From an uncultured Methylococcaceae bacterium (lineage in GTDB: Bacteria > Pseudomonadota > Gammaproteobacteria > Methylococcales > Methylococcaceae), in assembly GCA_903930145.1 (NCBI GenBank), contig CAIYXP010000037.1, forward strand, positions 1 to 38,334: a stretch of DNA of 38,334 bases, given 5' to 3'. A program made the translations under genes and the position numbers. Shown piece by piece: positions 1 to 38,334 of the stretch (its first letter is position 1; every line of letters starts with the position of its first letter). The notes beneath the pieces are model-generated. The model saw only the letters and a list, made by a program, of their open reading frames with translations. It ran no database searches and was not told the DNA's origin.

Positions 1-1356
1 ATAAGTGAAGAATGATAGTGCAGCCATACGTGAGTAATATGTAGGTTTTTCGTATAGGTTTAATAGTGATTTGACTCTTTCAATGGGAAACACTGAAACG
101 ATTAAGCCGACAACAATGAAAAATATCTTATCAGGGGTCAGACTGATTTTAATGCTGACAGGCAAATCGAATGACGAATCAAAAAACATGACAGACAAAT
201 AGGAGAGGGCCGACTCGACTGTCTGAGACCTAAAAAACACCCAAGCAACCATCACCAATACGCTGGTCAAGATCCAATTGAATAAGTTGCTTGGCATCGC
301 CTTGTTACGATAATTCAAAATTCGCTCCACTACAAGATAAACTCCGTGGAGAAGTCCCCAGACAACAAACGTATAAGCTGCACCGTGCCACAGACCACAT
401 AGCAGGAAAACAACAAATAGATTGATATATGTCCTAACCGGATTGATTCGATTTCCGCCAAGCGTTATATAGACGTAGTCTCTAAACCACCGTGAAAGGG
501 TCATATGCCACCGCCGCCAAAATTCGGTTACGCTGCATGACCGATAAGGCTGGTCAAAATTTTCTGGGAACTTGAATCCAAGCATGGCTCCCAAGCCAAT
601 CGCCATATCGGAATAGGCACTGAAGTCCAGATAGATTTGTAACGAATAGGTTAGCGCCCCAAGCCAAGCACTGCAAACAGTCAATTGACCAGCCGGAAGA
701 CCAAACGCGACATCGGCTATCACCCCGATATTGTCGGCTAGGACAATTTTTTTGGTTAGCCCAAAGCAGAATCGGATAATTCCGCTTTCCACTTGTTCCA
801 TCGAAACAATTCGATTGACGACGCTATCCTTAATCTCAATATACCGAACGATTGGACCCGCAATAAGTTGGGGAAAGCTGGTATGGTACATGCCGAAATC
901 GACCATGCTAGGTGCGGGGTCGATATAGCGCTTTCGAATATCGATCAGGTAAGAAAGCCCTTGGAACGTAAAAAAGGATATGCCGGCGGGCAGCACCACT
1001 TCATGTATAGGCAATCCTCCTGAGACTCCCAACAACCCTAGCGTATCATTAATAATCTGCGTGATGAAGTTATAATACTTATAAAATAGTAAAGGAAATA
1101 GATTGGCGCAAATTCCGAAAAAAAGCAAAATATTGGCTGATTTGGAGGCTTCCAGCTTACGAATTTGGATGCCAAGCCATTGGTTCAAAGGCACAGAAAG
1201 CAGCAGCACAAAAGCAATGTTTCCAGCGCCAGTGAAATAGAACAATAAGCTTCCAATGAAGATGATTGAATTTCTTAGTTTAACAGGGCTAAACCAATAT
1301 ATCAAAAAAAATACCGGTAGAAAAACAAATAAGAAGCTGGGTGAACTGAATACCAT
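1..1356 (-). CDS. MBOAT-family membrane O-acyltransferase (AlgI/DltB-like), C-terminus off the left edge
   Basis: An ATG at 1356 opens a frame that stays open to base 1, giving 452 visible residues and no stop. The protein is very hydrophobic with many membrane segments. It carries MBOAT hallmarks: FWRRWHMTLSRWFRDYVY around residues 279-296 and GLWHGAAYTFVVWGLLHG around 321-338, which contains the family's catalytic histidine (H324). Proteins of this family move acyl groups, usually acetyl, across or at the membrane onto exported polysaccharides such as alginate or teichoic acid; the usual length is about 470-520 residues, so only a small C-terminal part is missing. The partner SGNH/AlgJ-like protein would lie to the left and is not visible, so the substrate cannot be named. 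The gene is AT-rich compared with the genes right of 4740. Confidence 0.9.
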   Translation of the reverse strand, partial: MVFSSPSFLFVFLPVFFLIYWFSPVKLRNSIIFIGSLLFYFTGAGNIAFVLLLSVPLNQWLGIQIRKLEASKSANILLFFGICANLFPLLFYKYYNFITQIINDTLGLLGVSGGLPIHEVVLPAGISFFTFQGLSYLIDIRKRYIDPAPSMVDFGMYHTSFPQLIAGPIVRYIEIKDSVVNRIVSMEQVESGIIRFCFGLTKKIVLADNIGVIADVAFGLPAGQLTVCSAWLGALTYSLQIYLDFSAYSDMAIGLGAMLGFKFPENFDQPYRSCSVTEFWRRWHMTLSRWFRDYVYITLGGNRINPVRTYINLFVVFLLCGLWHGAAYTFVVWGLLHGVYLVVERILNYRNKAMPSNLFNWILTSVLVMVAWVFFRSQTVESALSYLSVMFFDSSFDLPVSIKISLTPDKIFFIVVGLIVSVFPIERVKSLLNLYEKPTYYSRMAALSFFTY

Positions 1357-1535
1357 AATTTTTTTTAATTTCTTGTAAACTGGGTTGAATATTTATTGGT
1401 GGACTCCTATAATCTACCTTTAACAGAGGATATTATTAGAATATTTTATAAATTTCCTTGCGATCCATGGCAACTTTTAAAATCATGATTTCAATTGTTA
1501 TTCTAATCCCAGCACGCTAGGTAGTGAACTGTGCT

Positions 1536-2333
1536 TTAAAATAATTCAAACTGCGACGATTTGTTATTTAGCATAATCTTTTTCGGTTCAGTACTTTCTT
1601 GATTTAACCCGCCTAGGCGGTTAATATTTTCCACCACTATTGGAATACAATAATTGGCCATTTGGTCTTGAACTTGCCTAGTGTTGAAACGCAATACCCT
1701 CCAGCCCTCTGTCCTTAGCGCATTATCACGCAGATTGTCGATAAGGGCCTTTTCTCTACCCAAATGCCAAGTATCTCCGTCAGTCTCGACATCTAATTTG
1801 CCCGCTATACAATATATTGCGAAATCCAGAAAATAATTGATTTTGTTGACAGTCACCAATTCTTGGCGCTCGGCTTGAATTTGCAAATATTTGAATTCAG
1901 CCCATAGGCGGTCTTCTAATGGACTCTCATGGTACAAATCGTTTATCTCCATTGCGCTCTTGAATTTTTCCCACGTTGAAGGGATGAACACAATTCGACG
2001 GCGGCGTCGGCTAAAAATTGGTTGGGTTAAGGTTTGTAGTGGCTCCAATAACAACTGGTAATACTGTTTATTTTGTTTGTGGCTAGTTGCTTCGTCGGGA
2101 AACAATTCACGACGATGAACTTCGCAAATTTCACGCACCCCAGCGTAATACCGCACAGCATAAGCTTCGTCGTGGAACACTTTGGTTTGATAAAAAGCCA
2201 CCCATTGGGGAGGCCAACAGTTTGTCAACCATTTTTCCACGCTGCTGGTTGGAATTCGATACCAAGATTTTTCGCACAAAATGCGAAAATCGGCATAATT
2301 GTTGATAATCGAGATTAAAACATCTCCTTTCAT
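1536..2333 (-). CDS. DUF559 / Vsr-like endonuclease domain protein
   Basis: 265 residues. The C-terminal half has the DUF559 (very-short-patch-repair-like, PD-(D/E)XK fold) pattern: E140 in SPLEDRLWAEF, D170 in YFLDFAIY, the E183-T-D185-G core in KLDVETDGDTWH, then RDNALRTEGWRVLRF. These are the positions expected of a metal-dependent nuclease. The N-terminal half (1-120) is not recognised and contains a basic RRRRR stretch near 109-113. It lies 21 bp downstream of the methylase gene on the same strand, so the two are probably co-transcribed. Inference: it is the nuclease, or an accessory nuclease, of a restriction-modification pair. The catalytic residues look intact. Confidence 0.8.
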   Translation of the reverse strand: MKGDVLISIINNYADFRILCEKSWYRIPTSSVEKWLTNCWPPQWVAFYQTKVFHDEAYAVRYYAGVREICEVHRRELFPDEATSHKQNKQYYQLLLEPLQTLTQPIFSRRRRRIVFIPSTWEKFKSAMEINDLYHESPLEDRLWAEFKYLQIQAERQELVTVNKINYFLDFAIYCIAGKLDVETDGDTWHLGREKALIDNLRDNALRTEGWRVLRFNTRQVQDQMANYCIPIVVENINRLGGLNQESTEPKKIMLNNKSSQFELF

Positions 2334-2354
2334 CTCAGTACATGCCCTTATTCT

Positions 2355-4670
2355 TTATTTTGCGAACTGGCTTAATATTTCCAATTGCTCCTTAAACTTC
2401 ATAGCTCTTTCCCTCAAGGTTTCTCTAGTGTCTGGTAGTCGATTTTCGGGGCAGGAGACTTTTAGACGCGATAGTCTACTTTTTATTGACATCCTTCCAT
2501 AAAAAAAACGCCAGCGTTGGGAGTTAATTTGAGCTGCAAACCAAACTAACTCCCGTAGACTCATATTGTACTTTGGATACAATACTCTTACAGCACTCCC
2601 ACCATTGCCGCGGGCAAAAAATGGATAGGGTTGCACACAGGCCATGCCAAAAGCAGTCACCGTTATGCCGCCATCCCAAAATATCTCATCGGAATCCCCG
2701 CTAATCAAGCGAATGATGCTATTGTTTAAATCACCACTTGATATATAAGGATACTCTCCTTCCGAATAATGTCTTTCACCGTAAGACTTAGCGTTTAAAA
2801 TTTGAAAATAATCGGTGACAAAACCGTCGCATCCAATTGGAAGGCTGGGCAAACTGGACCATGCCTCACCAAAATTATCCAAAAATACGTTTGATAAGTC
2901 AGGAAAAATGCTGACTGCCTGAAAAATACTCCGGGCAACCTGTTCTTGCAGGGCGTTCAATTCATTACTCGAGGTTGCAGGCTGCGGCAACCACTCTTGA
3001 GGACTCCACTCAGAACCATCCAATAATTCGCCGCCATCTAGAGTCATGGCTAGTTTTGAAGTAAAATCCTGACCACTCATAAATTCATGGTAGTTATCAA
3101 TCAACTCAGGTATTTGATTTCCTGTACATGCTATTCTTTTTCCTTTCAACTTTTCGTATCCGTCATTCCACACCCGTGCCAAGAAAACTTTATCTTGAGA
3201 AGTTAATGGCCTATGTGCCTGGGCAATCATTATCGAAGTGGGTGCGGCTGTCGGGTAAAATAAATCTTCGGGTAAACTAATGACCGCTTTTAGCTGATGC
3301 CGTTTTAAAAATTGTTTGCGCCATGCTTTATGTTCATCGTCAGCAAATATACCAGCGAGCACCACTACTGCCAACATACCGTCTGGTTCAAGTGCTTCCA
3401 TTGCCCTATCAATGAATTTTCGCTCTGGTTCGTCAGTTTGTGAAAAAGGTGGGTTCAAAAATGCGCGGGAAAACTCTCCCCTGACTTGCTTGAAAATTGA
3501 TTCATCAAAACAATCTGAATTGGCAATATGGCTCTTACCATCTCCTCGAAAGAACATATTGAGCATTCCCAATGCCCAAACTGTAGGATTTGTGTCAAAA
3601 CCATAGATCGACTTTTTGACTTTATCTGTTGCCACGCTAGTAGTGGCCATGTTTATCATTTTATCAAATGCAGAAACCAAAAATCCGCCCGTGCCACAGG
3701 CGATATCGATGACCTTGTCGCGCACATCCACTCCAACCAAATCAATACACATCCTAGTGATATGACGCGGGGTAAAGACAATGCCCAAGGAATTGTTGTC
3801 ATATCCGTAGCGTAGAAACGCTTCATAAAACATTCCAAGAAAATCTGCATCAGTATGAATGACTGAACCGACATTCAATCGTTTTAGAATATTGATGACG
3901 CGCCCAATGTATGGCGACAATCGGTTAAAATCAGCACCCGACAATCTCAGTGCATCGATAAGGCTATTCTTAATATCTTTATCAATACTATTTACGTCCC
4001 GAATTGCTGTATTGCAGAGTGAGTTTACCGACTCAAGAGATTCGGCAGAATGGATGGAAATTTCACCTTGGTACATTGCGGTGACAATTGCGCCTATGAC
4101 TTTCGGACGCAGAGGCGCCTCCACCTTTGCCATTCTTAGCACTTGACTAAGCTCAATCGCTGCATCAATAAATTCTGCTTGGGACGGAACGGTGACTGTC
4201 GTTGAGCCATCGTTGGCTTCCATCGCCAACTCAACTTCATTTAAGGTTGGAAAGCTTGTAAGCTCAAAACCGTTTGATGTTAAAGGAATCCATTTATTAT
4301 TTCGCAGATAGCGAATGGCTATTTGGAATCCGCTGTCTTGCTCACCTGCGGCCCCCACTGCAATTTGGATAGTGTATTTTCCAGTCGTATTAATTTGGTC
4401 GGCGTAACCTATGGCTTCATTGATGGTATCATTAATCTTACTAATATCATTTTTAGTTTCTGCCACCAAAGCGGGGTTGCTTGCCAAGCAAAATAAGAAA
4501 TCAGGTCTGTCCTTGCCTAAACCAATATCGGGAAATACATCTTGAATTTCTTGTTCTTCAAGAACATTTCCACCTTTTGTAATATGTCGCAAATCCCAAC
4601 CACGTCGTTGAGCTTCTTCACGAACATAATAACGACAACGACTTTCGGCTCGTTTGCTTCGTTTAACCAT
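2355..4670 (-). CDS. Type I-like N6-adenine DNA methylase fused to an N-terminal nuclease-like domain and a C-terminal target-recognition region
   Basis: 771 residues. Residues 1-130 resemble the HsdR N-terminal nuclease-like domain, with RPD57FLF and E71-T-K73, the spacing of a PD-(D/E)XK site. An all-helical stretch (165-290) is followed by an N6_Mtase/HsdM-type domain: GIVFTPRHITRMCIDL (296-311), SAM-binding motif I DIACGTGG (322-329) and catalytic NPPF (406-409). Residues 616-745 look like one half of an HsdS specificity subunit (PYISSGDLNN, then a C-terminal helix). Methylase and specificity parts are thus on one chain, as in type IIG enzymes. No separate helicase-type HsdR is present; the adjacent DUF559 protein is the only other nuclease. 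AT-rich composition suggests acquisition by transfer. The start is the ATG at 4670. Confidence 0.85.
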   Translation of the reverse strand: MVKRSKRAESRCRYYVREEAQRRGWDLRHITKGGNVLEEQEIQDVFPDIGLGKDRPDFLFCLASNPALVAETKNDISKINDTINEAIGYADQINTTGKYTIQIAVGAAGEQDSGFQIAIRYLRNNKWIPLTSNGFELTSFPTLNEVELAMEANDGSTTVTVPSQAEFIDAAIELSQVLRMAKVEAPLRPKVIGAIVTAMYQGEISIHSAESLESVNSLCNTAIRDVNSIDKDIKNSLIDALRLSGADFNRLSPYIGRVINILKRLNVGSVIHTDADFLGMFYEAFLRYGYDNNSLGIVFTPRHITRMCIDLVGVDVRDKVIDIACGTGGFLVSAFDKMINMATTSVATDKVKKSIYGFDTNPTVWALGMLNMFFRGDGKSHIANSDCFDESIFKQVRGEFSRAFLNPPFSQTDEPERKFIDRAMEALEPDGMLAVVVLAGIFADDEHKAWRKQFLKRHQLKAVISLPEDLFYPTAAPTSIMIAQAHRPLTSQDKVFLARVWNDGYEKLKGKRIACTGNQIPELIDNYHEFMSGQDFTSKLAMTLDGGELLDGSEWSPQEWLPQPATSSNELNALQEQVARSIFQAVSIFPDLSNVFLDNFGEAWSSLPSLPIGCDGFVTDYFQILNAKSYGERHYSEGEYPYISSGDLNNSIIRLISGDSDEIFWDGGITVTAFGMACVQPYPFFARGNGGSAVRVLYPKYNMSLRELVWFAAQINSQRWRFFYGRMSIKSRLSRLKVSCPENRLPDTRETLRERAMKFKEQLEILSQFAK

Positions 4671-4704
4671 TCAATGTTTGCTACACGATTAGTTTATAAG
4701 CCAG

Positions 4705-4730
4705 CGTTCCCAAGCCGGAACTTGGGAACG
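4705..4730. repeat. Palindromic REP-like element (CGTTCCCAAG / CTTGGGAACG)
   Basis: A perfect 10-bp inverted repeat with a 6-nt loop lies between the methylase start and the glnK stop. The same core palindrome family recurs inside the large TIR/FGS gene at 14701-14726 and, degraded, nearby. It may also act as the transcript end for glnK, but there is no T-run. Confidence 0.8.
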
Positions 4731-4747
4731 AGGTAACCGAGAGAGAC

Positions 4748-5107
<360 letters not shown>

Positions 5108-7048
5108 TTAGTTTTTATTTGCCCGGTGTTCGATGATGTCATCTAGCACCGAAGGGTCGGCCAGCGTGGACACATCGCCAAGATTGTCTATTTCGTTGGC
5201 GGCGACTTTACGCAATATTCTACGCATTATTTTGCCAGAACGGGTCTTCGGTAGGGAAGGAGCCCATTGAATTATGTCCGGTGACGCAAGGGCGCCTATC
5301 TCATGCCTAACCCATTTAATCAATGCCTGCCTCAAAGACTCGTCCGGTTCCACATCAGCGACGAGGGTGACATACGCATAGATGCCCTGACCTTTGAGGT
5401 TATGCGGATACCCGACCACGGCAGCTTCAGCCACGGCTTCATGCAAAACCAAGGCGCTTTCAATTTCCGCCGTACCCATCCTATGCCCTGACACATTCAA
5501 TACGTCATCGACCCGGCCTGTGATCCAATAATACCCGTCACAATCCCTTTTTGCGCCGTCGCCAGTGAAATATTTATTCGGATAAAGGGAAAAATAGGTT
5601 TCAAAAAAGCGTTGATGGTCGCCATACACAGTGCGGGCCTGTCCGGGCCATGGGGCGGTAATGGCTAAGACACCCTCAGCCTCACCATCAATCACATCAC
5701 CCTGCGGGTCAAGAATGACAGGGACCACACCGAAAAATGGCAGCGTGGCTGAACCTGGCTTGAGGCGGGTTGCACCCGGCAACGGGGTGATCAAAATCCC
5801 GCCCGTTTCGGTTTGCCACCAAGTATCGACCACAGGGCAGCGGGCATCGCCCACCGTATGATAATACCATTCCCAAGCTTCCGGGTTGATAGGTTCTCCA
5901 ACCGAACCGAGTATGCGCAGGCTTTTGCGGCTGGTGCCAGCGACCAGATCATTCCCCATGCCCATCAACATGCGGATGGCGGTTGGGGCGGTATAAAAAA
6001 TATTGACTTGATGCTTGTCGATCACTTGCCAAAATCGGTCCGCCGCAGGGTAGGTGGGTATGCCTTCAAACATCAAGGTGATGCCGCCATTGCACAAAGG
6101 ACCGTAGACCACATAAGAATGCCCGGTGACCCAGCCGACATCGGCTGTACACCAATAAACATCGCCTTTATGGTAGTCAAAGACATAGTAGTGGGTCATC
6201 GCCGCATAAAGAAGATAACCACCCGTGGTATGCAATACACCTTTGGGTTTTCCTGTGGAACCGGAGGTGTATAAGATGAACAAAGGATCTTCCGCATCCA
6301 TGGGTTCGGCGGGGCATTCCGCTGACGACTGTTCGGACGCTTCGTGATACCAAATGTCACGCCCGTTCACCCATGGAATTGCAGAGCCAGTGTGTTTGAC
6401 GACGAATAAGGTCCGCACGTCGGGGCAGTGGGTCAAGGCTTCATCCACATTCGCTTTCAGAGGTATGGTTTTGCCGCCTCGACGACCCTCGTCCGCCGTA
6501 ATGACACAATGACAATCGCAATCCAGAATGCGGTCTTTCAAGGCTTCCGCCGAGAAGCCGCCAAAGACGATGGAATGAATGGCCCCAATGCGAGTGCAGG
6601 CCAGCATGGCGACGGCGGCTTCCGGGATATTCGGCAGATAAATACAAACCCTATCCCCCTTTTTTACCCCTTTTGCTTTCAAAGCATTGGCAAAGCGGCA
6701 CACGAGCTTATGGAGTTCGCTATAGGTTATCGTCCTGTCATCACCGGGTTCATCCCCTTCCCAAATAATCGCGGCCTGGTCGCCGCGAGTCGCCAAGTGC
6801 CGGTCTAGGCAATTTTGACTGACATTTAACTTCGCGCCCTCAAACCATCTTATGCTCGCTGTTGCGTAGTTGAACTCCCTGACTTTTTCCCAAGGTTCCA
6901 TCCAGTCTAAAAACTGCTTCGCCTGTTCGTCCCAGAATTTGTCGGGTTCCTTGATCGAAAATGCATACATTTTATGGTAACCCGCCTCGTCCAGATGGGC
7001 AGTGGCGACAATTTCAGGTTTGATGTCGTAGGTTTTATGATTGGACAT
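5108..7048 (-). CDS. acs: Acetyl-CoA synthetase (AMP-forming)
   Basis: 646 residues, normal for Acs. It makes acetyl-CoA from acetate, ATP and CoA through acetyl-AMP in the cytoplasm. Visible motifs: the phosphate-binding loop [12 protein letters not shown], the core TWWQTETGG, the hinge-region [15 protein letters not shown], and the C-terminal [11 protein letters not shown], whose lysine K606 is the site usually silenced by acetylation and reactivated by sirtuin deacylase. A sirtuin gene is present at 22349 in this window. AAGGAGA lies 8 nt before the ATG. It is followed by glnK after 21 bp, so both are likely on one transcript. Confidence 0.97.
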
Positions 7049-7181
7049 AGGCGGTTCTCCTTAGCAATACAGTAGAGGCTGTAGCGAGTTGCATGATAAA
7101 GCTCCTATCATTTTCGGTTTTTACCGGAATTCGTTCATTTCTAACCCATTTTACAATGTGGCCTCGCCCCTCCAAGGAGCT

Positions 7182-8186
7182 TCACAGGAATATCTCATCA
7201 ATCGAAAACCCTTCTTTGGATGCTATTTTCCTAAGCAAAGTCAATGATTCGGCCTGTAGTTGCCGGACACGTAAGCGACTAATGTTCATCGCCTTGGCAA
7301 CATCTGGAACAGTGGATTGTGGATAACCCTGCAAGCCAAAGCGTCGGCAGATAACCTCGCAATGCTGCTTACTCAAGCTTGCGAGCCAGCTTGCCACATG
7401 GCTGGTCATCCCTTCCTTGTGCATTATATCGGGAAGCGTGGGCGTTTCCTCATCGATGATCGTATCGAACAGGCTGGTCTCGCCTTCCAAGGCATACCGC
7501 AAATCCCCCGAGATCACCCGTTCGCTTAACTTCATCATCTTTTCAACCGTAGCCACTGGCTTGTCCATATGTTTAGCCACTTCAACGACTGAAGGATCTT
7601 GTTCTTGATTGCCTGATAGGTATCTGAAAGCCTTCAGGCAAGCATTCATTTCTTTTAGAACGTTGATAGGCAGCCTGATGGTCCGGCTCTGATTCATAAT
7701 CGCACGCTCAATGCTCTGCCTAATCCACCAAGTGGCATAGGTCGAAAACCGGAATCCAAGCTCAGGCTTGAATTTTTCCACAGCCCGGATCAATCCAAGA
7801 TTGCCTTCTTCTATCAAATCCAAAAGAGGCAGCCCTCGGTTTAAGTAGCGCTTGGACAGGCTTAGCACCAAACGCAGATTGGCTTCAATCATCTTATTTC
7901 GCGCAGCCTTATCGCCTTGCTGCGACAATTTCCCATAGTGCTGCTCCTCTTCGAAAGAAAGCAAGCTTGAACGTTGCGCCTCTTTAAGATACAGGTGGAT
8001 GGCATCTAAAGTTTTGCCTTGCGGTTGCGCAGACTTAGATTCTTCATCCAGAGTTTCATCTTCTGGATCAAGAGTTACCGCAACATCCATCTCTTCCGCT
8101 TCCAATTCTTCAATGAAAGCAGGGATATCTTCCTCTAATTCGGGTTCCTTCACCAAGCTAAGATCGCTTATTGATTGACTAGGCAT
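7182..8186 (-). CDS. rpoS: RNA polymerase sigma factor RpoS-like (group 2 sigma-70)
   Basis: 334 residues. Region 1.2 ([21 protein letters not shown]) is followed by the nearly invariant region 2 ([39 protein letters not shown]), then regions 3 and 4 with a C-terminal helix-turn-helix ([19 protein letters not shown]). The pattern and length match RpoS, the general-stress/stationary-phase sigma factor, rather than RpoD or RpoH. An acidic N-terminal extension (about 60 residues) is present. Region 4 is more divergent than usual: the common LTRERVRQIQ reads [10 protein letters not shown]. It starts 6 bp after the J-domain gene stop, so the two are co-transcribed; the usual neighbours nlpD/pcm are absent. 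Confidence 0.88.
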
Positions 8187-8192
8187 GGTAAA

Positions 8193-8675
8193 TCAACTGG
8201 AAAGAAGAGTGTCACGGGCTTGGTTGATTTTAATCGCCAGATAATCCGAACCGCCGCGATCTGGATGAATTTTCTGCATGAGCCTGCGATGGGCACCGAC
8301 AATATCATCCCTCGATGCACCGGGGGGAAGCCCGAGGATTTCATACGCCTCCTGTCGGGTCATGCGACCACCTCCCGGCTTTGGGGGTGGGGCTTCCCCT
8401 GCCTCACCGGTAGGCGAACGGCGAAGAGCCTTCAACAGCCCAGGCAGCAGCGTCAGCAGCACAGGCGCAAGCCTAACCAGCCCGGCAACCATTGCGCCTA
8501 TCAGGGGAATGACCCAATTGGCACGGGCGACCAGTACCAAACACACCAATAGCCCAATCCAAGGCAAGGTTTTGCGGACTTTTGCCCAAGCTTGGGGTGA
8601 CAATGATCGAAACCACTGGCGAAAGCTGTATACTACAATCAGCACCAAGATGCTTAACAGGATAAGTTGTATCAA
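8193..8675 (-). CDS. Membrane-anchored J-domain (DnaJ-like) protein
   Basis: Two hydrophobic segments (LIQLILLSILVLIVVYSF and WIGLLVCLVLVARANWVIPL, with a further hydrophobic stretch) are followed by a Pro/Gly-rich linker and a C-terminal J-domain: TRQEAYEILGLPPGASRDDI, the diagnostic HPD in IHPDRGGSDYLAIKINQARDTLL. J-domains stimulate Hsp70 (DnaK) ATPase; this single-domain, membrane-tethered form resembles TIM14/DjlC-like proteins. The most likely start is the TTG at 8675, which has GTGGAG 5 nt upstream; an upstream TTG at 8705 lacks such a site. It lies directly upstream of rpoS (6 bp), suggesting a link to sigma-factor folding or stability (inference). Confidence 0.8.
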   Translation of the reverse strand: MIQLILLSILVLIVVYSFRQWFRSLSPQAWAKVRKTLPWIGLLVCLVLVARANWVIPLIGAMVAGLVRLAPVLLTLLPGLLKALRRSPTGEAGEAPPPKPGGGRMTRQEAYEILGLPPGASRDDIVGAHRRLMQKIHPDRGGSDYLAIKINQARDTLLSS

Positions 8676-8848
8676 TTCGGCTCCACGATAATGGGAGGTT
8701 ATCAACAGATTGGGTGCATTCTAACCTAATCGGGGAACTATTGTGCCTTTGCACAAACTAACCTCGTTGTGGTAACGTTCCCGTTCGACTAAAAGTCGGT
8801 TTAGATACCCGGTGTCAAAGACAAATCCAAGAAGAGGTAGAACTACAA

Positions 8849-9274
8849 ATGTCCAGTGAAAATAACACAAATAGCGGCCCCACCGGCGTTATTGCAAACT
8901 TGAAATCCAACCCCAAGGCTATGGCAATATTGGGCGGTGCGCTTGCCCTAGTACTGTTCTTGGTGTTTAAGGGGGGCAGTGACCAAGGAGTCACCCAAGC
9001 CAAAGTGACATCTGTGACCATCGGTCAAAAGGTGACTATCCAAAACCCCAACATCGGCAACACCATCCTGCTTGCGGCTCCGGGCGCAGTCGGTTTGGCC
9101 GATAGCGACAACGACAAAGACGATATGATCGTCTGTAAGCAAGTCGTGTCCGGCACCACCGGGACATTCAATGAAGAAACCACGGTCAATTACATACCGT
9201 TTGCCAAGGTGACACTGGAAAGCGGTGAATGCGCAGGAAAGACTGGCTGGATGCCCAAAGTCAACTTAAACTGA
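8849..9274 (+). CDS. Hypothetical single-pass membrane protein with small extracytoplasmic domain
   Basis: 141 residues on the plus strand, divergent from the J-domain/rpoS pair. A short polar N-terminus (SSENNTNSGPTGVIANLKSN) precedes one membrane helix (AMAILGGALALVLFLVF), followed by a roughly 95-residue exported domain rich in beta-type residues (VTSVTIGQKVTIQNPNI) with two cysteines (IVCKQVV and SGECAGKTGW) that could form a disulfide. AGAGG lies upstream of the ATG. No known family is recognised; the C-terminal part could be an SH3-like barrel (GKTGWMPKVNLN resembles SH3b ends), a weak guess. Codon use is like the neighbours. Confidence 0.7.
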   Translation: MSSENNTNSGPTGVIANLKSNPKAMAILGGALALVLFLVFKGGSDQGVTQAKVTSVTIGQKVTIQNPNIGNTILLAAPGAVGLADSDNDKDDMIVCKQVVSGTTGTFNEETTVNYIPFAKVTLESGECAGKTGWMPKVNLN

Positions 9275-9285
9275 TGGCCTATGTC

Positions 9286-9314
9286 GGCGATGGATCGATA
9301 GCCTATCCATCGCC
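9286..9314. terminator. Stem-loop between convergent genes, likely bidirectional terminator
   Basis: GGCGATGGAT (9286-9295) pairs perfectly with ATCCATCGCC (9305-9314) around a 9-nt loop, exactly between the stop at 9274 (+) and the stop at 9325 (-). No T-run follows, so rho-independent strength is uncertain. Confidence 0.6.
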
Positions 9315-9324
9315 GGCCGCTACA

Positions 9325-11820
9325 TCATAACTCCCGCAGGATTTTCATCGGGCTGGAATCGACTACGCCTCGTGTGTGGGCATAACCCGACAAACCCACT
9401 GCTAAGGCTCCAACAAAGGGTGCTAACAGCCATATTTCCCAATGGAATCGCGGTGTGAGGTCGAAAGCCTGAGTAAATAAGGCCCAAGCAATGGCTTCCG
9501 TGGTCGCTGCCGCCAATAGTCCTGACAGCAAACCCAGCAGGACGAACTCCACGCTCAAACTTTTCCGCAACAATTTGCGACTCGCCCCCATGGCCCTCAA
9601 CAGGGCATCTTCTCGCAAGCGTTCATCCAACGTGGCCCTGACCGACGCGAACAATACGGCAAAACCTGCCGCCAATGCGAAAAGCAGGACAAAATCAATG
9701 CTCAAGGATATTTCTTTGAGGATGGTTTGGAATTGCTTCAGCAATTGGTCAACCTCCAACAAGGTCACTGCCGGAAAGCCTTTCGCCAAGCCCACGAGTT
9801 CATTCTTCTTATCCGGCGGACAATAAAAACTGGTCAACCATCGTGCAGGAAACCCATCGAGGCTAGCCGGCGAGAAAATCATGTAAAAGTTGGGTCGCAT
9901 CGTGTCCCATCGCACCGAGCGCAGACTGCTGACTACGGCTTGCCGCTTTTGTCCGTCTATCGAAAAGCCCAGCGTATCCCCTAAATGAATTTGCAGGCTT
10001 TCCGCCAATTTAGCCTCCACCGACACCAAACCGGGCTGAGGGTTTTCCCCCCACCAGTCGCCAGCCGTCAGATGATTGTCATCCGGTGGCATCATGCTGG
10101 AAGTCAGGCTTAAATCGCGCTTGATAGCCCCCTCGCCTTGGGATTCCTTATGCGCGAGGGTGTGGACATCCACCCCATTCACCTCAATGAATCGCCCCCG
10201 GATGATCGGGTAAAAATCGCTGGCGACGATGCCACGTTGGCTCAGATAAGCTTTGAAAGCGGGTAACTCCCCTTCAAATAGGTTCAGGGCGAAATAATTG
10301 GGGGCATTCTCCGGCAGTTGCCTTTGCCATTCCTGAATCAACTCGGTGCGCGCCAACAGACTGACGAGCATGGCGGTGGCAGTCAGGCCAAAGGCCAGAA
10401 TTTGGGTCATGCCTAAGCGGGGGCGACGGGTCAAATTCTGCAATCCGAATCGCCAAGACAGGCTGAGCCTAGGGATCAGCCTGCGCGATGCTTTCAACAA
10501 GGCCAGCACACAGAGTCCAGCCAAGCCTAAAATAGCCAAGGATATGCCTAGCACAATGGCTGTCATCCGCCCATCCCCGGTATACCGCCAAACCAACAGC
10601 CCCAAGGTGACAAACGCCAAGCCATAGACGGTCAAGGCACTGGAAGGCAACGGAGCCAGATCGCGCCTAAGCACCCGTAACGGCGGCAAGCGCTTTAAGC
10701 TCAACACGGGTGGCAACGCGAAGCCAAACAACACAAACAAGCCCGAAGCAATGCCGAACAAGGGCGCATACCAAGCCGGGGCCACCAAAGCATGGGGTAA
10801 AATGCCTTTCAGCCACCAAGCCACCCCTTCTTGAGCCAAGTACCCTAGGGCGCATCCGATCAAACTGAACGCGAACCCAATGACCGAATATTGCAACAAA
10901 TGAATCAGCAAAACATCGCGTTCCTTTGCTCCCATGCATTTCAACAGGGCCGTCAGGTCATAATGCCGCTCACTGTAACGTCTGGCACTCATCGCCACGG
11001 CAACCCCGGCAATCAACACAATGACGATACTGCTCAGCCCCAGATAACGTTCCGCCCGAGACAATGCATTGCCCAATTCCGGGCGGTCTTCGTGTATGTC
11101 CACCAACTGTTGACCGGGATGCAATAGCGGCTTCAGCCAACGCTTGAATGCCAAGATTTGGACAGGTTCACCGGCAAACAAGGCATAATAATGGGCATTG
11201 CTACCGGGTTTGATGACACCCGCCGCGTCCAAGTCTGCCATATTGAACATGATCCTAGGGGACAGGCTATACAAATCCCCTCTTCGATCAGGTTCGTGAG
11301 TGATCAACTGCGTCAGCTTCAATGATTTTTCACCTAGCATGACCGAATCGCCCAGCTTCAACTTAAGCGCCGGCAGCAACCGGCTATCCACCCAAGCCGT
11401 GCCGGGGCTAGGAATTTCCGTTGCCGCCACTTCGGCGGTCAAGTCCGATTGCGTAGTCCGCACGAATCCCCTCAGTGGATAGTTATCACTGACCGCTTTC
11501 GCCCCGGTCAACAACAATTCTTCGTTTTCCACCAAGACGCTAGGGAACTCGACCGTTTTGGCGGTGGCAAGACCCATTTCTGCGGCTTTGCGAAACCAGT
11601 CTTCGGCATAGGTTTCATGCGCACTGACCACTAAATCAGCCGCCAGAAACTCTGCCGCTTGAGTTTCCATCGTCCGAGTCAGGCGATGACCGAACAGGCT
11701 GACCGCCGTGGAAGCGGCGACGGCAATAATCAGCGCCAGCCCGAGTATGTTTAATTCCCCACTGCTCCAATCGCGGCGAACCAGCTTAAGGGCAAGTGAT
11801 ATATTGATGGGGAGTTTCAT
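9325..11820 (-). CDS. FtsX-like ABC transporter permease (YbbP-like)
   Basis: 831 residues, as expected for YbbP. The layout is an N-terminal helix (LNILGLALIIAVAASTAVSLF), a large periplasmic MacB-like domain (about 45-255), an FtsX core of three helices (260-375), a further pair of helices (about 390-440), a second periplasmic domain (470-670) and a final FtsX core (700-825, ending in GYAHTRGVVDSSPMKILREL). YbbP pairs with an ATPase (YbbA) and a thioesterase/lipase (TesA); neither gene is next to it here. It overlaps the hydrolase gene by 4 bp (ATGA), so the two are translationally coupled. Likely role: extraction or release of lipophilic compounds or lipoproteins, substrate unknown. Confidence 0.88.
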   Translation of the reverse strand: MKLPINISLALKLVRRDWSSGELNILGLALIIAVAASTAVSLFGHRLTRTMETQAAEFLAADLVVSAHETYAEDWFRKAAEMGLATAKTVEFPSVLVENEELLLTGAKAVSDNYPLRGFVRTTQSDLTAEVAATEIPSPGTAWVDSRLLPALKLKLGDSVMLGEKSLKLTQLITHEPDRRGDLYSLSPRIMFNMADLDAAGVIKPGSNAHYYALFAGEPVQILAFKRWLKPLLHPGQQLVDIHEDRPELGNALSRAERYLGLSSIVIVLIAGVAVAMSARRYSERHYDLTALLKCMGAKERDVLLIHLLQYSVIGFAFSLIGCALGYLAQEGVAWWLKGILPHALVAPAWYAPLFGIASGLFVLFGFALPPVLSLKRLPPLRVLRRDLAPLPSSALTVYGLAFVTLGLLVWRYTGDGRMTAIVLGISLAILGLAGLCVLALLKASRRLIPRLSLSWRFGLQNLTRRPRLGMTQILAFGLTATAMLVSLLARTELIQEWQRQLPENAPNYFALNLFEGELPAFKAYLSQRGIVASDFYPIIRGRFIEVNGVDVHTLAHKESQGEGAIKRDLSLTSSMMPPDDNHLTAGDWWGENPQPGLVSVEAKLAESLQIHLGDTLGFSIDGQKRQAVVSSLRSVRWDTMRPNFYMIFSPASLDGFPARWLTSFYCPPDKKNELVGLAKGFPAVTLLEVDQLLKQFQTILKEISLSIDFVLLFALAAGFAVLFASVRATLDERLREDALLRAMGASRKLLRKSLSVEFVLLGLLSGLLAAATTEAIAWALFTQAFDLTPRFHWEIWLLAPFVGALAVGLSGYAHTRGVVDSSPMKILREL

Positions 11821-12461
11821 ACGACAACCCGCTCACCGACAAAGGGATTGTATTTACGCTCTATGCCGAAGGTGGAACGCGGGCCATGGCCCGGAATGAA
11901 AGTGACATCATCTCCCAAGGGCCATAGGCGGTTGCGTATGGAGGCGAGCAACTGCCCATGATTGCCCCCCGGCAAGTCGGTGCGGCCTATCGAACCGCTA
12001 AACAACACATCACCCACCAAGGCCAATTTGTCAGCCCGATGGAAAAACACGATATGACCTTGGGTATGACCGGGGCAATGCAAGACTTCCAAAGTTTGTT
12101 TGCCAAAACTCACCGTGTCGCCTTGGGTCAGCCAACGATCCGGGGTGAAGGTTTTGACCGGTGGAAACCCAAACATCACGCATTGTTGCGGTAAGCTGGC
12201 AATCAGGGAGCGTTCGTCACTGTGTGGGCCTTCAATCGGTATGCCTAATTGGGCAGCCAAATCCGCCGTGGCTCCCACATGATCCAAATGCCCATGGGTC
12301 AGCAAGACCTTCACCAGCTTGATGCCTTTAATCTCCACCGCATTCAAAAGCAAATCCAACTCCCCGCCGGGATCGACCACGGCACCCTCCATGGTTTCTT
12401 CGTCCCATAGCAGTGTGCAGTTTTGTTGGAAATCGGTGACGGGTATCGTGAGGGTTTGCAT
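11817..12461 (-). CDS. Metallo-beta-lactamase-fold hydrolase, glyoxalase II-like (YcbL type)
   Basis: 214 residues from the ATG at 12461; the frame can be opened 23 codons earlier, but homologues of this type begin at IPVTDFQQNCTLLW, and the extension MQPCPNTG is not family-like. The metal-binding motif THGHLDHVG (H56, H58, D60, H61) is followed by H-containing LHCPGHTQGHIVF, the GDVLFSGSIGRTDLPGGN segment and FIPGHGP, giving the full set of two-metal ligands. YcbL-type enzymes are small glyoxalase II relatives that hydrolyse thioesters such as S-lactoylglutathione. The stop overlaps the permease start by 4 bp. Confidence 0.88.
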   Translation of the reverse strand: MQTLTIPVTDFQQNCTLLWDEETMEGAVVDPGGELDLLLNAVEIKGIKLVKVLLTHGHLDHVGATADLAAQLGIPIEGPHSDERSLIASLPQQCVMFGFPPVKTFTPDRWLTQGDTVSFGKQTLEVLHCPGHTQGHIVFFHRADKLALVGDVLFSGSIGRTDLPGGNHGQLLASIRNRLWPLGDDVTFIPGHGPRSTFGIERKYNPFVGERVVV

Positions 12462-12932
12462 GATGTCTAAGTCTTTAATGGTAAGGGGCAATGATGGATA
12501 CAGAATGCCAGTGTTGGGGCATGGCTGCAACTGGTAGATGGGTGACTGATATTACGCAGCGATATATTGGAGCGTCAAAGCTTGGTTTGACTTGAGATTA
12601 TAAATGCGAATCTTGCTTCGCCTGTCAAAGCAAGCTTTGACGCTCCAAAACTAGGCCGCGGCGGGACATCAGTGAATGAGTGTATCGCACCTTGGTTAAA
12701 CAACCCGCTTACGCCCTGCTGCCAAACAAAGCCGTAAACCCTGCCCACCCGCTCTCCCTTATCCTGCAAGGAAAAAGCCGAATCGGGCAATTCGAATGGC
12801 GTTTTCATCCAAGCCTTCCAGACTCCGGGGCTTTGGCAGTATCACCGCAAATCTTCCAAACCGGAACCGGCAGGCCGGGATGCTATTCCACTTAACCCGG
12901 CGCGAGAGAAAACCCTAGCGTAAAAGAGCCAT
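12462..12932. other. Intergenic stretch between conflict operon and ycbL-like gene
   Basis: About 470 bp with no convincing gene. It holds an 18-bp perfect inverted repeat (12567-12648) and unstructured GC-rich sequence before the stop of the TIR/FGS gene. Short open frames here (for example on the minus strand 12575-12808) run straight through the repeat and look spurious. In the reading direction of the operon, this is where its transcript would end. Confidence 0.6.
12567..12648. repeat. 82-bp inverted-repeat element, 18-bp perfect arms
   Basis: Left arm TTGGAGCGTCAAAGCTTG (12567-12584) and right arm CAAGCTTTGACGCTCCAA (12631-12648) are perfect reverse complements, separated by 46 bp. The centre contains a second smaller complementarity (AAGCTTGGTTTGAC / GTCAAAGCAAGCTT). 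It looks like a small non-autonomous or REP-type element. Confidence 0.8.
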
Positions 12933-15900
12933 TCATACTGTCCTCGAAAGGCGGAAACCGAGGCCGTAGATGCGGTTCGATGGGTCGTAGTTGATGCGGT
13001 ACGCCGAGCGGCAGTCGTCGGCGACGTCGTACCAGGAGCCGCCGCGAACGACACGGGCGGAGCCGCTCGCGGGGCCACTCGGGTTCTCACTCGTAGGCTG
13101 CTGCTGGTTGTTGTAGGCCGGAATAAGCCCGCTCGCGGGCGTTTCCGGCGAACCCTCTGCTACTTCATCAGCGAGTTGGGTGTAGTAATCTTGTGAGTAC
13201 CAGTCTGCGCACCACTCCCAGACATTGCCGTGCACATCATACAGGCCAAAATGATTGGCGGCCTTGTTCATGACAGGATGCAGCTTGCCCCCGGCATTGC
13301 CGCTGAACCACGCATACTCGGCCAATTGGGTTTCATCATCACCGAAGCACCACCGCCCTGGATTCCCTGCGCGGCAGGCGTATTCCCACTGCGCCTCGGT
13401 GGGCAGGGCATAGGTCTCGCCGGTCTGCACGCTCAACCACTGGCAGTAGGCTCGGGCATCCTCCCAAGAAATGCCGACCACCGGCAAGTCCAAACCATCA
13501 CGGCTGACACCCCGATTGGGATAGTAATCATTCTTGCCGGTTTCCAAGTGATATTCGTTGCCTTGCTCAAGCCATTCCGGCCAGTGCTGTTGGGTGGACT
13601 CGCAAAAACGCCAGTATTCGCCCCAAGTCACCGGGGTGCGGCCCATGGCGAAGGCATTCAGCCTGACGGCGTGGACGGGCTTTTCGCTGTCGTTGCCTGT
13701 TTCGTCGCCCATCAGGAAATCCCCGCCGGGCAGATAGACCATAGCCGGGCTTTCGTTCTCGCCAAAGTCTGTCAGGCGGTCATGGAAGACCTCGTAAGGC
13801 TGGAAGCGCGGCTTGGGCGGGTAGGTCGGCATCCTCATGCCGACATCATCCTCGTCGGCAAGGGGTTGCCGACCTACGGGGGTGCCAAGGGTAACAGGGT
13901 GAAAGCGCCAAGGGCCAGTCCTCGAAAGGCGGAAACCGAGGTAGATGAAGCGGTTCGAAGGGTCGTTGTCGATGCGGTACGCCGAGCGGCAGCGACCGGC
14001 AACGCTGTTCCAGGAGCCGCCGCGAACGACACGGTCAGAGCCACTCGCAGGGCCATTCGGGTTTTTACTCGCAGAGCCACTCGAACTCTGCTCGCTGGCG
14101 CTCGCAGGGTGCTGCGGCTTGCCCATAAACTGCTGGTAGTAATCTTTTGAGTGCCAGTCTTCGCACCATTCCCACACGTTGCCATGCATGTCGTGCAGTT
14201 GCCAGGCATTGGGCTTTTTCTCCCCTACGGGATGGGTCTGGCCGTTGGCGTTGTTGGAATACCAAGCGTAATCGCCCAAATGGGACTCGTCGTCGCCATA
14301 GCAATAGCGTGTCGTACTCCCGGCCCGGCAGGCGTATTCCCACTCGGCTTCGGTGGCGAGCCGGTAGTGTTCGCCGGTCTGTTGCCCTAGCCACTCGCAA
14401 TAGGCTTGGGCATCCTCCCAATTGACGTTGATAACGGGCCGACTATCCCTGCCCCAGCTTCGATCATCGGGTTGTTTCCGCTGGGTCGCCAAGCAAAAGC
14501 GATCGTATTCGGCAAACGTCACCGGATATTGGCCGATGGAAATAGCATCCACCCGCACCGGGTGGGCGGGCTTTTCGTGATTATATGGACTGTCGTCCTG
14601 CCCCATTATGAATTCGCCGCCGGGCAGCCAGACCATGGCCGGGCCTTCTGTGCCGTCAGCAAGGAAGTCACGCAAGCCTGCGATGAATTCGGGTTTTTCT
14701 GGTTCCCACGCTCCAGCGTGGGAACCGGCTTGGGCCGTTTCACGGTCCGATGGCGCAGGATCGCCGCTGTCTTCGTTTCCCCTTGGGAGCGTGGGAACGA
14801 TAGAACCCTCCGATGGTTTGCGTTCCCGAGATGGAGCTTGGAACCGTGCACCATTCAAGCATTGGTCAACCCTTGCGCGCAGAATGGCGAACTCATTTTT
14901 TTCGAGATCATCAAGGGTCAGATGTTGCATATCAGCCAGGAATGCAAGAAGCTTTGCGGCATTTTGGGAAATGTCCTGGTATTTATAGAATTCTTGGAGT
15001 GTTTCTGCCGCCAGATTTGCAAGATTGATTTTGCGGATGAGTTCCTCCATTTGCTGCACCTGATTTGACCAGTAGTCGAGATAAGTGAACTGCTCGGAGA
15101 ATCTGCTCACTCGCGCATCCGCGAGAACAACCGGACAAACCCGCTGATGAAATCCTTTGTTGCGGTAGACTTCGAGCAATTCGTACATACAGTATGGCGA
15201 ACGGAGATACTTGTCGCTGATGACGACGATGACACAGTGCCCACGTCCGATCTCCTTCATGAAAGAGCTAATCGGGGCTGTGTAAGGGATATTATTAGTA
15301 TCTCGCCTGACATCGTAATCATGCGACTTAAGGGATTCCGCAATACGATTTACGATATCCTCAGAACTGCCCCTAGCATAAGAGATGTAAACTACTCGTG
15401 AAGGCGATTGGTTTAGATGCTGCTTAAAAGCTGGCTGTTCCATCGAAAAGTGGCGCAAATTAATCGCAGCGACATTATGCCGTACAGCATCAATGAAATT
15501 TGCCTGAAGATTTTTTCCATAGTCTGATTGATTGCGATCAACCCGATAGCGAAAAATCTCAATGTTGTCCAGAAACTTTGGATCAGCATCAAAATAACTA
15601 GATACCAAGATGATGCAACAATCATTGCAAGACTTCTTGATTCTGAGAGCGAGGTCAGCACCCGTGTAGTCGTCTTCCGCATCACCTTCTAGCTTCAGAT
15701 CGATGATCGCCACACCGGGATTTAAGCGAAGGATTTTTTTTAGCGTCTCATCAATATCGATCTTGCTTGGATTTGCACGAGAGGGTATAGGCATAAACGC
15801 ATGAAGCTCGCACTGAATAGACTCCGGGTGTAACCCGCCCCCCTCACGCCTAGGTGGCTTTGCTGGTTTAGCACCAGTGATGCCCCACACCAATTTTTCC

Positions 15901-17210
15901 AGTCCAAGATCGGTCAATCCGTCGCGCAGATCGACCCAGGTAAAGCTTCGGAGAAATAGCGGTAACTTTGGTGCGGCGTGGGTGCCGGGCAGCAGGACGG
16001 GAATCACCGGCAATTTTCGATTAACGAACTCGGATAAACAGGCACGCATTTCCGGCTCTTCCCATGGACCCAAGCCACTCTCCCCAATCAATACAGCCGC
16101 AGCCTGTGTCGTTTGAATGACCGTTTCCAGCGCTTCCTGCCATGGGCGTCCCGGCACGAGTTGCTCTTCATCCAACCATACTCGCAAGTCATACGACTTT
16201 AATTCTTGGGCCAGCTTTCGCACTATTGTCTTGTCTTGGCTGTTGTGGCTGAGGAAAACATGGAATGACTCACTCATGTTGGTTTCCTGTTGCCCTTGCA
16301 GGAGCGGCCTACGGGCTACACCCGTAGACCCTCCACCGTAGACAACCTTGATCTTGTGCGCAATATATTCCTTCATAATTAGCAAAGTGTGGGGATTATC
16401 GTCAATCAGAACAACATTGATTTTTCGTAACGGAGTTATTTTTTGCTGGTTCCCAAGCTGGATTTGGATTCCAAGCGGGTGCTTGGCGCTCCCTGATCGA
16501 CTTGGTAAGCTTGGCAACTCCACCCCCGCCACTCGGATCACCGAACCGGACTCCCTGCCCGACTTTGCCAAATCCATCAAACCATTAGGTTGGGCCAACA
16601 ACCGTGCCATATCGGACGCATAACGCAGCAAGTCGGGAAATTCGTCCAGTTGTGCCGCGAGTTCCTGGGTGATCCGCACCAGCCGCGCCAGTTCGGCTTG
16701 TGGAATCGCTGGGTTCAATTGCGCGGTGGCATCAACGGCTGGCAGCAGGTGATCGCGGAAGGTTTCGGCGATTTCCGTCACTGCCTCTTCGCGCTTTTCT
16801 TTGAGGAAAACCATTGCCGACCATTGCTCGGCTTGCAAGCTGTCTCGACTGAGGTGGGGGGTGGTGCGGCTGAGTTGGTGGACGTACCGGATCAACAAGC
16901 GGGCTGTTTCCTCCATTGCGGTTTCGCCGATTTGCCCGCGCATCTGGCCGATCAGATAGGCACGGACTTCTGGGTCAAAGGCGAATTGCTCATAACCCAC
17001 GGGCCGGCACAGTTCCGATAGCAGCAAATCGGCCTCCGCCACCCATGGCACTTCGCCGCGCAGGAAATGGTTGCGCAGGTAATTGAGCAATTCCGGGGTC
17101 AGGATCAGCGGCAAGGCTGCGTAATAGGCGAGCTTGAGATGCGGTTCGCCGAATTGTCGGGTAAACCGGGAAACTTTCTCCTTGGCGATTTCGGTTAGGT
17201 CGGTAGTCAT
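12933..17210 (-). CDS. Multidomain conflict protein: helical N-domain, receiver domain split by a TIR domain, second TIR, two C-terminal FGS domains with DGR-like variable regions
   Basis: 1425 residues; ATG at 17210 with GAGGGA upstream. 1-210: helical domain (HLKLAYYAALPLILTPELL...PWVAEADLLLSELCR), also seen in other bacterial FGS proteins. 262-291 and about 466-585: two halves of a response-regulator receiver fold (VVLIDDNPH with D270/D271; VAIIDLKL with D504; ILVSS). 312-446: TIR domain (SFHVFLSHNSQDK; W383-x3-E387 catalytic-type glutamate) lying inside the receiver. 603-735: second TIR (RVVYISYARGSSEDI, SPYCMYEL, E677). 840-1097 and about 1138-1423: two FGE-sulfatase-like (C-type-lectin fold) domains, each with GNVWEWC and ending RVVRGGSW...GFRLSRT. 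The linkers contain translated palindromic repeats. Last gene of the five-gene operon. The FGS domains probably bind ligand at the variable C-terminal surface; the TIRs may cleave NAD+ (inference from conserved Glu). No membrane segment. Confidence 0.9.
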   Translation of the reverse strand: MTTDLTEIAKEKVSRFTRQFGEPHLKLAYYAALPLILTPELLNYLRNHFLRGEVPWVAEADLLLSELCRPVGYEQFAFDPEVRAYLIGQMRGQIGETAMEETARLLIRYVHQLSRTTPHLSRDSLQAEQWSAMVFLKEKREEAVTEIAETFRDHLLPAVDATAQLNPAIPQAELARLVRITQELAAQLDEFPDLLRYASDMARLLAQPNGLMDLAKSGRESGSVIRVAGVELPSLPSRSGSAKHPLGIQIQLGNQQKITPLRKINVVLIDDNPHTLLIMKEYIAHKIKVVYGGGSTGVARRPLLQGQQETNMSESFHVFLSHNSQDKTIVRKLAQELKSYDLRVWLDEEQLVPGRPWQEALETVIQTTQAAAVLIGESGLGPWEEPEMRACLSEFVNRKLPVIPVLLPGTHAAPKLPLFLRSFTWVDLRDGLTDLGLEKLVWGITGAKPAKPPRREGGGLHPESIQCELHAFMPIPSRANPSKIDIDETLKKILRLNPGVAIIDLKLEGDAEDDYTGADLALRIKKSCNDCCIILVSSYFDADPKFLDNIEIFRYRVDRNQSDYGKNLQANFIDAVRHNVAAINLRHFSMEQPAFKQHLNQSPSRVVYISYARGSSEDIVNRIAESLKSHDYDVRRDTNNIPYTAPISSFMKEIGRGHCVIVVISDKYLRSPYCMYELLEVYRNKGFHQRVCPVVLADARVSRFSEQFTYLDYWSNQVQQMEELIRKINLANLAAETLQEFYKYQDISQNAAKLLAFLADMQHLTLDDLEKNEFAILRARVDQCLNGARFQAPSRERKPSEGSIVPTLPRGNEDSGDPAPSDRETAQAGSHAGAWEPEKPEFIAGLRDFLADGTEGPAMVWLPGGEFIMGQDDSPYNHEKPAHPVRVDAISIGQYPVTFAEYDRFCLATQRKQPDDRSWGRDSRPVINVNWEDAQAYCEWLGQQTGEHYRLATEAEWEYACRAGSTTRYCYGDDESHLGDYAWYSNNANGQTHPVGEKKPNAWQLHDMHGNVWEWCEDWHSKDYYQQFMGKPQHPASASEQSSSGSASKNPNGPASGSDRVVRGGSWNSVAGRCRSAYRIDNDPSNRFIYLGFRLSRTGPWRFHPVTLGTPVGRQPLADEDDVGMRMPTYPPKPRFQPYEVFHDRLTDFGENESPAMVYLPGGDFLMGDETGNDSEKPVHAVRLNAFAMGRTPVTWGEYWRFCESTQQHWPEWLEQGNEYHLETGKNDYYPNRGVSRDGLDLPVVGISWEDARAYCQWLSVQTGETYALPTEAQWEYACRAGNPGRWCFGDDETQLAEYAWFSGNAGGKLHPVMNKAANHFGLYDVHGNVWEWCADWYSQDYYTQLADEVAEGSPETPASGLIPAYNNQQQPTSENPSGPASGSARVVRGGSWYDVADDCRSAYRINYDPSNRIYGLGFRLSRTV
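12940..13055 (-). repeat. DGR-like variable region of FGS domain 2 (candidate VR)
   Basis: 116-nt segment coding for RVVRGGSW to FRLSR at the extreme C-terminus. It aligns without gaps to 13918-14033: 100 positions identical and 16 different, nearly all in the codons after GGSW, after YRI and after SNR. Twelve of the 16 have A in one of the copies. Both copies end in the same 23-nt block (CTCGGTTTCCGCC... to ...GAGGAC), which could be the homing-initiation site. Confidence 0.75.
13821..13877. repeat. In-gene palindromic repeat (GTAGGTCGGCA / TGCCGACCTAC) forming the FGS1-FGS2 linker
   Basis: Arms 13821-13831 and 13867-13877 are perfect 11-bp reverse complements; a smaller hairpin GTCGGCAT-CCTC-ATGCCGAC sits inside (13825-13844). 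The element is read in frame as part of the linker between the two FGS domains (about residues 1112-1131). Confidence 0.75.
13918..14033 (-). repeat. DGR-like variable region of FGS domain 1 (candidate VR)
   Basis: The partner of 12940-13055, at residues 1060-1097. The product reads GGSWNSVAGRCRSAYRIDND against GGSWYDVADDCRSAYRINYD in domain 2. The rest of the two FGS domains shows many synonymous differences, so identity at all 100 non-variable positions of this segment stands out. Confidence 0.75.
14701..14726. repeat. In-gene palindrome GGTTCCCACGCT / AGCGTGGGAACC between TIR2 and FGS1
   Basis: Perfect 12-bp arms with a 2-nt centre. Degraded relatives follow at about 14783-14800 (TTGGGAGCGTGGGAACG) and 14822-14847 (GTTCCCGAGATGGAGC...). 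Together they are translated as the linker around residues 788-840, which has no recognisable domain. Confidence 0.8.
16275..16288 (-). promoter_or_regulatory. Internal Shine-Dalgarno and ATG at the start of the first TIR domain
   Basis: On the minus strand AGGAAA (16288-16283) stands 5 nt before an in-frame ATG (16277-16275), which begins MSESFHVFLSHNSQDK. This is a better site than that of many real starts in the window. It either lets a shorter TIR-first product be made or is a relic of a free-standing TIR gene. Confidence 0.65.
16309..16327. repeat. Palindrome CTACGGG-CTACA-CCCGTAG upstream of TIR1
   Basis: Perfect 7-bp arms around a 5-nt loop, translated as GSTGVARR in the fusion protein. 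It marks the left edge of the TIR cassette. Confidence 0.7.
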
Positions 17211-17268
17211 TCGGCTTCCCTCTTATAGAAAAAGGGATGGGGGCGATGTTGCCGTCCATGGACGATGG

Positions 17269-17290
17269 ATTTCGGCATCCTTGCCGAAAT
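17269..17290. repeat. Palindrome ATTTCGGCA-TCCT-TGCCGAAAT in the vWA-TIR/FGS gap
   Basis: Perfect 9-bp arms with a 4-nt loop in the roughly 110-bp gap between the vWA stop (17320) and the TIR/FGS start (17210). It could attenuate or stabilise the operon transcript, or be another small repeat element like those inside the gene. Confidence 0.65.
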
Positions 17291-17319
17291 GACGGGCTTC
17301 GAAACTTTAGCATGGAGCT

Positions 17320-18399
17320 TCACTTCTGCCTCCCTCGTGTCTGTCCACGCAAAGCGACAATGGCATTGCCAAAGCCTTCCCGGTCCATTTGGAACATCGG
17401 GGCAAGCCGGGCGATGAATTGCGCCGATGTCCCCGCCCAGCGCGTTTGAGGCATGGGGTTCAGCCAAGCCAGTTGGGTCGTCCTGCGCTTGACCTGACTG
17501 AGGAATTCGGCAGTCGCCCGGATGCGCTCGTTGCGTCTGTGGCCCCGTGCCGCACCTGCGTCGCTGACCACCAATACGCTGGTGTCCGGGCCGATCCCAT
17601 CCAGCAGATTGTCCCGCGAAAACGGCTGCATCAAATGCGGGTCGCGAAAAATATGCTCGGGCGGCACATTCTGAAAATACGCCAAATCGACTCGCTGAAT
17701 TTGGCTTTTCTGCCCGTCGCAAGCGGTTTCCACCAAATCGCGGGTGAAGCGGTGGAACGGAACCATGGAACCGCCTTGGTCGATCAACAACACCAAGTGG
17801 TTTTTATTCTGCATTCGGCGGTCATAAACCGGGCAGAGAAAAAAGCCGATGCGCGCAGACTGCTCGACGGTGGCGGCGATATTCAGCACATCGCGCGGTC
17901 CTTCCTTGACGGTTCGGCGCAAATATCGCCATGCATAGACCATGGAACGGCGCGACAAAGGCCAGTAGGCGCGTAGCTCCGGGCCGGTGATGTCCTGCAC
18001 CGGGCGCATCGGCGTTTTGACTGGCAACGGAGCCGGTTCGACCCTCAAAGGCGAAGGCGCGGCGGGTGGCGGGATGTTCACCGGCTGAACCGGCGGCTCA
18101 GGCGGTGGCGGAATCGGCCTGTCCACGGGTGGCTCGGGCTTGACGGGTTCTGCCGTCGGGGTATGCCGGGCAACCTTCACCACTACGTCGTTGAAAACCT
18201 CATTAAAATCTTCTTCGGCTTCGCGTGCATGACACCACAGCATCCGGGCGATTTCGCACAAGGCTTCCGGCCCTTCCACCCCGAAACCGCCTGCCACGGC
18301 CCGGTAAGCCGCCAGCAGTTCACCTATCCCTAAGTTCAAGTCTTTGCGTAAGCGTTCAAACACCGCCAATAGGATGGTTTGGGCTTCGTAGTCGTTCAT
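17320..18399 (-). CDS. von Willebrand factor A (vWA) domain protein, partner of MoxR
   Basis: 359 residues from the ATG at 18399; an earlier TTG (18432) would start inside a palindrome and is less likely. 1-75: helical domain (LGIGELLAAYRAVAGGFG). 80-135: proline-rich linker. About 200-355: vWA domain with a metal-ion-dependent adhesion site of the form D207-Q-G209-G-S211 (LVLLIDQGGSM) and D280 in VLVVSDAGA. Such vWA proteins act with a MoxR ATPase, the vWA part docking or recruiting the client. It lies between the MoxR gene and the TIR/FGS gene in one operon, so the likely client is the TIR/FGS protein (inference). Confidence 0.85.
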   Translation of the reverse strand: MNDYEAQTILLAVFERLRKDLNLGIGELLAAYRAVAGGFGVEGPEALCEIARMLWCHAREAEEDFNEVFNDVVVKVARHTPTAEPVKPEPPVDRPIPPPPEPPVQPVNIPPPAAPSPLRVEPAPLPVKTPMRPVQDITGPELRAYWPLSRRSMVYAWRYLRRTVKEGPRDVLNIAATVEQSARIGFFLCPVYDRRMQNKNHLVLLIDQGGSMVPFHRFTRDLVETACDGQKSQIQRVDLAYFQNVPPEHIFRDPHLMQPFSRDNLLDGIGPDTSVLVVSDAGAARGHRRNERIRATAEFLSQVKRRTTQLAWLNPMPQTRWAGTSAQFIARLAPMFQMDREGFGNAIVALRGQTRGRQK

Positions 18400-18419
18400 G
18401 GTTGGGTTGTCACAGGCCA

Positions 18420-18440
18420 ACTCGGTTTTCAAAACCGAGT
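18420..18440. repeat. Palindrome ACTCGGTTTT-C-AAAACCGAGT between MoxR and vWA genes
   Basis: Perfect 10-bp arms with a 1-nt centre, just upstream of the vWA ATG. It could form a hairpin in the mRNA and modulate vWA translation. Confidence 0.7.
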
Positions 18441-18456
18441 CGGACTAATGGATGAC

Positions 18457-19434
18457 TTATGGCTTCGCGGCATAGCGATCCCAATCGGCATGGATTTTAA
18501 ACAGCAGTTCGGGATAAGGCAGCTTTGCCTCGCCCGACAAGCCGGAAAGTTTGCCGAAGCTGCTCATCGCTTTCAGCCAATCCAGAAACTCGCTGGTTCC
18601 GGGCTTTTTGTGCAAATCGCCCTTGTTGCGTATCGCCAAGAAACGTTCACAGGCCGCATCCGTCAGTTCATCCGTGGGCGGTGTGATGGCCTCGCCCGAT
18701 TTTTTAATCGAGTAATGAGCCTTGATGATGTCCTTGAGCCGCTCTTTGTCCGCTGGAAATTCGATGTAAAAATACACGCAACGGCGCAGAAACGGCTCGG
18801 GCAGATTGCCTTTCTCCTTGTTGCTGGTGATGATGACGATGGGCGGGTGTTTGGCGATGATGGGGGGCGTGTCGTCATCGGCTTGTGTTATCTCAAATTT
18901 CCAAGGCTCTTCCAAGACCGTCAGCAAATCATTGGGAAAATCGATGTCGGCTTTGTCAATCTCGTCAATCAACACCACCGCCGGACATTCCTGTAAGCGA
19001 AATGCCTCGCCGAGTGCGCCGTAATTGACGTAATCCATGGGCTTTTCAGGATTTCTACCCGTCGTGGCTTTGCCAGGCAGTGCGCTTTTCGCACCGAACA
19101 GGCCCGGCTTGTTAGCTTGCTTCAAATGCACATCGTGCAAGCGCAGAATCGAATCGTAGGTGTAAAGCCCGTCTTGCGCCCGGCTGGTGGAACGCACCGG
19201 CCATTCATACAAGGGCAAGCCAAGTTGATGCGCCACATGCCGCGCCAGCCGGCTCTTGCCGCACCCCGCTTCGCCTTCCAACAGCAAGGGCCGTTGCAGA
19301 AAGATGGCAAGATTAACCGCCGTCACCAAATTTTCAGCGGCGACATAAGGCTCGGGGTTTTTGGGTGCGTCGGGATGTCGGCCTGAAGGGGGTCGGTAGT
19401 CTTCGTGCAAGTTGAAACTAGGCGATGCGGTCAT
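18457..19434 (-). CDS. MoxR-family AAA+ ATPase
   Basis: 325 residues. Walker A is GEAGCGKS (54-61), Walker B VVLIDEIDKA (D157, E158), sensor 1 IITSN (N205), and the arginine-finger segment LPEPFLRRC (R217/R218), followed by a helical lid domain. MoxR ATPases form hexamers that remodel partner proteins, typically with a vWA protein, which is the next gene (about 57 bp downstream). GAGAGA precedes the ATG at 19434, 15 bp after the upstream gene. In conflict systems of this class the MoxR/vWA pair is thought to be the NTP-dependent gate (established for the class, inferred here). Confidence 0.93.
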   Translation of the reverse strand: MTASPSFNLHEDYRPPSGRHPDAPKNPEPYVAAENLVTAVNLAIFLQRPLLLEGEAGCGKSRLARHVAHQLGLPLYEWPVRSTSRAQDGLYTYDSILRLHDVHLKQANKPGLFGAKSALPGKATTGRNPEKPMDYVNYGALGEAFRLQECPAVVLIDEIDKADIDFPNDLLTVLEEPWKFEITQADDDTPPIIAKHPPIVIITSNKEKGNLPEPFLRRCVYFYIEFPADKERLKDIIKAHYSIKKSGEAITPPTDELTDAACERFLAIRNKGDLHKKPGTSEFLDWLKAMSSFGKLSGLSGEAKLPYPELLFKIHADWDRYAAKP

Positions 19435-19449
19435 TGCGGTTCTCTCGAT

Positions 19450-20553
19450 TTAGTCGCCCACTGTCGGGCAGCATTCTTTCAATAATTCATGGACGACCAA
19501 ACGGGGAATTCCATCTGTCGCAGAGAAGATTTTGTCAGTCATTCGGTCAAGATTAGCGTTCTCAAGCCCCAATAAACCTGAATAATCTACGATCCAGTTG
19601 TAAATGTCGTCTTTGTTCCAAGTTGATAGAGGAATTTCGAGGAGCTTATGCTTTTGATAATCCTCTAATGTACACCGAAGTTCATCTGCAATCGCATTGG
19701 AAGGGAGTGTCCCATCGACAAAAAGCAGAAGAATCAGTTTAATTTTCGGAAACTTATTTGTCACCGTCGCCAACTCCCGAAGTAATTCACTCCAAAATTC
19801 CTTAACCATCCAGCGGGAAACCTCGGGGGATTCCAACAGATACTCACACCGACGGCATTCGATCAACATGACGCTTCCAGTTTGCAATGAGCCGCAAAGA
19901 GTTCGGTTCACTTGCCGGGCAAACTCCAGCAAATCTGGATTGATAAGGTTCATTCCACAATGTTCGCCTAAGCGGCGCAGCAACATCATAGCTTCCGCTT
20001 GATCGGTTGCCTGAAATTCGATTGGAATATGATGAAATGGGACTTGCCGCTTACCTTTGAGCAAATCCTTAATGCGTGCGGCACACCATTCACCCCCCAT
20101 TTTGTTGCTTTTCTGAAACAATAGCATTGCCGCACAACCTTCCTTGCTTTGATCGTTCACAATCTTTAAAAGGGTTATCTCCAATTCCTTGAAGTCAATT
20201 TCAGGCAGTTTGGATTGGAGTTCTCTATGCAGCCAAGCTAAATCCGGCTTAATAATATTGTCTGTGTTTTCCACAGGTCGCATATCGAGCAATTTGAGTT
20301 CGGCTTCCAACTTGTCAATACGCTTGGATAATCTGTCGGCTTTCCTTTGCAGTTTGTTGATTTCTACATTATCAAGCGTCTCCAACATTTGCTCATACGT
20401 AGTTGAGTAATCCTTCTCCAGTTCGTTTAGCGATTTCCTCAGAGTTTCTCGCCTATCAGATTTTAAGTCGCTCAAACTGTTCACATCATACCCCACGTCC
20501 CAAGCCATCCAGTTCATTTTCGACTTGGCTAATATCCTGTTCGATACGGGCAA
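19450..20553 (-). CDS. Coiled-coil / inactive STAND-like NTPase protein (iSTAND-like switch component)
   Basis: Up to 367 residues. 30-90: charged helical/coiled-coil module (DYSTTYEQMLETLDNVEINK...RIDKLEAEL) that aligns with the C-terminus of the DUF4062 protein encoded just upstream. 100-345: region shaped like a STAND P-loop NTPase but with a degraded P-loop (LLFQKSNKMGGEWCAARIKD, no GxxxxGK[ST]) and a Walker-B-like GSVMLIECRR. This matches the inactive STAND idea of MoxR/vWA conflict systems. The true start may be the GTG at 20484, two bases after the upstream stop with GTGGGG before it; the longer frame overlaps the upstream gene by 68 bp. AT-richer than its neighbours. Confidence 0.65.
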   Translation of the reverse strand: MPVSNRILAKSKMNWMAWDVGYDVNSLSDLKSDRRETLRKSLNELEKDYSTTYEQMLETLDNVEINKLQRKADRLSKRIDKLEAELKLLDMRPVENTDNIIKPDLAWLHRELQSKLPEIDFKELEITLLKIVNDQSKEGCAAMLLFQKSNKMGGEWCAARIKDLLKGKRQVPFHHIPIEFQATDQAEAMMLLRRLGEHCGMNLINPDLLEFARQVNRTLCGSLQTGSVMLIECRRCEYLLESPEVSRWMVKEFWSELLRELATVTNKFPKIKLILLLFVDGTLPSNAIADELRCTLEDYQKHKLLEIPLSTWNKDDIYNWIVDYSGLLGLENANLDRMTDKIFSATDGIPRLVVHELLKECCPTVGD

Positions 20554-21193
20554 TCTGCCTTTTTAGTTTATTTTGATCCACCGCGCTTAAGGTGTAGGCC
20601 AATTGTTCTGTTGCCGCCTGATAATCCTCCACCAAAGCCTTGAGCCGTAGTTCCAAGGTTTGGGATTTGATGGCTAATAGTCTGCTGCGTGGCTTGGAAT
20701 GAGCCAGCGGATGGGTTTCCAAGCAACGGGTGACCGCGACACTCACCAAACCGGACAGATGATCGGGGGTGCGGAAAAAACTGACGAGCGTTTCGTTGCC
20801 CAATTCGGCGCGTAAGGCGGCGATTCGCTGCCCTGCTTCGGCTTCGCCGGTATAGGCATCCTTAAATTCGTCAGGCCAGACGGCGGCAGGGTCGGTCAAG
20901 AATACTAATCTCGGCAAACCCGCCACGCCCGCCTTGCGGTATTCCAGTTCGGTGATGGATCGCTGGGTTGGATTGTCTTTGTCGGGTACATAGCCATAGC
21001 GCCAGCCAAAGAGGCCCACATAGACTTGACTGTCGGCAACGTCGGCTAGACATTGATGCAACGGATAGGCATCGGTTGCCACATAGTCTTCCATGGAAAC
21101 CACATCGTGGCGAAGCATTCTAAGAATACGGTAAACGGCATCCCGGCTAGGCTTGAGATCGCTGTAAGTTGCGGATAGGTAGATTCTTGCCAT
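20486..21193 (-). CDS. DUF4062 domain protein with C-terminal coiled-coil module
   Basis: 235 residues from the ATG at 21193; this start gives the family-typical ARIYLSATYSDLKPSRDAVY, whereas an ATG 24 bp earlier adds MNDPAFKI. DUF4062 is a Rossmann-like domain found with STAND NTPases and effector modules and is considered TIR-like: ATYSDL, SQVYVGLFGWRYGYVP, SITELEYRKA. The C-terminal 45 residues (EDYQAATEQLAYTLSAVDQNK...ISQVENELDGL) resemble the N-terminal module of the next protein. It is the first gene of the five-gene operon. Sensor or effector role cannot be decided from sequence. Confidence 0.8.
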   Translation of the reverse strand: MARIYLSATYSDLKPSRDAVYRILRMLRHDVVSMEDYVATDAYPLHQCLADVADSQVYVGLFGWRYGYVPDKDNPTQRSITELEYRKAGVAGLPRLVFLTDPAAVWPDEFKDAYTGEAEAGQRIAALRAELGNETLVSFFRTPDHLSGLVSVAVTRCLETHPLAHSKPRSRLLAIKSQTLELRLKALVEDYQAATEQLAYTLSAVDQNKLKRQIARIEQDISQVENELDGLGRGV

Positions 21194-21217
21194 GATTTTA
21201 AAGGCTGGGTCATTCAC

Positions 21218-21393
21218 AGGGTGATATAGGCATGGTCACACATTTTACTCCCGTTTCACTCCAACGGGCGAGTTGCCGAGTTTTTCCCTGTTTTAGAAAA
21301 AACCTAGCGTGGGTCTTGCTGACCATCGTCTATTCCAAGCCAATGGCTTCGGCGGTAGAGGCTTCACACCCGCAAGACGCCAGGCCAGAAAAA
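21218..21393. promoter_or_regulatory. Region upstream of the conflict operon
   Basis: 176 bp between the operon's first gene and the stop of the lysozyme gene, both on the minus strand. It must hold any promoter of the operon. It contains a small hairpin CCCGTT...AACGGG (21250-21268). No clear -35/-10 pair is visible to me. Confidence 0.35.
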
Positions 21394-21927
21394 CTACCCG
21401 TTTTCCATCATGTCGGCCAGTTCAACCGCCCGGTTGCCAACCTGCGTGGCCCATTTGCTTGAGAGCATCTCCTCTGCCGCGCCGGAATAATCGCCATCCT
21501 GCAAATTCGACAGCATGCGGGTGAACCCCAGAAGCCCGTCCACCCCCAGATTGAACGCCATTGAAATCAGCACATTCTGCCTTGCCGTCGAGAGGCCCCT
21601 CCACCATGGCAACCGCGCATCAAGCTGTTGGGTAACCCGGTCAATGTCATGGCGCAACAGCATCATGGCTTCCTCCCGGGTGATGCCGGTGTCGTCAAGG
21701 TTCCTGCCCACCCCGATGGTCAGTTTGTTGCTGGCATCCGTGTAGGGTCTCAATTGCAAGCCTTCATGCTGGATCAGCAGTTCCTCGATGCTGTAGGAAC
21801 TGTAGGCCGAGGGCGTCGAAACGTGGGGCGACCCGCTGTGGGCCTTTTTGTGGGCGCAGGCTGAAATCGACAGGTACACGAACAATAGGGCTGCAAACTT
21901 TAGCTGTGTGTGTTGTCTAGTTGACAT
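21394..21927 (-). CDS. Lipoprotein lysozyme (glycoside hydrolase 24, phage-type muramidase)
   Basis: 177 residues. The N-terminal signal ends in a lipobox LSISAC (C24), so it is likely membrane-anchored in the periplasm. The catalytic triad of T4 lysozyme is intact with exact spacing: E55 (HEGLQLRPYTD), D64 and T70 (NKLTIGVG), i.e. E-x8-D-x5-T. It cleaves the MurNAc-GlcNAc bond of peptidoglycan. It is not surrounded by other phage genes, so it may be a domesticated endolysin or a lysis effector. The next gene on the minus strand, 176 bp away, is the first gene of the conflict operon. Confidence 0.88.
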   Translation of the reverse strand: MSTRQHTQLKFAALLFVYLSISACAHKKAHSGSPHVSTPSAYSSYSIEELLIQHEGLQLRPYTDASNKLTIGVGRNLDDTGITREEAMMLLRHDIDRVTQQLDARLPWWRGLSTARQNVLISMAFNLGVDGLLGFTRMLSNLQDGDYSGAAEEMLSSKWATQVGNRAVELADMMENG

Positions 21928-22348
21928 GATCGGCTCTGTTTTTCAATGACGGTGAGGATTGGATGATTGGTAGCAACGCAATAAATGAATCGTTTATGTT
22001 GGGCGAAAACCAAGGGTCGGCTGGCAAGCTGACGTAAATCCGTCGAGTGATCGGCATACCCCCCGTGTTCCATAAAAATATAATGTCATTTAATCCAGGG
22101 GATCAGTAAAATATAATCGCATTATGTCATCAAATTCAGGCGATTTTGTGAAATCTAGTCCGCTTGATTGATGGCAAACACGCTAAAATAGCGACAATTC
22201 CTTCAATCTTTCCAAGTCACAGAAAAACCTGGTTTAATCATGCGCGGTCGGTTCATGCTGAAAAGCACGTCGACGGGGATTGTCGGCCAATTAGGGCTAG
22301 TTGATGCCCTGGGCTTTTCCCACACCACAACATTGCGAAGCCGAAAGA
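21928..22348. other. Divergent intergenic region between lysozyme and sirtuin genes
   Basis: About 420 bp without a gene, AT-rich in the middle. It contains two copies of AAAATATAAT (22075-22084 and 22108-22117), each followed by an ATGTCAT word (22083 and 22124), a spaced direct repeat that could be an operator. Promoters for both flanking genes must lie here. Confidence 0.45.
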
Positions 22349-23107
22349 ATGGTTATTGACGGGCAACTGCTGGACTGCATCAGCCAAGCGGAGCATGTGG
22401 TGGTGTTCACCGGGGCGGGCGTATCCGCCGAAAGCGGCATCCCGACCTTCCGCGATGCGCAAACCGGGCTTTGGACCGAATACGACGCGGCGACGCTGGC
22501 CAGCCCGGAAGGTTTCTTGGCCGACCCTGCGTTAGTCTGGGGCTGGTACGAATGGCGGCGCATGAAAGTCTTGCAGGCAAAGCCGAACCCAGCCCATCTC
22601 GCCATCGCCGAATTGGCGGAAATGGTTCCCCGATTGACTTTGGTCACTCAAAACGTCGATGACCTGCATGAGCGCGCCGGGAGTGACAACCCGATTCATC
22701 TGCATGGCCGTTTGCATCGTCCACGATGCTTCGCCTGTGCCAAGCCATTTGACTACCCGCCCGGCATTCCCGAAGAACCAGAGGGCGGAAGGCGATTGGA
22801 ACCCCCTCGTTGCGTCCATTGCGGAGAATATATTCGACCCGGCGTGGTGTGGTTTGGCGAAAGCCTCCCTGAAAAAGCATGGCAGGCTGCACAACAAGCC
22901 GCCCATTATTGCGACTTGCTGTTTTCGATAGGCACGTCTTCCCTGGTTTGGCCTGCGGCCCAATTGCCGGAAACAGCAGCCCGAAACGGTGCGGCCATCG
23001 TGCAAATCAACCCGGAACCGACCGCGTTGGATCGCACGGCGCGTTTCAACTTGCGCGGCAAGGCCGGTGACATCCTGCCTGCGCTGCTCGAAGCCCTGAG
23101 AAAATAA
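22349..23107 (+). CDS. cobB: NAD-dependent protein deacylase, sirtuin (CobB/SIR2 family, class III-like)
   Basis: 252 residues from the ATG at 22349 (GAAAGA just upstream); an earlier in-frame start at 22301-22304 adds a non-conserved leader. NAD-binding GAGVSAESGIPTFRD (22-36), TQNVDDLHERAG (100-111), catalytic H119 in HLHG, and the four zinc cysteines C127/C130 and C155/C158. Y67 and R70 in WYEWRR form the Y-x-x-R pair that marks sirtuins able to remove succinyl or malonyl groups. Acetyl-CoA synthetase, whose lysine K606 is a classic sirtuin target, is encoded in the same window but not adjacent. Confidence 0.93.
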   Translation: MVIDGQLLDCISQAEHVVVFTGAGVSAESGIPTFRDAQTGLWTEYDAATLASPEGFLADPALVWGWYEWRRMKVLQAKPNPAHLAIAELAEMVPRLTLVTQNVDDLHERAGSDNPIHLHGRLHRPRCFACAKPFDYPPGIPEEPEGGRRLEPPRCVHCGEYIRPGVVWFGESLPEKAWQAAQQAAHYCDLLFSIGTSSLVWPAAQLPETAARNGAAIVQINPEPTALDRTARFNLRGKAGDILPALLEALRK

Positions 23108-23226
23108 TTTTCGGTTGAGGGGCGCTTGCCCAGTCGCTTTAACATTATTTTCGGTAACATACGCCGAGCAAAAGACGATAGCCTTTTTGCCGTATTCCGA
23201 TGAACTCCAATCCAGTGGACACGCCC

Positions 23227-23508
23227 ATGCGCACCAAGAAAGAACTGATAGACGCCCTCGCAGAACGAACCCAACAATCCAAAATCGACGCCGAGGCATT
23301 CCTTGACGCGCTGGGCGATTGTATCCGTGAATCCCTGGCGCAAGGCCACGAAGCCGTCCTGCCGGGGATCGGCAAGCTCACGGTCAAGGAAAGGCCGGCC
23401 AGAACCGGCAGGAACCCGGCGACGGGCGAGCCCATCCAGATTGCCGCCCGCAAAGCCCCGGCCTTCAGCGCGTCGAAGGCGTTGAAAGACGCGGTTGGCG
23501 GTGGTTAA
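23227..23508 (+). CDS. HU-family DNA-binding protein
   Basis: 93 residues from the ATG at 23227; an ATG 27 bp earlier adds a short non-family leader (MNSNPVDTP). Typical HU/IHF fold: TKKELIDALAERT at the start, the beta-arm signature GRNPATGEPIQIAARKAPAF, and the C-terminal helix SASKALKDAV. It is a small histone-like protein that bends DNA. It lies 119 bp downstream of the sirtuin on the same strand. Confidence 0.92.
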   Translation: MRTKKELIDALAERTQQSKIDAEAFLDALGDCIRESLAQGHEAVLPGIGKLTVKERPARTGRNPATGEPIQIAARKAPAFSASKALKDAVGGG

Positions 23509-23868
23509 GGGGGCAAGGGGGGTTTTGAGCCGCTTCCTTGAACTCCATCCCTATCAGCATCAAAAAATAATCTGACACTTTTGCCGGTGTGGGCAACATA
23601 AACCGACAAAACCTACTTAACCTACACATCCGTCACCGCAAAGGTGCATGAGGCGAGGGATGCACAGTCGGTTTTGTAGGTTTTATCGGTTTCCAACGGC
23701 GAGGGGCTGAAAAGTGTCAGAATTCAGACCTCATTTAGGATGGATAAGCGACGAACTGCTGCCGTTGAATGGGATCAATGGGCAGATCAGACGACCACTG
23801 GGAGTGCTGGAGGCTGGCGGATAAGACCGGTTGTATGATTGTTGGATAGCTTTATGCTTACGTCTGAC
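23509..23868. other. Intergenic region between convergent HU and radical SAM genes
   Basis: 360 bp with no gene. Most of it is the 149-bp inverted-repeat element at 23572-23720; the rest shows nothing recognisable. Confidence 0.6.
23572..23720. repeat. 149-bp MITE-like element with nested inverted repeats
   Basis: Outer arms CTGACACTTTT (23572-23582) and AAAAGTGTCAG (23710-23720) are perfect reverse complements. Inner arms AACCGACAAAACCTAC (23601-23616) and GTAGGTTTTATCGGTT (23676-23691) match except one base. There is no coding capacity. No clear target-site duplication is visible; it could also be a bidirectional terminator for the convergent genes. Confidence 0.65.
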
Positions 23869-24624
23869 TTAGGGGATTTGGCATAGCACTTTGTCTCCCA
23901 CCTCTGTCGCGTGTTCAAGGATCACCCGCCCATCCGCCTCGACCACATGGATGGGCTGCGAAGTGAAGTCTAGCCAGCTTAGATCAAGCCGACCCGCCAG
24001 TTTCCGGCGCTTGTGGGCGATGAGTTCGCGGATCGCATGGCGTTGGGCGGGTGACAAGTCATAGTCACCGCGACGATTCCCACCGTTGCCACGTGGAATG
24101 AAAGGCAGGATGCTCAGCCGACGCACCTTGGAGTTCAGGCAAAATGCCACGACCCAATCAACTGGTTCCATGCCAGCCGCGACCACCGTCGTTTGCACCG
24201 AAGTCCGAATGTTCGCGGCGAGGAGCCGCCGGATGGTTTCAGTGGTTTGATCGAATGCCTTGCGGCCTACTATGGCATCGTGGTGTTCGTGGTTGCCGTG
24301 GAGGCTGACTTTGACTTGGGTGCCGGTGGCGCGAAGCACTGGCAGCAGCGAGTCGGGCATCGCAATGCCGTTGGTCGTCAGCTTGGCTTTGCCGCCTTGT
24401 GACTTCACATGGGCCAGCAGTTGGGGTAGGCCGGGATGGATCGTCGGCTCGCCCCCGCAAAAATGGAGGGTTCTCACCCCGTTTTCGACGAGCCAGTCAA
24501 TCCGCCGTGTAAGTGTTTCCACATTCGGATGGGCACCATCCGGCGGCGCGAGGCAGAATCCGCACCGGGCGTTGCAATACCGGGTCACACGAAAACATAG
24601 GCTTTGAGGGAGGTCAATGGGCAT
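23869..24624 (-). CDS. Radical SAM protein
   Basis: 251 residues from the ATG at 24624; a longer frame to 24723 would overlap the exonuclease gene and lacks family sequence. The iron-sulfur cluster motif is C17-NAR-C21-GF-C24 (CX3CX2C), followed by the SAM-contacting GGEP (57-60) and a TIM-barrel pattern (KAKLTTNGIAM, KVSLHGNHEHHD). The short size resembles MoaA/QueE-like or uncharacterised radical SAM enzymes. No SPASM-type C-terminal cysteine cluster is visible; one Cys (LCQIP) is near the end. The substrate is unknown. It is last in a toprim-exonuclease-radical SAM cluster. Confidence 0.85.
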   Translation of the reverse strand: MPIDLPQSLCFRVTRYCNARCGFCLAPPDGAHPNVETLTRRIDWLVENGVRTLHFCGGEPTIHPGLPQLLAHVKSQGGKAKLTTNGIAMPDSLLPVLRATGTQVKVSLHGNHEHHDAIVGRKAFDQTTETIRRLLAANIRTSVQTTVVAAGMEPVDWVVAFCLNSKVRRLSILPFIPRGNGGNRRGDYDLSPAQRHAIRELIAHKRRKLAGRLDLSWLDFTSQPIHVVEADGRVILEHATEVGDKVLCQIP

Positions 24625-24682
24625 GATGGGCTCGGTGGTTATGTTGCAATGGCAGCATCTTGATGGAATTTCCGCTGCCGAC

Positions 24683-25237
24683 TCATCGCCGTGACTCCGC
24701 CAGCATGTTGCAGAACAGCGCACCCTGTTCGATGGCGTCGTCCAAGGCTACATGGGTATGGGGCGGCAACCCGTCCATCCAGCGCTTCGGCATGTGTCGT
24801 TTTGTGCTGCGTCGGTAGTCCTTGCCCAGCATCACCATGGCCATGGTCTTGATGTCCAGCGCCGAGTGGCTAAACGGGCTTCGTCCCGCGAAGCGCATCA
24901 GATACCAGTAGACGAAGAGGAAATCGAAAGCGACCGGATAACCCACGAACACAGGCAGTCCGGGGAGGGCATCGAGCCAGCTTGCGTATTCCTGCATGGC
25001 TTCAGTCGGCGGGCGGGGGTCGCGCCGGGCCGCTTGCCAAGCCTCGGGGTGTTTGTCCCACCAAGCCAGCGTGTCGGGATGACCAGACGCGCCGGGCAGC
25101 AATTCCAGATTGGCGGAAAACGTGGCAATCAGGGTCTTGTCGGCAAGGTAAGCCGCAGACCCGAAGCTCAGCATCGAGTGTGGGCCGGGGATGGGCCCGT
25201 CCACCTCGATGTCGGTGCTCACATAAATCTCGATCAT
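24683..25237 (-). CDS. DEDDh-type 3'-5' exonuclease
   Basis: 184 residues. All acidic positions are visible: D9-x-E11 ([10 protein letters not shown]), D105 in [10 protein letters not shown], and H162-x4-D167 in HVALDDAIE, so it belongs to the DnaQ/RNase T (DEDDh) class. The family degrades single-stranded DNA or RNA from the 3' end. The ATG at 25237 overlaps the toprim gene stop by 4 bp and has GGGG upstream, so it is translationally coupled. The role in this cluster is unknown. Confidence 0.85.
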
Positions 25238-25893
25238 TGCGTTACCCCGCCATCGGCAGCGAGTTGGTTACGAAGCCAGTCTGCCACTTCTTTTTTTCCG
25301 CGCTTGACCAGGGCGGTGTTCCAGTCCTTGCATCGCGTGGGCGGCGGCAGTCGCCGCACACAAGATTCAGTTAAGCATTCGGTGTAACGCCTCGCCTCGG
25401 CATCCCCCGGTCGTCCATTGTCAAAGGCGAGCCAGACCAACCTGCCCACCGACACGGACGGCAACCAAGGCACCCAGCGTCCGATGGTCGCAATGGAGGC
25501 CCACCCGCAGACGGCCAGCGACAGGGCATCGAACAGCCCTTCCACCACAATCAGCGGCTCGGCTTGCCAACCGCCCAGCGGGCTGGCAGCACCGCCCCCC
25601 GGCCCGATGGTCAGCATCTTGTTCTGACCGCGCCGGGTGTCAAGGTAGCGCCCGTGCAATGAAGCCAATTTCCCCGCACTGTCCCGCAAGGCAACAACCA
25701 CGGCGGGTCGGCCACCGAAGTCGGCATCAAAGCGCACCCCGACGGCCTCGGCGACATCCAGTGGCACCCCGCGTCGCTCGACATACCCCTGTCCCGGAGT
25801 GCCCATCAGTGGGACTGTCCGCGCAAAACGCTGTTCGGGGCTTTCACCCGTGTTGGGCATCAGCAGTGGATCGTCGAAGCGCAGGGTTCTCAT
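25234..25893 (-). CDS. Toprim-domain protein (primase-like, DnaG/phage primase type)
   Basis: 219 residues from the ATG at 25893 (the frame can be opened to 25974 without family-like sequence). The toprim core is [15 protein letters not shown] with E118, then [12 protein letters not shown] with D158 and D164. An N-terminal portion (about 30-100: [31 protein letters not shown]) resembles the region preceding toprim in phage and plasmid primases, but no zinc-binding or helicase domain is present. The small size suggests a partial primase or a nucleic-acid-processing partner of the coupled exonuclease. Typically found in mobile elements. Confidence 0.75.
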
Positions 25894-26706
25894 TATTATT
25901 CTCTGTCGAAGGTAGTCTATCAGAATACTTAAATCCCATTTCGGCAGACTGTCAACCGTGGCGAAGCCTCTCAAGCCATGCCGGTGAAAACGGCGGAGTG
26001 GCGAGTGGCTTGCCCGTCCTCAAGAACCAAAGCAAACTAAACCCCTGCCAATGTTTCAATCATGCAATTTACGCTATCATTAAGTGTGGCAACTATCACC
26101 GGCAGCCTTGTTATTGAATGACAGCTAAAACAAAGTAACGTCATCCAGCGGGCAAATAACGGCCAAAACGAGACAGTCGAGGCAAAATTCTCAGTGGCAG
26201 TTGAACATCCCTAAGCCGCCATTCAAGTTATCTTGTTGTAGGCCGACTGGCTGCGCTTGAAATACAGTGCAATTTGGCTGAACCCCAATAGGGCAAGACC
26301 GCCAAACCCTTAGTCGAAACAGAACTAGACGGCGATCACCGCCGCCAGCCAAACCCTAAACATACAGATATGTCCCGTAGTAGCCAGTTGTTCTTCCAAG
26401 GTTCGGATGGAGTGCGGCATTTTCTGTAGTAGTTTAGGCATTACGCTAAACACCTTGAAGCAATTAAGCACACAATAGAAAAATGGACGACATGCAATCC
26501 AAACTCGCATCAAGGGCAACAGGGTGTCTTGCTGGTGAGGCCATGTGAAGGAGGTTCGATCCTGAGCTTTTGCGCCAGTGGCTGCCATAGCAAGCGAGGC
26601 CACATGCAACCAAGAGGTACGAAATCCCAGGAATCGATAATTCGTCCGTGTCAGGTCTTTTTTTGGCATATCATTGCCACCCTCGCGTTTCTAAGGGGGT
26701 TCGTTA
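25894..26706. other. Gene-poor stretch with possible decayed sequences
   Basis: About 810 bp without a supported gene. A 114-codon frame on the minus strand (26325-26669) shows no recognisable domain and is not counted. A decayed PEP-CTERM-like tail is possible at 26223-26309. Otherwise I see nothing. Confidence 0.5.
26223..26309 (-). pseudogene. Possible remnant of a PEP-CTERM-like C-terminal sorting tail
   Basis: The minus-strand frame bounded by stops reads GFGGLALLGFSQIALYF then KRSQSAYNKIT and a stop: a hydrophobic helix with basic tail, like the end of exosortase substrates. The proline-glutamate-proline motif and the rest of a protein are missing, and a stop lies directly upstream. 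Weak evidence. Confidence 0.2.
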
Positions 26707-27711
26707 TCACGGAAGATCGGCCCTGATCCTCCGGGAAAAGTCCGGCGCTTGGTCTGCGGCCCGCGCCGCTGCGTTGATGTGGGAGCGCCGCATGAGTTCA
26801 TCGAAAGGCAAGCTCTGGTCCATGCGCCCCTGCTCGTAAGCGTACTCCGGGGCATACCCGCTCAAGAGAATCTTCCATGAGTAAGGAAGGTGGCCGGGGT
26901 TCACGGCGGCGTGGGTGAGGATCATGGTGGTGCAGTTGGTCGTGAGCGTGTTGTAGAAGCGGGGATGCTCACGCAGTTCGTTGATGTCGCGCATGTAGTC
27001 GAGGAATATGCGGCGACCGCTCTCAATGGGGGCAGTCAGCCGAAAGAGATAAACGTCTTCCGGCGGGTCCTTCCGGTAGTTCGTCCGCACACGGATGGCG
27101 TCGCGCTCGTCGGCGACGACATACACCAGTTCGTATTGTTGGAAGAAGCCGGGAATCGTCCCATAGGGCCTCGTGCGGTCTTTGCGCGCCTCGATGGAAA
27201 TGGTCAGGTGATCGTCCCCGAAGCCAAAGCTAATGAATATATGGGCGATGGCCGACCCCATCCAGTAGGCGGCGACGAGATCGACCCGATCCAGGCGACG
27301 CAGGTCGAAGGTGCGGTCATAGTAGGCGGGCGTGAAATCGGTCTCCGTGCGATAGTCAAAGTTCCGAATATTGTGGACAGTCACACGGTCGCCGTCGATG
27401 GGGGCATAGGGCAGCACGGCCACCTCCGGCTGCCAGTCACGGTCGTTCGAGGGTGTGGCGCTCCCCCAGACGGCCAGCACTAGCGCGAACGCCGCAGCAA
27501 AGCCGATGGCGGCAAGCAAGCGCACCCGCCGGACGGACAGTGCGCCCAAAACCGCCAACCCGATGGCGGCAAAGCCCCAAGCCAAACCGATGCGAACACC
27601 ATCCGATCCAGGTGCCAGGTAATAAAGGGCCAGTGCGCCCCAGCCAGTGGCGATAGATATTGCGAGGCCTGCCAGGACTAGACCGAAGATCGTGCCGATC
27701 CGTCTTTTCAA
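26707..27711 (-). CDS. DUF4105 (Lnb-type N-terminal periplasmic domain) membrane protein
   Basis: 334 residues if started at the TTG at 27711, which overlaps the upstream stop (TTGA) and has GGGGG 10 nt before it; the frame also reads further up, but only inside the previous gene. Three N-terminal membrane helices (IGTIFGLVLAGLAISI, IGLAWGFAAIGLAVLGAL, LAAIGFAAAFALVLAVWG) precede a periplasmic DUF4105 domain: HIFISFGFGDDHLTISIEAR, RVRTNYRKDPPEDVYLFRL, and the conserved NTLTTNCTTMIL with a likely nucleophile Cys. The family is uncharacterised, possibly protease/acyltransferase-like. Same operon as the esterase. Confidence 0.8.
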   Translation of the reverse strand: MKRRIGTIFGLVLAGLAISIATGWGALALYYLAPGSDGVRIGLAWGFAAIGLAVLGALSVRRVRLLAAIGFAAAFALVLAVWGSATPSNDRDWQPEVAVLPYAPIDGDRVTVHNIRNFDYRTETDFTPAYYDRTFDLRRLDRVDLVAAYWMGSAIAHIFISFGFGDDHLTISIEARKDRTRPYGTIPGFFQQYELVYVVADERDAIRVRTNYRKDPPEDVYLFRLTAPIESGRRIFLDYMRDINELREHPRFYNTLTTNCTTMILTHAAVNPGHLPYSWKILLSGYAPEYAYEQGRMDQSLPFDELMRRSHINAAARAADQAPDFSRRIRADLP

Positions 27712-29642
27712 GGCTGCTGTGCCCCCTGCGCCGCTGCATGATCGAGCAGGATGCGCCGTATCTCTTCGATGACCTCTGGCTTCCCCTGGCACGAGTGACC
27801 CGACCGGACCACCAGCTCTGAAACCGCCTCCTCAATGTGGGCGCTCTTGTAGGCCACGACGCCATCGTCGCCCTCTTCCTTCGGGCCATCGCCCTCTACC
27901 GCGATAATCGAGTGCGCCTTGATCCGTGATGCCACCGGGATGGATGCCAGTAGTTGGATGCTCGGGTGGTTCGGGTTCATGTTGTCAATCGCCGTCACGG
28001 GCCGGCGTAGTGCCGCAGCCACCTTCTCGTCGTCTGTAACCGCGGCGAGCTGCGCCAACCCGCCGACCAACGTCACGGGCAGGGTGACGAGTCTGGCGGC
28101 AAGGCCAGTCACCCACTGCCAAGCCGCCATCATGGCACCGTGATGCGGCGTCGCCACGAACACTACCCGCTCGACGAAGGGCAGGGGCGTGAAAAACAAG
28201 GATTGCTTAAGCAGTTCGCGGTTCTCGGGACTGACCTGTATCTCGTCGAAAGGCTTGCTGCTGACGCGGTCCCAATATCTTGTCCCGGTATCAATCGCGG
28301 TAAGCTTGGCCAATAGCCCACCCTGGCTGTGGCCGATCACCACCATGCGGCGCAACGCCGGGTCCTTACCCACCGGATCGAGTTCGCTCAGCGTATTGGT
28401 CAGGGCCGTCCGCAGCCGACCGGCTGAGTAGGGGATCGGGTTACCGGAATCATAGATAAACAGCCATATCTGGAACCGCTCGCGAATTTGCGGATCACCA
28501 TCAAGTTCGTTGACCAGCTCGGCCCACCGCACCGGGCTTGATGCCGTCCCGTGTACCAACACTACTGGAATCTTTCCGGGCCGGTACGGTTGCATCATTA
28601 CCAGGCCGTCCCGGGCTTGGTCGTGCAATTTCAGGTTACTGAGGATTCCCCCTCTAAAAAATCCAGTGATTTCCATGTCGTAGATCGGGCTCCCTTCAAG
28701 TTGATAGGCAAGCGTCGCCGTCGGGTCGGATTCAAGGGGTTGCTCCCGCCCTTCGACCATTACCGTGGAAGCCTGGTCTGCGGCATAGACCTCGATCCGT
28801 CCGCGAACCTGACCGCTGGCGAGGTCCGCCCGGGCATCTCCAAACCGCAGCAGTGTGGTGACCGGGACCTTGGTGCGTGGCCCGATGCGTTTCGCGCCGG
28901 AGACTTTCCCCGAGGCTTGTTCCTCCGCGAGGCTGGCAGCCATGGGCGCCCCGAGTCCGGGGCTAATATAGCGGTTCCGAAAACCCCGAACATCGAGGGT
29001 CGCTGTCGGAATCAAGTGATCGAGCCGGTAACCGCCCCACGTCAGACCGGACTCGTCCAAGGTGACCTCCATCGTCCCGAACGGAAGCTTGTGTATGCCA
29101 GGCTCCAGCCGTACCTCGTCCTTGTCCGCTCCCTCGCCACGGGTTATTCTCAAGCCTTTGGCGACAGCCTGGTTGTAGAGGTCATACGTCAGCCGGAATC
29201 GGGGGTCTGATGGCTTGAGGCGGGTGGCGGCAGCATCGTCCGGGAACATGAGCGCCCAGGCGTACACGGCCGAAGCCAGGAAATAGGCGCGATCCTGCGT
29301 GCGATCCGCATGCAGAAACGACAGCTCCGCCAAGGCAAACAGGCGGTCATCATCGCCCGCCCGACCCATCCCTTGATGCAACTCGGCGAGCACTTTACCC
29401 GGCTCCGCGTCGAAACGATCCAGCAGGCCGAGACGCCTGAGCACCATTTTCGAGGGTTCCGAAGGCTGCTCCGCCGAGAGTGCATTCTCGTTATGAATCC
29501 GATAGCCGGCCTGGATGTCCACATGCTTCACGCCGACCGGGGTCGAACAGCCCGACACAAGCAGCGCCAGGCCGACGAACCCCAAAACACAAAAAACGAT
29601 TGGGGCAAGACGTCGCCCCTTTATTGCCAAACCTCGCATCAT
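27708..29642 (-). CDS. Lipoprotein alpha/beta-hydrolase (esterase/lipase-like)
   Basis: About 644 residues from the ATG at 29642 (AAGGGC upstream); a GTG 12 bp earlier is also possible. The signal peptide ends in LLVSGC, a lipobox. The N-terminal half (to about 370) is a helical/beta region with no clear name. The C-terminal half is an alpha/beta hydrolase: oxyanion region VPVVLVHGTASSPVRWAEL, nucleophile elbow GHSQGG, and a late histidine in ATPHHGAMMAAW or near the end. Probably an outer-membrane-anchored serine esterase; substrate unknown. It starts 20 bp after the SYLF gene and overlaps the DUF4105 gene by 4 bp. Confidence 0.82.
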   Translation of the reverse strand: MMRGLAIKGRRLAPIVFCVLGFVGLALLVSGCSTPVGVKHVDIQAGYRIHNENALSAEQPSEPSKMVLRRLGLLDRFDAEPGKVLAELHQGMGRAGDDDRLFALAELSFLHADRTQDRAYFLASAVYAWALMFPDDAAATRLKPSDPRFRLTYDLYNQAVAKGLRITRGEGADKDEVRLEPGIHKLPFGTMEVTLDESGLTWGGYRLDHLIPTATLDVRGFRNRYISPGLGAPMAASLAEEQASGKVSGAKRIGPRTKVPVTTLLRFGDARADLASGQVRGRIEVYAADQASTVMVEGREQPLESDPTATLAYQLEGSPIYDMEITGFFRGGILSNLKLHDQARDGLVMMQPYRPGKIPVVLVHGTASSPVRWAELVNELDGDPQIRERFQIWLFIYDSGNPIPYSAGRLRTALTNTLSELDPVGKDPALRRMVVIGHSQGGLLAKLTAIDTGTRYWDRVSSKPFDEIQVSPENRELLKQSLFFTPLPFVERVVFVATPHHGAMMAAWQWVTGLAARLVTLPVTLVGGLAQLAAVTDDEKVAAALRRPVTAIDNMNPNHPSIQLLASIPVASRIKAHSIIAVEGDGPKEEGDDGVVAYKSAHIEEAVSELVVRSGHSCQGKPEVIEEIRRILLDHAAAQGAQQP

Positions 29643-29661
29643 CTTGCCCTTCACTCAGCCG

Positions 29662-30222
29662 CTAGGGGTTGATCCGGGTAATCTTGGAGCCTTGCAAACC
29701 CAACCCCGCCATCAAACCCTTCTGCCCGAAAATAAAGGCATAAACATCCTCTTTGGCAGTGGTGGTGGTGAGCGACTTGGCAACCCCCGCATCCACGACG
29801 ACCACGCTAGGCCCCACGCCGACCTCGAACCCTGCGCTGCTGTCGAGATAGTCGAGGGCGCTATTGGTCATGAAAAACATGGCGTAGTCGAAAGACTGGA
29901 CGCCGGCCTGCAAGCCATAAGAACCGGCGACTATATTATAATACCCCACCGGCCGGCCGTTTTTGATCAAGGCTCCTTTCCCGTACTGCGCCCCGACGAT
30001 GAATCCGGCCTTGGCAACGCCGGGAAACACCAATATCCCCTTGGCGCGACTCGCCAAGGATCGGGCTGCGGGGGTGCTGGCGTAAAGCCTCTGGAGGGCG
30101 GCATCCGCGTCGCTGTGGATCTGTGCAGAAGAAGTGGCATCCGCTTTCCCCCCTGTCGTCTGGCAAGCGGTTAAGGCCAACAGGGCCACCAACAGAAAAA
30201 TGCTGAGTCGTTTAATATTCAT
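29662..30222 (-). CDS. SYLF (YSC84-type lipid-binding) domain lipoprotein
   Basis: 186 residues. Lipobox ALTAC with C20. The SYLF domain spans the rest: RAKGILVFPGVAKAGFIVGAQ, GYYNIVAGSYGLQAGVQSFDYAMFFMT, GFEVGVGPSVVVVDAG, ending VYAFIFGQKGLMAGLGLQGSKITRI. SYLF domains bind phosphoinositides in eukaryotes; bacterial members are small exported lipoproteins of unclear role. First gene of a three-gene operon with the esterase and the DUF4105 protein, suggesting envelope lipid or acyl-chain handling (inference). Confidence 0.9.
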   Translation of the reverse strand: MNIKRLSIFLLVALLALTACQTTGGKADATSSAQIHSDADAALQRLYASTPAARSLASRAKGILVFPGVAKAGFIVGAQYGKGALIKNGRPVGYYNIVAGSYGLQAGVQSFDYAMFFMTNSALDYLDSSAGFEVGVGPSVVVVDAGVAKSLTTTTAKEDVYAFIFGQKGLMAGLGLQGSKITRINP

Positions 30223-30626
30223 GTTTGCTCCGTTCTAGTTTTGTTGTTTAGGATTCGTACTGTGTAATTGATTCAAGTTACCGCACTTTGGTAAGCACCA
30301 TCCGGTCGGGGGGGTAGGCTTATAGTCCAGGGACACCCCGAGTTCTGCCATATTCAGTTTCTCCGTATATTTTTTGCCACCCTTCACCGGGCCAGTTCAG
30401 CGGATGGGATGTTGCCAGCCGCTTTCGACACCACCAGTCGGTACATCCGCCTGGGCGGATGTGACTTCAGTTAAGCTTTCTCACCGAATACCCGATCCGT
30501 TCTCCAGATGCCAACGGCGCAGCCGCTTCAGGCATCTTTGCCGTGGTTTTTTCTTCCATTCCTCTTCCAACAGTTCCTTGGCTGTCTGGGACAGTTTGGC
30601 TCATGTTTGTCACTTTTTTCCTTGAT
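30223..30626. other. Intergenic region upstream of the SYLF operon
   Basis: About 400 bp without a supported gene. The minus-strand frame around 30490-30600 reads KLSQTAKELLEEEWKKKPRQ and on to RRWHLENGSGIR and stop, a short charged helical piece preceded by a stop; it may be the tail of a decayed gene but cannot be assigned. The part next to 30222 should hold the promoter of the SYLF operon. Confidence 0.4.
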
Positions 30627-31151
30627 TCAAGGGGTGGCCCTTCTTTGAAAAAAGAGAGCAAAAATCTTGTCCTTTCCGAACATCCTCCCCAACTCCTTGA
30701 CAGCGAAGAAGGGGATAAAAGCCACAAAAACGACCAGACTATTGGCTAACAATTCATGGAAGCCATTCTCAGAGAGTTCAAACAGTTCTCTCGTGATTTC
30801 TTCCCCGTTCCAAAGAACCATGATCACATGCTCGATAAACTTGAAGACACCGACGAAGACAATGAAGGCGAAACTCTTGTAAAGGGTGGGATAGATCAGT
30901 GGCTTCTGTTCAAGGCCGCGACCGAGGCGGACCACATCACCGATCATGATGACTTTTGCCAGAATCAAGGCTTCGATCACGGCCACCCAGTAATTCGTGT
31001 ACGTGATGTCATAGGCAGCCAGAACGAATCTCCGGTATTGCGTGAACGCCGCGAATACGATAGAGAGATAACAGACATTGATCCAGTACTCGATCAACTC
31101 ATGGACTATTTTTTTCTTCAAGTCCCCTTTTTTCTTGTCAGTCTTGCTCAT
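30627..31151 (-). CDS. Hypothetical four-helix membrane protein
   Basis: 174 residues. Basic N-terminus (SKTDKKKGDLKKKIVHELIE), then about four membrane segments (VCYLSIVFAAFTQY, YWVAVIEALILAKVIMIG, SFAFIVFVGVFKFIEHVIMVLW, LLANSLVVFVAFIPFFAVKEL). No family name is recognised. It starts 12 bp after the antiporter stop on the same strand, so it is probably in the same transcript as cax and the CoA-disulfide reductase. An accessory role to the transporter is possible but unproven. Confidence 0.75.
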   Translation of the reverse strand: MSKTDKKKGDLKKKIVHELIEYWINVCYLSIVFAAFTQYRRFVLAAYDITYTNYWVAVIEALILAKVIMIGDVVRLGRGLEQKPLIYPTLYKSFAFIVFVGVFKFIEHVIMVLWNGEEITRELFELSENGFHELLANSLVVFVAFIPFFAVKELGRMFGKDKIFALFFQRRATP

Positions 31152-31163
31152 AATCTATGGCCC

Positions 31164-32258
31164 TCATTGGATTCGGGGCGGCAACAGGTAAAGTGTCATG
31201 GCGAAGATCAAATAGACTATCAGCATGAATACCCCGACGAACCACGAGGATCGCCCGCTGTTCGTGACGAGGAACGCGGTCAGTGTGGCGATGAAAATCA
31301 TCACCACCGCGCCCGGCCAGAATTGCAGTTCCATCGGCATCGGTCCGATGATGTAGCTGAGCAACACTAGCACCGGTGCGACGAAGAGTGCAATCTGTGA
31401 CGCGCTCCCCAAGGCGATGCCCACGCTCAGGTCTAGCCGGTTCTTGCGTGCGGCGGAAAACGCCGCGCCCATTTCCGCCGCGCCGCCGACCAATGCCACG
31501 ACAATGAACCCCACGAAAGCCTGGGTCATCCCGAATGCCTCCGCCGCTTTCTGCACCGACTCGACGAACACTTCGCTCACCAGCGCCACCAGCACCGTGA
31601 CGCCCGCCAGGGTGGCCAGTGCCAGACCAAGGGGCCATGGAGCTTCGCTGGTTTCGCCGGATTCCGGGCTGGCAAACAGCTCGCGGTGCGTTTTGAGCGA
31701 GAACATCATACCCAACCCGTAGGTTACGATGAGCAGTAACGCCAAGCCCACGCTCAGCTTCTGGCTGAAGGCCGCCCCCGCAACGAAATCGGCACCCGCG
31801 ACCGCTGAAGGAACCACCAACGCAACCGTAGCCAGGAACAGCATGCCCGCTTGCAAGCGGGCGCTGACCCGGTTGTATTCCTGCACATGGTATTTGAGTC
31901 CGCCGAGCAGAAACGACGCACCCAGTACGAACAGTGTGTTGGTGACAATCGCGCCGACGATGGATGCCTTCACCAGCATATATTCCCCGGCGCGCAGGGC
32001 GGTCAGTGCAATGACCAGTTCGGTCAGGTTTCCCAGCGTGGCGTTGAGCAGGCCACCCACAGCATCACCCGTCTTGGCCGCCACCGATTCAGTGGCGTGA
32101 CTCAGGAGCGCGGCCAGAGGGACGATGGCCAACACGGACAGCACGAAGAGCAGCGTGTGCGCTGCGGGACCGAGCTTGGCTGCTGTGAGCACTAGGGGTA
32201 CGAACGCCAACAGCCAGAGCAGTGGGTTATGACGGATTTCTTTGAGCAGGGGAGTCAT
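31164..32258 (-). CDS. Calcium/proton antiporter (CAX/ChaA family)
   Basis: 364 residues, about eleven membrane helices. Both alpha-repeat signatures are present: GGLLNATLGNLTELVIALTA (about 68-87) and VGGAAEMGAAFSAARKNRLD (about 257-276), with an acidic loop between the halves (SPESGETSEAPW). Family members exchange cytoplasmic Ca2+ (or Na+/K+) for protons. The ATG overlaps the stop of the upstream 35-codon ORF by 4 bp (ATGA). It is part of the run cdr-like > small ORF > cax > membrane protein. Confidence 0.92.
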   Translation of the reverse strand: MTPLLKEIRHNPLLWLLAFVPLVLTAAKLGPAAHTLLFVLSVLAIVPLAALLSHATESVAAKTGDAVGGLLNATLGNLTELVIALTALRAGEYMLVKASIVGAIVTNTLFVLGASFLLGGLKYHVQEYNRVSARLQAGMLFLATVALVVPSAVAGADFVAGAAFSQKLSVGLALLLIVTYGLGMMFSLKTHRELFASPESGETSEAPWPLGLALATLAGVTVLVALVSEVFVESVQKAAEAFGMTQAFVGFIVVALVGGAAEMGAAFSAARKNRLDLSVGIALGSASQIALFVAPVLVLLSYIIGPMPMELQFWPGAVVMIFIATLTAFLVTNSGRSSWFVGVFMLIVYLIFAMTLYLLPPRIQ

Positions 32259-32362
32259 GCCTCAACTCCCCAAGTTCCGCCGAACCGTGCGGTAAGCACA
32301 CGTTCCGCAAGCAACGGGAAGAACACCTGAACGGGAACCGTGACCTTCGGCAGGATATTCAT
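32255..32362 (-). CDS. 35-aa small ORF translationally coupled on both sides
   Basis: ATG AAT ATC CTG... encodes MNILPKVTVPVQVFFPLLAE and on to ARFGGTWGVEA. Its ATG overlaps the TGA of the reductase gene and its TGA overlaps the ATG of the antiporter gene, both as 4-base ATGA overlaps, and GGTGGGG lies upstream. Such double overlap is unlikely by chance for a 100-bp gap. Alternatively it only serves to carry ribosomes from one gene to the next. No known family is recognised; moderately hydrophobic. Confidence 0.5.
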   Translation of the reverse strand: MNILPKVTVPVQVFFPLLAERVLTARFGGTWGVEA

Positions 32363-34098
32363 AGGCTAACCCCACCAACTGGTTTCAGCGGAGAGTCGTG
32401 CGCTAGCGCCAGCATCCCGCCCGAGATGATTCTGGCTTTGAAACCGCTTTGCACAAGGATTCGCGTCGCATAATAGGCCCGCTGGCCGGAGCGGCAGATG
32501 ACAAGAATCTCGCGGTCGCGGGGAAGTTCATCCAGACGCGAGCGGAGTTGGCCCAGCGGGATGTTGACTGCGCCCGGCACCTGTTCGACGGCAAGTTCCG
32601 CCAGTTGGCGCACGTCGAGCAGGAATCCGCCGTCCGTGGCATCCCAGTGGACGAGTGGCATGTCGCCATGTAGGATGTCGGCGGCGACCATCCCGGCAAA
32701 GTTGACCGGGTCTTTCGCGCTGCCGAACTGGGGGGCGTAACACAGTTCGGCTTCTTCGAGGTCGTAGATCGTAGCATTCATCTGGAGTGCCATCGCCAGT
32801 GTACTGATGCGCTTGTCCACCCCGTCCTCGCCGACCGCCTGCGCACCGAGCAGGCGTCCGTCGGATTTGCGAAACAGGACTTTCAGCGCAATCGGCTTGG
32901 CCCCTGGGTAGTAGCCAGCGTGGGAATTGGGGTAGAGGTAGATTTTCTCGTAATCCCCGTCGCCGAGTCGCTTGAGCGTCTTCTCACTGGCACCGACCCA
33001 AGCGGCGGCGGCACCGAACAGGCCGATGATTGAGGTGCCTTGGGTACCCCGGAAATGGGCTTCGCGCCCGGCAATCACATCGGCGGCGATGCGCCCCTGC
33101 CGGTTCGCTGGACCTGCGAGCGCAATGAGACTCCACTCGCCAGTCACGAAATCCCTGACTTCGACGGCATCGCCGATGGCGAAGATGTCCGGCTTGCTGG
33201 TGCGCATCTGCCCGTCGACACGAATCCCGCCGCGCTCGCCGATTTCCAAGCCCGCCGCCTTCGCCAGCGTGGTGTCCGGGCGCACGCCCAGCGCAAGGAT
33301 CACGATGTCCGCCGGATGCGTCTTGCCGGATTTGGTCAGAACCTCCAGCGAGCCGTTCGCGGCTTGCTGAAATCCGGCCACCCCGTCGTTGAGCGCCAGC
33401 CGGATGCCATGGCGTTCCACGAAACCTTCGACAATGCGAGCCATTTCCCGATCCAGCGGTGCCAGCACCTGATCGAGCATCTCGACCAAGGTCACGTCGA
33501 AACCGCGATGCACGAGGTTCTCCGCCGTTTCAAGGCCGATGAAACCGCCGCCGATGACCACTGCACGGGTCTTGGGTTTCACCGTCTGGAAGCCCGAGTA
33601 TTTGTCCATCCCGGAGAGGAACAGGGAACCTCGTTCGATCCACTCACGGATCGCCCGTGCATCGGGCACAGTTCTCACCTGGAAGATTCCCGACAGGTCG
33701 ATTCCGGGCAATGGAGGGCGGATGGAGGCTGCCCCCGGCGACAGTACGAGCTTGTCGTAGGCTTCGGTTGTGACCTCGCCACTCGCAACATCCCGCAGAT
33801 CGACGGTCTTTTCATCCGGCGAAATTTTGATGGCCTCGCAGCCGGATTTTACGTCGATAGCGAATTGTGAGCGGAAGGTTTCCGCGTCTGCCACCAGCAG
33901 ACTGGATTCCTTCTCGATCACGCCGCCGATGTGGTAGGGCAGACCGCAGTTTGCATAGGAGACATACGGCCCCCGTTCCACCATGAGGATTTCCGCCTGC
34001 TCATCCAATCGGCGCAAACGCGCCGCACAGGACGCGCCGCCCGCCACACCGCCAACGATGATGACCTTCATTTTTGCAGTCTTGCTTTCAAATTCCAT
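32359..34098 (-). CDS. FAD-dependent CoA-disulfide reductase-like oxidoreductase with C-terminal rhodanese domain
   Basis: 579 residues from the ATG at 34098, chosen because GAGG sits 7 nt before it; an upstream TTG (34110) is unlikely. FAD-binding VIIVGGVAGGASCAARLRR (12-30), the single active-site cysteine C51 in SYANCGLPYHIGG, NAD(P)H-binding RAVVIGGGFIGLETAENL, FAD motif DIFAIGDAVEV, a dimerisation domain, and a rhodanese domain whose loop is ICRSGQRAYY (C535). This is the CoADR-rhodanese architecture, reducing CoA disulfides, per/polysulfides or NADH-dependent sulfur species. It heads the operon leading into cax. Confidence 0.9.
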   Translation of the reverse strand: MEFESKTAKMKVIIVGGVAGGASCAARLRRLDEQAEILMVERGPYVSYANCGLPYHIGGVIEKESSLLVADAETFRSQFAIDVKSGCEAIKISPDEKTVDLRDVASGEVTTEAYDKLVLSPGAASIRPPLPGIDLSGIFQVRTVPDARAIREWIERGSLFLSGMDKYSGFQTVKPKTRAVVIGGGFIGLETAENLVHRGFDVTLVEMLDQVLAPLDREMARIVEGFVERHGIRLALNDGVAGFQQAANGSLEVLTKSGKTHPADIVILALGVRPDTTLAKAAGLEIGERGGIRVDGQMRTSKPDIFAIGDAVEVRDFVTGEWSLIALAGPANRQGRIAADVIAGREAHFRGTQGTSIIGLFGAAAAWVGASEKTLKRLGDGDYEKIYLYPNSHAGYYPGAKPIALKVLFRKSDGRLLGAQAVGEDGVDKRISTLAMALQMNATIYDLEEAELCYAPQFGSAKDPVNFAGMVAADILHGDMPLVHWDATDGGFLLDVRQLAELAVEQVPGAVNIPLGQLRSRLDELPRDREILVICRSGQRAYYATRILVQSGFKARIISGGMLALAHDSPLKPVGGVSL

Positions 34099-34161
34099 AC
34101 TTATCCTCAAGTTGTGGTTGCGCTAATGTTCACAGCAGCTATAGTGAGACTTGATCATGTA

Positions 34162-34527
34162 CTAAGCCCGTACCCAGTACTCGACCTCTTGCAATGCGGA
34201 CAGCGGGAAGAATTCGATTTCCGTGGCCCGGAATCCTTTGCCGGCAAACAGAAAGGCTTGATCCTTCCAACGCTCATCGGCGACGACCGCTATTTTTTCG
34301 ATGTCGTCGCCATACTCCACCAGAAAGCCGACATCATCCCATTTGGCGTTGCGCTCCCAGCCTTGGAAATGATCGATGACCACCAACAACCTGGGTTTCT
34401 TGCCTTTTTCGATCAATTCAGTGATCAGGGTTTGCACCGCTTCCTGATCCGCCAGCCGCAGCAGATCCGTGACACGGACGCTAATCACCCCATCGTCAAC
34501 CGCTAATATTTTATAAGCCATTGCCAT
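34162..34527 (-). CDS. SpoIIAA-like / STAS-fold protein
   Basis: 121 residues. Pattern VDDGVISVRVTDLLRLADQE, KKPRLLVVIDHFQGWERNAKWDD, IEKIAVVADERWKDQAFLF, AFxxAE-like end (LSALQEVEYWVRA): this is the SpoIIAA-like (STAS/DUF3478) family of small cytoplasmic proteins, of unknown biochemical role and often stress-linked. The serine of true anti-anti-sigma factors is not evident. It ends about 60 bp upstream of the reductase start. Confidence 0.8.
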   Translation of the reverse strand: MAMAYKILAVDDGVISVRVTDLLRLADQEAVQTLITELIEKGKKPRLLVVIDHFQGWERNAKWDDVGFLVEYGDDIEKIAVVADERWKDQAFLFAGKGFRATEIEFFPLSALQEVEYWVRA

Positions 34528-34602
34528 ATCCTGTGTTGTTATTGCGAATCGTCAGCATCCAAGGTTCCCCCCTGGAGTCTTGGTTCATGATAAACCATTG
34601 TC

Positions 34603-35397
34603 TTAGAATGGTCTCAAGGTGAATGGCGTCGGATCGGTGACCGCCTCGCCGGGTTTGCGGTTGGCGATCTGTACGAATTGCTTTGCCCAACGATCCATGA
34701 TGCCCTTGGCGGGGCCGTACCACGTCAGGCGAGTGAGGTCCAAGGGACCGGCATCCGCCATGTCGCGGTCGGCGAAGGTGGCAACCACCTCGCCGGTTTC
34801 CAGGTCACGCAAGCGCCCCTCGAACGCGGCCCGGCGCTGGTTGATTGCACCCGCTGCCGTACCCGTCCCCGGAGGACCCGCCCAGCTCAGTGCATGCAGC
34901 ACTGGCTGCGAAGGGTCGACTTCGATCAGTGCCAGTTCCAGGATCAGTGCCGGTTGTGTGTGCTGTTCAGGACTGCTAATGACCTGGAATCGATGCTTGG
35001 GGTCATTCTTGAAATCTTCCACCACCTGGTGGTGGAAGTAGCGGGCAAGTTCTGCGATGTCCTTTTTGACATCGCCCATCCAACTGGCCGAACTCATCTT
35101 GTGCATCCAATCCATTTTCAGCATGTATTGGGTGTCCACCGGCGCGATGAACAACTCCTTGTAGGCACTCTTGTCAAAGCCCGATTTGATCCAGACCTTC
35201 TGAAACGGCAGGTCCGCCCGATTGGTTTGTTGTCCGGGCTGTTCGATGAAACCGGCATTGGGGGCCGGATCGACGCTCACGGCCTTGATTTCGTTGGTAC
35301 TCGTGCGCACAGTGGAACAACCCATCAAGATTAAGGTCAAGGCCACGAAAATCGTGTTGCGGAGTGGCTGAGTCATATGCAAATGTCTTTTCTTCAT
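34603..35397 (-). CDS. DUF3313-family lipoprotein
   Basis: 264 residues from the ATG at 35397; a start at 35376 (MTQPLRNT) is also possible, while the longer frame to 35511 lacks a signal peptide. The signal ends in the lipobox LILMGCS (C27). The mature part reads PFQKVWIKSGFDKSAYKELF, IAPVDTQYM, and ends NRKPGEAVTDPTPFTLRPF, the DUF3313 style. Function unknown; an envelope lipoprotein. It has about 160 bp upstream before the glycine-rich gene stop and appears separately transcribed. Confidence 0.78.
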   Translation of the reverse strand: MKKRHLHMTQPLRNTIFVALTLILMGCSTVRTSTNEIKAVSVDPAPNAGFIEQPGQQTNRADLPFQKVWIKSGFDKSAYKELFIAPVDTQYMLKMDWMHKMSSASWMGDVKKDIAELARYFHHQVVEDFKNDPKHRFQVISSPEQHTQPALILELALIEVDPSQPVLHALSWAGPPGTGTAAGAINQRRAAFEGRLRDLETGEVVATFADRDMADAGPLDLTRLTWYGPAKGIMDRWAKQFVQIANRKPGEAVTDPTPFTLRPF

Positions 35398-35556
35398 GTA
35401 AAAATTCAGTTCATTAGTTTTGGTTGGAACCCAAGGGTTATAACCCGACCTCACCCTTGCTTGCATTGGCAGCCCAACAAGTCTGTGGGAAGCAATAAGC
35501 CAATAGCTCAAGCAAAGGCAAAATCCTGGATGGGGTCGACTCTCGTCCTAACAGCC

Positions 35557-36339
35557 TTAATACGGGGGCGGCGCGGTGACGGTTGAGGGGGGCGGGCTTG
35601 ACGACTTGGCAGCCGCGTTGCCTACGACCGCACCCACCACGGCCGCGCCGATGGCCACCGCCGCGACTTCGCCGCCATCCCAGTTGTTGTCATCGTAGTA
35701 GTTGGCCGCTGCCACCGGGTAGCCAGCGCGTGGCGGATAACGGCCTGCCGCTGCCGGATAGGCACCCCGATGGGGCTGCGCGGCGGCCTGCTGGCGTCCG
35801 CTGGCCCTGTTAGTGGCTTGCTGCTGGCGGGAGTCTGTCCGGTCGGTCATGCCTTCTTGGCGCTGGCCCTGCCGCTCGGTCCGCTCTTGCTGTCCCGAAA
35901 TCCGGGTATCGGCTCTGTTTTCGCTGCGTTGCGTTGCCCCTGCCTGGCGGGAGGCCGTGCCCGTGCCGCCTTGGCCTCCAAACTTGGACGATGCACCGCC
36001 CGCACCGCCTACGCTGGATGAGAAGCCCCCGCCCGCCGCCGGCCCGTTTCGGGAAAAACCGCCTCCGCCTCCTGCCGCAGCCCCACCGCCAAATCTACCG
36101 CCTCCCCCGCCACCGCCTGCCGCAGCCCCACCGCCGCCACCAAATCCACCACCGCCGCCGCCACCGCCTGCCGCAGCCCCACCGCCGCCACCAAATCCAC
36201 CACCGCCGCCGCCGCCGCCACCAAATCCACCACCGCCGCCGCCGCCGAAGCCACGGGCGCTCGCCACATCTGCGATGCCCATCATGAAAACGAATGTGCC
36301 GACAATGGCTGTCAAAATCATAGAATGCCTAATTTTCAT
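35557..36339 (-). CDS. Secreted glycine-rich repeat protein
   Basis: 260 residues from the ATG at 36339, which has GGAGGA upstream and overlaps the DUF2092 stop by 4 bp; the open frame above it is not coding. Signal peptide MKIRHSMILTAIVGTFVFMM... ending ASA|RG. Then about 75 residues of poly-Gly with Phe/Ala (GFGGGG and AAAGG units), a Gln/Arg-rich region (QQERTERQGQRQEG), and a glycine-zipper-like hydrophobic end (EVAAVAIGAAVVGAVVG) plus a Pro-rich tail. Likely an exported or cell-surface low-complexity protein; function unknown. Confidence 0.8.
   Translation of the reverse strand: MKIRHSMILTAIVGTFVFMMGIADVASARGFGGGGGGGFGGGGGGGGGFGGGGGAAAGGGGGGGGFGGGGGAAAGGGGGGGRFGGGAAAGGGGGFSRNGPAAGGGFSSSVGGAGGASSKFGGQGGTGTASRQAGATQRSENRADTRISGQQERTERQGQRQEGMTDRTDSRQQQATNRASGRQQAAAQPHRGAYPAAAGRYPPRAGYPVAAANYYDDNNWDGGEVAAVAIGAAVVGAVVGNAAAKSSSPPPSTVTAPPPY
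36105..36252. repeat. In-gene tandem repeat, 51-bp period, coding poly-Gly
   Basis: The unit around CGCAGCCCCACCGCC recurs at 36121 and 36172 (51 bp apart), and ACCAAATCCACCACC recurs at about 36139, 36190 and 36223. It lies in the glycine-rich gene. Such repeats change copy number easily by slippage. Confidence 0.75.
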
Positions 36340-37196
36340 TGCTGTCCTCCGGTTTGTTCTGGGGTTGGCATCCCCTGAGAATCGATCAGGGGCGCTTGTG
36401 CAGGGAAGGGAATCTTTTGCGCCCCTTGGTGTGGCGCGAATGCGAACATCGACTCGGTAACTTCGGGGGCTAGGTTCCAGTCGAGAAGCTGCGCCCGGAA
36501 TTGGGGCTGACCCTCCGCGTTCTTGTAGGTCAACACCACACGAATCGGTAGCGGCTGACTTCCTTCTGCGATCCATATTTGGTAATCGACCGTCTCGTTG
36601 CGCACTGCCAAGTGATGGGCGGGGATGCCGAAAAGAGCGGTTTTTTCCACATAGTCGACCGCCTGCGTGCGGCGTTCGAGTTCGTCCGGCAACCGGCTGA
36701 CCAAGAGCATGGCGAGCGGCAGCCGCATATGGAGATCTTTGAGGAAATACATGATCGCGCCGTCAATGCCGCCAGGCTTTGCCGTTTGCGCGTAGACGTT
36801 CCGCGTTGGACTGAATGCCGTGATGGTTGTGCCATCGAACAGAATCATGTTCCGGTCTCCATCGCTCTGTTCCACATCGACACGCAGACGGTCGGGCCGA
36901 CTCACGGTTAGCTTGCGGGTCTCGCTAAATTCGATCTTCTGACCGGATTCTTGGACCACGTCATAGCCGTCCCGAATGTTCACGCTGAAGCGCGGGGTTT
37001 TCGACAGGAAATCGGCCATGCGCATGAGCAAGGCACGGGCGTCGCCTTGCGGTTCGACTGCCGCCTGCGATGCCGGTGCAACGGCCACAGGCACCGGCTG
37101 GGCCGCCGCCCGGTCCTTCGTGCAGCCCGCGACACCCGCCAAAACCGCCATGCACATCGCAACCCGGAGAACTAGTCGCCATTTTTTTGTTTTCAT
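36336..37196 (-). CDS. DUF2092-domain lipoprotein
   Basis: 286 residues from the ATG at 37196, preceded by a strong AGGAGG. Lipobox VLAGVAGC (C25). The mature part has the DUF2092 pattern: ALLMRMADFLSKTPRFSVNI, SETRKLTVSRPDRLRVDVEQ, MILFDGTTITAFSPTRNVYA, then YQIWIAEGSQPLPIRVVLTY, typical of LolA/LolB-like folds that bind lipid or hydrophobic ligands in the periplasm. It lies between the response regulator (10 bp) and the glycine-rich gene (overlapping), so the three form one operon. Confidence 0.88.
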   Translation of the reverse strand: MKTKKWRLVLRVAMCMAVLAGVAGCTKDRAAAQPVPVAVAPASQAAVEPQGDARALLMRMADFLSKTPRFSVNIRDGYDVVQESGQKIEFSETRKLTVSRPDRLRVDVEQSDGDRNMILFDGTTITAFSPTRNVYAQTAKPGGIDGAIMYFLKDLHMRLPLAMLLVSRLPDELERRTQAVDYVEKTALFGIPAHHLAVRNETVDYQIWIAEGSQPLPIRVVLTYKNAEGQPQFRAQLLDWNLAPEVTESMFAFAPHQGAQKIPFPAQAPLIDSQGMPTPEQTGGQQ

Positions 37197-37206
37197 TGAA
37201 TACCTC

Positions 37207-37701
37207 CTACTTTGAATCAAATGATACTTTTTTGTTGAGCAGTGCTTGATCTGTTGCCTGCTTATGGTTTATCTGTTGTAAAAAGGGTTTTGTCTCCTCA
37301 CGACGCAGGTTGACTACAGAGACATCCTCAAGGCCAATGGCGTGACGGATGGCGGCAAGGACTTCTTCGCCCGAGTCTGTCTTGCTCAAGAAGCCAACGC
37401 AACCGGAAGACTCCGCCTGCACACGCACATTTGGGTCGTCAAGCGCCGTGATAAATACGACAGGGGTGCGATCACTGAGGGCGGCGAGCCTTCGGCCCAG
37501 ATCCAGCCCGGACATTCCATCAAGCTGTACATCAAGTAGTAGACAATCGAATTTCGGATGCCCATCATCCGCAAGGAACGCCTCGGCGGAGGGATAGGTG
37601 ACCGGATGGAACCCGGCAGCCCGCAAATACCGGCCCAAGGAGCGGCAAAGGCTCTCGTCGTCATCAACGACCGCGACACAGATGTTCTGGTTGCTTTTCA
37701 T
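37207..37701 (-). CDS. Stand-alone response regulator receiver protein
   Basis: 164 residues from the ATG at 37701 (an ATG at 37725 gives eight more residues; neither has a strong ribosome-binding site). A full receiver domain: VAVVDDDESLCRSLGRYL, phosphorylated D57 in CLLLDVQLDGMSG, T85 in VVFITALDD, K107 in GFLSKTDS. The 45-residue tail is charged and has no DNA-binding or enzyme domain, so it is a CheY-like or phosphotransfer component. No kinase is adjacent in frame, but a truncated kinase-like N-terminus lies nearby at 38035. Confidence 0.88.
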   Translation of the reverse strand: MKSNQNICVAVVDDDESLCRSLGRYLRAAGFHPVTYPSAEAFLADDGHPKFDCLLLDVQLDGMSGLDLGRRLAALSDRTPVVFITALDDPNVRVQAESSGCVGFLSKTDSGEEVLAAIRHAIGLEDVSVVNLRREETKPFLQQINHKQATDQALLNKKVSFDSK

Positions 37702-37725
37702 GGAGGAAACCCTAGCACAATGCAT

Positions 37726-38034
37726 TTGTGTTCCGCTACTGCCCTTTAGGGAAGGTACTGTTGTTTTCTGTATTCAGCAGATCTATCTATACCACTATCA
37801 GTCAGTCCAGATTCCCGCATTGTTTTGCCATTGTTGGGAGCCTTGACGTTATAATGTTCGCAACGTACACAATTTACCGAAGCGCATTGAATACCGGCCA
37901 CTTACTAAACCTACAGACCGACCATTCTTCGGATAACTGGCTTTCACCGAAACTATCGTTGTTGCCACCGTATTTCGTGGATACCGCACAACATCGCATC
38001 CAACACAACATTCCGGCATGAGTAAAACACTGGT
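37726..38034. promoter_or_regulatory. Divergent region with a possible sigma-70 promoter
   Basis: About 310 bp without a gene. TATAAT at 37850-37855 is preceded by TTGCCA at 37825-37830, spacing 19, on the plus strand; plausible but weak. Nothing else is recognised. Confidence 0.3.
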
Positions 38035-38199
38035 ATGAGTTGGATTACCATTATTTGGTCCATGGTCGCATCAGCCTGTCTGACGTTGGCGGGAATGCAT
38101 AGTCTGGTTTGGTATAAAAACCGCACAGCTTGGGCCAGCCTTGCCTTTGCGGTGACCGCGTTGGGGATGGCGGGTACGGCCGCAGGGGAGTTTAGGTGA
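38035..38199 (+). pseudogene. Truncated sensor-kinase-like N-terminal membrane fragment
   Basis: 54 codons from the ATG at 38035: MSWITIIWSMVASACLTLAG then SLVWYKNRTAWASLAFAVTA, ending GTAAGEFR and a TGA at 38197. It looks like the first two helices of the membrane input domain of a histidine kinase and stops abruptly where such domains continue. Likely a decayed or broken gene. Confidence 0.5.
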
Positions 38200-38334
38200 T
38201 TTCCATCAAACATTTTCCCCGGCATAGTAAAATTGCCGATCCCTAAAATAACTCAGCCGAGACAGACCTTGCCGCCCGCCGCCGATCCGACCCCGCCATT
38301 GAGCTCCTCCCAAGTTGAAGACCTGAAACTGGCG
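38200..38334 (+). other. Open frame running off the right edge
   Basis: The plus-strand frame after the stop at 38197 stays open to the edge (…PIPKITQPRQTLPPAADPTP, then SSSQVEDLKLA). There is no ATG in it; a TTG at about 38233 is the only candidate start. It cannot be named. Confidence 0.3.

What the first reader, a model, noticed from the sequence alone, without database searches (positions are those of the whole stretch)
12940..14033. Two FGS domains in one gene end in a DGR-type hypervariable segment
Two 116-nt segments (12940-13055, 13918-14033) encode the C-terminal ends of two FGE-sulfatase-like domains. They are identical at 100 positions and differ at 16; 12 of the 16 have A in at least one copy and all 16 can be explained by an A in a common template. 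Differences cluster in codons at the ligand-facing positions of the C-type-lectin fold (after GGSW, YRI and SNR). The rest of the two domains has diverged, with many synonymous changes, so the identity outside A-sites suggests both were rewritten from one template. The shared 3' block fits a homing-initiation site. Two variable regions in one protein is uncommon.
Basis: partly seen in the sequence, partly recalled or inferred. Interest (0 to 1): 0.92.

Follow-up and report, generated by a model that had tools for sequence, protein, structure and literature searches.

The report
Hypermutated twin sensor without its mutator
A probable bacterial defence sensor carries two segments that were rewritten by a targeted hypermutation machine; the machine and its template sit right behind the same gene in a sister species but were not found in this draft genome, so the sensor may now be frozen.

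Summary
The two 116-nt segments are real and are variable regions (VRs) of a diversity-generating retroelement (DGR). They end two FGE-type C-type-lectin domains of one minus-strand gene (12933-17210, 1425 aa, two TIR domains). A template guessed from them led to matching templates in two same-genus genomes. Against one, 14 of the 16 A/B differences fall on template adenines (27 of 116 sites; p=5e-9). Three templates end GAGTAC, 13 VRs GAGGAC, as expected of IMH*/IMH. In sister genome G001 the same five-gene operon (EAD9 adaptors, MoxR-like ATPase, vWA, three-VR target) is followed by an HRDC gene, an intact RT and the template. In the window the match stops 16 nt past the target gene; neither template nor cognate RT was found in the 97.4%-complete draft, though three other DGRs were. 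The cognate RT looks insertion-interrupted in G006, lacks its catalytic core in a second G001 copy, and was not found in G003 or G004. Best reading: DGR-written VRs, probably orphaned and frozen; an unassembled cassette is the main rival. Tandem VRs in conflict-system sensors are published, so this is a new member of a known kind.

The parts
12933..17210 (-). Target gene, 1425 aa: conserved N-terminal segment, two TIR domains, two FGE-sulfatase (C-type-lectin type) domains each ending in a VR
   Evidence: ORF; Pfam FGE-sulfatase E=3.4e-106 (2 stretches) and TIR_2 E=1.9e-39 (2 stretches)
12940..13055 (-). VR A (gene 3' end)
   Evidence: against the G001 template 11 of 27 A sites changed, 3 of 89 others (65, 66 and the IMH base 114)
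13918..14033 (-). VR B (end of first FGE domain)
   Evidence: 13 of 27 template-A sites changed, 5 of 89 others (33, 39, 65, 66, 114)
12940..12962 (-). IMH-like 3' block of VR A (CTCGGTTTCCGCCTTTCGAGGAC)
   Evidence: Only two copies in own assembly at up to 3 mismatches; the three templates of the genus have T for the second-last G
13918..13940 (-). IMH-like 3' block of VR B
13920..14633 (-). First FGE/C-type-lectin domain (core as delimited)
12942..13739 (-). Second FGE/C-type-lectin domain
   Evidence: best PDB hit is DGR variable protein TvpA (2y3c), E=2.1e-28
15891..16259 (-). TIR domain 1 (residues 318-440)
   Evidence: Pfam TIR_2; no TIR hit in the G001 relative
15156..15389 (-). TIR domain 2 (residues 608-685)
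   Evidence: Pfam TIR
16506..17210 (-). N-terminal segment, residues 1-235, shared with the three-VR target of G001 (77.5% aa)
17320..18432 (-). vWA (CoxE-like) protein, upstream in operon
   Evidence: Pfam; 79% aa identical to G001 counterpart
18457..19434 (-). MoxR-like AAA+ ATPase
   Evidence: Pfam AAA_5 (the name MoxR-like is by operon context); 79% aa
19450..20553 (-). EAD9 adaptor + inactive STAND protein
   Evidence: Pfam; 57% aa
20486..21217 (-). DUF4062 + EAD9 adaptor protein
   Evidence: Pfam; 77% aa
12531..12932 (.). Spacer where the cassette would stand: operon homology with G001 ends near 12917; G001 continues with HRDC gene, RT and template, the window with a metallo-beta-lactamase-fold gene (11817-12530)
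   Evidence: no RT or HRDC match in the window by tblastn at E up to 1

Best explanation
The two segments are DGR variable regions. SHOWN: they are copies of one adenine-rich template type whose template, reverse transcriptase and HRDC accessory gene lie directly behind the same operon in a sister species; their differences fall on template adenines (14 of 16); they keep the IMH-type end. INFERRED: error-prone reverse transcription of the template RNA put random bases at adenines, and the cDNA replaced both VRs of the gene by retrohoming at the shared 3' block, giving one protein two independently varied C-type-lectin faces. The protein probably works as a sensor: the varied faces bind an invader-derived or surface ligand and pass the signal through the MoxR-like ATPase, vWA and EAD9 partners, with the fused TIR domains as effector or signalling parts. 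In this assembly the template, the cognate RT and its HRDC partner were not found, and the operon match ends just past the target gene, so the receptor is most likely orphaned: kept as a fixed receptor after loss of the mutator.
For: DGR origin: (14 of 16 differences at template A, p=5e-9); position 114, left open in the pattern, is T in the 3 templates and G in the 13 VRs of the genus. Cassette in relative. Same operon: (five proteins, best stretches 57-79% aa). Syntenic VR in G004: 14 of its 16 differences from VR A at 28 template-A or AAC sites, 2 at 88 others, and 13 of 250 in the 3' flank. Against a G003 relative: dS 0.07 in the VR, 0.49 outside. Orphan state: no template, no cognate RT (best 48%), HRDC only as a 30% match at another DGR, while three other own DGRs were found with template and VRs. 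Cassette decay in relatives: insertion-like break in G006, catalytic deletion in G001:C317. More non-A departures in VRs of genomes without template: 7 in 4 VRs against 2 in 9 (p=0.005, counts).
Against: The genome is a draft of 542 contigs, 97.4% complete, and DGR repeats can break assemblies: in G006 the RT lies across a contig break. Two Lamprocystis drafts likewise gave VRs but no match above 83% to the ppb02 template, so a missing template may be common in drafts. VR A has no non-A departure once positions 65/66 are put down to a different own template. The low VR dS against G003 means homing after that split, so loss would have to be recent or repeated. The drift count is small, its columns (48, 65, 66, 72, 114 left out) were chosen after seeing the data, and the own template is unknown. 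The sensor role is by analogy; no ligand or phenotype was tested.
Confidence: 0.68

Rival explanations
1. Active DGR in trans: the cassette (HRDC-RT-template) exists in this organism but lies in an unassembled or unbinned stretch, perhaps on a mobile element, and still diversifies both VRs.
For: Draft assembly; the G001 cassette lies beside MobC and relaxase genes; the G006 cassette is broken across contigs; VR dS against G003 is low; VR A shows no clear non-A drift; two Lamprocystis drafts also lack a template match.
Against: RT, template and HRDC are all missing in the own assembly, and template and cognate RT likewise in G003 and G004 (HRDC not searched in those whole genomes); partial template matches should have been seen (one search listed matches down to 14 nt); two C-to-T departures in VR B.
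Confidence: 0.25
2. One of the three other DGR reverse transcriptases of this genome writes these VRs.
For: Three DGR-type RTs with templates exist, and one template has VR-like segments on several contigs.
Against: Their templates differ from the window VRs at 27 or more non-A sites, so they cannot be the source; the 3' block is not shared.
Confidence: 0.04
3. Ordinary domain duplication with gene conversion and positive selection at ligand-binding residues, no retroelement.
For: The two domains are paralogous.
Against: Differences concentrated on template A, closely matching templates with an RT beside one of them in relatives, the fixed IMH/IMH* base, and the same pattern in several species.
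Confidence: 0.02

Closest known systems
Thiohalocapsa PB-PSB1 DGR 4/5 type targets (tandem VR-bearing CLec domains in MoxR/vWA ternary conflict systems; PMC10907252: abstract, sections 5, 7, 11 part 1 and passages seen)
   Same: Single target gene with tandem CLec domains each with a VR, next to MoxR ATPase, vWA, adaptor and effector domains; degenerate loci with missing or broken machinery are described there
   Different: Window target has two TIR domains instead of an N-terminal vWA and two CLec domains instead of three; EAD9 adaptors; host belongs with Methylococcaceae records; no complete cassette of this class found in the assembly
Cognate cassette of Candidatus Methylumidiphilus alinenensis AMbin10 (G001:C160, taken to be QJPH01000196.1 by equal length and match positions)
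   Same: Same operon and template/VR type
   Different: Complete: HRDC, RT and template present, three VRs, no TIR hit, relaxase and MobC next door
Treponema denticola TvpA (PDB 2y3c)
   Same: Best PDB match of the second domain; VR aligned without gaps over 46 residues
   Different: Single-domain variable protein with one VR (passages of PMC6328139), not fused to TIR domains
Chromatiaceae ppb02 and Lamprocystis VRs with the identical 20-nt block
   Same: Same IMH block, up to 2-3 VRs per ORF; ppb02 has an AAC-type copy ending GAGTAC and an HRDC match upstream of it
   Different: Other genera; copies differ from the genus template at fixed non-A positions

Membership tests
Diversity-generating retroelement target | VR differing from a template at template adenines | tested here: met
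   14 of 16 A/B differences at template A; template taken from relatives
Diversity-generating retroelement target | Shared 3' IMH block, with template IMH* differing | tested here: met
   GAGGAC in 13 VRs, GAGTAC in 3 templates of the genus; ppb02 template likewise. Homing itself not tested
Diversity-generating retroelement target | C-type-lectin (FGE subtype) variable protein with C-terminal VR | tested here: met
   By sequence: Pfam; TvpA best PDB hit. Structure prediction too poor to use
Complete DGR in this genome | Template repeat in the same genome | tested here: not met
   draft assembly
Complete DGR in this genome | Cognate DGR reverse transcriptase | tested here: not met
   best 48% identity, belonging to another DGR with its own template; intact cognate RT in G001
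Complete DGR in this genome | Accessory gene (HRDC type here) | tested here: not met
   only a 30% match at C257, next to another DGR RT
Active DGR | A-site diversity within a population | not testable with these tools
   No reads available; only species comparison
vWA-MoxR-VMAP ternary conflict system | MoxR-like ATPase and vWA protein in operon | tested here: met
   (AAA and vWA by Pfam; MoxR-like by context)
vWA-MoxR-VMAP ternary conflict system | VMAP-C protein | tested here: not met
   No VMAP-C hit among the six window proteins or four more (it does ring in G006)

The most novel reading that the evidence does not exclude
Locked receptors: in this genus the hypermutator is repeatedly switched off (an insertion-like break in the RT, deletion of its catalytic core, apparent loss of the whole cassette in three species) while the hypermutated sensors stay under purifying selection, so that once-random receptor variants become fixed, inherited receptors.
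Probability: 0.3. Interest if true: 0.66.

Novelty: new member of a known kind. Interest (0 to 1): 0.46.

Why it matters
It adds a genus of the methane-oxidising Methylococcaceae to the bacteria whose conflict-system sensors are hypermutated. It also gives a set of closely related species with cassettes at different stages: intact, interrupted, deleted, not found. That makes a question testable that a single genome cannot answer: what becomes of a hypermutated immune-type receptor once its mutator is lost.

Tried and rejected
Own-genome templates: the three resident DGR templates were compared with the window VRs and rejected (27 or more non-A mismatches).

Phage or plasmid origin: the 20-nt block has no exact match in viral contigs; the G001 RT-template stretch has 4 partial plasmid matches (at most 34% of the query at 73% identity).

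Structure: the AlphaFold model of the second domain was poor (mean pLDDT 46.6) and was not searched or used.

Spacer repeat 12567-12648 as a scar of cassette loss: it is a genome-wide inverted-repeat element (55 matching places listed, itself included, with only 40 of 142 candidates scored), so it proves nothing here.

A receiver-like domain around the first TIR was suspected from memory of the motif; Pfam gave no support.

Mended readings: (a) a note of mine says that VRs of genomes with a template have no non-A departures; this was wrong, since one VR of G001:C317 has them at 12, 65, 66 and 94. In one search that VR was caught in another register and left out of the 12 tabulated. (b) sorted templates from VRs by base 114 itself, so its column 114 is circular; the fair count is, where that base was left open, with the template nature judged by unmutated A sites. 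(c) Rows for minus-strand loci (L025, L033, L036, L039, L042, L048) were read on the wrong strand and not used.

12 of 16 differences containing A, as an argument: not discriminating.

Full report
OBSERVATION. The gene is on the minus strand, 12933-17210, 1425 aa. The two 116-nt segments, 12940-13055 (VR A) and 13918-14033 (VR B), agree at 100 positions and differ at 16. Both end an FGE-sulfatase domain. Between the two domains, outside the VR, 115 of 207 aligned residues are identical and 46 of these 115 have a synonymous codon change; inside the VR it is 3 of 29 (Fisher p=0.002; the third is the last codon, whose changed base lies just past the 116 nt). So the VRs were equalised more recently than the rest, apart from the variable codons.

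PREDICTION AND TEST. I put AAC codons at the variable places and searched seven genomes of the same genus, the own one included; six had some match at E up to 1e-6, many of them to other VR types. Near-identical AAC-rich copies came up in G001 (C160 and C317) and G006 (C166). Of 116 template positions 27 are A. VR A departs from the G001 template at 11 of 27 A sites and 3 of 89 others; VR B at 13 of 27 and 5 of 89; A and B differ from each other at 16, of which 14 at template A (p=5e-9). The others are 33 and 39 (C to T in VR B), 65/66 (AC in all four VRs of G000, G003 and G004, GG in the three templates, pointing to an AAC codon in their lost or unseen template), and 114. In one search, where that base was left open, all 16 copies in the genus were listed: 3 have T, 13 have G. 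The three with T are the copies with all A sites unmutated; the 13 with G are VRs. That is how the IMH/IMH* pair of known DGRs behaves (recalled; IMH* is named in a passage of PMC6328139).

THE CASSETTE. In G001:C160 the order on one strand is DUF4062-EAD9, EAD9-iSTAND, AAA ATPase, vWA, a target ORF of 1218 aa with three VRs, an HRDC gene, the RT (398-residue open frame, first methionine at 62, YMDD at 277) and the template. HRDC genes stand between target and RT in G006 and in G001:C317 too. The window has the same five genes in the same order; best stretches are 57-79% identical. The nucleotide match runs through the target's stop and ends 16 nt later, near 12917. Beyond it the window has a spacer and a metallo-beta-lactamase-fold gene; G004 has the same arrangement.

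ABSENCE IN THE OWN GENOME. With the VR as query, down to E=10, no template; the 3' block with up to 3 mismatches only at the two VRs; the G001 RT has its best match at 48% identity; the HRDC protein only at 30%, next to another DGR. As a control, the same assembly holds three other DGR-type RTs (judged by the motif and the template beside them), each with an AAC-rich template nearby and VRs: for C257 three on its contig and five VR-like segments on C88, C61 and C173; one each for C40 and C528 (which scanned seven held stretches, not the genome). The genome is a 542-contig draft, 97.4% complete, so absence is likely, not proved. Two Lamprocystis drafts also gave VRs but no match above 83% to the ppb02 template.

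DECAY IN RELATIVES. Of seven genomes of the genus, five carry the block (G000, G001, G003, G004, G006) and two do not (G002, G005); none of the 294 other genomes of the order that were drawn had it at up to 2 mismatches (5 of 301 in all). Templates were found only in G001 and G006. The RT of G001:C160 is open. The second G001 copy, C317, is 260 nt shorter, and the missing part (reference 617-874) holds the IGNLTSQ and YMDD motifs. In G006 the RT stops at the end of contig C229 and resumes at the start of C166; both contig ends carry the same 141 nt in inverted orientation, and the same bases of the RT (CTCTACCC, 6-8 of them depending on where the repeat begins) occur on both sides, as a target-site duplication would. 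That end sequence occurs at four places in G006, these two included. This fits an insertion element with long terminal repeats, though the element itself is not assembled. In G003 and G004 the best RTs are at most 52% and 42% identical to the G001 RT.

DRIFT. I counted departures at non-A sites from the G001 template, leaving out columns 48, 65, 66, 72 and 114: 7 in the four VRs of G000, G003 and G004, 2 in the nine VRs of G001 and G006 (counts, p=0.005). Both of the two are in the second VR of G001:C317, whose RT copy is broken; its changes at 65/66 were left out too. The columns were chosen after seeing the data and the own template is not known, so this is support, not proof. Against it: VR A has no such departure.

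TIMING. Between the window and a partial G003 gene (345 aa, not shown to be at the same locus), dS is 0.49 outside the VR and 0.07 in it; dN/dS outside is about 0.3, in the FGE core about 0.2, so the gene is under purifying selection and homing went on after that split. Against the syntenic VR of G004, 14 of 16 differences are at 28 template-A or AAC sites, 2 at 88 others; the 250 nt after the VR differ at 13, while the 194 nt before it, with the poorly aligned linker, differ at 48 with 19 gap columns. Different VR alleles in one ancestral population would also explain the G004 comparison, so it does not prove homing after that split.

FUNCTION. The closest solved structure by sequence to the second domain is the DGR variable protein TvpA (2y3c, E=2.1e-28), with the VRs aligned without gaps. 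[quoted passage not shown] The varied codons of the window fall in that C-terminal segment; I could not map them on a model (poor). The neighbours, MoxR-like ATPase, vWA, EAD9 adaptors and TIR domains, are of the kind found in putative conflict systems (PMC10907252: abstract, sections 5, 7 and 11 part 1, and passages seen; PMC7159879: listing only). A VMAP-C protein was not found among the window proteins searched (six, four more), so I call it ternary-like. PADLOC gave only TIR-type and weak hits for the window's operon. That it senses invaders is inference.

NOVELTY. PMC10907252 already describes single targets with three tandem VR-bearing CLec domains in such systems, and degenerate loci without key machinery. 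So the kind is known. A search of the paper library for diversity-generating retroelement with Methylococcaceae found nothing; in a search with methanotroph terms none of the 12 papers listed, of 282, held the DGR term. PMC8144416 was seen by passages only; its catalogue may hold these loci.

Noticed in passing
own genome C257, C40, C528 (L022, L018, L017); VR-like segments also on C88, C61, C173: Three other DGRs in this genome; the C257 template has three VRs on its own contig and five VR-like segments on three other contigs with 4-11 non-A mismatches.
   Followed up: partly
window 12567-12648: Inverted-repeat (MITE-like) element; at least 55 matching places in the own genome, itself included, one of them on the C40 DGR contig (not all candidates scored).
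   Followed up: partly
L055 290-2012 (G001:C160): MobC/NikA-like and relaxase genes next to the intact cassette and conflict operon: the whole unit may be mobile.
   Followed up: no
L085-L087, L090, L091, L094: The identical 20-nt IMH block in Lamprocystis and Chromatiaceae ppb02, with up to 2-3 VRs per ORF, while none of 294 sampled genomes of the window's order outside its genus had it: transfer between distant lineages is likely.
   Followed up: partly
L056 8022-15713 (G006:C229): The same three-VR C-terminal part is joined to a different operon there, with a trypsin-VMAP-C protein: domain shuffling around the VRs.
   Followed up: no
window residues 236-835 of the 12933-17210 product: About 600 residues with two TIR domains sit between the N-terminal segment and the lectin-type domains, where the G001 relative has no TIR hit.
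   Followed up: partly
window 21394-21927: Phage-lysozyme-family gene just upstream of the conflict operon.
   Followed up: no
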